Shown here: piece by piece, positions 1 to 64,000 of the stretch | Layout: each line of letters begins with the position of its first letter | How positions within the stretch are numbered: the stretch's first letter is position 1 | NCBI GenBank assembly: GCA_937911505.1 | Contig: CALEMF010000113.1 | Location: 1-64,000, forward strand | Length of the DNA stretch: 64,000 nucleotides | Origin: an uncultured Cytophagales bacterium | GTDB taxonomy: Bacteria; Bacteroidota; Bacteroidia; Cytophagales; Thermonemataceae | Reading direction: 5' to 3' | Translations under genes and position numbers: made by a program | Notes under the pieces: model-generated | Database searches by the model: none | What the model was told of the DNA's origin: nothing | Seen by the model: only the letters and a program-made list of their open reading frames with translations

Positions 1-1418
1 GCAAGGGCGATACGATACAAGTAGCAGTAGACGCTCGCTACCTTGTAGAGGCCAGCGAGCAACGTAATAACGTAGACATCAACCCGATTGTGCAAAACAC
101 AGGCAGTGGCAGCGACAATGCGGCTGATAATGGCGATACCACCCCAGAATGGGTCTTGGGCGTAAGTCTTACGCCTAACCCACAAAGTGAGGACAGTGGC
201 GTCCCACAAGCCTATGTACAATACTTGCTCTACGACGAAACAGGCGAAGTACTCCAAAGCAGCGGGCAAGTAGCGATCAGCGACCAAGCCAAAGATGGCT
301 GGGAGACGCTCACCCTTGAGTATATTGCAGAAGAAAATGGCGTGCTTCAAGTACTGGCGCTCAATAACAGTGATGTGGAAGTGTATTTTGAGAACTTCCA
401 GATTGAATACGCCCCTACACTGATAGCGCAGGAACAGCACTTCTACCCTTACGGATTGACCATGCAAGGATTAGGCAAGCAGGGAATACCACAACACAGA
501 TTTACGTATAATGGGAAGGAAGAAGTAAATGACTTCAACTTAGGATGGATCGATTATGGTTGGCGTAATATGGATAGGGCACTTGGTAGATGGTGGAGCA
601 TTGATAACAAGGCAGAAAAATATATTTCTCTTTCTACTTATCATTATGCGGGTAATAATCCTACACGCTTTTTTGATATAGATGGAAATGAGTTTACCGA
701 AGATGCTTGGGCACATGTGAATCGTCTAATTGCAGAAGTAGATAGAAAACAGCAAAACAATAATAATGGCATTGCTGAGAGACAAGCACTACTTGATGCA
801 GGTGGGCTTTCCGATAGGAAAGCGGGTCGCCTACAAAGGCAAATTAACAGATTAGAAGGACGCAATGCACAACTAGAAGAGGTAAGGACAGGCGTGGCTG
901 AGCTAGCCGCTTCTAGTCAAGTATATGACATACAAGAAAATGCCTCGCTTAGACAGACGGGTGTTGTACAGGGGGCAGGTTCAGTGACAGGTAAAGCGGG
1001 CTTCAACCATTCTAATGGTAACTTCGTTATCGAGATTCCAACTCAATCACCTCTTCACATTATCGCACACGAACTCCAGCATGCTCATCAGTTTGAAAAT
1101 GGAAGATATAGTGTAGGACCAACTTTGGGAAATAACGCACACCGAAACTTTTTGTATGATCAACATGATGAGCTGGAAGCATATAACGAATGGGGTTCAT
1201 TATTTGGTGGTAGGACTTTTGGCAATATTAATAGCTTACCTGAGCATTATAGACAATATGCAACAGGGCCTGTGGATGTAAATATTTTCCAAATGACTCA
1301 AGTAATACTTAACTCGGACGAGCCAGAAGAAACAAAGCAAATAATGCTACAACGAATTGCAGAGAATACAAGACACGCCTTTAGAGTAAATGGACAAACA
1401 TATTATGAGCAAAGATAG
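1..1418 (+). CDS. RHS-repeat protein, C-terminal part with zincin-like toxin tip (5' end outside window)
   Basis: The reading frame is open from the first base, so the gene starts upstream; the GTG at 90 is internal. A short RHS-associated core lies around 510-660, with the FTYNGKEEVNDF block, a GRWW motif and the AGNNPTRFFD block just before the tip. After it the sequence changes to a variable tip, as in polymorphic toxins. The tip has HELQH at 1068-1082, an HExxH zinc site, followed by a DELEAY stretch that could supply a third ligand. I infer a metallopeptidase toxin released from the RHS shell; the target is unknown. The end overlaps the search space of the next gene by one base spacing (stop 1416-1418, ATG 1420), which fits a toxin-immunity pair. 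The core is odd in reading WRNMDRALG where the second RHS copy has ARMYDPAG. Confidence 0.85.
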   Translation, partial: KGDTIQVAVDARYLVEASEQRNNVDINPIVQNTGSGSDNAADNGDTTPEWVLGVSLTPNPQSEDSGVPQAYVQYLLYDETGEVLQSSGQVAISDQAKDGWETLTLEYIAEENGVLQVLALNNSDVEVYFENFQIEYAPTLIAQEQHFYPYGLTMQGLGKQGIPQHRFTYNGKEEVNDFNLGWIDYGWRNMDRALGRWWSIDNKAEKYISLSTYHYAGNNPTRFFDIDGNEFTEDAWAHVNRLIAEVDRKQQNNNNGIAERQALLDAGGLSDRKAGRLQRQINRLEGRNAQLEEVRTGVAELAASSQVYDIQENASLRQTGVVQGAGSVTGKAGFNHSNGNFVIEIPTQSPLHIIAHELQHAHQFENGRYSVGPTLGNNAHRNFLYDQHDELEAYNEWGSLFGGRTFGNINSLPEHYRQYATGPVDVNIFQMTQVILNSDEPEETKQIMLQRIAENTRHAFRVNGQTYYEQR

Positions 1419-1419
1419 A

Positions 1420-1833
1420 ATGACCAAATATCGAATGGTTATGTATAGTTTGATATATATGTTTACACTTAGCTGTAGTGTAAACAAAGAATCATTAATT
1501 GGTAGATACGAAACCACATGTTACCTACACGGAGAAAAAGAACTCATCCTTTTGCTGAAAGAAGATAGTACTTTTGAGTATAGGTTAGCCTACTTGGATG
1601 AGAAGATAGAAGGAAAATGGTCTTTAGAAGATAGAAACCTGATATTGAGTTCGTTGTACTTTAACTCTGAATTCCTAAAGAAGCAATATCCTGAGGTTCC
1701 TACTGAGCTTCTTCCAGCGCACAAATATACTGACATCGAAGGGAAAGATATTTATAAAATACGTGGAAATAAGCTACTTATCAGGAACATAGATGGTATT
1801 AGAAAAGGATGCTATCTTATTAAAGTTCGTTGA
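1420..1833 (+). CDS. Small lipoprotein, putative immunity protein (copy 1)
   Basis: I chose the ATG at 1420, one base after the RHS stop, because the paralogue at 2386 sits at the same place relative to its RHS remnant; ATGs at 1390 and 1405 lie inside the toxin gene. The N-terminus is hydrophobic and ends in a lipobox-like FTLSC, so the product is likely anchored in a membrane. The body shares the pattern IGxY...C...EDSTFxY...GxW...LILSS with the proteins at 1855 and 2386. I recognise no named family. Position directly behind a toxin tip and local multiplication make immunity the most likely role, by inference only. Confidence 0.75.
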   Translation: MTKYRMVMYSLIYMFTLSCSVNKESLIGRYETTCYLHGEKELILLLKEDSTFEYRLAYLDEKIEGKWSLEDRNLILSSLYFNSEFLKKQYPEVPTELLPAHKYTDIEGKDIYKIRGNKLLIRNIDGIRKGCYLIKVR

Positions 1834-1854
1834 TTTTTGCGAAAAGAAGTAACC

Positions 1855-2232
1855 GTGAAAAAAGTAATTCTTTATTGTCTTAGTTTATTATTTATGGCAG
1901 GATGTACAGGAGAGAAGAAGATTATAGGGGGTTACTACAGTTCTTGTGTATTATATGAAAGACCAGACTTGGTATTGATCATAGAAGAAGATAGTACTTT
2001 TTATTATGAAATACCTTTTGTGAAAGAAGAAGTAAAAGGGACTTGGGTGTTAATTAAAGATAGTCTTATACTCAGCTCTCCTGCTTTTGAGATAAAAAGA
2101 GAAAGACTCACTCCTATGTTGAAACATACTGAAGCAGAGAAGAGGGATGTCTATTTAGTGAGAAAGAAAAAACTTTTTAGAAAAGCAAAGGAAGGTTTTT
2201 CGAAGAGTTGTTATTTACTAAGAGTTAAATAG
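1855..2232 (+). CDS. Small lipoprotein, putative immunity protein (copy 2)
   Basis: The frame is open from a TTG at 1837, but the GTG at 1855 gives a clean signal sequence (MKKVILYCLSLLFMAGC) with a lipobox, so I use it. The mature part keeps the same layout as its two paralogues: IGGYYSSC near the start, EEDSTFYY, GTWVL, LILSS and a lysine-rich C-terminus ending in a CYLLRVK-like strand. It lies 21 bases after copy 1. No toxin gene of its own precedes it, so it may be a spare immunity gene retained after its toxin was lost, or one conferring protection against a sibling toxin. Confidence 0.7.
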   Translation: MKKVILYCLSLLFMAGCTGEKKIIGGYYSSCVLYERPDLVLIIEEDSTFYYEIPFVKEEVKGTWVLIKDSLILSSPAFEIKRERLTPMLKHTEAEKRDVYLVRKKKLFRKAKEGFSKSCYLLRVK

Positions 2233-2236
2233 ATAG

Positions 2237-2380
2237 CTGGTTCTAACTATGCTAGGTATAAGTGTAATTATTAAATCTGACTTATCTGAGGAACAAAAGC
2301 ATGTAATGTTACAGCGTTTAGCCAATACTACCAATCATGCTTTTAGAGTAAATGGTCAGACCTACTATAAACCCAGATAG
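2237..2380 (+). pseudogene. Left-over C-terminal tail of an RHS toxin
   Basis: Read in the frame ending at the TAG 2378-2380, this stretch encodes about 47 codons with no start. Its end, LQRLANTTNHAFRVNGQTYY, matches the end of the first RHS protein, LQRIAENTRHAFRVNGQTYY. The match runs over roughly 40 codons and stops at the stop codon in both. The rest of the toxin is missing. It is therefore the decayed 3' end of a second copy of the same toxin tip, still lying 5 bases upstream of its own immunity-type lipoprotein. Confidence 0.85.
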
Positions 2381-2385
2381 AAAAT

Positions 2386-2766
2386 ATGAAAACTATACTA
2401 TCATCGTGCATAGCCTTATTAATTACATTTTCTTGTACAAATTCCAAGAAAATAGTTGGTACTTATTATAGTACCTGTGTTTTGTATGGAGAGCCCAATG
2501 TAGTATTAACTTTAAATGAAGATACTACTTTCCAATATGAAAGACCCTATGTAGATGAGAATGTAATAGGTAAGTGGGAGGTTGAGAAGGGAAAGCTGAT
2601 TCTTTCTGCCGAAGTTTTTAAGATGAAGGATAGAGGAGAGTACGCACCCAGAGTAAAATATACAAAAGCGGAGAACGAAGATATATATCTTATAAGAGGA
2701 AAGAAGCTTTTAAGGAAGTCAGAGGAGGGCTTTACAAAAGATTGCTATATGATAAAAGGTAAATAG
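2386..2766 (+). CDS. Small lipoprotein, putative immunity protein (copy 3)
   Basis: The ATG at 2386 follows the RHS remnant stop by 5 bases. The N-terminus has a short hydrophobic stretch ending in LLITFSC, a plausible lipobox. The mature part follows the family pattern: VGTYYSTC, NEDTTFQY, GKWEV, LILSA, then DIYLIRGKKLLRKSEEGF near the C-terminus. Copies 2 and 3 resemble each other more than copy 1. With the remnant in front of it this gene forms a toxin-less immunity unit, which shows that the [tip + lipoprotein] cassette was duplicated. Confidence 0.75.
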   Translation: MKTILSSCIALLITFSCTNSKKIVGTYYSTCVLYGEPNVVLTLNEDTTFQYERPYVDENVIGKWEVEKGKLILSAEVFKMKDRGEYAPRVKYTKAENEDIYLIRGKKLLRKSEEGFTKDCYMIKGK

Positions 2767-2873
2767 TACGGTCTCCGTTGTTCAGGGTCTTTAGCATAAG
2801 CGAGACTACGAACTCTCTGGTAAGTAGTTCTTTGAAAAGTTAGTAAGTAGAAACCAGAGCTAACGGCGGCTTT

Positions 2874-4391
2874 ATGAACACCAGCGCTTCCAAGACTGAT
2901 GTTAGCCAACCGATAGGCGTATGGAAGACACTGCAAGTAAGCAAAGGTGATACGCTTCAACTCAGCACCCTAGCTAAATACGAGAACGAAGCCACCGAAA
3001 ACAAAAGTACGCAGGTAAGTCCGATCCTCACCAATAGCGGTAATGGTAGCGAAGGAGAAGGTACACAAAACCCACCCGCGTGGGTGCTGGGCGTAGCGAT
3101 TAGCCCTTCGAGCAATAATGCAGAAGAAGGCTTACCCCTAGCAATGCTCAAAGCCGTCCTTTACGAAGCCGATGGACAAACCGTAATTGAGGAAAGGAAT
3201 ACTGAAATCTCAGAAAGCGCCTACCAAGCGTGGGAAACACTCAGCAGCGAGTGGGTCATGCCAGAAAATGGCTTTCTGCAAGTAAGTGTGGTCAATGCCT
3301 CGGATGTGGAAGTACTCTTTGACAATGTAATGGTGGAATATGCGCCTACGCTGATAGCCCAAGAGCAACATTTTTATCCTTTTGGTTTGCAAATGGCAGG
3401 GATGGGTAAGCAAGGGCAGCCGCAGCATAGGTACACTTACAATGGAAAAGAAGAAGTAAATGACTTCAACTTAGGATGGATAGATTATGGGGCGAGAATG
3501 TATGATCCAGCAGGAGTAAGGTGGTGGAGTTTAGACTTGCTAGCAGAAAAGTATTTTCCTATCACTCCCTATGCCTATGTGGGTAACAGCCCTATGATAT
3601 TCACTGATCCAAACGGAATGGAGATAGATTGGGGTAATATGACCAGACAAGATAAGAGAGCGATCAAGAAAGAAGTGAGGCAACTCAGAAAGTCACAAGT
3701 ATTTAATGATGCTTGGAAGCAAATCAAAAAATCAGATAAGGTATTTACCATAGAAGCCAGCCGAGATAAAGCCGCTTCAGGTGCTTACAAGGCGGGTAAC
3801 GGAGAGATAGCGGGTATTTTTGAGGGGAACTATGGTACTGTAATGAATACTACCGTTCCTTCGGATCCTACTAATCCAAGTGGAGGGACTACAACTACGG
3901 AGAGTAAAATACCAGCCGCAGCGTTGGGAGGGACAATAGAGATTAATACTAAGTTCTTAGATAAGAATGAAAATAAGGGATTAGTACTAGAACAGGCTCT
4001 CTTAGAGGAGACCTTCCATGCTGCTCAATATGATACCTATATTCAAGACGCTTCTCAGGCGTACTTTGGAGAAACGGCAGGTATTTTGGACATGGAGTTT
4101 GAGGCAAAGGTATTGACAGGAAAAGCCTTAGGGCAGTTAGGCAGCTTCAATCTAGCTGATATCAGTGGATTGGATCAATCACCTTTTAAATTAGGCAGAG
4201 CTTTTGATAAAAGTTCTTTTAGAACTTATAACGACTATCGAGACAGTAGTGGAGGCTTGAATCCTGGTGCAGCGTTTAGATGGGCGTTGAATGTAAGTGC
4301 AGGAGGCGGTTATTTAGGTCACACTGTAGATACACCAAATGGTTTTAAGGATAACCCACCGTTACTCTTAAATAAACTTATTAAAGATTAA
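2874..4391 (+). CDS. Orphan RHS C-terminal module with variant zincin-like tip
   Basis: The frame is open from 2847 and ATG 2874 is the first methionine, but the sequence already reads like the interior of an RHS protein: KGDTLQL at the start aligns with KGDTIQV at the very start of this window. It then repeats the lectin-like segment ending YAPTLIAQEQHFYP, the FTYNGKEEVNDFNLGW-type core and NGM...D. It lacks the long upstream YD-repeat shell, so it looks like an orphan tip, a reservoir that can recombine with a full RHS gene. The tip has EETFH at 4005-4019 followed by AAQY; this lines up with HELQHAHQ of the first RHS, but the first zinc histidine is glutamate. A downstream EFEAK may match the DELEAY segment. 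Whether it is expressed without the shell is unclear. Confidence 0.75.
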   Translation: MNTSASKTDVSQPIGVWKTLQVSKGDTLQLSTLAKYENEATENKSTQVSPILTNSGNGSEGEGTQNPPAWVLGVAISPSSNNAEEGLPLAMLKAVLYEADGQTVIEERNTEISESAYQAWETLSSEWVMPENGFLQVSVVNASDVEVLFDNVMVEYAPTLIAQEQHFYPFGLQMAGMGKQGQPQHRYTYNGKEEVNDFNLGWIDYGARMYDPAGVRWWSLDLLAEKYFPITPYAYVGNSPMIFTDPNGMEIDWGNMTRQDKRAIKKEVRQLRKSQVFNDAWKQIKKSDKVFTIEASRDKAASGAYKAGNGEIAGIFEGNYGTVMNTTVPSDPTNPSGGTTTTESKIPAAALGGTIEINTKFLDKNENKGLVLEQALLEETFHAAQYDTYIQDASQAYFGETAGILDMEFEAKVLTGKALGQLGSFNLADISGLDQSPFKLGRAFDKSSFRTYNDYRDSSGGLNPGAAFRWALNVSAGGGYLGHTVDTPNGFKDNPPLLLNKLIKD

Positions 4392-4396
4392 TTCGA

Positions 4397-4849
4397 ATGG
4401 GAAAATTAGTATTGTTCTCCGTGACCCTTTTATTAATTGGTCACTTCACGCTAGGGCAAATAGCGCAAGGACATCTACGCGACGATCGTTACACTATTAA
4501 CTTCAATGATACTCCTGGAAATTTTTTAGATAAAAATTATGAAGAATTTCTTAGTGAGGAAGAATTTGAGATGTTACGCCAACAGGGGTACATATCTGTT
4601 CGATTTGGAATAGATATACTGACGCAAAAGATTGTAGTTGTAGAGATAGATAGTACCAATATCAAAGAGTATTCTAAATTATTAATAAGTGCAAGTCTAA
4701 TTGAGAAATTAGAAAAAATAATCAGTGAAAACATCAAAATAGAGTGGATAGCTAACCCCTCTCACGATGCTAAACGAGTAGCATATAGAATATTTTTTAT
4801 TGGAATTGATGAAAAAAGAAAATATAAGAAAAAGAGGAGGAAAAGATAA
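4397..4849 (+). CDS. Secreted basic-tailed protein, tandem copy 1 (putative immunity)
   Basis: A 150-residue protein starting 5 bases after the orphan RHS stop. The first 21 residues form a signal peptide ending TLGQ. Conserved features shared with the next two genes are FNDTP.NFLD near residue 35, an acidic helix EEFxxL, a strand pair DILTQKIVVV, the KIEWIAN segment and a very basic C-terminal tail (KRKYKKKRRKR). No known family recognised. Its place right behind a toxin tip suggests a periplasmic immunity protein, by inference. Confidence 0.75.
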   Translation: MGKLVLFSVTLLLIGHFTLGQIAQGHLRDDRYTINFNDTPGNFLDKNYEEFLSEEEFEMLRQQGYISVRFGIDILTQKIVVVEIDSTNIKEYSKLLISASLIEKLEKIISENIKIEWIANPSHDAKRVAYRIFFIGIDEKRKYKKKRRKR

Positions 4850-4866
4850 CTAAGATAATGCTTCGT

Positions 4867-5322
4867 ATGAGAAGGTTTACAGGTACATTTGTATTAGTCC
4901 TCGTTACTCACTTGATGGTAAACGGACAGGTGCAACAGGGTAAATTATTAGGCGATGGTTTTATTATTAGATTTAATGATACACCACATAATTTCTTAGA
5001 CAAACATTACGAGGATTTCTTTACTGAAGAAGAGTTCAACGCTTTACGTGAGCAGGATTACATGCTAATTCGGTATGTAATGGACGTTCTTACCCAAAAA
5101 ATAGTAACTGTACAACTAGATACTAATCATATTAAAGAGTTTACTAAAGTTACATTAGAAAGACCGTTGATTGAAAAACTGGAGAAAGTAATTAATGATA
5201 ATATCAAGATAGAGTGGATAGCAAATGTATCCCACAATGATAGTAGAGTAGCTTATCGTTCTTATTCCATAAGTGTCAATGAAAAAAGAAAATACAAAAG
5301 AAAGAAAAAGAGGAAAAGATAA
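4867..5322 (+). CDS. Secreted basic-tailed protein, tandem copy 2
   Basis: Second member of the triplet. An ATG at 4858 is possible, but at that point copy 3 has ATA, while the ATG before AGAAGGTTTACAGG is shared, so I place the start at 4867. The protein has a signal peptide (RRFTGTFVLVLVTHLMVNGQ), FNDTPHNFLD, an acidic helix, DVLTQKIVTV, IKIEWIAN and a lysine/arginine tail. The bases around the stop of copy 1 and of copy 2 (GATAACTAAGATAAT) are the same, marking a unit-length duplication. Confidence 0.75.
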   Translation: MRRFTGTFVLVLVTHLMVNGQVQQGKLLGDGFIIRFNDTPHNFLDKHYEDFFTEEEFNALREQDYMLIRYVMDVLTQKIVTVQLDTNHIKEFTKVTLERPLIEKLEKVINDNIKIEWIANVSHNDSRVAYRSYSISVNEKRKYKRKKKRKR

Positions 5323-5339
5323 CTAAGATAATACTTAGT

Positions 5340-5795
5340 ATGAGAAGGTTTACAGGTACATTTATGTTAGTTCTGATTACTCATTTGATAGTAAAAGGGC
5401 AGGTTCAACGAGGAAAGTTACTAGATGATGGTTACATAATTAGCTTCAATGATACACCAAGTAACTTTTTAGATAGTCATTATGAAGACTTATTTAACGA
5501 GGAAGAGTTTGAGCAGTTAAAAAAGCAAGAGTACCTGTCAATCAAATATGGGATAGATATTCTTACTCAGAAAATTGTAGTCGTTCAAGTAGACACTATG
5601 CATATGAAAGAGTTTAGTAAAATATTTCTAAGCGATAATTTAATAAAGAAAATAGAAAAAATAATCAGTAGTAATATTAAAATAGAATGGGTGGCTAACC
5701 CTTCTCATCACGATAATAGAGTTGTTTACAGGTTTTATTCAATTACTCTTGAGCCAGATAGAAAATACAAAAGGAAGAAGAGAAGAAAAAACTAG
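5340..5795 (+). CDS. Secreted basic-tailed protein, tandem copy 3
   Basis: Third member, 151 residues, with the same signal peptide start as copy 2 (MRRFTGTF), then FNDTPSNFLD, EEEFEQL, DILTQKIVVV, KIEWVANPSHH and a basic tail. The first 10 codons are nearly identical in DNA to copy 2, while the interior has diverged, which suggests an old duplication kept under diversifying change, as expected for immunity proteins facing different toxins. The island's coding part ends here. Confidence 0.75.
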   Translation: MRRFTGTFMLVLITHLIVKGQVQRGKLLDDGYIISFNDTPSNFLDSHYEDLFNEEEFEQLKKQEYLSIKYGIDILTQKIVVVQVDTMHMKEFSKIFLSDNLIKKIEKIISSNIKIEWVANPSHHDNRVVYRFYSITLEPDRKYKRKKRRKN

Positions 5796-5800
5796 CTAGC

Positions 5801-5891
5801 GTTCCATCCATTTGGAACACCAGTGGAACACCAGAAAAGGCTAAAATCTTGGTTTGTGTGGCGTAACAGCATTTTTTAAGGCTGGCGTTCC
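5801..5891. repeat. Repeated GTTCCA/TGGAAC motif behind the toxin island
   Basis: In the gene-free stretch 5796-5992 the hexamer occurs as an inverted pair (5801-5806 and 5813-5818), again at 5824-5829, and once more at 5886-5891. The stretch lies between the last island gene and remnants of a regulator and an integrase-like fragment. It could be the end or core of a former mobile element; nothing else is visible here. Confidence 0.3.
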
Positions 5892-5992
5892 AAATTCCAA
5901 AAAAGGGTATATAGGGCAAAAAGGGAGAAGTTCGGGTGTACACTCTGTTCGCAGCTTTACTTTTGAGGGCTTACTTCCTCTCTAAGCGTAGT

Positions 5993-6301
5993 TTACGAGT
6001 ATACTTTTTTAGTCTGCGTATCTCTCAAAAAAGCGTCCATCAGTGCAAATACGTACTCTTTTTCCTTCTCACTCAACTTCTCAATATCTTGTAATCTTTT
6101 GAAAGTCTCTTGGTCAATGGCTTTATCTACTTTCCCTACCAAGTAATCCAAAGACACCTCTAAAATGTCTGCCATTCTGGTAGCCACTTCAATAGAAGGC
6201 TTCATCACATCTCTTTCGTAACGACCAATAGCTGGTCCTTTTGTACCGAGCATTTCAGCCAACTGCTCCTGTTGTAGGTATCCCCTAATATAGGACCGTA
6301 T
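5993..6301 (-). pseudogene. XRE-family (HTH_3) regulator lacking its start
   Basis: Read on the minus strand, the product has a near-complete helix-turn-helix: LQQEQLAEMLGTKGPAIGRY then ERD...KPSIEVATRMADIL and VSLDYLVG, typical of the Cro/CI-like fold, plus a short C-terminal helix. The frame is open only to a TAA at 6302-6304 and there is no ATG before the HTH; the first possible starts (TTG 6262, ATG 6253) would remove helix 1. I conclude the 5' end was lost by a rearrangement. An intact relative would repress phage or plasmid-type genes. Confidence 0.6.
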
Positions 6302-6358
6302 TTACGCCACCATTGCAGGTGTTTTATGACCTAAACGCTCAATCATTGTGATGAATGT
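6302..6358 (-). pseudogene. Possible tyrosine recombinase C-terminal fragment
   Basis: In the same frame as the regulator remnant and directly upstream of it, 18 codons between two stops read TFITMIERLGHKTPAMVA. The ERLGHKTPAM part resembles the LGH box close to the catalytic tyrosine of phage-type integrases. The fragment is too short to be certain; chance resemblance cannot be excluded. Confidence 0.3.
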
Positions 6359-6394
6359 TTACCATACAAAACTTAATTCTTAAATGTACGCTTA

Positions 6395-6433
6395 CAATAA
6401 AAAACGGCCGAGTCAATCAAGACTCAGCCGTTT
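6395..6433 (-). terminator. Intrinsic terminator of the EF-G paralogue
   Basis: Arms 6402-6414 and 6421-6433 form a 13-bp stem with one G-U pair and a 6-base loop. On the minus strand it is followed by TTTTTTATTG. It starts 4 bases after the EF-G stop codon. Confidence 0.85.
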
Positions 6434-6436
6434 GGG

Positions 6437-8533
6437 TTAGGCTTTTACAAAATTACGTTCTTGCAGAATCGTCTCTTGCAACTGTTCTGGTACAAGCGCA
6501 TAGTGTGAAAATACCAAGTGGGCACTGGCACGTCCCGCAGAAAGTGTTCGGATGGTAGTAATATACCCAAACAGTTCTGCTAAAGGTACTAAAGCTTGCA
6601 CCTGTTGCCAACTTTGCTCCATTGCTAGCGCTTGTATAACGCCTCTTCGCCGGTTCAGATCACCAATAATCGCCCCTACATACGTTTCAGGGCTACTAAT
6701 AGTCACCTTCATCATAGGCTCCATAAGGCGCGCCACTGCTTGCAAGGCAGCTTCTCTAAAGCCTTGCTGTGCCACTAGTGTGAAGTCATACCCATGAGAA
6801 TCTTCCTCGTGGCTTTTACCATCTAGCAGGCGTACTTCCAACGCATTCACAGGCGAGCCTGTCAAGATGCCTTGCTGCATGGCTTGTAGAAAACCCTTCT
6901 TGATGAAAGGCACAAACTCTCTGGGTAAGTTATTTCCTTTGAGTTCGTCTACAAATACAAGCCCTTCCTTATCTGAAGGAAGTGGAATCAATTCAAACAC
7001 AATCTCAGCAAACTGACCATTACCGCCATTCTGGTTTTTCAGCGTAGCTTTATGGTGTACTTGCTTAGTCAGCATTTCTCTATAAGAAACCTGTGGCTTT
7101 CCTTTCTGTACAACTAAGTCATTTTCAGCCTCAATCTTCTCCAACACTACATCAAGGTGAAGCTCTCCCATTCCTAGCAATACCTGCTGACCCGTCTGGT
7201 CGTTGTACGCTAGGCGTAATGTAGGATCTTCTTCCAGCTTTCTTTTCAGCTTGGCCATCAGTGTAGCCATCTCTTTTTGATTCCTAGCCTCTATGGCATA
7301 GCCAAATACGGGTACTGGAAACTGAATCGCCTCTAGTAAAATAGGCTGCTCTTTGGTAGCCAGTGTATCACCTGTACGTACTTCTTTCAAACCCACGATT
7401 GCGCAGATATCACCTGCTTGGGCAACCTCCAGCGATACATATTGATTGGAGACGATACGAAACAGCTTACTGATACGTCCTTTTTGTCCAGTTCGCATAT
7501 TCCAGATCGTTTCTCCTACACGCAATGTACCCGCATAGATACGTGTAAAGCTCATTTTACCCATGTAATCATCTGCTACAATCTTGAAAACCAAACCAGC
7601 AAAGGCTTCTTCTTCATCCACTTTTCTTACGATTGCTTCTTCCCTCTCAGGATGCGTACCCGTAACTTGCACTTGGTCTACAGGGCTAGGCAAATAAGCG
7701 GCTACCGCATCAAGTAGGGGTTGTATCCCTTTCTTTTTGAACGCAGTACCACATAACACAGGGAAAATCCGCTGTGCTAGGGTGGCACGCCGTAAAGCCT
7801 CTTGGATTGTACTGACAGATACCTCGTTAGGATTTTCTAAGTACTGCTCCATCAAGATCAAATCCTCACCTGCCAACTGCTCTAGAAGATGGTTGCGCCA
7901 ATAGTGTACTTCTTCCTGCATTGCTGGAGGAATAGCGGTTACTTCGTAGGTTTTACCATCCTCTTGTTGCGGCCAAGTATACGCTTGTAGGGTAATCAAG
8001 TCTACGACACCCGTGAAGTCTTCCTCAGCACCCATAGGTAATTGTATAGGTACAGCCTTGGCTTCTAGTTTGGTGTTGCTCTCTGCTACTACTGCTAGAA
8101 AATCTGCACCGATTTTATCCATTTTATTTATAAAACAGATACGAGGTACTTTGTAGCGACTGGCTTGCTGCCATGCCTTTTCTGATTGGGGTTCTACCCC
8201 TGCACTGGCACAAAACAAAGCAATGGCGCCATCCAACACACGCAAGGCACGCTCTACCTCAGCGGTAAAGTCTACGTGTCCAGGTGTGTCTACTAAATTA
8301 ATGGTGTAGCGTATATCTTGCCAAGACCATTGCGTAGTAACGGCTGCTGAAGAGATGGTAATCCCTTTTTTCTTTTCTATCGCCTCTTTATCCATCACGG
8401 TATTACCCTCATCTACATTGCCCATTTTATGAATCATTCCGGTGTAGAAAAGTATGCGCTCTGTAGCGGTTGTTTTTCCAGCATCTACATGCGCCATAAT
8501 ACCTATATTTCTGAGTTTTTGTAACCTTTTCAT
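6437..8533 (-). CDS. Elongation factor G paralogue
   Basis: A translational GTPase of about 698 residues that would move tRNA and mRNA on the ribosome. The G domain shows AHVDAGKTT (G1), DTPGH (G3), NKMD (G4) and GTAF (G5), followed by domains II-V with the EF-G order. The G2 region reads KKKGITISSAA, whereas housekeeping EF-G has ERGITITSAA. The gene stands alone rather than in the str operon, so it is likely a second EF-G (fusA2-like) rather than the main fusA. I use the ATG at 8533 (MKRLQKLRN) over 8542, since the extra MLS adds nothing conserved. The leader holds a terminator hairpin (see 8589-8695). Confidence 0.85.
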   Translation of the reverse strand: MKRLQKLRNIGIMAHVDAGKTTATERILFYTGMIHKMGNVDEGNTVMDKEAIEKKKGITISSAAVTTQWSWQDIRYTINLVDTPGHVDFTAEVERALRVLDGAIALFCASAGVEPQSEKAWQQASRYKVPRICFINKMDKIGADFLAVVAESNTKLEAKAVPIQLPMGAEEDFTGVVDLITLQAYTWPQQEDGKTYEVTAIPPAMQEEVHYWRNHLLEQLAGEDLILMEQYLENPNEVSVSTIQEALRRATLAQRIFPVLCGTAFKKKGIQPLLDAVAAYLPSPVDQVQVTGTHPEREEAIVRKVDEEEAFAGLVFKIVADDYMGKMSFTRIYAGTLRVGETIWNMRTGQKGRISKLFRIVSNQYVSLEVAQAGDICAIVGLKEVRTGDTLATKEQPILLEAIQFPVPVFGYAIEARNQKEMATLMAKLKRKLEEDPTLRLAYNDQTGQQVLLGMGELHLDVVLEKIEAENDLVVQKGKPQVSYREMLTKQVHHKATLKNQNGGNGQFAEIVFELIPLPSDKEGLVFVDELKGNNLPREFVPFIKKGFLQAMQQGILTGSPVNALEVRLLDGKSHEEDSHGYDFTLVAQQGFREAALQAVARLMEPMMKVTISSPETYVGAIIGDLNRRRGVIQALAMEQSWQQVQALVPLAELFGYITTIRTLSAGRASAHLVFSHYALVPEQLQETILQERNFVKA

Positions 8534-8588
8534 AGAAAGCATCTTTAAATATTGAAAATTAATAAAAATAGGGAGGCTACTATGAACG

Positions 8589-8695
8589 GGTGGGGTAAGG
8601 CAATAAAAAAGCCTCTCTGTATAGAGAAGCGGTCGATTTCTTAATACTTATTAACCTCGTTACTTCTTACTATACTTGCTAAGCCCTGCCCCACC
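8589..8695 (-). promoter_or_regulatory. Structured leader with internal terminator upstream of the EF-G paralogue
   Basis: On the minus strand, 56-160 bases before the start codon, two GC-rich arms (8683-8695 and 8589-8601) can pair at 12 of 13 positions. Between them lies an 8-bp hairpin (8611-8630, 4-base loop) followed by TTTTTTATT, a textbook intrinsic terminator. The outer 3' arm is made only if RNA polymerase passes the terminator. This suggests transcription attenuation of the downstream gene, or a short terminated RNA. No known riboswitch class recognised. Confidence 0.55.
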
Positions 8696-8873
8696 ATTTA
8701 CTATAAAGATAATGTGGCTGCTTTTGATTACTGCATGAATGTAAGAGGTAAAGGCCATTTTTTTGAAATATTATTTTCAAACGTTAATCTCAATAACCAT
8801 ACCTAGGTAACCCTTGTTGGGGTATTAAATCTTCATCTGTTTTGGAAGCCTTAATTTTATGTATATTGAAGCT

Positions 8874-8992
8874 GTTTAAACTTTCTCTATTTAGCTACGC
8901 TGAGCTACACTTCGTTTCGATTCCTAAAAAATGACTAGTATTCGCCCATATTTCGTTACTTTTTTTATCCGTAGCGCTGCTATGGCTTTCAA
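8874..8992 (-). repeat. Dispersed ~115-bp repeat, copy A
   Basis: Read on the minus strand this segment matches 31265-31381 on the plus strand: TTGAAA, a small hairpin (CATAGC...GCTATGG type), GGATAAAAAAA, a variable middle, then an almost unchanged block of about 45 bases (8889-8934) containing GAAACGAAGTGTAGCTCAGC. The rest of the intergenic stretch 8543-9088 holds only the EF-G leader. Confidence 0.75.
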
Positions 8993-9088
8993 AAAGTGCC
9001 TTATCTGGTCAAATACTAGTTCATTTTCGGTTAAAAATAAAAAGTCTAAACGACTTCATTTACTCATCAGTAATGACCTAGTAACAAT

Positions 9089-12000
9089 ATGATTTTTTCT
9101 ATTCTTACGAAAGCACTCGCAGGCGCTGTAGTAGGCTATGGTACGAACGATCTGGCAGTACAAATGCTCTTTCGTAAGCGCTTCGGGCTGGGTGGCATTG
9201 TATTAAAAACACACGAGCAATTCATAGAGAATATCAGCCAGCTCGTAGAGCAAGAAATCATCAACCACCATACACTAAGCATAGAGCTAGAGAATGATAC
9301 CTTTAAACAAGCCTTAACCGCTACTACCGAGCGCTTTTTCCAAGAATCGCTCAAGCAAGCCTTTCCAGAGGAGTATCTGCTGCACTATATTCCACATATT
9401 GAGGAGAGTTTTTCAGCAATTAAACAAGACTTCATTGCCCATCTCGATGCTCCTATCGAAGCGCTCATTAACTATGTTTTACAGCAGGTGGAACTCAAAG
9501 CGGTTTTATCAGATACGCAACTACGCGCCATCGCCCAGAGTCTGCGTACCAGCTTAACACACCCACTCCCCCAAATAGGTTTATCAGATTTACTCTTACA
9601 CTTGCATAGAGAGGTAAAGCATCAACTCTTACACTATTTGGTACCACGCGATGTACTACAAACAATCACAACGAATCTAGGTACTTACACGGAGGCACTT
9701 CCTCCCTACATTCAGTTCAATTATGCCTCTTCTATCGACGACTTTATTGCTTCCAGCAAGCAAACTCTTCAGCTCGATCACTTACTTAAAAGCACGCTTT
9801 CTGAGATGGCTGATCAGCCACTTCGTCACTGGATTACCCCTGCTCAGTTTGCTGCACTGATCGAGGTGCTTAAAGAAGTGACTGTAGAACTACTTACCTC
9901 CTCCAAAGGGCAACTCATCTTACAAACTTTTGGAAGGCTTCTACTGCAGATTTTAAAAGAAGAAAAAGCTACTGTCTTCTCGCTACTGTCTGAAGACTTA
10001 GAACATAACTTTAATCAGTTTCTTCAAGAACGCCTGCCTCAAACGCTAGAAAGGGTGATGGCTTTCGTTAAGGAACAGAAAGTAAAGATTGATGCGCTCA
10101 TTGACCAAACTTTCCGTGACAATACCCGCTTCAAACTACAAGACTGGGCAGTAAAGATTTTTGCAGGCAGCGTAAGCGAACGGGCAAGGGTGGTTACGCG
10201 TATTGTAGACTATGTGGAAAAGTATGATGCCAAACAGCTAGCTAATATTGCTACTAGTTTCCTCATCGACTTCCTTAAAGAAAACACGATAGGGCAGATT
10301 TTTGAACAGTTAGACGAGGCACTATTTGTAGACAACCTCACGGCGCTTCTGAAAGACAACGGCACAAAATGGCTTAAAAAGCGCGCTCCTGACCAGCTAG
10401 ATTTTCTCCTAGACTATACTTTGGCAGATCTTGTGGGAGCACAAACATTGAAAGACCAAATTGAGAAAATAGAGGCATACGGTATCAAACACTTGAAGGA
10501 AGACTTTCTTTACCATCCTCGTTTGAGTCATTTCTTGCACAAAAAAATAGAAGAGCAAGCCAGTAAGCTAGGCAATACAACCATAGAGACACTCATAAGT
10601 AATAACCAGCTTGCTTCATACGCTCCTAAGCTAGAGGAAGGATTGATGCATCTTATCCAGCAGCAAAAAGAAACACTGGATCGTTTTATTTTTGAGAATT
10701 TACAACAGACACTTATAGAACGCCGTCTCGGAGACCTCATTCATATGGAACAGCTAGGCGCTTATACGCCTGTCCTGTACCAACATATAGACAAGGCACT
10801 TACAGAACGCTTCGAGCAAGTGAAACAACGACCTGTACATCATTACCTTGCACAACTGGATGACATTGACCAAATTTATCCACAACTAGCCCAATACCTA
10901 CAGCAAGCTACCCTCAATAACCTACCCATCTTACTTGAAGGAAGAATAGAAGCCTTAGTAAAGCAAAACCTTCGGCCCTTGCCACCAGAGCGTATTCGGG
11001 ATATGGTCGAAAAATTTATGGGGAAGGAGATCGCTCCTATCAATATATTAGGCGCTTTTTTAGGTACGATTACCGGGGGCTTACTTACTGCCCTCCCTGC
11101 ACTACCCAACCCTTATTTAAGTACTGCCTTGGCTGGACTTTCGTATGGTATTACAGGGTATGGCACCAACTATCTTGCGCTCAAAATGATTTTTAGGCCT
11201 TACGAGGCCAAGTACTGGCAAGGCAGGCGGCTTCCTTTTACTCCAGGTATTATTGCCAAAAACCAACGGCGCTTTGCCCAGAATATGGGAAAATTTGTCG
11301 ACCAAAACCTGCTTAATAAGGCGAATCTCATAGAAAAGTTTGAAGCCCAAAAGCAAGTAATAGAAAGCAACTTGGTCACCTTCTTATCTAAAAACAACTA
11401 TGAAATTCTGGATCAACTCAACCAAGCCAATTTGGGTCGCACGGCCAATCTGGTTACGCAAAAAGCTACCGATTATCTTTACGCTCATACTGAAATTTTT
11501 GCAGAGGCGCTCAGTGACCTTATCGCCCATCAAGCCTCTTTTGATCTTTCGCAGATTGACACAAGCACCATAAAGTACAAGGTTAATCAATACCTTTCAG
11601 GAGAAGACTTCTCCTTTCATATACAAGAGCAAGTAGCTTCACTGACGCAGGCGTGGCTTACCACTTCTCAGCCGCTCAAAGACTTTATACCCAGGAATAC
11701 TTTAAAACACTCATCGAAGTATTTAACTACCTTTATCCGTCGCGCAATTACTCAGTGGGCGGAGCAGTTGGCTACTGAGCAAATAGTAGGATTACTACAA
11801 GAACAGGTGCAGCCTTCTTATGATCGTCAAATTGAGCAACCTATTAGCCAACTCCTCTCTCAACCACAACGTAAGCACTTACGCACTAAGTTGAGCGATC
11901 GGGTGAAAAAAGCCTTGGTACAACCTGATCTCCAAAAGCGTCTTGTAAAGTTAGTACAAAAACGCTTAGAGAAAGAGATTCATCCCAAACGAACAATAGG

Positions 12001-13186
12001 ACAGATGTTGAATGGGCAGTTGATACAGTTTGTAGAAGAAAACATTAATAAACTGCTTGAAAAACTCCTAGAAGATGGCATCGCTTGGCTCATTAGACAC
12101 AAAAAAAGCTTAGCCGATGAAGTCTACAACCGTGCTTATAAGGAGAATAAAGCAGTTTTTTTCTACAAGGGCGTTATTAAAAAAACAGTTATTGAGCTTA
12201 CTGAAGAGGGGCTACCTAACTTCTTTAGAAGTCAACTGCCTGCTTTTGAACGCCTCCTAGAAGAAGAAGTAGAGCAGCTAGCCGATACCCCCTTGGGGCA
12301 AATTAACCCACAAATAGATCCTTTATTCTTAGAAGGTCGCTTACAGAACTTACTTCATCACCGTACGCTCATCGAGTCGGCACAAAAAATAAGTACCATT
12401 ACTTTTGATTATACCACTTCTTTACTCCCTCTTAAAAAGTTGTTGCTACCGCTTGAAGCCGCTACTATTTCACAATTGGCAGATAAGTTTGATGTTCCTC
12501 TACAAAAAACTATTTTTCAACTCAAGCAAGCCCTTTTGGAGCAGAGATTTGTATTGGCTGCTTCAGCCACCCCAATTATCCACAGCATTTTGCTGCATTA
12601 CCTGGCACCCACTAGCTTGCAAAAGCTACTCACAGGCATTGCCCCATCTGTTTGGAGCGATGCAAGTAGGCGTCTTCTCATACCTATTCTTCAATCAACT
12701 CACTTCCAAACAAAACAAAAAGTATTTGTAGATGCTTTCTTTGCACACATTAAAAGTAAACCTCTGGCAGAGAGTATTGACGTGGCCACCTTACAACAGG
12801 ATGTAACACAAATCTTCGAACAACTTATGGCCCAACCTGACCTAAAAGTGTTGCTATCACAGTCCATTCACACTTTTACACAGCAGAACTTACAGCACCT
12901 CAATGAGAAGCTGGCACTTCCTACGAAAGACTTTCTTCTTGAGAAGTTGGCTAATGCTGCCTTCATTACGCTAGAGCAAAATATTCCGTCACTGCTAGGA
13001 GCTGTTGATCTAAAACGGGTAGTAGTAAGTGAAATAGAAGCCATGCCGCCACAAGAGGTAGAAAAGCTTTTCAATAGTTTTGCTAGCCAGTATTTCGGCG
13101 AATTGATTCGCTACGGGTTTGGCTTCGGAGTAGTATTTGGTTTGGGAATAGATGGTCTATTAAGCTGGCTCACTAGTAAGCTTTAA
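9089..13186 (+). CDS. Giant double DUF445 membrane protein
   Basis: A 1365-residue protein. The DUF445 signature appears twice: GAVVGYGTNDLAVQMLFRK at residues 12-30 and GITGYGTNYLALKMIFRP around 690-705, each after a hydrophobic helix. Long amphipathic helical stretches rich in Q, E, L and K follow each. The last 25 residues contain another hydrophobic segment (GFGFGVVFGLGIDGLLSWL). Typical DUF445 proteins are about 400 residues with one such unit, so this is a fused, much enlarged form. I infer an inner-membrane protein with large extramembrane rods; its function is unknown. It stands alone, divergent from the EF-G gene. Confidence 0.8.
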   Translation: MIFSILTKALAGAVVGYGTNDLAVQMLFRKRFGLGGIVLKTHEQFIENISQLVEQEIINHHTLSIELENDTFKQALTATTERFFQESLKQAFPEEYLLHYIPHIEESFSAIKQDFIAHLDAPIEALINYVLQQVELKAVLSDTQLRAIAQSLRTSLTHPLPQIGLSDLLLHLHREVKHQLLHYLVPRDVLQTITTNLGTYTEALPPYIQFNYASSIDDFIASSKQTLQLDHLLKSTLSEMADQPLRHWITPAQFAALIEVLKEVTVELLTSSKGQLILQTFGRLLLQILKEEKATVFSLLSEDLEHNFNQFLQERLPQTLERVMAFVKEQKVKIDALIDQTFRDNTRFKLQDWAVKIFAGSVSERARVVTRIVDYVEKYDAKQLANIATSFLIDFLKENTIGQIFEQLDEALFVDNLTALLKDNGTKWLKKRAPDQLDFLLDYTLADLVGAQTLKDQIEKIEAYGIKHLKEDFLYHPRLSHFLHKKIEEQASKLGNTTIETLISNNQLASYAPKLEEGLMHLIQQQKETLDRFIFENLQQTLIERRLGDLIHMEQLGAYTPVLYQHIDKALTERFEQVKQRPVHHYLAQLDDIDQIYPQLAQYLQQATLNNLPILLEGRIEALVKQNLRPLPPERIRDMVEKFMGKEIAPINILGAFLGTITGGLLTALPALPNPYLSTALAGLSYGITGYGTNYLALKMIFRPYEAKYWQGRRLPFTPGIIAKNQRRFAQNMGKFVDQNLLNKANLIEKFEAQKQVIESNLVTFLSKNNYEILDQLNQANLGRTANLVTQKATDYLYAHTEIFAEALSDLIAHQASFDLSQIDTSTIKYKVNQYLSGEDFSFHIQEQVASLTQAWLTTSQPLKDFIPRNTLKHSSKYLTTFIRRAITQWAEQLATEQIVGLLQEQVQPSYDRQIEQPISQLLSQPQRKHLRTKLSDRVKKALVQPDLQKRLVKLVQKRLEKEIHPKRTIGQMLNGQLIQFVEENINKLLEKLLEDGIAWLIRHKKSLADEVYNRAYKENKAVFFYKGVIKKTVIELTEEGLPNFFRSQLPAFERLLEEEVEQLADTPLGQINPQIDPLFLEGRLQNLLHHRTLIESAQKISTITFDYTTSLLPLKKLLLPLEAATISQLADKFDVPLQKTIFQLKQALLEQRFVLAASATPIIHSILLHYLAPTSLQKLLTGIAPSVWSDASRRLLIPILQSTHFQTKQKVFVDAFFAHIKSKPLAESIDVATLQQDVTQIFEQLMAQPDLKVLLSQSIHTFTQQNLQHLNEKLALPTKDFLLEKLANAAFITLEQNIPSLLGAVDLKRVVVSEIEAMPPQEVEKLFNSFASQYFGELIRYGFGFGVVFGLGIDGLLSWLTSKL

Positions 13187-13376
13187 AGAGAGAGTTACTC
13201 TTCAAGAATTATAGTTTAGTGATTTATTTAATTCTTTTAGTGATCAACTTATTTCAGGGACATACATGTTTCTTATGTCTTGCCTCTGATATCTTTTGCA
13301 TCTAATACCCAATATTTGAAGTTCCCCTAATTTTATGCTAAATTATATCGTTGTTCCACCTTTAAACACAAAGCCT

Positions 13377-13697
13377 ATGAACCTCGAAGAAATTGTAGCC
13401 AAAGTAGCTAAAGAAGCAGGTATTTCTAAACCAAAAGCACACAAAGCCGTATCTGCTACCTTAGATTATATGAAAGACCAAGACTCCCTACAGAGTAAAA
13501 TTAAAGGATTTGCTAGTGAAGCGAAAGACAAACTAGGTGATCTTGTAGAAGATACCAAAGAAAAACTGGGTGATCTAGCAGAAGATGCCTCAGAAGCATT
13601 TGATAAACTAAAGGGCGCTGCCTCTAAAACCTTCGATAATGTGAAGGATAAGTTTGCAGGCGATGATGACAAGAAAAAAGACGATAAGAAAAAATAA
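13377..13697 (+). CDS. Small charged helical protein with HU/DUF2267-like N-terminus
   Basis: The frame opens at 13335 but the ATG at 13377 gives a clean start, MNLEEIVAKVAKEAGISKPK. That N-terminus resembles the first helices of HU-like or DUF2267-type proteins. The middle has 11-residue-like repeats of K-L-G-D-L, as in YtxH/LEA-type stress proteins, and the tail is a run of D and K. About 106 residues, no signal peptide. Probably a cytoplasmic stress or nucleoid-linked protein; the assignment is weak. Confidence 0.6.
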   Translation: MNLEEIVAKVAKEAGISKPKAHKAVSATLDYMKDQDSLQSKIKGFASEAKDKLGDLVEDTKEKLGDLAEDASEAFDKLKGAASKTFDNVKDKFAGDDDKKKDDKKK

Positions 13698-13730
13698 CAA
13701 CCAAGTATTCTTTTTTATCAAATAGTTTTA

Positions 13731-13767
13731 GTAAAGTAGCTACCCACTAAATAGGTAGCTACTTTAC
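13731..13767 (+). terminator. Strong hairpin after the small helical protein
   Basis: A perfect 14-bp stem (13731-13744 with 13754-13767) with a 9-base loop lies 34 bases after the stop codon. There is no T run behind it, so it may act by itself or protect the 3' end. Confidence 0.55.
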
Positions 13768-13830
13768 GTAATAATTCACCCACCTGCGACGTTATCTAAT
13801 TCTAACAACATAACTAAAACATAGTACACC

Positions 13831-16254
13831 ATGAAGCATAGCCTACTCATCGTGTTTGTGTGTACGATTATCTCTTTTACACAAGCACAGGACAACTTAA
13901 ACTACCAAAAGCCTTCTGAGGAAATTCTGACCTTAGCAGATGCTCCCTTAGCCCCACGTATCTTACTCGATGCCGATAAAACATATATGGTATTGCTCTA
14001 CCGAGATGCCTATAAATCTATCGCGGAGCTTTCAGAAACTGAAATGCGTTTGGCAGGTCTTCGGATCAACCCTACGACCAATATTGGAAGCCGTACCAAT
14101 TACTATAATAACGTAAAAGTAAAAGGTGTAAAGGAGCAAACAGCAAAGCAAGTGAGTGGCTTACCCGACAACCCACGCGTAGCTAACTTTGCTTGGTCGC
14201 CTGACCAAACTAAGATTGCTTTTACCAACACGACTACAAAAGGAGTAGAAATATGGGTACTAGACATCACTGCTGCCAAAGTTACCAAACTGACTGATGC
14301 CACAGTGAATGCCAATATGCGCGACGTAATCAATTGGTTTAAGGACGGTAACAGCCTCTTAGTCAAAATGCTGCCTACAGAGAGACAGTCGCTCATCGAC
14401 CCCAAAAGTGCCATTCCTACAGGTCCTACCATTTCACAAAGTGATGGCAAAAAAGCCCAAAACAGAACCTACCAAGACTTGTTGAAAAATAAAAACGATG
14501 AACATAACTTTGAGCAGTTGGCTACTTCAACCCTGTACCAAGTAAATCTTGATGGCACTAAGAAACAATGGATGGCCAAAGATATGTACAGCAATATCAG
14601 CTTTTCTCCTGATGGCAACTATACGATGGTAACCACCCTTCAGCGCCCTTTCTCCTATTTAGTACCTTACTACCGCTTCCCACAAAAGACAATCGTTTAC
14701 ACAAAAGATGGTAAAAAGGTACAAAGCATTGTAGAGGTTCCTTTAATAGAAGATCTTCCTAAGGGTTTTATGGCGGTAAGAGAAGGGAGAAGAAAAATAG
14801 CTTGGCGCAACGACCAGCCTGCTACCCTTATATTTGCTATGGCACTCGATGAAGGCGATCCGCAGAAAGAAGTAACGTATCGTGATGAGGTTTTCGAACT
14901 TGCCGCCCCTTTTAATGGTACGCCTAAAAGTCTTCTGAAAACAAAATTAAGATATAATTCCATTTACTGGGGCGATGAAAAGATGGCACTGGCTTATGCT
15001 TACTGGTGGAATACACGTACGCTTCAAACCTATCTGTTTGATCCTAGTAAGCCGACACAAGAGGCAAAGATGATCTCTGAACGAAACTATCAAGACGTTT
15101 ATAGCGATCCCGGTACACCCGTTACACAACGTAATGAATACGGTCGTGACGTCTTGGCTTTAGAAGGCGATAATATTTTCTTAGTAGGAGATGGTTACAC
15201 AGAGGAAGGACAGTTTCCTTTTGTAGATCAGTTTAACCTAAAAACGCTTCAAGCGAAGCGACTTTACCAATCTGCTTACACAGATAAATTAGAAAACCTT
15301 ACTGACTATGATCCTAAAGAAAATCGCTTGCTTGTACGTATAGAGGCTAAAAACCAGTACCCTAATTACTACTTTAGGAACTTGAAGAAGGATAAGCTTA
15401 CCCAGCTTACTAATTTTGAGAATCCTTTCAAGAGTATTCAGAATGTCCACAAAGAAGTGATTACCTACAAAAGAGAGGATGGACTTGAGCTATCTGGCAC
15501 GTTGTATCTGCCAGTAGGGTATGATAAGAGCAAAAAAGAGAAACGCCCTATGATCTTGTGGGCATATCCACGTGAATACAAAGACAAAAACAGCGCTTCC
15601 CAAAATACACAAAACCCCAATGAGTTTACGTATCCTTTTTGGGGGTCGCCGCTCTATTGGCTTACCAAAGGGTATGTCATTCTCGACGATGCGGCTTTCC
15701 CGATTGTAGGAGAAGGCGACGAAGAACCGAATGATTCTTTCAGGAAGCAACTGGTAGCCAACGCGAAGGCAGCGATTGATGCCGTAGATCAAATGGGCTA
15801 CATTGACAGAGAGCGTGTGGCAGTAGGTGGCCATAGTTATGGTGCTTTTATGGTAGCGAACCTTCTTTCTCATTCCGATCTGTTTGCTGCGGGTATTGCG
15901 CGCAGTGGTGCGTACAACAGAACACTTACGCCTTTTGGCTTTCAAAGCGAAGAGCGAAGCTATTGGGAAGCCCCAGAGGTATATTACACCATGTCACCTT
16001 TTATGCACGCCGATAAGATGAAGACGCCTCTCCTGTTGATTCACGGAAATGCTGATAACAACTCAGGTACATACCCGCTACAGAGTGAGCGTTATTTTAA
16101 TGCATTGAAGGGTCTAGGAGCGCCTACACGGCTGGTAATGCTACCGAAAGAGAGCCATGGCTACCGTGCCAAAGAGAGTATCTTACACGTACTCTGGGAA
16201 CAAGATCAGTGGCTAGAGAAGCACTTAAAAAATAGCGGAAAGTCTAGTAATTAA
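13831..16254 (+). CDS. S9 family serine peptidase, glutamyl endopeptidase type
   Basis: An 807-residue prolyl-oligopeptidase-fold protein with a signal peptide (first 20 residues, ending TQAQ), so it acts in the periplasm or outside. An N-terminal propeller-like part precedes an alpha/beta hydrolase domain with the triad: Ser669 in GGHSYGAF, Asp742 in IHGNADNN, His776 in ESHGY. The surrounding sequence (GIARSGAYNRTLTPFGFQSE) is typical of the glutamyl endopeptidase branch also found in plant chloroplasts. It would degrade peptides, possibly after glutamate. Single gene with its own terminator. Confidence 0.9.
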   Translation: MKHSLLIVFVCTIISFTQAQDNLNYQKPSEEILTLADAPLAPRILLDADKTYMVLLYRDAYKSIAELSETEMRLAGLRINPTTNIGSRTNYYNNVKVKGVKEQTAKQVSGLPDNPRVANFAWSPDQTKIAFTNTTTKGVEIWVLDITAAKVTKLTDATVNANMRDVINWFKDGNSLLVKMLPTERQSLIDPKSAIPTGPTISQSDGKKAQNRTYQDLLKNKNDEHNFEQLATSTLYQVNLDGTKKQWMAKDMYSNISFSPDGNYTMVTTLQRPFSYLVPYYRFPQKTIVYTKDGKKVQSIVEVPLIEDLPKGFMAVREGRRKIAWRNDQPATLIFAMALDEGDPQKEVTYRDEVFELAAPFNGTPKSLLKTKLRYNSIYWGDEKMALAYAYWWNTRTLQTYLFDPSKPTQEAKMISERNYQDVYSDPGTPVTQRNEYGRDVLALEGDNIFLVGDGYTEEGQFPFVDQFNLKTLQAKRLYQSAYTDKLENLTDYDPKENRLLVRIEAKNQYPNYYFRNLKKDKLTQLTNFENPFKSIQNVHKEVITYKREDGLELSGTLYLPVGYDKSKKEKRPMILWAYPREYKDKNSASQNTQNPNEFTYPFWGSPLYWLTKGYVILDDAAFPIVGEGDEEPNDSFRKQLVANAKAAIDAVDQMGYIDRERVAVGGHSYGAFMVANLLSHSDLFAAGIARSGAYNRTLTPFGFQSEERSYWEAPEVYYTMSPFMHADKMKTPLLLIHGNADNNSGTYPLQSERYFNALKGLGAPTRLVMLPKESHGYRAKESILHVLWEQDQWLEKHLKNSGKSSN

Positions 16255-16280
16255 GCAGTCATTTTTCGATCACCATTTTT

Positions 16281-16318
16281 ACAAGAAGTAGTGTCTTTTT
16301 AGGAGCACTACTTCTTGT
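16281..16318 (+). terminator. Terminator of the S9 peptidase gene
   Basis: A perfect 13-bp stem (16281-16293 with 16306-16318), loop of 12, followed by ATTTT and a later T run. It begins 26 bases after the stop codon. Confidence 0.75.
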
Positions 16319-16374
16319 ATTTTCGGCGGTTTTTTTCTAACATTAAGGAGCTTTTGCACAAACGAAAATTTCCT

Positions 16375-16788
16375 ATGATTGTACTTGATAATAGTACTGC
16401 CACCATTAAAGCAGCGGTAGACGCCGAGGCCATCATGATTATCTGGAAGGGCTTCGCCAAAGGCGATACCTACCGTAGTATTCTTAAAACTGCGCTAGAA
16501 GCGGCTCAGCAACATCAACTCAAGAACTGGATATCGGACTTAACAGAAGCGAAGGTAGTCTCTCCAGAGGATAAAACTTGGGTAGAAGAGACTTTCATCC
16601 CTGAGGGCTTACAAGCTGGTATTAAGAAGGCCATCTTTATAGTGCCAAAGGATATCTTTAGCAAAGCCTATGTAGAGCAAATTACCCTCAAACTAGAAGA
16701 AGAGAAAGCTTCTCATTCAAAATATAAAGACCACGAGATACAGTTCTTCTCCTCATTAGACGAAGCACTGGGAAGCCTACAAGCTTAG
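16375..16788 (+). CDS. Unknown small cytoplasmic protein, possibly SpoIIAA-STAS-like
   Basis: A TTG-initiated frame reaches 16315 but overlaps the preceding terminator, so I use the ATG at 16375, giving 137 residues beginning MIVLDNSTATIKAAVD. It alternates strands and helices, with a central KNWISDLTEAKVVSPEDKTW segment seen in SpoIIAA-like proteins of Bacteroidota. No catalytic motif. The gene runs into the stop of the convergent NFACT gene with a few bases of overlap. Function unknown. Confidence 0.65.
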   Translation: MIVLDNSTATIKAAVDAEAIMIIWKGFAKGDTYRSILKTALEAAQQHQLKNWISDLTEAKVVSPEDKTWVEETFIPEGLQAGIKKAIFIVPKDIFSKAYVEQITLKLEEEKASHSKYKDHEIQFFSSLDEALGSLQA

Positions 16789-18344
16789 TAAGGTTTGGGC
16801 TCTACCATCATCACTTCTTCTTTTTCAACCACCACTTGGCCATCCGCCAAGCCTTTAGGCTTTCGTACAAACTTTTTAGGCGTCACAATCACAGGGCAGA
16901 GTGAGTCATTCTTGCGCTTGGAATAATAACCTGCTAGTTGCGCGGCTTTCTCTATGACTTCTTTTGGAAAGGATTTACCCGATTGGTATTTGATCACTAC
17001 ATGAGAACCTGAGACATCCTTAGCGTGTAGCCATAAGTCTTCTTTGTAGGTGTAGCGCTGTGTAAGTAGGTCGTTATTTTTGGCGTTTTTTCCTATCAGT
17101 ATGGTAAACCCTTGTAGCTCAAAGCGCTTGAATAAGGCACTTACCTCATCTCTGTTTTCTTCGTAATCTTTGAGGTGGGCTTTCAAGTATTTGCGTAAAG
17201 GGCGTAGATGCTCAAACGCTTCTACAGCGGCTATGTGTTGCAAAAGACTTTGGTACGTTTCTTCTTTTTCTTCTAAGTTTCGTTGCAATACCTCAACTTC
17301 TATCTTAGCATTTTTAGCTTTTTTATAATAGAGTTCAGCGTTCTTCTGAGGTGACAAATCGGGTTTAAGCTTAATTTGAATCGGAGCCTCTTTGTAAAAA
17401 TCGTGTAGTTCTACTGATTTGGCCTGAGCAGGTATTTGATGCAAGTTAGCCATCAGAATATTAGCCATTTCTTCAAAGTGGGTACTATTTTCTATCTCCT
17501 TCAGCTTAGCACTTGTTTTCTTTATGTAGTTTTGTGCTCTTTTCTTGAGCCTCTCTAGCTTTTTGAGTGCCGTTGCTTTTTCTTTATCTAGTTGGGTTAT
17601 TTTGGTGAAAGCGTAGTAGAAGTCGTTGAGGGCTGTAGTAGCTGTTTTGTGGGGTACCGCTTCTTCTAACTCTTCTACTTGAAGCAGACTTAGCGTAGGT
17701 ATTTGTGCGATTTGTCCTACATAATAAGTGGGGTTTTCTAGCTGTGCTATGAAATTTTGTAAGGCTTTCCATTGGGCTTCTAGCGTACTTTCTTGGGCAA
17801 GGAGTTGCTCCACCTGTTGCTTCATAAGCTTGTTGAAAGTAGGATAAAGCTGCTTGTAATCACCCTCTACCACTTTGAAGGCTTCCCAAGTTTGAGTAAT
17901 GGGGCGGTGGAGTTGTGGTGGGGTAATATCCCAATCGTTAAGGTGTTTTTTCAAGAAAATATCACTTACTGTTTCATTCTCTATCACCAGAATATTAGAG
18001 CGATTGCCGTGCATTTTAAAAAGTAATTGTTTATGCTGCGCTAGTACAATGCTGAAGCTTCTATCGTTCTGGAATTGTATCACTTCTTTTACCTCCAGCC
18101 CTATCAGATCGGTGAAGAGGGCTACTGTATTTTTCTTGGCACGTTGGAATTCTTCTAAAAAGTTAAGACAAGCAAAGTCGCTTCGTAAGGTAGCCCTTAT
18201 GTAAAAGTCTTGGTTAGGTTTACAAAAACCCAGTATCAGCTCATCTTTATTCTGCGTAAAGCAAGTAGCTAGCTCCATTCCCACCAAGTGCTGCGCCAGT
18301 TCCTTACTTAGTTGCCTTAAGAAGTAAAAGTTATTCTGCATCAT
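16785..18344 (-). CDS. rqcH: RqcH/NFACT family ribosome quality control protein
   Basis: The 519-residue product has the NFACT order: N-terminal NFACT-N fold with the Asp94-Arg95 pair (FQNDRSF) that in RqcH contacts alanyl-tRNA, a long coiled coil around 240-390, and an NFACT-R domain with DLWLHAKDVSGSHVVIK. In characterised relatives it binds split 50S subunits with stalled peptides and adds alanine tails that mark them for degradation. The start MMQNN could be either methionine. The gene is monocistronic and convergent with the preceding small gene. Confidence 0.85.
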   Translation of the reverse strand: MMQNNFYFLRQLSKELAQHLVGMELATCFTQNKDELILGFCKPNQDFYIRATLRSDFACLNFLEEFQRAKKNTVALFTDLIGLEVKEVIQFQNDRSFSIVLAQHKQLLFKMHGNRSNILVIENETVSDIFLKKHLNDWDITPPQLHRPITQTWEAFKVVEGDYKQLYPTFNKLMKQQVEQLLAQESTLEAQWKALQNFIAQLENPTYYVGQIAQIPTLSLLQVEELEEAVPHKTATTALNDFYYAFTKITQLDKEKATALKKLERLKKRAQNYIKKTSAKLKEIENSTHFEEMANILMANLHQIPAQAKSVELHDFYKEAPIQIKLKPDLSPQKNAELYYKKAKNAKIEVEVLQRNLEEKEETYQSLLQHIAAVEAFEHLRPLRKYLKAHLKDYEENRDEVSALFKRFELQGFTILIGKNAKNNDLLTQRYTYKEDLWLHAKDVSGSHVVIKYQSGKSFPKEVIEKAAQLAGYYSKRKNDSLCPVIVTPKKFVRKPKGLADGQVVVEKEEVMMVEPKPY

Positions 18345-18435
18345 GCCTTCTACTATTTTCTTTTGGATAGAAAAGCAAGTTGATAAATAAAGTTTACTTT
18401 AAGGATATATTCTGTAAAAATATTGAAGAAGCACC

Positions 18436-19134
18436 CTACAGCACTTCTTCTATCGCGTCTTTTAAACGGTCTTCACTGAGTTGCTGCTTACTTATCGCTT
18501 CTTTAGAAAAAGCGATGTAAAGAGTTTTCTCCTTGCATTGTACTTTTAGCGCTGTACTTTCCTCAAAAAAGAGACGTTGCACTTTTTGCGTTAAAGCTTC
18601 TCTTCCGATTTCCTCAGCCTTGATCTCTTTTAGTATCTCTACACAAAGTGTAATGTAAAACTTGTAAGCGCCTAATGAATCACTCTTTTGCAGGACGAAA
18701 TCAGAGACCTCTACTGTAAAGTCTTTGTATACATCCGTAAATAGAGCAGCTTGGTCTCGAAGAAAGCGTTGGAAGTTCAACTTGGAAATTGGTTCGAAGC
18801 TACTCAAATCTTCTATACTTTTTCCTCCTGTTAGTATCCTTACCAATGGATCGGACAAATCGGTTTCCTGAAATCCCAGGCTTACAATCTCAGCAGTGAG
18901 CACATAAAAAATACCATTGTAGCCAGGACGAAGCTCTTGCTGGTGTAGCATAACAATCTCTTGCCCATTTACAGTTGCTACCTTTAATACAGTACCGCTT
19001 AGGTTTTGTCCATTTCGTAAGTAAATGCTTACAGTTAGTATTTCAACTTTAGGATCATACTTTGCTGCTAAAAGAGACAAAATATCTTTAAAAGATTGTA
19101 CTGAGGCGTTTTCTAAAACTTTTTTCCAATTCAT
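18436..19134 (-). CDS. Unknown protein, second gene of a two-gene operon
   Basis: A 232-residue protein, no signal peptide and no membrane segment. The N-terminal half has short strands (VEILTVSIYLRNGQNLSGTV, then GQEIVMLHQ) that look like an Sm-like or small beta-barrel fold; the C-terminal half is helical and ends AIEEVL. It starts 9 bases after the stop of the upstream gene, so the two are co-transcribed, and both end in an acidic 'LK-AIEE(V/M)L' tail. I do not recognise the family. Confidence 0.65.
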   Translation of the reverse strand: MNWKKVLENASVQSFKDILSLLAAKYDPKVEILTVSIYLRNGQNLSGTVLKVATVNGQEIVMLHQQELRPGYNGIFYVLTAEIVSLGFQETDLSDPLVRILTGGKSIEDLSSFEPISKLNFQRFLRDQAALFTDVYKDFTVEVSDFVLQKSDSLGAYKFYITLCVEILKEIKAEEIGREALTQKVQRLFFEESTALKVQCKEKTLYIAFSKEAISKQQLSEDRLKDAIEEVL

Positions 19135-19143
19135 AAGCGTACG

Positions 19144-19554
19144 TTATAGCATTTCTTCTATTTTCTCCTTTAGTTCTGTTTCACCCCATAGTTTATCAGA
19201 ATACTGGTAGAAGCCATACTTAATAAGTAGCTCGCCATCATTGAGCACTACCTCCATTTCACCAGAATCTTCTCCGTTTTTACTTGTGTTGACTACACGT
19301 ACTGATTTGATCTTTTCTTTCACTGCTTCTTTACCAAGATTGTCTTTACACACATCTTTAAAGATATTGATTACCATTGGTACACCGTACGCTTTATAAC
19401 TCTTATAACCATCTAACACTACCTTATTTTCTGGAAAAGTAGACGCGTCTATCTCTATAGGAATATCCATTCCAGTCACGTCGTTGAATTCGCTTTGGTA
19501 AGTGGCGTTTTCCCCTTTGATTTCAGCTATTCTTCTTCTTTCGGCTAGTCCCAT
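19144..19554 (-). CDS. Unknown protein, first gene of a two-gene operon
   Basis: A 136-residue soluble protein: a basic first helix (GLAERRRIAEIKGE), DIPIEIDASTFPEN, a helix ending CKDNLGKEAVKEKI, then a beta hairpin and a C-terminal helix LKEKIEEML. No family recognised. The acidic tail resembles that of its operon partner, so the two may interact; that is inference. The 289 bases upstream show only an AT-rich stretch. Confidence 0.65.
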   Translation of the reverse strand: MGLAERRRIAEIKGENATYQSEFNDVTGMDIPIEIDASTFPENKVVLDGYKSYKAYGVPMVINIFKDVCKDNLGKEAVKEKIKSVRVVNTSKNGEDSGEMEVVLNDGELLIKYGFYQYSDKLWGETELKEKIEEML

Positions 19555-19843
19555 ACTTTGTTTAGTTTTATTAAGAATGAAAAATCAACTTTACATAAAA
19601 AAGCTACAAGGAAGTTAAGAGAAAGGAAATAGCTTACCAATAAGTTAATAATTAAATAACATATATAATACCCTTTATTAGTATCTAATCAAAGCCAGAG
19701 CACTTACTAGAAGCGTTTAAGAAGATTCTCTTCTTCCAAAAAACTTAACGATCCCTTAAACAAGCCTTTATAAAATTTTTATTGATTGTACTCACAAGCT
19801 ACTTTACGGAGCAGACATAGTAATTTTTCACCCTGAAAAATAT

Positions 19844-21520
19844 ATGAAAAGGTTTATTAAGCTACTCATAGGTACGCTCTTTCTCCTGCAAGGGTGTGTA
19901 GAGTCTTTCGATCAACCACCACAATTGGAGGCGCTAAACCGCCAGCTTCAATTGTTAGAGGAAAGCTCTTATGTAAACGCTGACAGCACACTTACGTTAC
20001 TTGCAGAAGTTTATCAAAAATACGAACAACTTTCGCATAAAGAAGGTATGGCGCATTGTAAATTTATGATGGGTAATATTTTCTTAGATATTGGCGGTTA
20101 TAGCCAGTCTTTAACCCACCTCAAAGACGCTCTATTACTTTTTAATGAATTAGGGGCAACGGATAAAATAGCAGATGTCAACATTGCGCTGTCGCTGGGT
20201 TAGTTGGATTCATCCGATTTTACTCTGGCACATCAATTTGCAGATGAGGACGTCCGACTGGATGAAACTACTAACGATAGGATAGGACTTGCTGAGGCGT
20301 ATGGTGCGCTGGGTCATATTTTCGAGAAAACACAGCAGTATGATAAAGCCCTTCACTATCAAAATCTTGCCTTAAACTTATACGAAGTAGCAAAGGACTC
20401 TCTAGGGCTAGCCATTGTGCACGATAACATAGGGAGTATCTATGAAGACCTCGCTAACTATAAAAAGGCTAAGTATCATTTTGAGATTGCTTACCAATAC
20501 AATATAAGTAAACACAACCTTATTGTGGCAATCATCAACCTAAATAACTTGGGTGATGTACACAGGAAGCAAAAGAACTTCTTAGCTGCTCTAAAATATA
20601 CCTCTAAAGCCTATCAATTTGCAGATGAAATTCACAACGACTACCAGAAAAGGAGTGCTATGCGCGATCTTTCTAAAGTCTACTTTGCACTTAATCAACT
20701 AGATACTGCCTTTCATTACCTAGAAGAAAGCTACGAAATGACGGTAGATATTTTTGGTGAGCAAACCGCTGAAGAAGTAGGAAAAATGAAAACAATCTTT
20801 GAGGTAGCACAGAAAGAAGAGCGCATTGCAAGGCTTCAGAATGAGCAACGACAAGAGCGCCTTCTCTTTATCATCTTGGCAGTAGCCGTATTGATATTCT
20901 TAGTTTTTGGAGGCTCCCTTTATTATCAGACTATACAGAAGAGTAAGAAACAACAAAAAATCATGGAGATACAAGCAGAGCTAAGTCGCTCAGAACTAGA
21001 AAATATACGCCTCAATGAGCAAAATCTTAAGAAGGAGTTGGAGAATAAGAAATTATTAGAGAAACATCTTGAGCAAAAACTAGAACTCAAAAACAAATCC
21101 TTGACTACTAATACCCTGCAACTTATCCAGAAAAACGAGTTTTTACAGATGATCAGAAAACAACTGAACGGCTTAAAGAAAACTGAAGACAAGAAAACCA
21201 AACAACAGGTAAAACGCATTATCCAAGCCATTGATCTTAAATACAACTTAGAGGATGATTGGGCTGAATTTGAGCATGTATTTGAACAGGTACACGCCGA
21301 CTTTTTTGGTATCCTACAAGAAGCCCACCCCGATCTTACACCTTCTGAAATTCGCCTCTGCGCACTCATAAAACTAAACCTTCCCTCTAGAAACGTCGCT
21401 ACCATCATGGGGATTTCCACCAATAGTCTTCGCATGGCTCGGTATCGACTGAAGAAAAAATTGAATCTGGAGAAGCATACCAACCTGTTTTCCTATCTCA
21501 GTACGCTAGTATCCCCTTAA
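19844..21520 (+). pseudogene. TPR-LuxR-type HTH lipoprotein regulator interrupted by an in-frame TAG
   Basis: Two consecutive frames, 19844-20203 and 20204-21520, are in the same phase and separated only by TAG at 20201-20203; read through, they give one 558-codon gene of the usual Bacteroidota layout: lipobox LLQGC, several TPRs (for example GNIFLDIGGYSQSLTHLKDA and AHDNIGSIYEDLANYKKA-like units), a membrane segment LLFIILAVAVLIFLVFGGSL, a coiled coil and a C-terminal HTH (LTPSEIRLCALIKLNL, MGISTNSLRMARYRLKKKL). The stop falls inside a TPR. Relatives sense peptides or envelope state and control nearby genes; the TonB receptor starts 195 bases downstream. It is broken, recoded, or carries a sequence error. 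Confidence 0.8.
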
Positions 21521-21637
21521 CACTATTTTAATATACAAGCAATTGATTTTCAATTATTTAAAAAATACTGTTGCTCATAAATGACGCCTCTTGCACAGGC
21601 TGTATACCATTTGTAGCCAATCATTTAATATTCAGTT

Positions 21638-21663
21638 TAAACTACCAATGTAGTTTACCTTTG
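21638..21663 (+). promoter_or_regulatory. Palindromic operator overlapping a -7 element of the TonB receptor gene
   Basis: TAAACTAC (21638-21645) and GTAGTTTA (21650-21657) are a perfect 8-bp inverted repeat with a 4-base spacer. TACCTTTG at 21656-21663 matches the Bacteroidota -7 consensus TAnnTTTG and overlaps the right arm. No clear -33 TTTG is present at the normal distance, which fits a promoter that needs an activator or is blocked by a bound repressor. Confidence 0.55.
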
Positions 21664-21715
21664 CAAGGCTACCTGCCTCGTATTTGTCTCATATAATAAC
21701 TAAAAACACTCAACG

Positions 21716-24655
21716 ATGAAACAGGTTAACAAATGGTTGCTAAATACACTCTTTCTAGCGTGTACCTTAGCCTTCAGTTGGTTATCTCCTGCCTATGGTC
21801 AAACAGGAGCCATCAGAGGGCTCGTTACCGATGCGGATACTGGCGAGCCAGTGATTGGCGTAGGGGTAGGCGTGAAAGGTACTTCTACGGGAGCTGCTAC
21901 TGGCGCAGATGGTATATTTTATATTCCAGTAGCACCTACAGGTAAAATTACCCTTGGTACAACCTCTATTGGATATGCCCCTATAGAGGTGGAGGTAGAA
22001 GTAAAAGAGGGAGAAGTGACCAAGATCGACATCCAAGTAAGCCCTTCTGATACTGAGCTAGATGAGGTACTCATTACAGGGATTCGTCGTAGCCAGATCA
22101 ACGCCATCAACCAAAAGAGAAATGCCTTGAATAACAAGGAAGTAATCACTACAGACGACATTGGCCGCTTACCTGACATCAACGTAGCAGAAGCCACCCA
22201 GCGCGTCTCTGGGGTTTCTATCGAAACGGACCGTGGAGAGGGAAGATTTGTACAAATCAGAGGAATACAACCTGCACTCAACAATGTAACCCTCAACAAT
22301 AGTAACATTGCTTCTACAAGCGGCTCAAGAGCTACGCCACTTGATTTAGTACCTGTTGAAGCGATCGGTAGTATAGAAGTAGCCAAAGTAGTAATGCCCG
22401 ATATGGAAGCCAACTCCGTTGGTGGGGCAATCAACATTAATACTGTTTCCGCCTTCGATCGTGCAGAACCCTTTGCTATCTTTTCGCTAGACGGCCTGGT
22501 ACAAGAACAACAAGCGGAGATAGGCGACAATAAATTTCCTTTTCGTACAGCACTGATGGCTGGTAAAAGGTTTGGTAAAAATGAAAACCTAGGGATGGTC
22601 TTCTCCGCTAATTTTTTCCGAAGAGATTTCTCTGCCTCTGTATTAGACCCTGACGAATGGATTTATGCCGCCGAAGCAGAAGGATCGCCTGCTTATTTTT
22701 TACCGAATGAGATCGAAATACAAATTGAAGACAACGAGCGGGACCGTTTAGGGTTTACCTATGATCTCGACTTCCGCCCTACAGAATTTTCTTCTATTTA
22801 TTTGCGAACAATGTATACAAGAACCAACGAGCGAACACTAAACTCAGAGGCGGAGCTTACTATGGATATAGGAGAGCTAAGTGAGCAAACGCCTACAAGC
22901 GGCCGTTGGGATGCTGGCTCGGCTGAGCTTGACCTAAGCGGAAATGATGAAGTCGAGAACTTGTATACAGTTACACTAGGCGGTAAAAACCGTTGGAATA
23001 ATTTCAGCGCCGACCTTTACGGTACTTTCTCTATTGCTGACAGAACAAACGAGACTACCGATGGTACTTTTGAAAATCCTGAGGATACTGAATCTCTTTT
23101 GGCCAATAACTACGATGTCTCCGATTTCTTCTTTACAGTTTCTCCCGAAAATCCAGAAGTAGCACAAGATCCCTCTATCTACAATCTCCGCTCTCTGAAC
23201 TTTATCAATACAGATGTACGACAAACCTCTGTTGAGGGATCATTGGATCTTCGGTATGATTTCAACCTTTCAGGTAAGCCCTTTTATGTCAAAGCAGGAG
23301 GGCGCTACCGAAGGAGAGAAATAGAGCAAGACGTCACCCGCGACCAATATGGCTTGGATGATGGTGATGGTGGTGAAGGGATTGAGGCTGCGAACCCTTA
23401 CACACTGACGCAGTTTTTTGTAGAACCTTTCGCACCTGTACAAGGAGGAACCACCCCATTTGTAAATGGTGACCCAGAAGCTTTTATTGATTTCGTTTCA
23501 GCAGATGGTAGGGCTAACGTCACGCCTGACCGTATCGTTTTCCAACCTTTTGAATCAGCTTTTGAGAATATCGAGAACGATCTGAATAATAGCGAGACTG
23601 TTACCGCAGGTTATTTAATGGGGGTACTCGACTTAGGGAAGGTGAATGCTGTAGCTGGTTTTCGTATAGAAAATACAGTAACGACGTCCACTCGTGCTAT
23701 CTCTTCTTTCAATGATGATGAGGAAGCCTTTGAGTTTCGCCAAGATACTGACGAGAATAGTTACACCAACTTTCTACCGTCAATCATCCTTATGGCAAAC
23801 CTGACCGACAATCTGTTACTAAGGGCTTCTTGGACCAATACTATTGGCCGCCCAGATTATACGCGCCTCTCGCAAACGACCGAAATTGAATTTGAAGAAA
23901 CCTCAACCGAAGGAGTATTTGAAGGGGAAGTACAAGAGGCCAACCCAGATCTACAACCCTTTGAATCTTCGAACTTTGACCTTTCACTTGAGTACTATTT
24001 TCCAAGTGGTGGTATCTTATCGGTAGGTGGTTTTTACAAAGACATCGATAACCAAATCTTTGAGCAGGTTATCAATTTTAGAGATACGCTTTTTCAAGGG
24101 CGTCAATACGAAGAATTACTCTACCAAAGAGATATCAATGCTGAGGCAGCAAGCTTAATAGGTATTGAATTCAGCTACGACCAAGCCTTCACTTTCCTAC
24201 CTGGCTTTCTAAGTGGCTTAGGTATTACCTTGAACGCTACCTTCATAGACTCTGAGGTAACTGTTCCTGGTCGAGAAGAGGACGATCTGCCACTATTCCG
24301 TCAACCTAGCAATATTTTCAATATCATTCCCTACTATCAAAAAGACGGTTGGGAGTTCCGTTTAGCCTTGGCCTATCGTGGTGATTTCTTAACCCAAGCA
24401 GCCTTACCCACCAACTACGAAGGTGAAATTGGACTAGGAGCTACCATCGCTGACTTCGATCGCTATGAAGCAGAGCGTACTACCTTAGACATTACGGGTG
24501 CTTATAACTTTGCCGACCGTAAAGTAAGGGTATGGGCACAAGCACGTAACGTGACCAATGCTGCTGAGGAAGCCTATCAAGGGATAGAAAGCCGCTACGA
24601 CCGTCACGATTTGGTGGGAAGAACCTACTTCCTTGGATTTTCATTAAACTTCTAA
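21716..24655 (+). CDS. TonB-dependent outer membrane receptor
   Basis: A 979-residue receptor with signal peptide to about residue 28, a carboxypeptidase-like regulatory domain (GAIRGLVTDADTGEPVIGVG), a plug domain (about 120-245, with DINVAEATQRVSGVSIETDR and VQIRGI) and a beta barrel to the C-terminal aromatic residue (FLGFSLNF). The plug motifs are those of the Caulobacter-type receptor subfamily rather than SusC, and no SusD partner follows. The phosphatase gene starts 7 bases downstream, so the two form an operon, suggesting uptake of a phosphorylated compound or of something freed by the phosphatase; that link is inference. Confidence 0.9.
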   Translation: MKQVNKWLLNTLFLACTLAFSWLSPAYGQTGAIRGLVTDADTGEPVIGVGVGVKGTSTGAATGADGIFYIPVAPTGKITLGTTSIGYAPIEVEVEVKEGEVTKIDIQVSPSDTELDEVLITGIRRSQINAINQKRNALNNKEVITTDDIGRLPDINVAEATQRVSGVSIETDRGEGRFVQIRGIQPALNNVTLNNSNIASTSGSRATPLDLVPVEAIGSIEVAKVVMPDMEANSVGGAININTVSAFDRAEPFAIFSLDGLVQEQQAEIGDNKFPFRTALMAGKRFGKNENLGMVFSANFFRRDFSASVLDPDEWIYAAEAEGSPAYFLPNEIEIQIEDNERDRLGFTYDLDFRPTEFSSIYLRTMYTRTNERTLNSEAELTMDIGELSEQTPTSGRWDAGSAELDLSGNDEVENLYTVTLGGKNRWNNFSADLYGTFSIADRTNETTDGTFENPEDTESLLANNYDVSDFFFTVSPENPEVAQDPSIYNLRSLNFINTDVRQTSVEGSLDLRYDFNLSGKPFYVKAGGRYRRREIEQDVTRDQYGLDDGDGGEGIEAANPYTLTQFFVEPFAPVQGGTTPFVNGDPEAFIDFVSADGRANVTPDRIVFQPFESAFENIENDLNNSETVTAGYLMGVLDLGKVNAVAGFRIENTVTTSTRAISSFNDDEEAFEFRQDTDENSYTNFLPSIILMANLTDNLLLRASWTNTIGRPDYTRLSQTTEIEFEETSTEGVFEGEVQEANPDLQPFESSNFDLSLEYYFPSGGILSVGGFYKDIDNQIFEQVINFRDTLFQGRQYEELLYQRDINAEAASLIGIEFSYDQAFTFLPGFLSGLGITLNATFIDSEVTVPGREEDDLPLFRQPSNIFNIIPYYQKDGWEFRLALAYRGDFLTQAALPTNYEGEIGLGATIADFDRYEAERTTLDITGAYNFADRKVRVWAQARNVTNAAEEAYQGIESRYDRHDLVGRTYFLGFSLNF

Positions 24656-24662
24656 AGTAATT

Positions 24663-26255
24663 ATGCAGATAAACCTTTTATCATTGAAAATAGTAGCCCT
24701 TTCCGTAGGGCTACTACTTTCTTCACAACTTACCGCCCAAAAACAAAGGACTTATACAGCACCCGATTTTGCAGAAAATTGGAGTAAGCCTAGTACACAT
24801 CCAGATCATATTGTACTAAACTTTGGTGAAGATCCTGCTACACAAATGGCCGTCAGTTGGCGTACCGACACTTCTATTGCCAAAGGGTATGCTGAGATAG
24901 CGCTCGCTACTGCTGCGCCACGTTTTTGGCGAAAAGCAACCACCTACGAAGCAACTACTACACGTATGGACGCTTCTAACGTAAAGACAGCCGAGATTAT
25001 CTCGCATTATCATACCCTATTATTTGAAGATTTACTACCCGATACGCTATATGCCTACCGAGTAGGTGACGGAAAAATATGGAGTGAATGGATACAATTT
25101 AGAACGGCTAGCAAGCAAGCGAAACCATTTTCTTTTCTTTACGTGGGAGATGCACAAAACTATATTTTAGAGTTGTGGTCGCGCCTTATCCGCGAAGGAT
25201 ACCGAAAGGCTCCCGAGGCCAGCTTTATTATTCACGCAGGTGACTTAGTATCTGATGCCCATAGTGAACGCCAATGGCACGAATGGTTTATCGCAGGTGG
25301 ATGGATTCATTCTATGCTTCCCTCTATACCCGTAGTGGGCAATCACGAATATGAGCCTTACAATGACAAAGAGGAGGAAAAGGATATCGAGCATCTTTCT
25401 ATCCAATGGAAGCCTCAGTTCAACCTTCCTAAAAATGGTCCTAAAGGGCACGAAGAAACGATTTACTACATCGACTACCAAGACTTGAGAGTTATTGTAC
25501 TCAATACTAAAGAAGATAGAAAAGTGCAAGTACCTTGGCTGGAAGAAACATTAAAGAACAATCCTAAAAAATGGACAGTAGTTACCTATCACCATCCTAT
25601 GTTTTCTGCTTCTGCTGGGAGAGATAATAAAAACCTGCGGGAGTACTGGAAGCCGCTCTTTGATAAGTATAAGGTCGACCTGGCACTACAAGGGCACGAT
25701 CACAGCTACGCCAGAGGACGCGTAGCACCAGCAGGTGAGAATATTGTAGATGGACTCAACCGCCTTGACGAAACAGGTACGGTATACGTTGTTTCGGTAA
25801 GTGGCGGGAAAATGTATCGCCTCAAAGAAAGCTGGGAAGAATACAAAGAAGCAAAGCGCGATCGGGCAGCAGAGAATACACAGCTTTTCCAAGTAATTAA
25901 TATTGATGGAGATACGCTTACTTTTACCTCCTACACGGCTGTTGGAGAGTTATACGATAAATTTATGCTTATCAAACAAGCGAATGGAAAGCCTAACAAG
26001 TTTATCGAAATGAACCAACAAGCTGTCGAGGCACGTAGACACGACAATACTATTTCTTATCAGGACTTTATACCAGAAGCTTACTTAGAGATGGTCAAGA
26101 ATAAATATAAAGGCTTTGAGGTAGATGGGATTCGCTATCTATATACTGCTGACTTTGAAGGTTACCAGATAAAACTAGAATCTAAAGAGTTGGAAATCTT
26201 ACTTACGCTCGATGCGGCAGGGAAGATCATCAAGGAAGAACGAGAGGAGGACTAA
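24663..26255 (+). CDS. Purple acid phosphatase-like metallophosphoesterase
   Basis: A 530-residue secreted enzyme: signal peptide to about residue 25, an N-terminal fibronectin-like domain (VSWRTDTS..., HTLLFEDLLPDTLYAYRVGDG) and a metallophosphatase domain with GDAQ, AGDLVSD, VGNHEYE, YHHPMF and GHDHSYARG, all five metal-binding blocks. The C-terminal 100 residues form an extra domain not usual in plant enzymes. It would hydrolyse phosphomonoesters in the periplasm. Co-transcribed with the TonB receptor. Confidence 0.88.
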   Translation: MQINLLSLKIVALSVGLLLSSQLTAQKQRTYTAPDFAENWSKPSTHPDHIVLNFGEDPATQMAVSWRTDTSIAKGYAEIALATAAPRFWRKATTYEATTTRMDASNVKTAEIISHYHTLLFEDLLPDTLYAYRVGDGKIWSEWIQFRTASKQAKPFSFLYVGDAQNYILELWSRLIREGYRKAPEASFIIHAGDLVSDAHSERQWHEWFIAGGWIHSMLPSIPVVGNHEYEPYNDKEEEKDIEHLSIQWKPQFNLPKNGPKGHEETIYYIDYQDLRVIVLNTKEDRKVQVPWLEETLKNNPKKWTVVTYHHPMFSASAGRDNKNLREYWKPLFDKYKVDLALQGHDHSYARGRVAPAGENIVDGLNRLDETGTVYVVSVSGGKMYRLKESWEEYKEAKRDRAAENTQLFQVINIDGDTLTFTSYTAVGELYDKFMLIKQANGKPNKFIEMNQQAVEARRHDNTISYQDFIPEAYLEMVKNKYKGFEVDGIRYLYTADFEGYQIKLESKELEILLTLDAAGKIIKEEREED

Positions 26256-26277
26256 AAACAAGAAATAGTCGCTATAG

Positions 26278-26309
26278 AAAAGGGGTTGGAGATTCTGACC
26301 TCTTTTTTT
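26278..26309 (+). terminator. Terminator between convergent phosphatase and zinc peptidase genes
   Basis: AAAAGGGGT pairs with ACCTCTTTT across an 11-base loop and is followed by a T run; the mirror image serves the minus-strand gene. Confidence 0.65.
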
Positions 26310-26312
26310 GTA

Positions 26313-27170
26313 TTATTGAAGCAACGCCTCAAACGTATTTCCTGCGTTCATATCACCTGTCTGGAAGCCTTTATTAAACCATTTCATTCTTTGCTCGGAG
26401 CTTCCGTGGGTAAAAGACTCAGGCGTTACATAGCCACGCATACGCTTTTGAATAGCATCATCGCCCACGGCTGCCGCTGCACTCATCGCTTCTTCTATAT
26501 CTCCTTCTTCCAGTACTTTATACTTTTCTTCGGTTCTTTTCGCCCAAACGCCTGCAAAAAAGTCTGCCTGTAACTCTACTGCTACAGAAAGGCGATTCAC
26601 TTCTTCTTTGCTATACTGGCCGCTGGTTCGCATCTGGTGCACTTTCTGCGTAGTACCTAGAAGCGTTTGTATATGATGCCCCACTTCGTGGGCAATCACA
26701 TAGGCAATGGCAAAGTCGCCTCCTTTTGCACCAAACTTATCTTTTAACTCTTTAAAGAAACTCAAATCCATATAAATGGTCTGATCGGCAGGGCAATAAA
26801 AAGGGCCCATGGAAGCGGCACCTACTCCACAAGCGGTTTGTGTTTCAGCCGTAAACAATACCATACGCGGCTCCTTGTAGTCCAGACCATTTTCGGCAAA
26901 TACTGCTGCCCAGGTTTCTTCTGTATAGCCTAATACAACAGTAGAAAAGTCAGCAATTTCATCTTCTTCAGGAGAAGTGTTTACCGATTGTTGTTTTTGC
27001 TGGTTATTAAGTTGCCCAGAGTTAAGCAAGGCCAACGGGTTTTCACCCATAATGATAGCAATGATTACGATAATAATGGTGCCAAGACCTCCGCCAACGG
27101 CAAGGTTTCGCCCTCCTTTTCCTCTTCTGTCATCTACATTGCTACTGCGTTTTCCATCTTTCCATCTCAT
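26313..27170 (-). CDS. YpfJ-type neutral zinc metallopeptidase
   Basis: A 285-residue protein of the YpfJ family. The start RWKDG(K)RSSNVDDRRG is the conserved family N-terminus, followed by one membrane helix (GGGLGTIIIVIIAIIMG) and a long linker. His161-Glu162-x-x-His165 in IAHEVGHHIQTLLGT is the zinc site, and the later ELQADFFAGVWA segment supplies the third ligand. Cytoplasmic membrane protein with the catalytic part outside; substrate unknown. Confidence 0.88.
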   Translation of the reverse strand: MRWKDGKRSSNVDDRRGKGGRNLAVGGGLGTIIIVIIAIIMGENPLALLNSGQLNNQQKQQSVNTSPEEDEIADFSTVVLGYTEETWAAVFAENGLDYKEPRMVLFTAETQTACGVGAASMGPFYCPADQTIYMDLSFFKELKDKFGAKGGDFAIAYVIAHEVGHHIQTLLGTTQKVHQMRTSGQYSKEEVNRLSVAVELQADFFAGVWAKRTEEKYKVLEEGDIEEAMSAAAAVGDDAIQKRMRGYVTPESFTHGSSEQRMKWFNKGFQTGDMNAGNTFEALLQ

Positions 27171-27336
27171 AATTTTGGTAAATATTTTACTGTTAATATA
27201 CGAAATTTAGGGTGCACCTAGCTACTTCATTATACTATTTCTAGTTTTATCAAACTTTTCGTTTTTTATAGCAAAGCTCCCCCAACAAATAGTATTACTA
27301 TTATGTTATTTTTACAACATCAAATTGTAAAATACT

Positions 27337-28116
27337 ATGAAATATCCGTTGTTTTTTGTCATCATCGTTTTTGTTTTAAGTATAAGTGCCTGTGCGGTAG
27401 TGAAGCAGGATATGGTAGGGGTAAAAAGAAAATTAGGGAAGGTAACGAGTCGTTCACTAGACCCAGGTCTCTACAGCCTCAATCCTTTTACTACCACTAT
27501 GCTACGTGTACCTGTTCGTACTGTCAACATGGAAATCAGGGTCAACTTACCGAGTAAAGAAGGGCTTACCATTGCCTCTGATATCTCCATTCTATATCGT
27601 GTAAAAAGACAAGAAGTACCAGAGATACTCAAGAATGTGGGAATAGAGTACGAGAGTACAGTCATTTTACCTGTTTTTCGCTCCGCCTCTGCAGATGTTT
27701 GTGCACGATTCTACGCTAAAGATATGCACTCTGGAGAACGGGCTGTCATAGAACAAAAGATACAAGAAAGAATGGAAGAGTTACTGGGTGACCGAGGCTT
27801 CATCATAGAATCTGTATTGATGAAAAGCATTGAACTACCCAACGGACTCTCTGAGGCCATAGAAGAAAAACTCTCCGCAGAGCAAGACGCTATGCGCATG
27901 GAGTTTATTTTACAAAGAGAAAAGCAAGAGGCTGAGCGAAAGCGCATAGAAGCAGAGGGAATCAGAGATGCCCAGAAGATTATCGCTGATGGCCTTACGC
28001 AAGAGATTATTCAGATGAAAAGTATAGAGGCTATGAGAGAGCTTATAAAATCTAATAACGCCAAGGTCATTATTACCGACGGGAAAACTCCTTACTTACT
28101 CAATCAGCAAGATTAA
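27337..28116 (+). CDS. SPFH/prohibitin-domain lipoprotein
   Basis: A 259-residue protein with lipobox SISAC at the end of its signal peptide, then an SPFH domain: KRKLGKV..., DPGLYSLNPF, a strand-rich middle with VNMEIRVNLPSKEGL, FRSASADVCARFYAKDM and a long charged coiled coil (EKQEAERKRIEAEGIRDAQK). Family members form ring assemblies that scaffold membrane microdomains or proteases. Lipid anchoring in place of an N-terminal helix is a common Bacteroidota form. Confidence 0.85.
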   Translation: MKYPLFFVIIVFVLSISACAVVKQDMVGVKRKLGKVTSRSLDPGLYSLNPFTTTMLRVPVRTVNMEIRVNLPSKEGLTIASDISILYRVKRQEVPEILKNVGIEYESTVILPVFRSASADVCARFYAKDMHSGERAVIEQKIQERMEELLGDRGFIIESVLMKSIELPNGLSEAIEEKLSAEQDAMRMEFILQREKQEAERKRIEAEGIRDAQKIIADGLTQEIIQMKSIEAMRELIKSNNAKVIITDGKTPYLLNQQD

Positions 28117-28129
28117 CTTACATAATAAT

Positions 28130-28174
28130 AGTAGCTCCATTGCGCTGAATTGTTCTACTGGCAATGGAGCTACT
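28130..28174. terminator. Bidirectional hairpin between convergent SPFH and umuD genes
   Basis: A perfect 15-bp stem, AGTAGCTCCATTGC and its complement, with a loop of about 16 bases, lies exactly between the two stop codons. T runs are short on both sides. Confidence 0.6.
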
Positions 28175-28566
28175 TATACTTGCTTAATCACCGTAGTTAC
28201 CACACCCCAAATACGAAAATCCTGCACTTGACTTACATCAATAGTAGTATAACGCTTGTTTTCTGGTTGTAAATACACTTTTCCATTTCTTTGTATCAAT
28301 CGTTTTACAGTAAAAGCGCCATCTAAATACCCTACTACAATCTTACCCGATGTGGGTGTAATACTCCGATCAATAATGAGCAAATCCCCTTCTTCTATAC
28401 CAGCTTCTACCATCGAGTCACCTGCTACCCGTGCAAAGAAAGTGGCTTCTTTATTTTTTATGTAAGCTTGGTCAAGTGAGAGTGCCATTTGCTCAAAGTC
28501 TTCTGCCGGTGAAGGAAAACCTGCTGAAAGTATGGGTAATGGCTGATAAATAGGGAGTTTGTGCAT
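28174..28566 (-). CDS. umuD: UmuD-like S24 autoprotease
   Basis: A 130-residue protein with all UmuD features: a self-cleavage site Ala15-Gly16 (ILSAGFPSP), catalytic Ser51 in AGDSMVEAG and Lys88 in FTVKRL. After RecA-stimulated cleavage the protein would join UmuC as polymerase V. It follows umuC, starting 11 bases after its stop codon, so the order is the reverse of the usual umuDC. Confidence 0.9.
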   Translation of the reverse strand: MHKLPIYQPLPILSAGFPSPAEDFEQMALSLDQAYIKNKEATFFARVAGDSMVEAGIEEGDLLIIDRSITPTSGKIVVGYLDGAFTVKRLIQRNGKVYLQPENKRYTTIDVSQVQDFRIWGVVTTVIKQV

Positions 28567-28577
28567 AGTAACGCTTG

Positions 28578-29822
28578 TTAAGTAACAGAAATCAGCTCCT
28601 CAAAGCTGGTAGTATACCGACGGCTGAGTCGCTCCTGTTTCATACGCCACATTTGTACGTGTTGCGAGGAGAGCCGTAGGGTATTTTTCCCTAGCTTTTG
28701 GTTAAGTCGATCCATTGTCGCCATCAGCTTTTTGTGGAGCACAGGCTCTTGCTCGAAGCAAGAAAGTTGCTGGCTACTTGCTGGTAAAAGATCCATTAAA
28801 ATGACCCCTGCTTTTTTGTAAGCATACCCTTCTAAAAAAATACTATTAAGTAATTGCTACGACGCTATTACAAGTGCGAAGCTAGAGTCAGTAGCAAAAG
28901 GAAGAGACACATACATACTCCTAGCGTATTGCTTTTGCGAGGTATTGAAACGATTAGTACGGATAAAAATATAAAGTGTACAACACAACGACTGTTGCCT
29001 ACGCAACTTTTCTGAAGCCTTTACTGTAAAAGTAGTAATCCGCTCTTCCAGATAGGCATAGTGTTTTTGTGTGCCCTCAAAGCTCCTAGTGACTGTGATG
29101 GATTTTTTATAACGGAGCGCTTCGAGGCTTAGTACAGACTTTCCCATTAACTCGTATTTGAGCCGTAACATAACTACCGAAAACTTTTTTCTTATAAAAG
29201 CATCCGAGAGTTGTGTGAAAGTATAGGCATCATACACCCCTAATTCTTTCAATTTTCTAGTTAGATTCCTACCTACGCCCCATACCGCTCCTATGTCCAT
29301 CCAGCGAAGCGCTTTCACGCGTTTTTCTTCATTATCAATGAGGTATACGCCGTGGGTTCTAGGTACGAACTTCTTCGCTATTTTATTGGCTACTTTAGCA
29401 AGTGCTTTGGTAGGAGCAGCACCTATGCTGACGGGAATGCCTGTCCATTGCTTTACACATTGCTGTACTTGAGAGAGCTCTGTTTTTAGTTGTGTTGTTT
29501 GCTCTAGTTGTAGAAATGCCTCGTCTACAGAGTATATTTCACATTTGGTAGTAAATCGCTTCAATGTACCCATTACCCGTCTGCTCATATCGCCATACAA
29601 TGAGAAATTCGCTGAGTACACCTGTACATTTTGAGCTTGTAGCATTTTTAAATGTTGATGTACAGGTGCCCCCATAGGTACAAAGGGCTTTACCTCTTCA
29701 GAACGTGCAATGATACAGCCATCGTTATTAGATAAAATGACTACTTTCTTTCCCTCTAAGGCTGGATTGAATACACGCTCGCAAGAGACATAGAAGTTAT
29801 TACAGTCTACTAAAGCAAACAT
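28578..29822 (-). pseudogene. umuC: umuC, Y-family polymerase gene interrupted by an in-frame TAG
   Basis: The first part (29822-28860) encodes the polymerase core: FALVDCNNFYVSCERVFNP, ILSNNDGCIIARS, YSVDEAFL with the catalytic Asp-Glu, and the helix-hairpin-helix GVGRNLTRKL. TAG occupies 28859-28857. The same phase then continues without a gap through EGYAYKKAGVILMDL and the UmuC C-terminus to 28578. Aligned with E. coli UmuC, the stop replaces one residue of a helix just before the EGY/GHRYAKAG block; nothing else is lost. Reading through gives 414 residues, the normal length. The truncated product would lack part of the little-finger region and the clamp-binding tail. Confidence 0.85.
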
Positions 29823-30049
29823 ATCGGCAAATCAGTTATCTAAATCTTAAGTGTTGCCTCTGCAAGGTATCGGCACTGATGACACAGCAAAATAATAAGG
29901 ATGAAATGACTGAAGAATTGTATAAACGATAAGATATATTATCTGTACTCTCAAGAAGAATAACTTTTTTGCTTTAAAAAGCCTTGTGTAGATCCCTCAT
30001 ATTACTCTTATTCAGATAGTAAAAATTATTATATCAACACCATCGATCA

Positions 30050-31078
30050 TCAGAAAGACTGTCTTTTAATGAATCGAAAAGGATTTCGAATTTTCGTTAG
30101 CCTATTTTCAGTAATCATCTCTGAAGTCTTTACAGCCATATGCTCAAAGTCGGTCGAGATTACTGATATTCCCTTGGCTAAAACTTCTTTTAAAGGTGTG
30201 TCATTATAGGATAAAATACCCAATTCTTCTCCAATTATCAGTTTTTTTGTTCTTGCTTGTTTTATTAGATTAGCTAAATCCATGTCGGAGATTACGATGT
30301 ATAGATCCCCTTTTTTTACTTGCGTACTATCTACTATTTCATTGAGCACCTCAAAAGGAAGGTTATTCGACCCACACGCCCGCTTAAACCCTCGAACGAT
30401 CTCCTGTGGATAAGGGTAAGCCGTATCCGTAGGAAAAACCAAAAAGATACGATTGTAAGACTTTATACGATCTATAAGTGTATTAATCATTTCAAAGAGA
30501 TCACGTTCAAAATCTTGACAAACCAACCCATAGTTTTTATGTTTGATGTTTGTTATATCTTTATCCAGTAAAATCAGCTTTCCTTCTGGTATATTCATAA
30601 GCAAGTCAATAATTCGCCCCTCCTCTCCTTCAAGATGTGGCATAATCACATAGTAGGAATATAACCTGTTAGTCTTTCTAATGAGGTTCTCGAAAAGGTC
30701 GGGATTGCAATGGTGGATAAAAAGATCTACTACCACCTGATCACCTAGGTTAGACACCAATCCGTCATAAATAATTTTCTTATAAGGGCTAAGCTTATTA
30801 AACATTAAGCAAACTTGTAGCTTAGATTCAACATTTGTATTGGAGATGTAGTAACCCTTCCCTCTTACGGCATTAATGATATTATTTTCCTTTAATTGCT
30901 TGTAGGCCTTCTCTACTGTGTCTCGAGAGAGAAGATAAGTTTCAGCTACTTCATTAATGGAAGGGATACGGTCACCGACCTTTAGCTTACCCCCTTGCAC
31001 CAACCGCTCTATTTCACGAACCAGTTGCTTGTACTTAGGAGTCTTAGAATTATGTAGTGCAAATTGATCAAACATCAT
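30050..31078 (-). CDS. GntR-family regulator with sugar-binding-like effector domain
   Basis: About 342 residues. The N-terminal winged helix (KYKQLVREIERLVQGGKLKV, then GDRIPSINEVAETYLLSRDT and VRGKGYYI) is GntR-type; the rest resembles LacI/periplasmic-binding folds, an arrangement common in Bacteroidota next to fucose and rhamnose loci. I use the first ATG of the MMFDQF pair; the longer frame adds MRTSRRFF without support. It is divergent from the rhamnose locus and is its likely regulator, perhaps via the repeats at 31539-31571. Confidence 0.82.
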   Translation of the reverse strand: MMFDQFALHNSKTPKYKQLVREIERLVQGGKLKVGDRIPSINEVAETYLLSRDTVEKAYKQLKENNIINAVRGKGYYISNTNVESKLQVCLMFNKLSPYKKIIYDGLVSNLGDQVVVDLFIHHCNPDLFENLIRKTNRLYSYYVIMPHLEGEEGRIIDLLMNIPEGKLILLDKDITNIKHKNYGLVCQDFERDLFEMINTLIDRIKSYNRIFLVFPTDTAYPYPQEIVRGFKRACGSNNLPFEVLNEIVDSTQVKKGDLYIVISDMDLANLIKQARTKKLIIGEELGILSYNDTPLKEVLAKGISVISTDFEHMAVKTSEMITENRLTKIRNPFRFIKRQSF

Positions 31079-31264
31079 AAAAAATCTTCTGGATGTACGC
31101 AAAAGTAGTAAGTTACTAGTAATTACTTAGGCACTTCTTATTAATAACATACTGAAAAACAGTTACAACATTGAAATAGGTTCTACCACGAACCAGTGAT
31201 TCAATCATTGAAGGTATTAAGGCTTTCTGTTTTTGAATGAAAATTTAACCCAATAATATACCTC

Positions 31265-31381
31265 TTGAAAATCATAGCCACGCTATGGATAAAAAAATAA
31301 TAATGTGTGAATGTATTTTGGTCATTTTTTAGGAACCGAAACGAAGTGTAGCTCAGCGTAGCTAAATGAAAAAAGGTTAAA
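31265..31381 (+). repeat. Dispersed ~115-bp repeat, copy B
   Basis: Same element as 8874-8992, in the opposite orientation. It starts TTGAAAATCATAGC, forms a perfect small hairpin (CATAGC with GCTATG), continues with GGATAAAAAAA and ends in the conserved block around 31322-31368. It lies in the 726-base gap between the GntR gene and the DoxX gene. Confidence 0.75.
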
Positions 31382-31538
31382 TGATTTTACTAAGTAGCTG
31401 AACATCTGAACAATACATCCATTCAACACTCCTTTCTCTTAATGAAATCCTCGAGCTCCATCTTCTGTGGAGAAGGACAACTTAAAGCCCGCCCCTCAAA
31501 AATTGACTAAAATCAGGATACTACAGGATATATCTGTC

Positions 31539-31571
31539 AGAAATACAAAATATTTTAGTAGAAATACAAAA
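31539..31571 (+). promoter_or_regulatory. Direct repeat AGAAATACAAAA, two helical turns apart
   Basis: The identical 12-mer occurs at 31539-31550 and 31560-31571, a 21-base period, so both copies face the same side of the DNA. It lies between the divergent regulator and the rhamnose operon and is a likely activator site. The remaining bases 31572-31804 show no gene and only weak promoter-like sequence (TACCTTGA near 31690). Confidence 0.5.
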
Positions 31572-31804
31572 ATGTTGGATTTAACGATATAAAACATTGT
31601 GGTTTCCCTCTAAGCAATATTCCTTTTAAACTTTAGGTAAGTGCATCTAATGTACTGTCAAAAAATTCACAATGAGTAAGTAGTATTACCTTGAAAAATC
31701 GCTGATGATCTCGAATTTATTGAATCCCCTAATTCTTGGCGAGTCAATAAAATCACTTTTAGTGAGATGATCAATCTTTTGAACTTTCTAAATCAAGTTT
31801 CATA

Positions 31805-32164
31805 ATGACTGAAGAACAGAAAAGAAGTAAGTGGAGATACCTGTGGATAATAGCTATAGGTTTACTGATTCTTACAGGAGTACTAAAAGTAATTTCTGAA
31901 GAATCTATGGTAAACAACATGGAGGAAGCAGGCTTTGGTCACATGACCTTTTGGCTTGGTATACTGGAGTTGAGTTGCGTAGTGGTATTCCTTATTCCCA
32001 AAACAAGGAATATCGGCTTTTTACTATGCGTGGCTTACGGAGGAGGTATCCTTGCGGCTGAGTGGATCGCACTGAAATCAATCATACCAGGTTTGGTCGT
32101 ACTAGTTTTCCTATGGGCAGGTATGTACTTTGAGAACCCTAGGTTTTTCGCACTTAGGAGTTAA
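31805..32164 (+). CDS. DoxX-like small membrane protein
   Basis: A 119-residue protein with four hydrophobic segments (WIIAIGLLILTG, FWLGILELSCVVVFLI, GFLLCVAYGGGILAAEW, IIPGLVVLVFLWAGMYF), the DoxX-like size and layout. DoxX-type proteins are linked to quinone or thiol redox steps in the inner membrane. Here it precedes a redoxin gene by 64 bases, which fits a redox role. Confidence 0.75.
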   Translation: MTEEQKRSKWRYLWIIAIGLLILTGVLKVISEESMVNNMEEAGFGHMTFWLGILELSCVVVFLIPKTRNIGFLLCVAYGGGILAAEWIALKSIIPGLVVLVFLWAGMYFENPRFFALRS

Positions 32165-32228
32165 CTGTAAATCGCATCAATTAATTACGGAATGAAGCTA
32201 AATACTACACACACTAAACTAATATGAC

Positions 32229-32954
32229 ATGGAGATTACGACAGAAAAAGACGATAAGAAAGTTACGACAAAAACGGAAAGTCATCCGTATAACTACCCT
32301 AATTTTAAAGCAGAATTCTATCAGTTCCACGACTTCACAGGGCTAGAAGAAGGAGATCAATTCGTTGACTTTGAATTGACCACACTGCAAGGGGAAAAAG
32401 CGAAAATCTCTGATTTTCTGGATAAGCCGCTTGTATTTGAAATGGGGAGTATTAGTTGCCCAATGTATGCGGGTCACGTAACGCCTATGCAGGAGATTGC
32501 TAGGCGGCACCCCGAATACAACTTTGTAGTGCTCTACGTGCGAGAGGCTCACCCTGGCGAGAAAATTACCAACCACACCACCTTTGAGAAGAAGATGTAC
32601 GCTGCAACAGAAGCTAGTAAATTTTATGACGATCATCGAACCATCTTAATTGATGAAGTAGATGGTAGGGCACATAAAGTATACGGAGCCTTGCCCAATA
32701 CGGTCTACGTCATCGATACCGATGGAACCATAAAGTTTGTAAAAGCCTGGAACAATACTGATTATTTAGAGCCTGTTCTAGAGCATATTACAAAAGGAAG
32801 ATCAACAAACGAACTAAAATTCAGACCGGCAAAGCCGGGGTTGATACAGTCCTACAAAACTTTTAAAAAGTGTGGCAGAGTCTCCCTGACAGATTTTTTA
32901 TATCACTTACCAAAACTACTATGGAAGCATTATAAAGCTGGAAATTTATTTTAA
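32229..32954 (+). CDS. Deiodinase-like/redoxin thioredoxin-fold protein, copy 1
   Basis: A 241-residue thioredoxin-fold protein. FELTTLQGEKAKISDFLDKP begins the redoxin domain; the active-site stretch is FEMGSISCPMYAGHV, with one cysteine where iodothyronine deiodinases have Sec, and VLYVREAHPGEK corresponds to the deiodinase YI-EAH motif. A second half continues with FVKAWNNTDYLEPVLEHI and a 45-residue C-terminal extension. No signal peptide. It starts a pair with the membrane protein downstream (12 bases); the same pair is found again at 48.7-49.9 kb. Catalysis is unproven. Confidence 0.8.
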   Translation: MEITTEKDDKKVTTKTESHPYNYPNFKAEFYQFHDFTGLEEGDQFVDFELTTLQGEKAKISDFLDKPLVFEMGSISCPMYAGHVTPMQEIARRHPEYNFVVLYVREAHPGEKITNHTTFEKKMYAATEASKFYDDHRTILIDEVDGRAHKVYGALPNTVYVIDTDGTIKFVKAWNNTDYLEPVLEHITKGRSTNELKFRPAKPGLIQSYKTFKKCGRVSLTDFLYHLPKLLWKHYKAGNLF

Positions 32955-32966
32955 GAATTCTCGAAG

Positions 32967-33446
32967 ATGAAAGAATTGACTCCGTTCTTAATTATTCTGT
33001 TCCTAGCGTATGCCACGGGAATATTCTATGTGCTCTCAATGATCGAGAAGCCTCTATGGGGATACTTGTACAAATCGAAACTATTCCCAAAAGAAAAGCT
33101 TATGAGGCAGCTACACGGGCAACTGAAGAGGCTCATTACCTTACTGCCACCAACAATGATTATCTCGATGTTCAGTTCTTTAATGTTAATTGTTTACCAA
33201 GCCTTCACTTTAAAAAGTGCACCTGCGCTGATATTAGCTATATTCTTCGTCACTGGCTTGGGCTATTTAATAACCTTCTTAAAAAGAAGAATTGATGGAG
33301 TAAAACAGATTGATTCCGATGAAGAGTATATCATACTCAATACCGGTGTCATTCGCCTAGCGCAATTACATCACGAAGGGTTACTCTTAGCATTCACCTC
33401 TTTTATTTTACAACTCTGGGTAGTCAGTAGCTCACCCATAATCTAA
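32967..33446 (+). CDS. Partner membrane protein of the redoxin, copy 1
   Basis: A 159-residue protein with four predicted membrane segments: FLIILFLAYATGIFYVLSMI, LLPPTMIISMFSSLMLIVYQ, APALILAIFFVTGLGYLITF and LLLAFTSFILQLWVV. It keeps a G(I)FYxLS.xEK(P)xW motif near the first helix and HHEG(L) before the last, both shared with the copy at 49411; two histidines next to a membrane helix could bind a cofactor. The rhamnosidase start follows 7 bases later, so the pair belongs to the rhamnose operon. Family not recognised. Confidence 0.7.
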   Translation: MKELTPFLIILFLAYATGIFYVLSMIEKPLWGYLYKSKLFPKEKLMRQLHGQLKRLITLLPPTMIISMFSSLMLIVYQAFTLKSAPALILAIFFVTGLGYLITFLKRRIDGVKQIDSDEEYIILNTGVIRLAQLHHEGLLLAFTSFILQLWVVSSSPII

Positions 33447-33453
33447 CCTAGAT

Positions 33454-36321
33454 ATGAAGATCATCAATGCTCGTATTGAAGAATTTTTCGAACAACTCGG
33501 CGTCGACACAACACAGCCTCGTTTTAGCTGGGGCTTCACAAGTACACTAGAGGGCAAAAAGCAAAGTAAGTACCGCTTAATAGTGGCAGAAGAAAAATCG
33601 GCACTCGACAAAGAATCCACCCTACTTTTTGATAGCGGTATTGTTCACAGTGATAACACCCTTGCCGTTCCTTATGAGGGTCAACAGCTACTCGCCGTAA
33701 AGCAATATCACTGGCAAGTACAAGTCTGGGACGAACAAGACCAACTTATAAAGAGTGAGCCACAAAGCTTCGTTACGGGTAAGCTGGACGACGCTTGGCA
33801 AGCCAATTGGATCTCAACTAGTGAACAAGCCATTAAACCGTTCTTATTGCGCCGATCATTTCCTATCAACAAACCTGTGAAGCAAGCCTTCGCTTTGGTC
33901 TCTGGATTAGGACAGTTCATTTTTAATATCAATGGTAAAAAGGTGGGTAATCACGAGTTAGACCCCGGCTGGACTAACTATAATGCCCTCGTACAGTACG
34001 TTACCTTCGAGGTTACCCCACACCTTGTAGAAGGAGATAATGTACTAGCCCTAGAAGTAGCCAACGGATGGTATCTGCCAGATCCAGGAGAGCGTTACTA
34101 TGCCAAAGAGCCGAGCATTATGTGGCTCAATAAAATAAATAAACGATTTAGCTTTAATGGGGAGGGTAACCGGCAGTTCGGTTTTGTATTGGCGGGACTC
34201 GTTGAGCTACATTTACACTTTGAAGATGGCTCGAGTGAAATTATAAGGAGTGATAGTAGCTGGAAAGCTGCCCCTAGCCCTACTACATTAGCCAATATAT
34301 TTGGGTCTGAGGTATACGATGCCAATAAGTATCCCATAGGGTGGTCACAGGCAGGCTTTGATGCTAGTCAATGGCAAAATGCTAAGGTACTGAACGAGGA
34401 AGAGCAACCACAAGGTAAGTTAGTTCCCCAGAATCAGCCGCCGGTTATAATAAAGAAGACCTACGAAGCCCAGTTTGTTCGTGAGATTGAAGGTGGACTA
34501 GTCTATGATCTAGGACAGAATATGTCTGGCATGTTTGAATTGGAAGTGATGGGCGAAGCAGGACAAACCGTCAAGCTAAGACCAGCAGAAAAGCTGGACA
34601 AGAAAGGGATGATCAACCAAAAAGTTGATAACTTCTTTGTCGTTGAATTTCCTGATCTGGACGTTGAGTGCACTTATATTTTACGAGGCGATAAAAAAGG
34701 CGAAACTTGGAAGCAATCTTTTTCCTACTTCGGAGGCAGATACATTCATATAAAAGGAGTAAGTCGCTCACCGACGTACGCTACACTGCCTTATCTCAAG
34801 AGCCTCAAAGCGCACTACATCACCACAGCAAGCCCTGTTACGGGCCATTTTGAGACGAGTGACGAACGCATCAATGCAGTCTACAAAATGGTAACGGAGG
34901 CCATAGATAGCAATCTCAACCATGTTCATACAGATTGCCCTACTATTGAAAAGTTTGCTTGGCTAGAGCCCTCTCACCTTATGGCTCCTTCCGTGATGCA
35001 CCATCGTCACGTAGCAGACCTTTGGCGTAAAATTTTGGCTGATATTCGTTCTGAGCAGTATAGCGAAACAGATTTTGATATGGGTGGAGGGGAGAAACAA
35101 TACCGTGGTAAAGGCTTTATTCCTGCCCGTGCACCCAACTATGTAATGATGGGTTTGGATACTTTCATGGGTAGCCTTTGGGATATACCCGTTTGGGGAA
35201 GTACCATTTTACTTGCCACTGACTGGCATTATCGCTTCTATGGAGACATCCAAGTGATTGCCAAAAACTATGAATCTGGTAAAGATTATGCACATTACCT
35301 TAAGAGCAAACTGACGCCAGAAGGCTTTCTTAACCACGGCTTAGGAGATTGGGGCAACCCAGAAATGACTGCCCTCACTAAATCAAATATTGAAACAGCC
35401 GTGTATTACCGTGATCTAAAATTACTAGCACACTTTGCTTCTATCCTTGATAAACCAGGAGAAGAAAGGCAATTTAAGGAAGAGGCGGCAAAAGTACTCG
35501 AAAACTATAACCAGCGGCTACTTTTTAAGAATAAAACTACAAAAAGATGGGGCTACCGTGCTGCCCCAGAGCCAAAGGCATTTTTACGTGTCATGGGTAA
35601 GCTTAGTAAAATTGGAAAAACTGGGCTGGCTAAAATGACCCAAGCCTGCCAAGCACTGCCTTTGTACTACGGTATGGTACCAGAAGATAAACGTGACGAT
35701 GTAGAAAAAACACTACTGGATATTTTAGATCGTAAAGGTTTTGTATGTGGAGAGGTGGCTCTTTATTATGTGCTTCAAGTGCTCAATAATATGGGAGAAA
35801 ATCAGCGAATTACTGACTTTGTGGTCAAAGAAGAACACCCAAGTTATTACCGATTCGTACAACAAGGCGAAACTACCCTTCCTGAAGAATGGTCTGACAA
35901 AGCAAGAAGTCGAAATCACGATATGCTAGGCCATATTGTAGGATGGTTTTACAGAGGAATGGCAGGGATAGAATCTATTGAAAACGCTTTCAAAAAAATT
36001 CGTATTCGTCCCTTCTTACCAAAAGGCATGCAAAAGTTACAATGCACCTATAAATCAGTAAGAGGAAATATTGAAGTGAAAATAACTAAGAGGGAAACCC
36101 TAACGAAACTACAGATTGGTATTCCTCCCAATTGTGAAGCCCTTATTGATGTTACACGCCTCGGAAGTGGAAGTCTCAAACTTGTTGAGTCAGGTCGTTC
36201 TGTACTTGGTGGGCAGGTGGTACTGCCCGCTGGCAGTTATACCTTACAGCTAAAGCACGAAGAGCCTAACCAACCTCAGTACACTTCACCTTCTAAAGAT
36301 AACTATTCTCTAAATGAATAA
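33454..36321 (+). CDS. Alpha-L-rhamnosidase, GH78
   Basis: A 955-residue enzyme: N-terminal carbohydrate-binding-like beta domain (RFSWGFTS..., YHWQVQVW), the domain with NGKKVGNHELDPGWTNY, then an (alpha/alpha)6 catalytic domain with HTDCPTIEKFAWLEPSHLMA around residue 490 and LNHGLGDWGNPE at about 630, and a C-terminal beta domain. The DCP..EK..W block holds the general acid in GH78. No signal peptide, so it acts in the cytoplasm or on imported oligosaccharides. It frees L-rhamnose. Its last bases overlap the next gene by 8. Confidence 0.88.
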   Translation: MKIINARIEEFFEQLGVDTTQPRFSWGFTSTLEGKKQSKYRLIVAEEKSALDKESTLLFDSGIVHSDNTLAVPYEGQQLLAVKQYHWQVQVWDEQDQLIKSEPQSFVTGKLDDAWQANWISTSEQAIKPFLLRRSFPINKPVKQAFALVSGLGQFIFNINGKKVGNHELDPGWTNYNALVQYVTFEVTPHLVEGDNVLALEVANGWYLPDPGERYYAKEPSIMWLNKINKRFSFNGEGNRQFGFVLAGLVELHLHFEDGSSEIIRSDSSWKAAPSPTTLANIFGSEVYDANKYPIGWSQAGFDASQWQNAKVLNEEEQPQGKLVPQNQPPVIIKKTYEAQFVREIEGGLVYDLGQNMSGMFELEVMGEAGQTVKLRPAEKLDKKGMINQKVDNFFVVEFPDLDVECTYILRGDKKGETWKQSFSYFGGRYIHIKGVSRSPTYATLPYLKSLKAHYITTASPVTGHFETSDERINAVYKMVTEAIDSNLNHVHTDCPTIEKFAWLEPSHLMAPSVMHHRHVADLWRKILADIRSEQYSETDFDMGGGEKQYRGKGFIPARAPNYVMMGLDTFMGSLWDIPVWGSTILLATDWHYRFYGDIQVIAKNYESGKDYAHYLKSKLTPEGFLNHGLGDWGNPEMTALTKSNIETAVYYRDLKLLAHFASILDKPGEERQFKEEAAKVLENYNQRLLFKNKTTKRWGYRAAPEPKAFLRVMGKLSKIGKTGLAKMTQACQALPLYYGMVPEDKRDDVEKTLLDILDRKGFVCGEVALYYVLQVLNNMGENQRITDFVVKEEHPSYYRFVQQGETTLPEEWSDKARSRNHDMLGHIVGWFYRGMAGIESIENAFKKIRIRPFLPKGMQKLQCTYKSVRGNIEVKITKRETLTKLQIGIPPNCEALIDVTRLGSGSLKLVESGRSVLGGQVVLPAGSYTLQLKHEEPNQPQYTSPSKDNYSLNE

Positions 36322-37768
36322 GAGCAAAGTAAAAGTTGGTGTTTTTGGTATTGGCCTAGCTGCTTATTGGGCACAGTTCGAAGGATTGAGAGAGCGACTA
36401 GAGGGCTATCAAAAGCGGATTGAGGAGAAGTTAGCAGTATACGGGGCACAAGTGACTTCAGTAGGAATCGTAGATAATGCGCTCGATGCAAGGCAAGCAG
36501 GTGAACAGTTCAGAAGAGCTAACGTAGATATTATTATCTGCTATGAGGGTACGTATGCTACCTCATCTCAGGTATTACCTACAGTACAACGAACAGGCTT
36601 AGCGGTACTCATTTTAAATTTACAGCCTGTTCCTGCATTAGACTACCTCAATACAGATACTGCCGAATGGCTAGCCAATTGTACTGCCTGTTGTGTGCCA
36701 GAGATAGCCAATGCCTTTACAAGAGCTAGTATTCCGCTTAATATTGTGACAGGGCCTCTCTCACCAGCCGAAGGTAAAGCCAAACGCTATTATGATCGTG
36801 CGTGGAAAGAGATTGAAGAGTGGATAAGTGCTGCCAGCGTAATGTGTGCCATACGAGATAGCCGCATAGGTTTCTTAGGACATACTTATGCAGGTATGCT
36901 AGACATGTACTCAGACCCCACTATGTTTCACGCGCAATTAGGCAACCACATAGAGATACTTGAGATGGATGATCTACAAGTACGTGTAGATCAAGTTTTA
37001 CCCGAAGAAGCCGATAAAAAAATCCAAGAGATTAAAGATGTCTTCCAAATTGCCGAACCGGGCTTTGATAAACTATCACAAAAAGTCACAAGAGAGGCGT
37101 TAGCTTGGACGGCTCGCGTAGCAGTAGGCTTAGATAAACTCGTTGAGGATTATGACTTACAAGGACTCACTTATTATTACAAAGGAATAGGCAGTAATGC
37201 TTTCGAGAGACTTGGGGCTAGTGTCATCGTAGGCAATTCCTTGCTCACCGCAAGGGGCATTCCTGCTGCAGGTGAAGGAGACCTCAAGACCTGCCTCGCT
37301 ATGTTGCTCATGGATCGACTAGGAGCAGGTGGTTCCTACACAGAGTTTTATGCCTTAGATTTCAACGAAGACTTCATCCTAATGGGGCACGATGGCCCGG
37401 GGCATATTAATATTAGTAGTGAGAAGCCCGTGCTACGTGCTTTAGGGCTTTATCACGGGAAACAAGGGTATGGCATCTCTGTAGAATTCAAGGTAAAAAC
37501 GGGTCCCATTACTATTCTAGGTTTGACACAGACATTAGACGGAAGATTAAAGCTACTAGCTGCTGAAGGTGAGTCGTTAGCAGGAGATACCTTACAAATT
37601 GGCAATACAAACTCTAGGCTCAAATTTCCTATGGAGCCAGATGCATTTTTCAATGCTTGGTGTATGGAAGGGCCTACGCATCATGTCGCCCTTGGAGTAG
37701 GTCATCAACTGAGTCGAATTCGAAAATTAAGTCGATTAATGAATCTCCAATTAGTTGAAATCGCCTAA
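36314..37768 (+). CDS. L-arabinose/L-fucose isomerase-family protein
   Basis: A 484-residue protein of the fucose/arabinose isomerase fold: VGVFGIGLAAYW at the start, IIICYEGTYATSSQVLP, FLGHTYAGMLDMYSD and the C-terminal metal site region GEGDLKTCLAMLLMDRLG and WCMEGPTHHVALGVGH. It overlaps the rhamnosidase by 8 bases (ATGA-type coupling). It would interconvert a pyranose aldose and ketose; because a dedicated rhamnose isomerase lies downstream, this enzyme may serve another deoxysugar such as fucose. Confidence 0.82.
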   Translation: MNKSKVKVGVFGIGLAAYWAQFEGLRERLEGYQKRIEEKLAVYGAQVTSVGIVDNALDARQAGEQFRRANVDIIICYEGTYATSSQVLPTVQRTGLAVLILNLQPVPALDYLNTDTAEWLANCTACCVPEIANAFTRASIPLNIVTGPLSPAEGKAKRYYDRAWKEIEEWISAASVMCAIRDSRIGFLGHTYAGMLDMYSDPTMFHAQLGNHIEILEMDDLQVRVDQVLPEEADKKIQEIKDVFQIAEPGFDKLSQKVTREALAWTARVAVGLDKLVEDYDLQGLTYYYKGIGSNAFERLGASVIVGNSLLTARGIPAAGEGDLKTCLAMLLMDRLGAGGSYTEFYALDFNEDFILMGHDGPGHINISSEKPVLRALGLYHGKQGYGISVEFKVKTGPITILGLTQTLDGRLKLLAAEGESLAGDTLQIGNTNSRLKFPMEPDAFFNAWCMEGPTHHVALGVGHQLSRIRKLSRLMNLQLVEIA

Positions 37769-37852
37769 TAGAGCCTATCAATAAGCAAAAGACAAAACTA
37801 ATGAAAGAGCGATATAAATGATTGAAAAATATGTAATCAAAATTCAGAAACC

Positions 37853-39148
37853 ATGAAACAAAAAGCGTTACAAATTATCTTTTCCGTCCTATTTATATCT
37901 GTCTCGCATCTGGGCTGGGCTCAAGTAGAACCTAATAGAGCATATAGTCCTTCCTATTTAAAAACTGGGTCTAGGAACGCTACCATAGCCCCAAGTTCTG
38001 CATTCTTTAATCCTGCGGGTGCTGTTTGGTGGAAGGATGGGCACACCATTGAGCTATCCGTTCTCACTCTATTTAATAGACAAGAAGTAACTGACTTTCG
38101 ATTAAATCAAAGCTATAGTTCAGAAATAGTCGGCATACCTGTACCAGCCATCAATTATATTTACAAAAAGAATAATTGGGCTATAGTTGGAACACTTGGT
38201 ATTACCAATGGTGGTGGTACGGGCGATTTTGAGGATGGTTTTATTGGTCTTGATTTTCTAGGTCGTTCCATTGTGCAACAAGGGATTGCATCAGGAATGT
38301 TCCCTTCTGATAACCCCAGCGATTATTCAATAAGAAACTCCTTCAATGGGGCCTTTATTGGTTTGGGCGGTACTGCAGGTGTTGCTTATAAATTCAATGA
38401 TTGGCTATCTGCAAGTGCGTCCCTTCAGGTTTCGTTCCAAAATAATTTCACCGAAGGAGAGCTTGTTATAACACATACACCATCTGGAGAAGAGCTCAGT
38501 AGAACAGAGGTTGATTTTAACGAAAGGGGGAATAATCTTGGATTTATTTTTGGCCTTAACATTAAACCTAATGAAAAGCTTCTAATTGCCAATACCTTTA
38601 GAATATTCACGGAACTTGAGCTGGAAGCAGAAGTAAATGATGGTAAAGATGGAAATGGCCTCTTTGTTCAAGATGGTCAAACACAACTGGCAACCTATGT
38701 TCCCACCTATCAGTTTGGTTTGTCTTATTTGTTTCACCCTAAGTGGAGAGCTGAAGTAAACATGACAGTATTTTGGTATGATTTACTGGACCTCGGTTCT
38801 GATGAGAATGGGATAAACAGGGCAGATTACTATAATAATGACTTTGATTTTGGAATTGGGGTTGAGTACCAAGTGACAGAAAAACTAAATCTTGGTGCTG
38901 GATTTTCTTATCAGACTACTGGTTTAAAGGATGAATTTCAAAGTGAGAACCTCTTTGAAACATCAACGGCCAATGTACACTTAGGCGCAACTTACCAATT
39001 CAATGAGCGCTGGGGAGGTAATTTTGGTATGCAGGCCGGTTTTTCAACAGATGAAGTAGATATACCCGCTTCTGAATTTGGGAGCAGACAGCAAATTACC
39101 AGAGACCCTTTGTATTTTATAGGAATTGGTGCATTTCATACCTTTTAG
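37853..39148 (+). CDS. FadL/OmpP1-family outer membrane transporter
   Basis: A 431-residue outer membrane protein: signal peptide to about residue 24 (SHLGWAQ), then the FadL signature GSRNATIAPSSAFFNPAGA, alternating beta strands, and a C-terminal phenylalanine (GIGAFHTF). FadL porins take up hydrophobic or small substrates by side diffusion. It sits inside the rhamnose locus and is the only transporter seen there; no SusCD or MFS permease is present in the window. Confidence 0.82.
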   Translation: MKQKALQIIFSVLFISVSHLGWAQVEPNRAYSPSYLKTGSRNATIAPSSAFFNPAGAVWWKDGHTIELSVLTLFNRQEVTDFRLNQSYSSEIVGIPVPAINYIYKKNNWAIVGTLGITNGGGTGDFEDGFIGLDFLGRSIVQQGIASGMFPSDNPSDYSIRNSFNGAFIGLGGTAGVAYKFNDWLSASASLQVSFQNNFTEGELVITHTPSGEELSRTEVDFNERGNNLGFIFGLNIKPNEKLLIANTFRIFTELELEAEVNDGKDGNGLFVQDGQTQLATYVPTYQFGLSYLFHPKWRAEVNMTVFWYDLLDLGSDENGINRADYYNNDFDFGIGVEYQVTEKLNLGAGFSYQTTGLKDEFQSENLFETSTANVHLGATYQFNERWGGNFGMQAGFSTDEVDIPASEFGSRQQITRDPLYFIGIGAFHTF

Positions 39149-39234
39149 TGCCTAGCATCAGCATGGTACAGGATGCAACATAAAATAACATTGATATTAT
39201 TGAGCAATAACAAAAAAATAAAAAGACAAGCAAT

Positions 39235-41334
39235 ATGAAAGTTACAACTTTCCAATACGTCAACTATTTATGGGATGATGCAAAAGCAGCTTCCCTTGGT
39301 GATAATCAGATCGAACTATTTCTTTACCGATCTAATATATTAGGTGCAGACCTTCGCATTACCAACTATGGAGGTGGCAATACCTCTTGTAAAACTATAG
39401 AAAAAGATCCGCTTACTGGAGAAGAACTAGAGGTAATGTGGGTCAAAGGTTCTGGTGGAGATATTGGCACACTTACCCGAAAGGGTATTGCCGGTCTATA
39501 TGTCGACAGGCTGCGTGATCTCAAAAAGGTTTATCGCGGTGTAGAGCACGAAGATGAAATGGTAGCACTCTTCAATCATTGCATCTACGACTTAGACAGT
39601 AAAGCCCCCTCTATTGATACGCCCCTACACGGCCTACTTCCCTTCAAGCATATCGATCACCTCCACCCTGATGCCTTGATCGCAGTAGCAGCCGCTAAGG
39701 ACGGAGAGGCTATTACCAAAGAGATATGGGGCGATACGATGGGTTGGATACCTTGGCAACGACCCGGCTTCGATTTGGCACTAAAGCTAGAAAAATGCTT
39801 ACAGGATAATCCAGGTATTCGAGGCATCGTACTTGGTAACCACGGGTTATTTACTTGGGGGGATACTTCTTACGACTGCTACATCAACAGCCTAGAGGTC
39901 ATAGAAGCGGCTTCCAACAATTTTGCTAAACTCTAAGGCAATGATCAGCATGTAGTTGGGGGAGTAAATTTAGCCTTCATTTCTCCAGATAATAGTATGG
40001 AGCAAGCGATCAAGCTAATGCCCATTCTGCGCGGCTTGTGTTCCAGCGAAAATCGCATGATTGGTCACTTTACAGACGATGAGCGCGTATTACAATTTGT
40101 CAATAGCCAAGATTTAGTACGCCTAGCACCTATGGGTACTTCTTGTCCCGATCACTTCCTAAGAACTAAAATTGCCCCCCTCATCCTTACACTGACACCA
40201 GACGAGGATTTGAGTAATTATGAGGAAATTCAGGCCAAGTTAAAAGAGTCATTTGAACAATACCGAAAAGACTACGCCATCTATTATGAAACCCACAAAC
40301 ACGATAACAGCCCTACCATGCGCGATCCCAACCCGGTGATTTTACTCTATCCGGGGGTAGGTCTATTTTCCTTTGCCAAAAATAAACAGACAGCAAGAGT
40401 CGCTTCGGAGTTTTATCTCAATGCTATCAACGTAATGCGAGGGGCTGAGGCGATTTCTGAATATACCTCCTTACCTCGTCAGGAAGCCTTCAACATCGAA
40501 TATTGGCTTTTAGAGGAAGCTAAGTTGCAACGGATGCCAGCAGAAAAGCCACTATCACGAAAGGTTGCCCTAGTCACTGGAGCAGGAGGAGGTATTGGAA
40601 AAGCTATTGCAGAGAAACTTATTGCAGAAGGAGCCAATGTGCTTTTCACAGACTTACATCAAGACCGACTGAAAGAAGCTATAGGGAATTTCAAAAAAGA
40701 TGAAGCTAGCTACCTAGCAGGCGACATTACCAAGGATACAACCATCCAACAAGCCATTGACGAAGCCATTCTTCATTATGGAGGGCTCGACATTGTAATA
40801 CATAGTGCAGGATTGGCCATTTCAAAACCATTAGCAGATACAGAGAGCCAAGATTGGGATATTTTACAGGATGTACTGGTAAAAGGACAGTTTATGCTGA
40901 GTAAGCGCAGTGTAGCAATCATGCGAAAGCAGGGAATGGGAGGCGATATTATAAGCATAGCCAGTAAAAATGGCTTGGTAGCAGGTCCTAATAATGTAGG
41001 CTATGGTACTGCTAAGGCCGCCCAACAACACATGACCCGCCTCTTAGCTGCTGAGCTAGGCGTAGAGGGTATTCGCGTCAATACCGTTAACCCTGATGGG
41101 GTGATTGTAGGCTCTAAAATTTGGGAGGGAGAATGGGCCGAAGGGAGAGCAAAAGCCTACGGTATATCAGTAGAAGAGCTACCAGCACACTACGCCAAGC
41201 GTAATTTACTCCATCAAATTATCCTTCCTGAAGACATTGCCAAGGGTACTTTTGCCCTCTTAGCAATTTTAGATAAAAGTACGGGAGTTACACTCAATGT
41301 AGATGGTGGTATTGCAAACGCATTTGTAAGGTAA
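39235..41334 (+). pseudogene. Bifunctional rhamnulose-1-phosphate aldolase/dehydrogenase gene, interrupted by in-frame TAA
   Basis: The first part (39235-39936) is the class II aldolase domain with NYGGGNTSCK, DTPLHGLLPFKHIDHLHPDA and GNHGLFTWG; the second (39997-41334) carries the SDR domain with VTGAGGGIGKAI and YGTAKAAQQ. Both lie in the same phase and the bases between them are coding-like (GNDQHVVGGVNLAFISP), so only the TAA at 39934-39936 separates them. Intact, the 699-codon gene would split rhamnulose-1-phosphate into DHAP and L-lactaldehyde and oxidise the latter to lactate. If the stop is real the aldolase could still be made, and the SDR half could start at 39997. Confidence 0.82.
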
Positions 41335-41336
41335 AT

Positions 41337-42614
41337 ATGGAGTTATTGAACGATTTAAAAGAACATATCACTAGTCATAATGCTACTAATGACACACATC
41401 AGAAAAGCTTTGACTTTCTTAAAGATCACCTCACTAAAGTAGGAGTAGATGTCGAGGCATTGCTCAAGTTGATTAGTAGTTTTCAAGTGGCTATCCCTTC
41501 TTGGGCACTTGGTGCAGGGGGTACACGTTTTGGTCGATTCCGATTCGCAGGCGAACCGGCTACCCTAGAGGATAAAATCGATGATGTAGGCATCATTCAT
41601 CAGCTTACCAAAAACGCAGGGGCTATTTCCTTGCATATCCCTTGGGATATACCTACTGATTTCTCCACTGTCAAAGAGAAAGCAGCACAATACGATCTAG
41701 TGTTCGATGCCATCAACTCTAACACCTTCCAAGATCAGCCAGCACAAGTACATTCGTATAAATTTGGATCATTAGGTAATGAATCAGCGGAAATTCGGGC
41801 ACAAGCGATTCAGCACAACCTAGAGGTAATACGCCTTGGAGAACAGCTAGGCTCTAAATCCTTGACGATCTGGCTCGCTGATGGTAGCACATTTCCAGGA
41901 CAAGCGAGTTTTCAGCGATCACTAGCCTATACACAGCAAAGCTTAGAAGTAATCTATAAGAATTTACCCACCGATTGGAGGGTTTTAATTGAGTATAAGC
42001 CCTATGAGCCCAACTTTTATCATACCATCATCCAAGACTGGGGTACTTCTTATATGTTGGCCTCATCGCTGGACGAAAAAGCCTATACGCTGGTAGACCT
42101 AGGGCATCACTTACCCAATACCAACATCGAGAACATTGTAGCGACATTGCTATACACAGCAAAACTAGGAGGTTTCCACTTTAACGATAGTAAGTATGGA
42201 GACGATGACCTCACCGTTGGCAGCATCAAACCCTACCAATTATTTTTGATTTTCAACGAATTAGTAGGTGTGATTCGTGAAGGCGAGTCGCTCTCTTGGA
42301 TGATTGATGCTAGCCATAATATAAAAGACCCACTCGAAGACCTTATGCAGTCTATAGAAGCCATCCTAATTGCTCTTACACAAGCCCTATTGATAGATAA
42401 GGTACGTTTACAAGAAGCGCAAATAGCACACGATGCAGTGGAATGCCAACGGATTTTACAAGCGGCCTATAGAACTGATGTACGCCCTTTAATAGCGGAG
42501 GCAAGAAGAGTAAGCGGTGGGGCACTCGACCCTGTAAAATACTACAGAGAAGCACGCATTCGAGAGAAGCTGATAGATAAGAGAGGAGTAGAAACGAAGT
42601 CAAGCGGTCTGTAG
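41337..42614 (+). CDS. rhaI: L-rhamnose isomerase, RhaI type
   Basis: A 425-residue TIM-barrel isomerase beginning 2 bases after the dehydrogenase stop. WALGAGGTRFGRF, SLHIPWDIPTD, LIEYKPYEPNFYHT, LVDLGHHLPNTNIE and HFNDSKYGDDDLTVGSI-PYQ are the blocks of the Pseudomonas-type rhamnose isomerase, with metal ligands in the EYK, DLGHH and HFND motifs. It converts L-rhamnose to L-rhamnulose. Tight spacing shows an operon. Confidence 0.88.
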   Translation: MELLNDLKEHITSHNATNDTHQKSFDFLKDHLTKVGVDVEALLKLISSFQVAIPSWALGAGGTRFGRFRFAGEPATLEDKIDDVGIIHQLTKNAGAISLHIPWDIPTDFSTVKEKAAQYDLVFDAINSNTFQDQPAQVHSYKFGSLGNESAEIRAQAIQHNLEVIRLGEQLGSKSLTIWLADGSTFPGQASFQRSLAYTQQSLEVIYKNLPTDWRVLIEYKPYEPNFYHTIIQDWGTSYMLASSLDEKAYTLVDLGHHLPNTNIENIVATLLYTAKLGGFHFNDSKYGDDDLTVGSIKPYQLFLIFNELVGVIREGESLSWMIDASHNIKDPLEDLMQSIEAILIALTQALLIDKVRLQEAQIAHDAVECQRILQAAYRTDVRPLIAEARRVSGGALDPVKYYREARIREKLIDKRGVETKSSGL

Positions 42615-42652
42615 AAGCCTTTTAATATGTAAACCAACAAAGTGTCAAGTAC

Positions 42653-44026
42653 GTGAAGCAACCGGTGACAGCCATATTTGATATAGGAAAAACGAATAAG
42701 AAGTTTTTCTTATTTGACGAAGAGTACAACGAAGTTCATAGAGAATTTATTCGTTTTGAGCAAATCCCAGACGATGATGGGTATCCCTCAGAAAACCTAC
42801 AGGAACTTAGCGCGTGGATGAAAGAGGTATTCCAATCCGCTTCGGATAGCCCCAAGTTCGATATTAGGCGATTTAATGTATCAGCCTATGGGGCTTCGTT
42901 GGTTCATTTGGATGAAAAGAGTGAGCTGGCAACGCCTTTCTATAATTACCTAAAACCCTACCCAAAACATATTGAAGAGCGGTTTTGGAAGCATTATGGG
43001 GACAAAGCATCCTTTGAGATAAGAACTTCTAGCCCTTATCTTGGTATGCTCAACGCTGGTTTACAATTATATTTTATCAAATATGAGAAACCCGAATTAT
43101 TCAGTAAAATACATCGCAGTCTTCACTTCCCACAATACCTAAGCGCACTTTTTACTGGTCAGTTTTTCTCCGATTATACCAGTGTGGGCTGTCATACGGG
43201 TTTGTGGAACCAAACCCAACAATCGTATGCAGACTGGGTGAGGCAGGAAGAGTTAGATTTGCTTCTAAGTGCATTTCCTGATTCTGAAACTGTTCCACTC
43301 GATATACAAGGCATTAAGTATGGAATCGGTATCCACGACAGTTCTGCCGCGCTTATCCCCTATCTAAATCTGCATTCTAATAACTTTGTTTTGATCTCTA
43401 CAGGCACTTGGAGCATTTGCCTGAATCCATTTAACCACGAACCGCTCAGTACTTTTGAACTAGATAGGGATTGTCTCCATTTCCTTACCACATCTCAACA
43501 CCCTGTTAAGGCGTCTAGACTATTTCTTGGTAAGCACCTTAGCAATGTTGCTAGACTGATGTCAGACTATTTTCAAGTAGATTATCAATCATACAAAAAG
43601 CTACCCTTCCCACAAGGATTTGTCTCCAAACATAAAGATCGTAAGCAATTACTGTTCGATCACGCTATTTTACAACCTGAACGATTTGGTTTTGAAAATC
43701 AGCCTTGTCCCAATTACGATATTTTTAATGGTTATGAAGACGCCATTTACCATTTATTCGATGAGTTATCCAATTTACAAATAGCCTCCTTGCAACTGGC
43801 CATTGGTAACACAGATATAAAAAATGTTTATGTAGATGGTGGATTCAGCGCCAGCAAAGTATTTATGGGCTTTCTAGCCAATAAACTCCCGAATCATCAA
43901 GTATATGCTTCTTCCTTTCCATTAGGCTCAGCAGTAGGTGCTGCGATGGTTGTAGATCAGGAACATATCTCTCAGGAAAAACTAGAAAAATTGTATCAAA
44001 TCAAACTCACAGAACCCGTTCTATAA
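42653..44026 (+). CDS. FGGY-family sugar kinase, probable rhamnulokinase
   Basis: 457 residues starting at a GTG with the phosphate-binding loop IFDIGKTNKKFFLFDEE, TSVGCHTGLWN in the substrate region, LISTGTWSICLNP and VDGGFSASKVFMGFLAN near the C-terminus. It phosphorylates a ketose, here most likely L-rhamnulose. Atypical for FGGY is DIGKTNKK where most family members have DxGTxS, a form seen in a distinct Bacteroidota/Proteobacteria subgroup. Confidence 0.8.
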   Translation: MKQPVTAIFDIGKTNKKFFLFDEEYNEVHREFIRFEQIPDDDGYPSENLQELSAWMKEVFQSASDSPKFDIRRFNVSAYGASLVHLDEKSELATPFYNYLKPYPKHIEERFWKHYGDKASFEIRTSSPYLGMLNAGLQLYFIKYEKPELFSKIHRSLHFPQYLSALFTGQFFSDYTSVGCHTGLWNQTQQSYADWVRQEELDLLLSAFPDSETVPLDIQGIKYGIGIHDSSAALIPYLNLHSNNFVLISTGTWSICLNPFNHEPLSTFELDRDCLHFLTTSQHPVKASRLFLGKHLSNVARLMSDYFQVDYQSYKKLPFPQGFVSKHKDRKQLLFDHAILQPERFGFENQPCPNYDIFNGYEDAIYHLFDELSNLQIASLQLAIGNTDIKNVYVDGGFSASKVFMGFLANKLPNHQVYASSFPLGSAVGAAMVVDQEHISQEKLEKLYQIKLTEPVL

Positions 44027-44054
44027 AGCTTGGGCTCCTCTAAATAAAAGAGCT

Positions 44055-45236
44055 ATGGAAAATCTTCCTATTCATCCACGTTACCCATCTATCGCCCTAC
44101 TCAGAGAGCAGGCAAAAAGAAAGATTCCTAGATTTGCTTTCGATTACTTAGATGGTGGCTGCAACAACGAAGTAAACCTCGCACGTAATACAAAGGAAAT
44201 TCGAGACATTCAACTACACCCTTACTACTTAAGAGGTACAGGAACAGTAAGCACTCATACCAAGCTCTTAGGCGAGCAATATGCCGCCCCCTTCGGCATC
44301 GCTCCTATCGGTCTCCAAGGTTTGATGTGGCCACGCGCTACTGAAATTCTTGCCAAAGCCGCTTTCGACCACAATATTCCTTTTATCTTAAGTACAGTAG
44401 CTACCGCAGCCATAGAAAAAGTAGCAGAAATTACCGAAGGGAAGGCTTGGTTTCAACTCTATCATCCTCAAGAAGATACACTGAGAGATCAACTCCTCGA
44501 CCGGCTAGAAGCAGCAGGTATTCGTACATTAGTATTACTCTCAGATGTACCTACTTTTGGCTATCGCGCTAAAGAGATCAAAAATGGCTTATCTATCCCG
44601 CCAAAAATTACCTGGAGCAACATGGTACAAATTGCTCTCCACCCACACTGGGCGTGGCAAACCCTACTGGCCGGACAACCAACTTTCAAGACATTAACCC
44701 CTTACATTCCAAAAGGGCTAAGCCTGCGACATTTAGGGCTTTTTATGAATAAAACCTTTAACGGAAGGCTTACAGAAGAGAAAGTCGAAGAAATTAGACG
44801 CCGTTGGAAGGGCAGACTCGTTCTAAAGGGCGTAGCCACAGTAGAGGATGCTAAAAAATGTATCACCTTAGGGCTTGACGGAATTATCGTTTCTAACCAT
44901 GGAGGCAGGCAATTAGACGCCGCCGAGTCTTCCATTAGGGCACTTAGTAAAATTACCCCCCGTGTGAAAGATGAGATATGTGTAATGATGGATAGCGGTA
45001 TTCGTAGTGGTACTGATGTAGCCTCCTGCCTAGCCGCTGGTGCAGCATTTGCATTTTTGGGGCGCTCCTTTATGTACGGAGTAGCTGCCATGGGGCGAAA
45101 AGGAGGAAAACAAGTAATCGCTATTTTACACAAGGAACTCCAGCAGGTAATGCAGCAAGTAGGCTGCGAAAGCACCCAACACCTCTCCAATTTTTTGGTA
45201 AAAGCCCCTTCTGAAGATTACTATCCAGTAGAGTAA
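44055..45236 (+). CDS. lldD: FMN-dependent alpha-hydroxy acid dehydrogenase (L-lactate type)
   Basis: 393 residues of the LldD/glycolate oxidase family: FAFDYLDGGCNNEVNLARN, APIGLQGLMWP, WFQLYHPQ, LVLKGVATVEDA with the active-site lysine, IVSNHGGRQLD with the catalytic histidine and MMDSGIRSGTDV with the arginine/phosphate site. It oxidises L-lactate to pyruvate, passing electrons to the respiratory chain. In this locus it completes the lactaldehyde-lactate arm of rhamnose breakdown. Confidence 0.85.
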   Translation: MENLPIHPRYPSIALLREQAKRKIPRFAFDYLDGGCNNEVNLARNTKEIRDIQLHPYYLRGTGTVSTHTKLLGEQYAAPFGIAPIGLQGLMWPRATEILAKAAFDHNIPFILSTVATAAIEKVAEITEGKAWFQLYHPQEDTLRDQLLDRLEAAGIRTLVLLSDVPTFGYRAKEIKNGLSIPPKITWSNMVQIALHPHWAWQTLLAGQPTFKTLTPYIPKGLSLRHLGLFMNKTFNGRLTEEKVEEIRRRWKGRLVLKGVATVEDAKKCITLGLDGIIVSNHGGRQLDAAESSIRALSKITPRVKDEICVMMDSGIRSGTDVASCLAAGAAFAFLGRSFMYGVAAMGRKGGKQVIAILHKELQQVMQQVGCESTQHLSNFLVKAPSEDYYPVE

Positions 45237-45389
45237 ATTTTACGGTATATCACCGTCATATAAGCTAGGGTAGCGAACGACAATAGTACTCAGTAATCAG
45301 GGTACAATAGCCATTTACATACTTTCATAGATATTTAAGACCTTATAATCCATTGCTCAATAAGCCCTCGATCAAGGAAAAGGCTTCTT

Positions 45390-46058
45390 ATGACTCGTGC
45401 CTACGTGGGTTCCTCGCTCCTTTTGTATACCTGGTCGTAGATTAAAACTACATCCGTCCGATTATTACTCGCTTGGTCTAAAACGTGGAGGAATAGACGA
45501 ACGATGGCTCTCCTCGACCACCAAAGCAGATAATGGGCCTCCGATATCTTTGCTATGTACGAGTCCATTGCCGGCGAGGCAGTAGTAGACGAGTCTTTGC
45601 TCTGGAAGGGTTCTCCACCAGATAAATAGGGTGACTATGACTATCTCGTTGAGGTAGTTGACTGGGAAGCCAATGTAAACTCCGATTTTGTAGCTAACCA
45701 TTTTATGAAACCTAAGCCTGTAAAGTTACTAGAAGAGATGGAGGCCCAAGGTTATCAGGAAATGCACGTCTGCTATCGATCTGCCTTCTACAGTGCCACT
45801 GAGCTCACCATCTTTCCTAAGCAAATGGTCACCATTCGAGACGAGGCAGCCTACGGGCTTATTGTTGTACAAGGACACGGCAAAATGAATGACTGGGATA
45901 TCGAGACACCCGCCCTAATTCGATTTGGACAACTCACTCACGATGAGTTTTTTATAACTGAGGAGGCAGCTAAAGCAGGGGTAACCTTTAACAACCCCTC
46001 TTCTACTGACCCTATTGTTGTCCTGAAACTCTTCGGACCTGAAGAAATAACTGATTAA
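45390..46058 (+). pseudogene. Decayed cupin-like sugar-metabolism gene
   Basis: Starting at ATG 45390 the expected protein runs MTRAYV, then VPRSFCIPGRRLKLHP and DERWLSSTTKADNG in the +1 phase (to about 45536), then ASDIFAMYESIAGEAVVDES in the first phase again, a TAG at 45627-45629 after SPPDK, and an intact C-terminal half from GDYDYLVEVVDWEAN to 46058. Both phase changes fall in GGG runs (near 45407 and 45536), one extra and one missing G. The cupin-like C-terminus contains AYGLIVVQGHGKMN and RFGQLTHDEFF. Intact relatives are found in deoxysugar loci; the exact reaction is unknown to me. Confidence 0.78.
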
Positions 46059-46084
46059 AAACCTAAATTTTTAAACTTTACCCT

Positions 46085-47629
46085 ATGAGCACACTAATAA
46101 ATAACCTAAAAAAGGCGAAATACTTTACCCACGGAATGATCAAGCTTCTGCCTTTTATGCGAACGATGAGTAGTAATAAACTCAATGTGGGATCGGATGA
46201 AGCGTTGAAGAAGCATCTATTCGGCAGCGAGGCAAACAACCCAAAACGAACCAAAACTTGGTGGGAGAAACCTGGCATTGCCTTGATGTTTCAAATAGAA
46301 GCCCGCCCCGAATGGCAATGGCAGCGAAACTATGATCAATTTAATGCCTCTATTACCGGTAAGAATGGTGGCGTAGATCAGGAAGGGCCTATACCGCAAA
46401 TGAAAAATTGGGTGGCTTTCTCTAAGCGTGTAGGCAGTGATTACCACACCTTTGAGGCTAAATGGCACGATGGTCTCTGCTACTGGAACAGCCAACATAC
46501 CCAATGGAAGACGCCAGTAGATTATTGTTGGGCGTTTGCTAAAGAAAGCAGGCAGGCGGGCATTCCATATGGCTTTTATTATTCCTCCATATTTGACCAT
46601 AATCCTGAGTTTGATGATATCCAACCGCTAAGAGCAGTGACTCCTTCCGTCATTGGGATGCGTGGGAGCAAGCAGGCGATGATTGCCAAGTCATATGCCC
46701 TCTCCTACTTCGGTAAGAAATTCAAAGAAGACTCATTGAAACATTTAACCAAGGCAGGATATTCTTACGAACAGCCTTACCCTTGGTATGAAGGCTTTGC
46801 TTTTAATGACTTTACTCCCAATCCCGATCGTTATCTTAACTATGTAATTGAACAAATCGAAGAGCTTTGTAAGGATTATGGAGCCGAACTCATTTGGATT
46901 GATTGGTACGATCCAGATAACAGCGTTCTACAAAATGAGATTATGGGATTTATGAAAAAAAACTACCCACATACAGCACTTACATTTAATAATACCGTCA
47001 ATGCTAATCTTCCTTGGGTGCATTACTTATCGGGTGAGGGACATGGCTTTGATAAAATATGGACCATGATTCACAAATTTAGGCAAATATCACGGCACTG
47101 GGAGCTGGTAAGCCCAGCCACTGGTTTTTGGGATTTAATGGTTCCTAAGCACAATCCACTGGAGAATACACTTGCAGCCGCTATTACAATGGCTGCGGGT
47201 GGGAAAATGCAATTTGGTATTGCTTCCGAAATGGATGGAACCATCCATACAGGGGTTGTAGGTCAAATGGAGCAACTGGGGCATTGGTATAAACCTCGAC
47301 GTACACTGTTCCAAGAAGCTACTCAAATAGCAGATCAAAAAGTGGGTGAGCAAGGCATAATAACCAACGAGGAATACCTACGCCCTCTATTAAACCACTA
47401 CCAGCAAGCAAAACTCCTCCACATCTTTAATATGAAAGCTGGACAAGCTTACGAGAAAAAACCAATTCGGGTAACTTTAGAGAAGAGCCTTATAAAAAAG
47501 ATCAGCTCAGTAGTAGTAGCACCTGAGGGTATAAAAATCCCTTTTGAGGAACAATCTGGTAAAATACACTTTCAAATTCCCGTAGATTTGACTGATCCTA
47601 TAGATACCATTATTCAATTGAGCATCTAA
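46085..47629 (+). CDS. GH29-like alpha-L-fucosidase
   Basis: 514 residues. KWHDGLCYWNSQHTQWK matches the GH29 HDGF-LWDS block, YGFYYSSIFDHNPEF and LIWIDWYDPDN match the strand with the catalytic aspartate, and WDLMVPKHNPLEN lies in the later loop. There is no signal peptide; the first 40 residues are basic and not conserved. It is divergent from classical fucosidases, so the substrate may be another 6-deoxyhexoside. It ends the rhamnose locus. Confidence 0.72.
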   Translation: MSTLINNLKKAKYFTHGMIKLLPFMRTMSSNKLNVGSDEALKKHLFGSEANNPKRTKTWWEKPGIALMFQIEARPEWQWQRNYDQFNASITGKNGGVDQEGPIPQMKNWVAFSKRVGSDYHTFEAKWHDGLCYWNSQHTQWKTPVDYCWAFAKESRQAGIPYGFYYSSIFDHNPEFDDIQPLRAVTPSVIGMRGSKQAMIAKSYALSYFGKKFKEDSLKHLTKAGYSYEQPYPWYEGFAFNDFTPNPDRYLNYVIEQIEELCKDYGAELIWIDWYDPDNSVLQNEIMGFMKKNYPHTALTFNNTVNANLPWVHYLSGEGHGFDKIWTMIHKFRQISRHWELVSPATGFWDLMVPKHNPLENTLAAAITMAAGGKMQFGIASEMDGTIHTGVVGQMEQLGHWYKPRRTLFQEATQIADQKVGEQGIITNEEYLRPLLNHYQQAKLLHIFNMKAGQAYEKKPIRVTLEKSLIKKISSVVVAPEGIKIPFEEQSGKIHFQIPVDLTDPIDTIIQLSI

Positions 47630-47630
47630 A

Positions 47631-47660
47631 AAAGGATGACTCCCTTAGAGGGTCATCCTT
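47631..47660 (+). terminator. Terminator of the rhamnose locus
   Basis: AAGGATGA and TCATCCTT with an inner CCC/GGG form a stem 2 bases after the fucosidase stop. The sequence is the left end of a direct repeat with 50095 onward. Confidence 0.6.
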
Positions 47661-47695
47661 AACTATAATAACTTATCTTGTTTACGAAAGTCCTA

Positions 47696-47890
47696 TCACA
47701 TAATCTCTATAGACTACACCGTGCCATTTGTACTGTAATCTGTAGTGGGAAGTAGATGTGCGGCGGTACTTTCATACTTGCCCAAAGGATCATTTCCCTC
47801 ATTAGGCATTACTACGTAATTAATCCTACCATCTTGTAGATGCTCTTTGGTAGAACCAATAGCAGCAGTAGTCATCGTAAAGTGATCCAT
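47696..47890 (-). pseudogene. 3' fragment of the lipoprotein gene at 50160
   Basis: On the minus strand this encodes IGSTKEHLQDGRINYVVMP, GNDPLGKYESTAAH, DYSTNGTV, a TAG (47716-47714) where the intact gene has CAG for Gln, then SIEIM and TGA. It matches the last 60 codons of the protein at 50160-50834. Only the 3' end and about 65 bases beyond it are present, so it is a partial duplicate. The bases 47891-47999 hold no gene. Confidence 0.85.
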
Positions 47891-47999
47891 TTACTATCAG
47901 CGTTAATACTCTGTAGGTGATTTATAACACATATGGAACTAATATAATAGAGAAATATGGTTATAACTCTTTGGTGGTTGGAACTTATATCATAACGCT

Positions 48000-48590
48000 A
48001 TGAATAAAATTAGTCAATTACTGATTGAATATTTGAGGGTATCGTCCATCTCTTTCGAATTAGACGAACATTTTCTTAGAGAGTTATCTAAAATAACAAC
48101 CTTTAAAAAATATCCTAAAAACACGGTGTTGGTTCAAGAAGGCGAATATTGTCAGTCTCTATTTATCATAAAAAAAGGATTACTACGTAGATACACCCTT
48201 CACGAGGGGAAAGATATAACCCTAGAATTTGCCTTAGAAGATGATTTTATAGCATCAATATATTCAATTATCACTGGAAGAAAAACTGTAGATTTCATTC
48301 AGACCCTTGAGGATAGTGAGGTGCTCATTATTCAGGTCGAAGATATGAAAAAGCTGAATATAGATTCTCAGAAGTCTCTCCTCATCGGACAAGAGCTGCG
48401 GAATAACTACTTTCTGAAACTAGAAAACCGAATTCTTTCATTACAAAACGACTCTGCTAAAAAACGATACGCTGATCTAGTTGCCAATCAGCCTACTATT
48501 ATTCAACGAGCTTCGCTCGGGCAGATTGCTTCCTATCTCGGCATGACCCAAGAAAACCTGAGCCGAATACGAAGAATGGTGAAAGATTAG
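48000..48590 (+). CDS. Crp/Fnr-family transcription regulator
   Basis: A 196-residue regulator: cyclic-nucleotide-binding-like domain with VLVQEGEYCQSLFIIKKGLL, then a C-terminal winged helix with QIASYLGMTQENLSRIRR. No cysteine cluster for an iron-sulfur centre. It precedes the second redoxin pair by 88 bases on the same strand and probably controls it, perhaps in response to redox or energy state. Confidence 0.85.
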   Translation: MNKISQLLIEYLRVSSISFELDEHFLRELSKITTFKKYPKNTVLVQEGEYCQSLFIIKKGLLRRYTLHEGKDITLEFALEDDFIASIYSIITGRKTVDFIQTLEDSEVLIIQVEDMKKLNIDSQKSLLIGQELRNNYFLKLENRILSLQNDSAKKRYADLVANQPTIIQRASLGQIASYLGMTQENLSRIRRMVKD

Positions 48591-48678
48591 TATTCCTTTT
48601 TGATAAATATCAAAGGGTTTGATCTCGCTAATAGCTAATTTTGCTTCAAGTAATAGGTTATAACTGTAGGTCAAGCAC

Positions 48679-49365
48679 ATGAAAAAGAGAGATGAGTACA
48701 ATTATTCCGCATTTAAGGGCAAATATTATATGTCCAAAAAATTCAAAGGATTAAATAAGGGAAGGGAAATCGTAGATTATGAGCTAACAACGCTGATTGG
48801 AGAAAAGAAAAAGATTTCTGATTTTTTAGATAAACCCCTAGTGCTCGAAGTGGGTAGTATTAGTTGCCCTATGTACGCTATGCATGTGAGTCCTATGCAA
48901 GAAGTGGTAGAAGAATATCCACAATTCAACTTTATTGTACTTTACGTGAGAGAAGCCCATCCCGCTGGAAAAATTACTGCTCATAAAAATTTAGGAGAGA
49001 AACTAGAGATGGCACAAGAAACGACTCAGTTCTACGGCGAGCAACGTACCATATTGGTAGATGACCTGGACGGTCAGGCTCACAAGATGTACGGGTTAAT
49101 GCCTAATAGTATTTACATTATTGATACGAATGGAATTATTTTATTTTCCAAAGCCTGGAACAATGCCAATTATTTGAAACCAGTGCTGGATAATATATTA
49201 CACAATAAGTCCACCGATCATTTAAAATTTGGTAGAGAGCAACCCTCTTTCTATCATTTATTCCGAACGTTCAGAAAGACAGGCTATAAAGCTCTTTTTG
49301 ATTTTATCATACAAGCACCTCTCTTATTGTGGAAGTTACTAATGTATGGAAATAGAAATCGGTAA
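48679..49365 (+). CDS. Deiodinase-like/redoxin protein, copy 2
   Basis: A 228-residue paralogue of the protein at 32229: YELTTLIGEKKKISDFLDKP, LEVGSISCPMYAMHVSPMQE with the single active-site cysteine in the same place, VLYVREAHPAGK, and FSKAWNNANYLKPVLDNI. Only the N-terminal 25 residues and the tail differ clearly. The DNA of the active-site block is still close to copy 1. The partner membrane protein follows after 45 bases. Confidence 0.82.
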   Translation: MKKRDEYNYSAFKGKYYMSKKFKGLNKGREIVDYELTTLIGEKKKISDFLDKPLVLEVGSISCPMYAMHVSPMQEVVEEYPQFNFIVLYVREAHPAGKITAHKNLGEKLEMAQETTQFYGEQRTILVDDLDGQAHKMYGLMPNSIYIIDTNGIILFSKAWNNANYLKPVLDNILHNKSTDHLKFGREQPSFYHLFRTFRKTGYKALFDFIIQAPLLLWKLLMYGNRNR

Positions 49366-49410
49366 TAGCTTGAGTAGAACTCAGTCATACATTAAAATTA
49401 TATTAGCTTT

Positions 49411-49893
49411 ATGCAGGTTATAGTATCCTCGTTAATCTTGGCTACCGCTTTTTTTGCCTTAGGTATTTTCTATCTCCTATCTTTTTTGGAGAAGCGAGCT
49501 TGGAGCATCATGAAAGATCCCTATTCAAACAAAGTAAATGATAAAGATATTTTAGAAATAAATGAAACCTTGCAGTCAGTGGTGAAGTACGTACCACTAA
49601 CTATGCAGGTCACTATGGGAACACTGACTTTTCTTCTTTTTGCCCAACTATACGGAAGTACTTTGAAGACAATCCCCCTCATACAAATAGCTCTATTTAT
49701 TTTACTAATGGCCATAGGAATGAAGACCGTATTGCGTAGTATCAAACAACTTAAGAAGTCCAAGAACCAGAAGCAATCTGTAGCCGAAATTAAGGTTGAA
49801 AACTCAAGGATATTTATTGTTCACCATGGTGGTCTATTTCTGTCACTCGCTTTGGGTATTTTAGAATTAATTTATGTAAACCTCATAAGCTAG
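49411..49893 (+). CDS. Partner membrane protein of the redoxin, copy 2
   Basis: 160 residues with the same four-helix plan as the protein at 32967: ALGIFYLLSFLEKRAW at the first helix, YVPLTMQVTMGTLTFLLFAQLY, LIQIALFILLMAIGMKTVL, and IFIVHHGGLFLSLALGILELIYV at the end, where HHGG matches HHEG of copy 1. Always paired with the redoxin here, so the two probably work together. The following gap (49894-50094) has a 58-codon open frame without recognisable features. Confidence 0.7.
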   Translation: MQVIVSSLILATAFFALGIFYLLSFLEKRAWSIMKDPYSNKVNDKDILEINETLQSVVKYVPLTMQVTMGTLTFLLFAQLYGSTLKTIPLIQIALFILLMAIGMKTVLRSIKQLKKSKNQKQSVAEIKVENSRIFIVHHGGLFLSLALGILELIYVNLIS

Positions 49894-50094
49894 GGCGAGA
49901 CCAATACTTGAGCTAGGAAGGCGATAAGTACTTGTTGGCTGACAGGCGTGACAAGATTTTTATTTACCTGCGCCTCTTTCCACCGGAGCTATGGCTGACA
50001 AGGACGCTTCAGAAATATCATTACAATTTGGATCAATGCTTCTACTAGTTGGTCATAAAGTTGCCCCACTCGGTAAAACTAAACAACCTCTTAA

Positions 50095-50126
50095 AAAGGA
50101 TGACTCCCCTAGAGAATCATCCTTGA
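50095..50126 (-). terminator. Hairpin behind the lipoprotein gene
   Basis: AAGGATGA(CTCCCCTAGAGA)ATCATCCTT, the second copy of the sequence at 47631, lies 34 bases past the minus-strand lipoprotein stop. Confidence 0.5.
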
Positions 50127-50159
50127 CTATAATAACTTATCTTGTTTATAAGAATTCCA

Positions 50160-50834
50160 TCACATAATCTCTATAGCCTGTACGGTACCATTAGTGCTAT
50201 AATCGTTGGTAGGCATAGGATGTGCGTCAGTACTTTCGTATTCTCCTAAAGGATCATTACCAATATCAGGTTTAACTACATAATTGATTCTTCCATCTTG
50301 AAGGTACTCTTGCGTAGAACCAATGGCAGAGGTGATCATAAGTCGTGGTGCAATCTCTTTCACTTTGGCAAGCGACATCCCTACATGAATACCTTTACTC
50401 GTTTTGTATGATGGCGCATACACACGAAAACCTACAATCTTGTCGTTATCTTCCGTTGATACAAATACACCCATAATTGTTTTTCCTTCTTTGCTCACTT
50501 TGTAGTTATCGTCAAATACATCTCCAGGTACAGGAGGAAATACACCTTCCTCTATTGTGTAGGTTTCTCCAAGGGTTTCTTTCATAGCATCCACACTCAT
50601 CCCTATCGAGAGCATTCCTACCCCCTTTTCGGTAATTAGTTGTGCTTTAGGGATATCCACTTGACGTTTTTCGTCAGACTTTTCTACTTCTGTAGTAGCT
50701 TTGTCGTCACTTTCCTCTTCTTCGGCGCGTTCTTCTTGTATTTCTTGAATTGTTTTTTCTTCCTTTACGTCTCCACAACCTATTAAACATATGCATAAAA
50801 TGGTTGTGAAAAGATAGGTATACGTATACTTCAT
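50160..50834 (-). CDS. Lipoprotein of unknown function
   Basis: 224 residues from MKYTYTYL. Signal peptide with lipobox CLIGCG, an acidic linker (about 25-65, rich in E and D), and a globular part with two similar units: KGVGMLSIGMSVDAMKETLG and SKGIHVGMSLAKVKEIAP, a repeat also seen in other small secreted proteins of Bacteroidota. The C-terminal 60 residues exist a second time as a fragment at 47.7 kb. Role unknown. Confidence 0.75.
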   Translation of the reverse strand: MKYTYTYLFTTILCICLIGCGDVKEEKTIQEIQEERAEEEESDDKATTEVEKSDEKRQVDIPKAQLITEKGVGMLSIGMSVDAMKETLGETYTIEEGVFPPVPGDVFDDNYKVSKEGKTIMGVFVSTEDNDKIVGFRVYAPSYKTSKGIHVGMSLAKVKEIAPRLMITSAIGSTQEYLQDGRINYVVKPDIGNDPLGEYESTDAHPMPTNDYSTNGTVQAIEIM

Positions 50835-50894
50835 GGTCAAAAAGTTTTAATAATGATTTTTGACTCAGTAACAAGTGATCTTATTTGTTTGTTA

Positions 50895-50930
50895 GAAAAC
50901 ACTTTTTGAGGTTTCTCAAAAAGTGTTTTC
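50895..50930. terminator. Bidirectional terminator after rocD
   Basis: A perfect 16-bp stem with loop GTTT: 50895-50910 pairs with 50915-50930. It is rich in A and T at its outer ends, so it supplies a T run in both directions, 8 bases after the ornithine aminotransferase stop. Confidence 0.8.
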
Positions 50931-50937
50931 AGTAAGA

Positions 50938-52209
50938 TTAGTACGCGACTATTACCTCTTCTATAATGTCACAGCAAGTCTGTAGCTGTGCTTCTGTGAT
51001 CACGAGTGGTGGCGCAAAACGTATTTTATCACCGTGGGTAGGTTTGGCCAATAAGCCTTTTTCTTTTAAGGCTAAACAAACATCCCAAGCACTCTTCCCT
51101 TCTTTTTCATAAATGTCAATCGCATTAAGTAGTCCCTTTCCTCTTACGGCTTTTACTTTATCAGGGTATTTTTCCATAAGTGCTGCCATCCGTTCTCTAA
51201 ACAACTGCCCCAACCTACGCGCATTCTCCATGAGTCTCTCCTCCTTAATTACCGTAAGCGCTGCCATTGCTACCGCACAAGCCAACGGATTACCACCAAA
51301 GGTAGAGCCATGTTGGCCCGGTTGAATTACCAGCATAATATCGTCATTCGCCAATACTGCTGATACAGGGTAAACACCACCAGAAAGTGCCTTCCCCAAA
51401 ATAAGAATATCAGGAGTGACATAGGTATCTTCCTGTTGTTGACAAGCTTGCTGGCAATTACAGTGACCACATACAGCTAGTAAGCTACCGGTACGAGCAA
51501 TACCCGTTTGTACTTCATCGGCTATGAAAAGTACGTTGTGTGCCTTACAAAGCTTTGCTGCCTCTTTGATAAAATTTTCGTCAGGTACAAATACCCCTGC
51601 TTCCCCTTGAATAGGCTCTACTAAAAAGCCGGCTACATTTTCTTGCTGTAGTGCTTCTTCTAGCGCATCTAAGTCGTTATAAGGGATTTTGATAAAACCG
51701 GGCATGTAAGGGCCAAAATTATTTTTAGCGTCGTTGTCACTTGAAAAAGAGACAATCGTAGTGGTACGCCCGTGAAAATTTTGCTCACATACAATGATTT
51801 TCGCTTCGTTCTCAGGAATATGCTTTTTTTCATAACCCCATTTCCTACAGAGTTTAATAGCAGTTTCTACGGCCTCTGCACCAGAGTTCATCATCAATAC
51901 CTTTTCGTAACCAAAAAACTCGGTAATAAACTTCTCGCATTCTCCTAGTAGGCTATTGTAGAAAGCTCTTGAAGTGAGGGTAAGCGTTTTCGCTTGCTCG
52001 GTAAGCGCTTGAATAATAGTGGGGTGGCAGTGCCCTTGATTGACAGCACTGTAGGCAGAAAGGAAATCGAAGTATTGTTTCCCTTCTACATCCCATACAT
52101 ATACCCCCTCTCCCTTAGCCAATACTACGGGAAGTGGATGGTAGTTATGTGCGCCGTAGCGGTCTTCTAACGCAATTGCTTCTTGCGTGGAGAGTGTGGT
52201 CGAAATCAT
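50938..52209 (-). CDS. rocD: Ornithine aminotransferase
   Basis: A 423-residue class III PLP enzyme: [20 protein letters not shown] at the N-terminus, [36 protein letters not shown] and [20 protein letters not shown] with the PLP lysine, [15 protein letters not shown]. It moves the delta-amino group of ornithine to 2-oxoglutarate, linking arginine and proline metabolism. Between TGSL and PDILILGK there is a Cys-rich insert, [10 protein letters not shown], that could hold a metal. Confidence 0.92.
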
Positions 52210-52300
52210 ATTTTTTAAACTTTTATGTAGAGATCAATGTCCAATGTATAAGTATTACAAAGCTAAGAAAAAATGTTGTAATATTGTTATTTGATAGCGT

Positions 52301-52462
52301 ATGAGTAAGCAGCACAACACCCAACCTCCCTTAAAGCCAGAAGACTACTACTTCAATGAGCAGGGGCTTATGGTATTCACTGAAAAATACCACCTTAAAA
52401 GAGGATATTGTTGTAAAAGTGGTTGCAAACATTGTCCTTATGGTTTTAAGAAAAAAACATAA
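52301..52462 (+). CDS. DUF5522 mini-protein
   Basis: 53 residues, divergent from rocD. It reads MSKQHNT then KPEDYYFNEQGLMVFTEKYH and ends with RGYCCKSGCKHCPYGFKKK. The CC-GC-HCPYG cysteine block and the upstream DYY(F/Y)-E-G motif are typical of the DUF5522 family, a short conserved protein of unknown function; the cysteines suggest a metal site. Confidence 0.8.
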   Translation: MSKQHNTQPPLKPEDYYFNEQGLMVFTEKYHLKRGYCCKSGCKHCPYGFKKKT

Positions 52463-52561
52463 GTAGAGAGAATTTTGCAATCTTCATAAAACATCCCTAT
52501 ATTTACCCTCCTTATTGAAGAAATACACTTGTAAATCAAGATTTTATAAAGCATTAGTGTT

Positions 52562-52801
52562 ATGTCGAAAGTTTGTCAGATAACAGGAAAGAGACCCATC
52601 TCAGGAAACAACGTTTCCCACTCTAATAATAAAACTAAAAGAAGGTTTTATCCGAACCTTAAAACGAAGAAATTCTACATTCCTAGCGAAGATAAGTGGA
52701 TTACCTTGAAGCTTTCTGCGAAAGCCATCCGTATTATCAGTAAAAAAGGGATCGAAGCAGCCTTGAAAGAAGCCAGACAGAAAGGCTTTTTAAAGAAATA
52801 A
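52562..52801 (+). CDS. rpmB: 50S ribosomal protein L28
   Basis: 79 residues, [31 protein letters not shown] and [20 protein letters not shown], the whole L28 pattern at normal length. It occurs alone; rpmG, its frequent neighbour in Bacteroidota, does not follow. Confidence 0.95.
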
Positions 52802-52806
52802 AACGA

Positions 52807-52861
52807 AGTAGCATCTCGCTACTTAGCGCCATTACTTTTTGTATAGTAAGAAGTAATGGCG
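52807..52861. terminator. Double hairpin between rpmB and the TrmH gene
   Basis: AAGTAGC/GCTACTT forms a first stem right after the rpmB stop; a second stem, CGCCATTACTT (from 52827) with AAGTAATGGCG (to 52861), follows and serves both convergent genes. Confidence 0.65.
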
Positions 52862-52869
52862 TTATTGGT

Positions 52870-53424
52870 TTAGGTAAGCTTTTCGGAAGTACGTAAGGTT
52901 GTTTTACTCAGAAAGTCCCAACAAATAATTCCTACACTTACCGAGATATTGAGGGAGTGTTTTGTACCAAACTGCGGAATTTCCACACAACTGTCTGCCA
53001 TCGCTACCACTTCTTCTTCTACCCCGAATACTTCATTACCAAATACAAAGGCATACTTTTGTGTACCATCTGGTGCGAAGTCCGCCAAAGAAATACTTCC
53101 TTCTACTTGTTCTATACATACAATCAAATACCCCTCATTTTTAAGCTGTTTCAAGAGAGATGTTGTGTGTTCAACGTATTCCCAAGCTACCGATTCCGTT
53201 GCGCCCAGCGCTGTTTTACGAATATCCTTATGTGGTGGCCTTCCTGTGATACCACATAAGTAAACTTTCTCTGCTAAAAAGGCATCGGCTGTGCGGAAAG
53301 CCGCCCCTACGTTGTGCAGACTTCTTACATTATCCAACACAATTGAGAAAGTGTTTTTTTTTGTATTTTTGAAGTCCTCAACAGAAAGACGGTTGAGCTC
53401 ACTATTTTGTAGTTTTCGCATCAC
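52870..53424 (-). CDS. TrmH-family RNA 2'-O-methyltransferase
   Basis: 184 residues of the SPOUT fold: VLDNVRSLHNVGAAFRTADA (motif 1), FVFGNEVFGVEEEVVA (motif 2) and IPQFGTKHSLNISVSVGI (motif 3), which form the knotted SAM site. It methylates a ribose in tRNA or rRNA; the exact target cannot be read from the sequence. Confidence 0.88.
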   Translation of the reverse strand: MMRKLQNSELNRLSVEDFKNTKKNTFSIVLDNVRSLHNVGAAFRTADAFLAEKVYLCGITGRPPHKDIRKTALGATESVAWEYVEHTTSLLKQLKNEGYLIVCIEQVEGSISLADFAPDGTQKYAFVFGNEVFGVEEEVVAMADSCVEIPQFGTKHSLNISVSVGIICWDFLSKTTLRTSEKLT

Positions 53425-53530
53425 TTACAAAGATATTATCAATACTTAAAATCAATTGTAAAAATACATCGATACGACTATTACCCCTTATTATTGCATA
53501 AATAATTTCATCATTATTGAATAAAAAGCT

Positions 53531-56164
53531 ATGAAGTCTACGAAAGAAACGCCCCTCATGAAGCAGTATAATATGATCAAAAAGAAGTATCCTGGTGCTT
53601 TACTGTTGTTTAGAGTGGGTGATTTTTATGAAACTTTCGGGCAAGACGCTATCAAAGCAAGCAAGATTTTAGGAATTGTACTCACCAAGCGGGCCAATGG
53701 CGCAGCTTCAGAAACAGAACTAGCAGGCTTTCCCCATCACGCTTTAGATACTTACTTACCTAAGTTAGTAAAAGCAGGCGAGCGCGTCGCGATCTGCGAC
53801 CAGTTGGAAGATCCCAAGCAAGCCAAAGGAATTGTACGCAGAGGAGTCACGGAGCTGGTCACACCCGGTATTTCTTTTAATGATAATGTACTTGATGTAA
53901 AGAAAAACAATTATCTATGTGCCATTTGCCGTCATAAAGAAGCCTTTGGGATTGCCTTTTTAGATGCCTCTACAGGAGAATTTCTTACCACACAAGGTAC
54001 TTTTGAGTACATAGAAAAACTACTCCAGAGCTTTTCTCCCTCTGAAATTCTATACCCCAAGCCCCTCAAAAATGAATTTATACAACTCTTTGGAGAAGAT
54101 TATCACCATTTCTTCTTAGAAGATTGGGTCTTCCACTATGACTTTGCTTTTGAGAAACTGGTAGAGCATTTTAAGGTAAAAAGCCTTAAGGGCTTTGGGA
54201 TTGCTCAGATGCGTGAGGGTATTACCGCTGCTGGTGCTATCTTGTATTACTTAAAAGAAACAGAACATCACGAGATAGGGCATATTGCCCACTTGGCTCG
54301 CTTAGAGGAAGACAAATACGTTTGGCTGGATCGCTTTACCATTCGTAACCTAGAGCTTATCTACCCACAACAAGAGAGTGGCGTACCCCTTATACAAATC
54401 TTAGATCAAACCAATACACCTATGGGTGGGCGCTTATTGCGTAAATGGATCGTGTTGCCTTTGAAAGAAGTAGTAAAAATAGAAGAGCGGCTCCAATGGG
54501 TAGAAACACTCGTAGCGCAGGCAGAAACGCGTGAAAAACTAGTAACAAGCCTTCAACCTATTGGCGACCTAGAGCGACTTATCTCGAAGGTAGCTACCAA
54601 GCGGATCAATCCTAAAGAAATAGTGGCGCTCAAAAGGGCCATTGAGCAACTTCCCGTTCTCATTGAAACTTTACAGACCCTCACTACAATTGTTCCTCCT
54701 CAAGTGCGTGTAACTGTAGAAAAGTTGCTTACGCATTTAGATGCTTGTACACCTCTCTGGGAGCTTATAGGAAAGACTTTAAAAGAAGATCCACCTGTCA
54801 TTACTACACAGGGGAAGATGATTCAGTCAGGCATTGATCCTGCACTTGATGAACTACACGCCTTGGCCGCTTCTAGTAAAGATTACCTAGAAAAGCTACT
54901 GCAAAGAGAGATTAAAAATACAGGTATTCAGTCGCTCAAGATTCAATACAATAAAGTTTTTGGCTACTATATCGAAGTTTCTAATGCCAATAAAGACAAA
55001 GTACCTGCTGATTGGGTGCGAAAACAGACACTTACTAATGCAGAGCGTTATGTAACGGAAGAGCTAAAAGAATACGAGGAAAAAATCTTGACGGCCGAAG
55101 AAAAGATCAACGTTATTGAGCAGCGCATTTACCAAGAAACAGTACAGGCCGCTTGTGCATTTATTGCACCGATTCAACAAAACGCGCGTCTTATCGCTAC
55201 CTTAGATTGTCTCCTTTCTTTTGCATTAGTGGCCATCACTCATAAGTACATAAAACCTCAGATTGCCGAAGACAATCAAATCGATATTAAAGCGGGGCGT
55301 CATCCTGTTATCGAACAACAACTTAGTTTTGATGAGCCTTACATTCCTAACGATGTTTTTTTAGACGACCAAACCCAACAGATCATCGTCATTACGGGCC
55401 CTAATATGGCAGGAAAATCTGCTTTATTACGCCAAGTGGCGCTCATTACACTCATGGCACAAATGGGAAGCTTTGTTCCTGCACAACAAGCCCATATCAG
55501 TCTGGTCGATAAAGTTTTTACACGGGTGGGCGCTTCTGACAATCTAGCCAAGGGAGAGTCTACTTTTATGGTGGAAATGACGGAAACTGCTAGTATTATG
55601 AATAACCTTAGCAGCCGTAGCTTGATTCTTATGGATGAGATAGGAAGAGGCACCAGTACCTACGATGGTATTTCTATCGCTTGGAGCATTGTAGAATACT
55701 TGCACGAACACCCTACTTGTAAGGCAAAAACACTCTTTGCTACGCATTACCACGAACTTAATCAACTGGCTAGTCAGCTACCTCGTGTAAAAAATTATAA
55801 CATTGCTGTGAAAGAGAAAGAAGGGAAAGTGATTTTCCTAAGAAAACTAGAAGCGGGCGGAAGCGAGCACAGCTTCGGCATACACGTAGCACAAATGGCA
55901 GGCATGCCCCCTACGATTGTACACAGAGCGAATGAAGTGTTGATAACTTTAGAAAAGGAGAAATTACAAGAAAAAAATAAGCGGCAGCTTCAGAGTATAC
56001 CTAGCGAAGAGAGTCAGTTACAGCTCCAAATCTTCGACTATACCGACAAGGCTTTTCAAAAAGTGAAGGATATGTTGGACGAGATAGACCTCAATACTAC
56101 CACACCTATAGAAGCGCTTATGAAACTAAGCGAGCTCAAGAAAGAACTCAATAATACCCATTAG
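53531..56164 (+). CDS. mutS: DNA mismatch repair protein MutS
   Basis: 877 residues of full length. The N-terminal mismatch domain carries RVGDFYETFGQDA (the FxE motif is FYETF), the clamp and lever follow, and the ATPase has GPNMAGKSALLRQVAL (Walker A), LILMDEIGRGTSTYDG (Walker B), and FATHYHEL. It recognises mismatches and recruits MutL. Its stop overlaps the stop of the convergent HD gene by 4 bases. Confidence 0.95.
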   Translation: MKSTKETPLMKQYNMIKKKYPGALLLFRVGDFYETFGQDAIKASKILGIVLTKRANGAASETELAGFPHHALDTYLPKLVKAGERVAICDQLEDPKQAKGIVRRGVTELVTPGISFNDNVLDVKKNNYLCAICRHKEAFGIAFLDASTGEFLTTQGTFEYIEKLLQSFSPSEILYPKPLKNEFIQLFGEDYHHFFLEDWVFHYDFAFEKLVEHFKVKSLKGFGIAQMREGITAAGAILYYLKETEHHEIGHIAHLARLEEDKYVWLDRFTIRNLELIYPQQESGVPLIQILDQTNTPMGGRLLRKWIVLPLKEVVKIEERLQWVETLVAQAETREKLVTSLQPIGDLERLISKVATKRINPKEIVALKRAIEQLPVLIETLQTLTTIVPPQVRVTVEKLLTHLDACTPLWELIGKTLKEDPPVITTQGKMIQSGIDPALDELHALAASSKDYLEKLLQREIKNTGIQSLKIQYNKVFGYYIEVSNANKDKVPADWVRKQTLTNAERYVTEELKEYEEKILTAEEKINVIEQRIYQETVQAACAFIAPIQQNARLIATLDCLLSFALVAITHKYIKPQIAEDNQIDIKAGRHPVIEQQLSFDEPYIPNDVFLDDQTQQIIVITGPNMAGKSALLRQVALITLMAQMGSFVPAQQAHISLVDKVFTRVGASDNLAKGESTFMVEMTETASIMNNLSSRSLILMDEIGRGTSTYDGISIAWSIVEYLHEHPTCKAKTLFATHYHELNQLASQLPRVKNYNIAVKEKEGKVIFLRKLEAGGSEHSFGIHVAQMAGMPPTIVHRANEVLITLEKEKLQEKNKRQLQSIPSEESQLQLQIFDYTDKAFQKVKDMLDEIDLNTTTPIEALMKLSELKKELNNTH

Positions 56165-56757
56165 GGAATTACCAACTGAAGGTGTTGCTGTACTTCTTCT
56201 TCAAACCAAATTAATGGGGTTTGGTCTTTGTCGCCTGTTTGTGTGTCACACTTAAAAAACAAGTAATAAAGTAAGGCAAACTTATCCACACGACGCAGCA
56301 GTTGATCGAGTCGATAACGCGCAGAAAGCCAATCTTGGTGCCACCCTCCTAGTCGCCAAGCATAGTAGGCTTCATCGTGTAGCTCTAGTATTTCTAGTAT
56401 AGCTTTGTCCTGAATGTATCGCTCGGCAAAGCTGCGTGCTATCCAAGCGTGATGATTGCTGCCTATATTCGGCTTACGAGGATTTACTTGGTATTTGAAA
56501 GAATCGTGAATGAGTGTAATAAGACGTAATTTAGTAACTACCTCTTCACTTTGTGAGTCGCGTAGCGCTTCTACGTTTTGCATGACTTCCAAGATATGTG
56601 GCCATATTTGTCCTTCTGGATGTCCACGTCGTGGTTTTCCAAAAAATAGCCCTTGTTGCCAAGTAGTATCTTGAATGATGGTTGCTTCTAGGTCATTTTG
56701 TGGGGCAAATGAAAAGTTACCCCAAGGAGTATTAAAATGCTGTAGAGAATCGTTCAT
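56161..56757 (-). CDS. HD-domain protein
   Basis: 198 residues with LRLITLIHDSFKYQVNP (the HD pair) and HHAWIARSFAERYI and LELHDEAYYAWRLG later, consistent with a metal-dependent phosphohydrolase of the HD superfamily. It starts 6 bases after the rsmE stop on the same strand. Substrate unknown. Confidence 0.75.
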   Translation of the reverse strand: MNDSLQHFNTPWGNFSFAPQNDLEATIIQDTTWQQGLFFGKPRRGHPEGQIWPHILEVMQNVEALRDSQSEEVVTKLRLITLIHDSFKYQVNPRKPNIGSNHHAWIARSFAERYIQDKAILEILELHDEAYYAWRLGGWHQDWLSARYRLDQLLRRVDKFALLYYLFFKCDTQTGDKDQTPLIWFEEEVQQHLQLVIP

Positions 56758-56763
56758 AGGCAG

Positions 56764-57471
56764 TCAGGACAACATATTAACTAAATGTATAGTATGGCAG
56801 GCTACCAAGCCAGCCGTTTCTGTTCTTAATCTATTATTCCCCAAAGATACTGCCAAATAATTTTTCTCCAAGGCCGCAGCCACTTCTTGCTGTGTAAAGT
56901 CCCCTTCTGGGCCTACTAAGATACAACAACGCTTTGCAGGTAGAAGCAACTTAGCAAATACTGGATAGTGCTCTCCTTGCTCGGCTATGTGGGCAATAAA
57001 TAGCTGCTCTTCTGTCGGTGAGCGTTGTAGAAATGTCTTGAATGTAATGAGCGAATTGATTTTAGGTAAAAAAGCACGGCGCGATTGCTTCATTGCCTGT
57101 ATCGCTATTTTTTTCAGCTTTTCCTCTTTCAGTATTTTCCTTTCCGTATTCTTAGTAGTTAAAAAAGAAATTTCATGAGTCCCTATTTCAACGCATTTCT
57201 CTACCATCCACGCCATTCGATCTATATTTTTAGTAGGCGCCAACGCTACATGTGTATAAAAATTATCAGGTGGTTGCGTTATTTCTTCTATAATACTAAA
57301 TGTACATTTCTTGGGGTCTGCCTCTAAAATTTCTACTTTATAAAAGTTTCCCTTACCATCTACAAGCTGTATCAATGCTCCTTTTCGCATTCTGAGTACT
57401 TTTACACAATGATGCGATTCTTCAGGTGAAAGCCAGTGACGCGTTACATCAGGTTCGTAAAACAATCTCAT
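56764..57471 (-). CDS. rsmE: 16S rRNA m3U1498 methyltransferase RsmE
   Basis: The frame is open to 57498 but family members begin MRLFYEPD, so I place the start at 57471, 235 residues. WLSPEESHHCVKVLRMRKG is the PUA-like part; LVGPEGDFTQQEV and SLGNNRLRTETAGL form the SPOUT SAM site. It methylates U1498 of 16S rRNA. Followed closely by the HD gene. Confidence 0.92.
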   Translation of the reverse strand: MRLFYEPDVTRHWLSPEESHHCVKVLRMRKGALIQLVDGKGNFYKVEILEADPKKCTFSIIEEITQPPDNFYTHVALAPTKNIDRMAWMVEKCVEIGTHEISFLTTKNTERKILKEEKLKKIAIQAMKQSRRAFLPKINSLITFKTFLQRSPTEEQLFIAHIAEQGEHYPVFAKLLLPAKRCCILVGPEGDFTQQEVAAALEKNYLAVSLGNNRLRTETAGLVACHTIHLVNMLS

Positions 57472-57543
57472 AAGTATATTTTTTACCGATTGATGCAAAT
57501 ATTTAGAAAATATATCTTTTTTGTAGAAAGATTCGGTACATAT

Positions 57544-57576
57544 TTTGGTAAGATGCCCAACAGAAAGGTAACTTTA
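57544..57576 (+). promoter_or_regulatory. Promoter of rnpB
   Basis: TTTG at 57544-57547 and TAACTTTA at 57569-57576, 21 bases apart, match the Bacteroidota -33/-7 pair (TTTG, TAnnTTTG) with one mismatch. The RNA start would fall about 57582. Confidence 0.55.
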
Positions 57577-57580
57577 CTTT

Positions 57581-57951
57581 GAAAGAGGAAGTTGTCCTAT
57601 CGCTAGTAGCTTTTGCTACTAGAGGAAAGTCCGGGCAACATAGAGCAGTGTACTTCCTAACGGGAAGGCGTTCCTTTGGTGACGAAGTAACGACAGCCAG
57701 TGCCACAGAAAATATACCGCCAAGATGATTGGTAAGGGTGAAAAGGTGGAGTAAGCGCCCACCGCTTGACTGGTGACAGGCAAGGCAGGGTAAACCTTAC
57801 ACGTTGAAAGATTAAATAAGCCAGTGCTTAAGGGCGGCTCGTCCGATGCTGGCGGGTAAATCGATCGAGCTTTTTGGTGACAAGAAGCCTAGATAAATGA
57901 TAGGAACCTGATAAAAAAGGTACAGAACCCGGCTTATAGACTTTCTCTTTT
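57581..57951 (+). ncRNA. rnpB: RNase P RNA
   Basis: The conserved 5' core GAGGAAAGTCCGGGC (P4 region) and the 3' core ACAGAACCCGGCTTA, about 290 bases apart, with GCCAGTGCCACAGAAA-like J regions between, identify bacterial type A RNase P RNA. The ends AAAGAGGAAGT and ACTTTCTCTTT pair to make P1 and fix the limits. It cuts 5' leaders from tRNA precursors. Confidence 0.93.
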
Positions 57952-57968
57952 AATTTTTTATTTCGCTT

Positions 57969-57996
57969 GCAACCCTTTTAAAAAATCGCGGGTCAT
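57969..57996 (+). promoter_or_regulatory. ECF-sigma-like promoter 1
   Basis: GCAACC (57969-57974), then 17 bases, then GTC within GGGTCAT (57990-57996). The same pair with identical spacing recurs at 58371 and 59006. The form fits an ECF-sigma -35/-10 pair. It lies 64 bases before the 43-codon gene. Confidence 0.5.
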
Positions 57997-58059
57997 ATAC
58001 ATAGAACGCGCCATTGAATTAAATTTTAAAGACAAGAACGCAGTAATAAATTAGTTATT

Positions 58060-58191
58060 ATGAAAATAGAAATTACCAGAAGTAGCGATGCAAAAGGCAG
58101 AGCAAAATTAATGGATCGTATTCTTTCACTAGCAGAGTTGATACTCCTACTCATTATAGGTCTATCTATGTTATCATTTTTACCAGCCTAA
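58060..58191 (+). CDS. 43-residue single-helix membrane peptide
   Basis: ATG to TAA encodes a basic, polar start (MKIEITRSSDAKGRAKLMDR) and a hydrophobic helix (LSLAELILLLIIGLSMLSFL). It stands between an ECF-like promoter and a hairpin that begins at its stop codon, which supports a real gene. No family known to me. Confidence 0.5.
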   Translation: MKIEITRSSDAKGRAKLMDRILSLAELILLLIIGLSMLSFLPA

Positions 58192-58219
58192 GAAGCCATG
58201 CTCTAAGAGGGTGGCTTCT
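58191..58219 (+). terminator. Hairpin at the stop of the 43-codon gene
   Basis: AGAAGCCA pairs with TGGCTTCT around a 13-base loop. There is no T run, so termination may be weak. Confidence 0.45.
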
Positions 58220-58314
58220 TAAAAAATGAGCCCAAAATACAGGTACATCAAACAGATTGTACTGGAGAACATTTTATCCTTATCTCAAACTTTAAACACC
58301 TACCTATCCAAGAG

Positions 58315-58344
58315 AAACTCTCCCCTCAGGAGAGTTTTTTCTTT
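58315..58344 (+). terminator. Intrinsic terminator
   Basis: AAACTCTCC with GGAGAGTTT (5-base loop) followed by TTTCTTTTTT, a strong plus-strand terminator. No gene larger than the 43-codon one precedes it, so the transcript from promoter 1 probably ends here. Confidence 0.75.
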
Positions 58345-58370
58345 TTTAATGAGGGAAATTTTTATGACTT

Positions 58371-58398
58371 ACAACTTTTCTTTAAAAGTGAGGGTCAT
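58371..58398 (+). promoter_or_regulatory. ECF-sigma-like promoter 2
   Basis: ACAACT (58371-58376), 17 bases, then GTC in GGGTCATCTATAC. The -35 is one base off the other two copies, the -10 side is identical to copy 3. It lies about 130 bases upstream of the lipoprotein gene at 58529. Confidence 0.45.
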
Positions 58399-58528
58399 CT
58401 ATACAAACGTCAATATAGTGTAGTCTTTAAGGATGTGTTGAAAAACAAGCTATTATGTTGAACTAACACCCAACTCATCTTACTATAGACTCCTAACTAT
58501 TTTCTAAATTTTAAACTTCAAAACGCCT

Positions 58529-58969
58529 ATGAAAACGCCTTTACTAACCGCTTTTACGATTATTTTTTTGTGCTTGTCAGCTTGCCAAGACCAAAACTCT
58601 ACTTTCACACCTCTCAATACTTCAGGAGAAGTTTGGTCATTAGTAAGTTATGAACCCACCAATATGGTATCTGATGTAATATCTAAATCATCACAACAAT
58701 TCTCGCTTGAGCAGGTGACTTGGCAATTTGACACAAGCCAAAATCAAGTCACCATACAAATTCAATCAGGTATAAACTTCGATCTGTTCGAAGAAGGTAC
58801 CTATGCCTACCGTATTGAGCAGATTGAAGGGAGTAGTGGAGAAGTTATCTACATCAATGATCAATATTTTGGATCGTACAAAGAGAACAGTAGAGAACTA
58901 CTCATTAGTAACATAGCTGCTGATGGTCCAGTAATGTGGTTTGTAAAGCTTAACCAGCAAAAAGATTGA
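58529..58969 (+). CDS. Lipocalin-like small lipoprotein
   Basis: 146 residues. Signal peptide with lipobox CLSAC, then an all-beta-looking body: GEVWSLVSYEP, VTWQFDTSQNQVTIQIQS, GTYAYRIEQI, RELLISNI and VMWFVKL. The W(S)L..Y, F(D) and T(Y)AY spacing is typical of the small lipocalin-like lipoproteins of Bacteroidota. Driven probably by promoter 2. Function unknown. Confidence 0.7.
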   Translation: MKTPLLTAFTIIFLCLSACQDQNSTFTPLNTSGEVWSLVSYEPTNMVSDVISKSSQQFSLEQVTWQFDTSQNQVTIQIQSGINFDLFEEGTYAYRIEQIEGSSGEVIYINDQYFGSYKENSRELLISNIAADGPVMWFVKLNQQKD

Positions 58970-59005
58970 CCTTCTTTAAAAAATTACAATTTATTTCAGG
59001 TGCTT

Positions 59006-59033
59006 GCAACCCTTTTAAAAAAACGTGGGTCAT
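59006..59033 (+). promoter_or_regulatory. ECF-sigma-like promoter 3
   Basis: GCAACC (59006-59011), 17 bases, GTC in GGGTCATCTATACAA. The 21-base stretch from GCTTGCAACCC through the A run also occurs at 57966. No gene follows on the plus strand before the terminator at 59148. Confidence 0.5.
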
Positions 59034-59037
59034 CTAT

Positions 59038-59184
59038 ACAAGAGCAAATAGTAAACTGGATATTGGAAGTACTCAAACTTCCGGTGATTTAGTAAAAGCA
59101 CTCATTATTATTCAGCACTATTTTCGTTGTAAGTAATTTAGGATGGGAATCTCTCTATCGACTTTCGTAGAGAGATTTTTTTTG
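59038..59184 (+). ncRNA. Candidate small RNA between ECF-like promoter and terminator
   Basis: From promoter 3 to the terminator is about 147 bases without a useful reading frame; the only ATG (59143) opens 14 codons into the terminator. It contains a small hairpin (GGAAGT...ACTTCC) and the repeat AGCACT. Promoter, size and strong terminator suggest a regulatory RNA. Not seen before by me. Confidence 0.4.
59148..59184 (+). terminator. Strong intrinsic terminator
   Basis: AATCTCTCTA pairs with TAGAGAGATT (10 bp, 10-base loop) and is followed by TTTTTTG. It ends the candidate RNA; on the minus strand it can also stop purL. Confidence 0.8.
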
Positions 59185-59210
59185 TAAATAAGTCAACTTA
59201 TGCCTTCTAC

Positions 59211-61430
59211 TTATTTTTCTAGATACTTACCCAATGTATTGTTATATAAGGCTTTGGCCTTTTTAGAAGAAATGAGCACTTCTCCATCTACTCTGTAGCC
59301 CGTTTTTATCACACGTCCTAGTCGGGTATAGTTTACGCCTCTTCCACGCATCCACTTTTCAAACTTTTCTTTTTGTTCTTTTGCAACGGAAATCACGATT
59401 CTGCTTTGGCTCTCTCCAAAGAGATAAGCATCTTTTCTAAACTTTCCATCTGTTTTAATGCTAAAACCTAGGTCGCGTATCATGGCTGATTCTGCTAATG
59501 TAATAAACAGTCCTCCATCTGAAACATCGTGGGCAGAGCGAATCAGTCCCTTACGAATTAGCTTTTTGATTACTTTTTGTAGCTCAAATTCATCTTCTAA
59601 ATTGAAACGTGGTGTTCCAGAGGCTTTCGTACCTACACAAGAGTATAAGTACTGAGAACTAGCAATACAGTTTTTAGACTCTCCCAGTAAGTATATCAAA
59701 TCTCCTACCTGTTTGAAATCAAGTGTCATTTTATGAGTAGGCTCCTCTAAAAGTCCCAGCATCCCAATCGTAGGAGTTGGAAATACAGGCCCCTCGTCTG
59801 AAGACTGGTTGTAAAAACTTACATTACCGCCCGTTACAGGTGTACCGAACTTTTCGCAGGCTTTCTTCATCCCCTTGATAGCACCTACAAATTGCCAATA
59901 AACTTCTGGATTATAAGGATTCCCAAAATTGAGGCAATTGGTAATGGCTAAAGGTTCGCCTCCTGCACATACAATGTTGCGCGCTGCCTCTGCTACAGCG
60001 ATGGCACAGCCCTCTTCAGGATGCGCTTGTACATATCGGGAGTTACAATCAACAGTGATCACGATTGACTTGTTTGTTCCTTTTATGGCCACAACAGCGG
60101 CATCAGAAGGTTCATTAGTACTCTGGTTGGCAGTTCCTACCATTGAATCATACTGTTCATAAACCCACCTTTTTGAGGCAATGTTGGGATGACTCAATAG
60201 GTGTTCGGCTACTTTCTTGTAGTTTTTAGGTAGTTTTACCTGCTCAATATGAAATTGCTGATACTCCTTAAAATAAGCAGGCTCCTCATATGCTCTATGG
60301 TATACAGGCGCGCCCCCGCCCAATACTAAGCTCTCTGCGGGTACTTTGGCTACTGTATCTCCTAAAATCATAAAGCGTAAAACACCTGTATCTGTTACCT
60401 CTCCTATCTGCACACAGTTCAAATCCCACTTTTCAAAAATCCGCTCTATCTGCTGCTCTTTTCCTTTTTTTACCACCAGTAGCATACGCTCTTGTGACTC
60501 AGAAAGAAGAATTTCAAAGGGAAGCATCCCTTCTTGGCGTGTTGGTACCGCATCTAGGTTGATGTCCATACCCACCTCTCCTTTAGCGCTCATTTCGGCT
60601 GTAGAGCAAATAATACCTGCCGCTCCCATATCTTGTATCCCTACAATCGCACCAGTTTGTATGGCTTCTAGCGTGGCTTCTAGCAGCAGTTTTTCTTGAA
60701 AAGGATCACCTACTTGCACAGCTGGTAAATCCTTAGCAGAATCTTCTGTAATATCTTTAGAAGCAAAAGAAGCTCCATGAATGCCGTCTTTTCCTGTAGC
60801 AGAGCCCACAATAAAGACTGGATTACCTTTTCCTTGTGCGATAGCACGTGCGACGCTGTCCGTTCTTACAATACCTGCTGAGAAGGCATTCACCAAAGGA
60901 TTAATAGTAAATGACTCATCAAAAAATACTTCTCCGCCTACCGTAGGTATACCAAAGGCATTTCCATAATCGCCAATGCCCTTTACGACTCCTTTTATTA
61001 AGTACTGCGTCCTAGGATTACTAAGTTCGCCAAAGCGCAAGGAATTGAGCTGGGCGATAGGGCGCGCGCCCATCGTAAAAATATCTCTGTTGATTCCTCC
61101 TACACCCGTAGCGGCCCCCTGATAGGGCTCAATAGCAGAGGGATGATTGTGCGACTCGATCTTGAAGCTTACTGCATAGCCATCTCCAATGTCTACTAAT
61201 CCTGCATTTTCTTCTCCAGCCGCCGCTAGCATCCGGGGAGAATCTTTAGGAAGCTTTTTCAACCATACAATAGAATTCTTGTAAGAACAATGCTCAGACC
61301 ACATCGCTGAGTAAATACAAAGCTCTGTAAAGTTGGGCTTACGACCGAGTATACCAATAATTTGATGGTATTCTTCTTCTATCAGTCCTAGCTTTCGAGC
61401 AGTTTCTGGGAAGTCGACTTTTTGATCCAC
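59211..61430 (-). CDS. purL: Phosphoribosylformylglycinamidine synthase subunit PurL
   Basis: 739 residues, the short form that works with PurQ and PurS. SEHCSYKNS, ESHNHPSAIEPYQGAATGVG, GVGGINRDIFTMGARPIA and DVSDGGLFI are the ATP and FGAR binding blocks of the AIRS-like fold, present twice as in all PurL. It makes FGAM in purine synthesis. No other pur gene lies in the window. Confidence 0.94.
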   Translation of the reverse strand: MDQKVDFPETARKLGLIEEEYHQIIGILGRKPNFTELCIYSAMWSEHCSYKNSIVWLKKLPKDSPRMLAAAGEENAGLVDIGDGYAVSFKIESHNHPSAIEPYQGAATGVGGINRDIFTMGARPIAQLNSLRFGELSNPRTQYLIKGVVKGIGDYGNAFGIPTVGGEVFFDESFTINPLVNAFSAGIVRTDSVARAIAQGKGNPVFIVGSATGKDGIHGASFASKDITEDSAKDLPAVQVGDPFQEKLLLEATLEAIQTGAIVGIQDMGAAGIICSTAEMSAKGEVGMDINLDAVPTRQEGMLPFEILLSESQERMLLVVKKGKEQQIERIFEKWDLNCVQIGEVTDTGVLRFMILGDTVAKVPAESLVLGGGAPVYHRAYEEPAYFKEYQQFHIEQVKLPKNYKKVAEHLLSHPNIASKRWVYEQYDSMVGTANQSTNEPSDAAVVAIKGTNKSIVITVDCNSRYVQAHPEEGCAIAVAEAARNIVCAGGEPLAITNCLNFGNPYNPEVYWQFVGAIKGMKKACEKFGTPVTGGNVSFYNQSSDEGPVFPTPTIGMLGLLEEPTHKMTLDFKQVGDLIYLLGESKNCIASSQYLYSCVGTKASGTPRFNLEDEFELQKVIKKLIRKGLIRSAHDVSDGGLFITLAESAMIRDLGFSIKTDGKFRKDAYLFGESQSRIVISVAKEQKEKFEKWMRGRGVNYTRLGRVIKTGYRVDGEVLISSKKAKALYNNTLGKYLEK

Positions 61431-61553
61431 AGCGTTATTTATTTAATATCTTTAGCTACTTTATTTCTAAAATACTTTACCTCTCGTCACGCAAAGGTAA
61501 GGGGTTATTATAAAAAAAGAACTATGTTTTATAGAATAGTTGAGATGGTCTCC

Positions 61554-63077
61554 CTACTGTAAATTCTTCATCCAAATGGCACGCAATTGTTTTTGTTGGG
61601 TACTTGCGTTAGGGTCTAGCGTAAAAGAAGGCTTCTTCTGCTGCTCCGAAATAGGATTATAAATGATGCCTAATTTCTCATAGTACGCTTTATAAGGAAG
61701 CGGCTGAGCCTCTTTCACATATTTATTAAAAAAGTCCATGATCTCTGGATAAGTCATCTCTGTAAATACTTGGAAGAATCGTTCTTCAGGGAAGGCGTTT
61801 TCTGCGCCATACGCTCTGGCGAGTTCATTTACTACTTCTCTCAGTCCTCTTTCACCATTGGAAAGCTCTAGGAGTCGGATATCTAGTAGGCCTGCTACCA
61901 AAGCACCTCTAAAATAGATGTTAGCATATTGTTTTTGCCCTGCTTTGGTATAAGAAGTAAGGCTTAATTTAGTGAGGCTGTAGCTTTTATCGAAGTATTT
62001 CTCGTCTACAATGACCTTATAAGCTAACTCCTTAAGAAAATCGTCGATGGAGAGGAGTCCTCCTCTGAGTTGCATCATATCAGAAGCCCATTCGGTAGTC
62101 CCTTCATACAACCAAAGGTGTTGTGAAGGAGTAGGTGTTACAAAGTTGAAGTCTTTAACGATTTCACTATGGATGTTAAGCGGCGTTACAATATGAAAAA
62201 ATTCGTGGGCGGCTGTGCTGGTAATACTTTTGGCTAGCTTTTCATTCCATTCTTCTTCCTTATAAACATATTCAGAGCTGTACGAATGCTCCCAAGCACC
62301 TGCACTCTTATCTTCGAAGTGGTACAAAAAAGTATATCTTTTTACAGGCAGCGCTACCAGAAACTCTCCCGCAGCTTCAAGCATATCGCTCATGGCCGTT
62401 AGTAGTTGTTCTGAAGTGATTTTATCGGTCTTGGAGTAGGTATAAATTTCTACATCACAACCCTTTATCTCTGTTGTTGCTTTACTAAGCCTACCCAATA
62501 GTATGGGCGAGTCTACTACAAAGTCATAGTCTTTGGCTACATAGTAACCTTGTGGATCTTTATTGAGGGCTGTTCCTACTTGCCAACGCTCAGGATGCAT
62601 CAGCGTGATTTTCAAGGGAGCATCCTGCATTCCTTGCGGGTACCCAAAGACAGTTTGGCCGTTAATGAGCGCGTGGTCATCTTCTAGCGAGCTCCCACAC
62701 ATCATATAAATATCGTTTTCTTCTACCGGTGTATCCCACGTTTCGGCTACTTCATAGCTAATTTTTTTAATCTTTTTGGGGGTAGTGAGTTGCCACTGGT
62801 TTTTGGTAATCTGCTCGGTTTTAATCTCTTTTCCCTTTGTATCAAAAGCTTTGAAGTTTTTGACAAAACGTCCTATGTCCATTACCTGATAAGTACCTGG
62901 CGCAGTGGCTGCAAATTGGTATATATTATTATCTGCTTTCAACTGATCTACTTCTAGGGTTACTTTAAAGGTATCGTTGGTGCGGTCGTTTAGGTTAACC
63001 GTGTAGTGAAGTTGTTGTGCCACCAAAGGTAAGTAGCTACATAGGTGAAGGCTTGTTAGTGCAAGTATTCTATACAT
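61554..63077 (-). CDS. M61-family glycyl aminopeptidase without PDZ domain
   Basis: 507 residues from MYRILALTSLHLC; the frame opens 7 codons earlier. Signal peptide ending LVAQ, an N-terminal beta domain, the zinc site HEFFH (about 291-295) and the downstream glutamate WLYEGTTEW. M61 enzymes of this phylum usually continue into a C-terminal PDZ domain; this one stops about 95 residues after the helical part with LRAIWMKNL. Periplasmic aminopeptidase by inference. Confidence 0.85.
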   Translation of the reverse strand: MYRILALTSLHLCSYLPLVAQQLHYTVNLNDRTNDTFKVTLEVDQLKADNNIYQFAATAPGTYQVMDIGRFVKNFKAFDTKGKEIKTEQITKNQWQLTTPKKIKKISYEVAETWDTPVEENDIYMMCGSSLEDDHALINGQTVFGYPQGMQDAPLKITLMHPERWQVGTALNKDPQGYYVAKDYDFVVDSPILLGRLSKATTEIKGCDVEIYTYSKTDKITSEQLLTAMSDMLEAAGEFLVALPVKRYTFLYHFEDKSAGAWEHSYSSEYVYKEEEWNEKLAKSITSTAAHEFFHIVTPLNIHSEIVKDFNFVTPTPSQHLWLYEGTTEWASDMMQLRGGLLSIDDFLKELAYKVIVDEKYFDKSYSLTKLSLTSYTKAGQKQYANIYFRGALVAGLLDIRLLELSNGERGLREVVNELARAYGAENAFPEERFFQVFTEMTYPEIMDFFNKYVKEAQPLPYKAYYEKLGIIYNPISEQQKKPSFTLDPNASTQQKQLRAIWMKNLQ

Positions 63078-63276
63078 AAAGTGTAAAAAGTTGGTCATCT
63101 CATTTGTATAACGATGTTAATCTCTTTTAAATTGCTATTTTTCGATTAAAGCGGTAAAGAAAGAGATAAGATGATTTTTATTGTAAGTGCTTTTATTCAT
63201 TGCGTTTGCTGGCACAAGTTAGTATATTTTTAATATCTTAGTGACCGTAATATCAAAATTTAATCGAGTAATTCCT

Positions 63277-64000
63277 ATGGCAAAAATACTAATCATAGAT
63301 GATGAGGCGAGCATTCGAGAAACGTTAAAAGAGATTTTAGTATATGAGAAATACAAAGTACATGAAGCACAAGATGGAGAAGAGGGACTAGATATGCTCC
63401 AAAAGGAAGAGTATGATGTGGTACTATGTGATATAAAAATGCCTAAGGTAGATGGCATAGAAGCGTTGGATAAAGCGCAGGAAATGACGAAAATGCCACA
63501 GTTTATTATGATCTCTGCCCACGGAACTATCGAAACAGCCGTAGAAGCTACTAAAAAAGGCGCTTTTGATTTTATTGTAAAGCCACCTGATTTAAATAGG
63601 CTTCTTCTTTCTGTGCGCAATGCCTTAGATAAATCTAACTTGGTACAAGAAACAAAAGTACTCAAGAAGAAGGTCAGTAAAAAATATGAGATTGTAGGAG
63701 CCTCTGAAGCCATACACCGCGTGCTAGAAGATATAGATAAGGTAGCACCTACTGATGCTAGAGTACTTATTACAGGTCCTAACGGCGCTGGTAAAGAGCT
63801 GGTCTGTAGGCAGATTCACGCCAAGAGCAATCGTGCTAAAATGCCCTTTGTAGAAGTTAACTGCGCCGCCATTCCGAGTGAGCTAATAGAAAGTGAGCTG
63901 TTTGGTCACGAAAAGGGGGCTTTCACCTCTGCTGTAAAGCAACGTATCGGTAAGTTTGAGCAAGCTGATGGGGGTACACTTTTCTTAGATGAAATAGGTG
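63277..64000 (+). CDS. NtrC-type sigma-54 response regulator (3' end outside window)
   Basis: The frame opens with [17 protein letters not shown] and runs past the window end. Receiver domain with acidic pocket DDE, phospho-acceptor Asp in VVLCDIKMP and Lys in VKPP; then the AAA+ domain with GPNGAGKE (Walker A) and [21 protein letters not shown] stands where the sigma-54 contact loop is GAFTGA. The sensor kinase is not in the window; it is divergent from the M61 gene. Confidence 0.9.

Follow-up and report, generated by a model that had tools for sequence, protein, structure and literature searches.

The analyzed window, a 64,000-nucleotide stretch from the genome assembly of an uncultured Cytophagales bacterium, carries on its forward strand the gene for the class A RNase P RNA (rnpB, 57584..57952; Rfam RF00010, 291.7 bits), followed by three forward-strand elements of the form TTGCAACC-N15-GGGTCAT that start at 57967, 58369, and 59004. 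The original prediction described these as ECF-like promoters with GCAACC-N17-GTC spacing at three sites within 1.1 kb, each accompanied by a small gene or a terminator. Both the spacing and the accompanying features (a 43-aa ORF, a lipoprotein ORF, a terminator at 58312-58348, and a hairpin with a U-run at 59148-59183) are borne out by the sequence. However, GGGTCAT, which had been placed after N17, begins after N15, and the second element, credited with one -35 mismatch at 58371, reads ACAACT, with two.

Candidate promoter 1 (57967..58001, +; TTGCAACCCTTTTAAAAAATCGCGGGTCATATACA), recovered by motif scans and by a scoring matrix and retained upstream of peptide homologs in four relatives, precedes a gene for a 43-aa single-pass membrane peptide (58060..58191, +; MKIEITRSSDAKGRAKLMDRILSLAELILLLIIGLSMLSFLPA), whose transcript would end at a predicted intrinsic terminator (58312..58348, +; terminator prediction and fold). 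A stable hairpin (58189..58221, +; fold z-score -5.1) overlaps the stop codon region of the peptide gene; it is followed by an A-run instead of a U-run, and is thus no ordinary terminator. Candidate promoter 2 (58369..58403, +; TTACAACTTTTCTTTAAAAGTGAGGGTCATCTATA), also supported by the motif scans and the matrix, has a weaker -35 element (TTACAACT) and precedes a gene for a predicted 146-aa lipoprotein with the lipobox LSAC (58529..58969, +). No relatives of this protein were found in 118 genomes and no match in Pfam, and its structure model has a mean pLDDT of 44. Candidate promoter 3 (59004..59038, +; TTGCAACCCTTTTAAAAAAACGTGGGTCATCTATA), a perfect match to the motif, begins 35 nt past the lipoprotein stop codon and precedes a predicted small RNA of ~140 nt (59040..59183, +) that contains no sizeable ORF. 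Elements 1 and 3 share 13 of their 15 spacer bases, suggesting a local promoter duplication, so that the three elements are probably not independent events. Participation of rnpB in the functional circuit was considered and rejected because no RNase P signature lies near the peptide genes of relatives; it is treated here as a neighbor only.

No terminator was found between the lipoprotein stop codon at 58969 and element 3 at 59004, and the lipoprotein transcript should therefore extend to the hairpin and U-run revealed by fold analysis (59148..59183, +), which would be common to the lipoprotein and RNA transcripts. The region 59040-59183 thus probably doubles as the 3′ UTR of the lipoprotein mRNA, and element 3 would yield the ~140-nt RNA from within that 3′ UTR. 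The arrangement is MicL-like in that the RNA would have a promoter of its own close to a gene's 3′ end, share that gene's terminator, and lack a sizeable ORF.

Motif specificity and the associated ECF sigma factor gene

The distribution of the motif in the 5.0-Mb source genome was assessed by pattern scans; at 93% completeness, the assembly may lack additional sites. The extended pattern TTGCAACCNTTTTN12GTCATNTATA, at up to three mismatches, has three matches in the window against 0.01 expected from shuffles, and the same three sites are its only matches in the entire genome (control, 0). In contrast, the bare form GCAACC-N17-GTCATNTA at three mismatches is not rarer than chance (16 matches, with 15 expected), which places the signal in the extended motif TTGCAACC...GGGTCAT. 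A genome scan with TTGCAACNNTTN12GGGTC at no more than one mismatch returned four sites, namely the three window elements and a single additional site, C49:22805, in front of an ECF sigma factor gene; the remaining matches all carry two mismatches and do not rise above the control. All four sites share the fixed spacing TTGCAACC-N15-GGGTC, and an N16 spacing control produced no site in the source genome at one mismatch or fewer (order-wide, it produced 16 one-mismatch sites, none of them from the source genome).

The link to this sigma factor was also approached through relatives, where the motif scan located it immediately upstream of ECF sigma genes in three genomes from two other families. 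The ortholog in the source genome, C49:22877-23416 (63% identity to the query), is preceded by the element TTGCAACTTTTGGATAAGTTGCAGGGTC, which ends 44 nt before the ATG. Carrying out the genome scan suggested with the original prediction thus points to an ECF sigma gene that is itself preceded by the element. The encoded protein of 186 aa consists of regions 2 and 4 only (Sigma70_r2 and Sigma70_r4_2). The element also occurs upstream of orthologous sigma genes in several families, and among named genomes, mostly Cytophagales, the form T(T/C)(G/C)CAACC-N15-G(G/T)GTC is often found at this position. The Raineya genomes have an orthologous sigma gene without the element, although their peptide gene has one, and autoregulation is therefore not universal. 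A scoring matrix trained solely on the promoters of the orthologous sigma gene in other species ranks exactly the three elements at the top of the window, with scores of 29.3, 29.3, and 20.7 and the next site at 15.9. Among 100 Markov-simulated windows, the best site per window had a mean score of 13.9 and a maximum of 22.1; hence, the two strong elements exceed every simulated window, whereas element 2 is surpassed at least once.

The sigma gene and a second ORF overlap by ~20 nt, and an overlap of a sigma and an anti-sigma-like gene is present in most orthologs examined. The product of the second ORF has a conserved layout, with a short conserved N-terminal segment, one transmembrane stretch, and a long C-terminal part that gives a weak beta-barrel match. 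Such an organization is typical of an ECF sigma factor paired with a membrane anti-sigma factor. No anti-sigma match was found in Pfam for this protein, and, judged from layout only, the second ORF would encode the cognate anti-sigma factor. Within C49:18000-28000, the sigma gene is clustered with genes for LptD, N-acetylmuramoyl-L-alanine amidase, and MlaD, all of which are envelope genes; the MlaD-amidase neighborhood is confined to the source genome, while MlaD alone also occurs near the sigma gene in G005, a member of the same family. Three further ECF genes, on contigs C16, C47, and C28, have GCAACC-type -35 boxes ~70-80 nt upstream but differ in their -10 boxes, a pattern suggestive of autoregulated ECF paralogs that form a family and are distinguished by the -10 element.

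Conserved peptide and lipoprotein targets in relatives

In the same family, G005 has a sequence almost identical to element 1 upstream of the gene for the peptide MKISLSTNHQKSMTMKKILDFVEVALLLAIGFTMMSFLPS, and an HMM built from these two peptide sequences detected homologs in G003, G006, and G007 and, more weakly, in G001, for a total of five same-family genomes. The exact element precedes the peptide gene in G003, G005, G006, and G007; the G001 variant is without it. Because the sigma-locus sequences of G003 and G007 are identical to those of Raineya orbicola and Raineya sp. SKYG86, respectively, the family is that of Raineya. Over the last 22 codons of the five promoter-linked peptide genes, pS exceeds pN in all 10 pairs. 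A glutamate before the hydrophobic core, a central glycine, and a C-terminal proline are kept in all six peptide sequences, and the ending SFLP is invariant in the five that are promoter-linked. On these comparative grounds (homologs under the same promoter in four relatives, pN below pS, and the SFLP ending), the 43-aa ORF is a real gene. No family for the peptide was found in Pfam or NCBIfam. HMM matches outside the family were set aside, as they lie mostly within long ORFs and have weak E-values. Two g3 genomes have neither the peptide nor a close sigma ortholog. In three Raineya genomes, a shared stretch like AGTAAAAACACACCTTTTGCGTAA lies between the peptide stop codon and a CCTGCAA...TTGCAGG terminator; as judged from this sequence conservation, it is a conserved 3′ UTR of the Raineya peptide transcripts.

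In the order-wide set of 391 genomes, 69 sites match the exact pattern TTGCAACC-N15-GGGTCNT, whereas the reversed control pattern matches 7. Judged by a crude ORF map, 56 of the 68 exact sites examined are intergenic, and several of the others directly precede a gene, for a lipoprotein or the sigma factor, with a reading frame that stays open further upstream. Within the window's own family, the seven exact sites are without exception intergenic, whereas the seven one-mismatch sites are all located in genes. Order-wide, the exact sites occur mainly in front of lipoprotein genes and of the sigma gene: a lipobox test is passed by 30 of the 52 downstream genes that encode 80 aa or more, against a background of 10.7% among other ORFs (odds ratio, 11; Fisher p ~1e-14, a value made too small by relatedness among the genomes). 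An FKBP-type PPIase lipoprotein and a DUF4397 lipoprotein are among the targets. A conserved lipoprotein of ~125 aa in another family of the order has the promoter ~90-125 nt upstream in every genome examined.

Proposed circuit, alternatives, and related systems

Taken on sequence evidence, these observations make it likely that a single ECF sigma factor, the product of the gene at C49:22877, recognizes all three elements as promoters; this gene forms an overlapping operon with the gene for a membrane-anchored, anti-sigma-like protein. The proposal that a single sigma factor serves the peptide, the lipoprotein, and the RNA, already contained in the original prediction, is well supported comparatively by the promoter of the sigma gene, the conserved peptide, and the bias toward lipoproteins. 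It was considered whether the elements might instead be ECF promoters read by one or more paralogous sigma factors of overlapping specificity, since the source genome has ~25 Sigma70_r4_2 matches and one of the three other ECF genes with a GCAACC-type -35 box continues with TGTCAT at a spacing one base shorter. However, the -10 boxes of these paralogs differ (GCATCT, TGTCTA, and TGTCAT), GGGTC at the same spacing is found only at the C49 site, and the C49 orthologs of other species carry GGGTCAT, which together render assignment to a paralog improbable. The spacer identity between elements 1 and 3 and the crowding of all three elements into 1.1 kb could also be expected if the elements were copies of a small mobile or locally repeated sequence without promoter function. 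Yet the columns that are conserved coincide exactly with those of sigma-gene promoters from other species, in which the spacers differ, and four other genomes have kept the element in front of the peptide gene despite diverged spacers, leaving very little probability for this explanation.

A more serious alternative concerns the third element, which might be a duplicated promoter devoid of a functional RNA product while promoters 1 and 2 are functional. Element 3 resembles a recent copy of element 1, and the ~140-nt RNA has no Rfam family match (a match to rnk_pseudo was rejected as far under its gathering score) and no credible homolog in the 391 genomes, where only matches of chance size were obtained. 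On the other hand, the promoter is perfect, the RNA folds better than its shuffles (z-score, -3.5, much of which is due to the terminator) into a hairpin, a linker, and a strong terminator, and the genomes searched for homologs include no second member of the same genus. An RNA without function at this position is accordingly regarded as a substantial possibility, only somewhat less probable than its opposite, and 59040-59183 is retained as a predicted small RNA without conservation support.

With the elements read as promoters of the C49 sigma factor, the three promoters beside rnpB and the promoter of the sigma gene probably form one small circuit. Its targets belong to the envelope, as indicated by the lipoprotein enrichment across the order and by the membrane peptide and lipoprotein in the source genome, and the inducing signal would presumably be envelope stress. 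The anti-sigma-like protein would sense an envelope defect and free the sigma factor, which would then raise expression of its own operon by autoregulation and turn on three short transcripts together, for the peptide, the lipoprotein, and the ~140-nt RNA. The peptide would probably reside in the inner membrane, the charged N-terminus facing the cytoplasm and the SFLP tail lying at the periplasmic face, and probably act by binding a membrane partner. A bolder and rather doubtful version of this scheme can be offered tentatively: a lipoprotein-specialized Cytophagales ECF sigma factor may here have shrunk to a four-promoter circuit, whose conserved output would be a new SFLP peptide feeding back on the anti-sigma protein or an envelope machine, and whose small RNA, derived from the lipoprotein 3′ UTR, would silence envelope mRNAs in a MicL-like fashion.

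For Bacteroidota, little is known about the promoter codes, regulons, and small RNAs of ECF sigma factors. ECF regulons that combine autoregulation, envelope targets, and a small RNA are of a known kind, the closest analog being Escherichia coli sigma-E (RpoE), whose envelope-stress regulon contains small RNAs including MicL, which originates from the cutC 3′ region. Common to both systems are an ECF sigma factor with a membrane anti-sigma factor (putative here), an autoregulated operon, envelope targets, and a small RNA (predicted here) whose promoter is located close to a gene's 3′ end. In contrast to sigma-E, the promoter sequence is different, the anti-sigma-like gene is not assigned as RseA-type, the genome has four sites only, and the conserved target in the family is a peptide. 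Within Bacteroidota, the SM6 promoters of Flavobacterium psychrophilum are likewise ECF-type and include an ECF/anti-sigma pair and a putative regulatory RNA, Rfp11; however, they have a CGT -10 box and serve mainly T9SS, band-7, and sugar genes, instead of the GGGTCAT box and lipoproteins described here (PMC9723704). SigP of Porphyromonas gingivalis is also an ECF sigma factor of ~190 aa that acts on envelope-associated genes, but it operates on T9SS genes together with the two-component system PorXY, and its proposed motif is unlike the GGGTCAT one (PMC4800418). No description of the motif or the peptide was found in the literature searched, the coverage of which was incomplete. The analysis brings together a specific motif, a likely sigma gene, an order-wide target set dominated by lipoproteins, and a conserved membrane peptide without a described family. 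As the whole predicted circuit comprises four promoters, it is completely testable, and the motif also predicts targets in cultured relatives. Three f4-family genomes each carry one of the order-wide exact sites ~240 nt ahead of a response-regulator gene, a distance that could accommodate a long leader or a small RNA.
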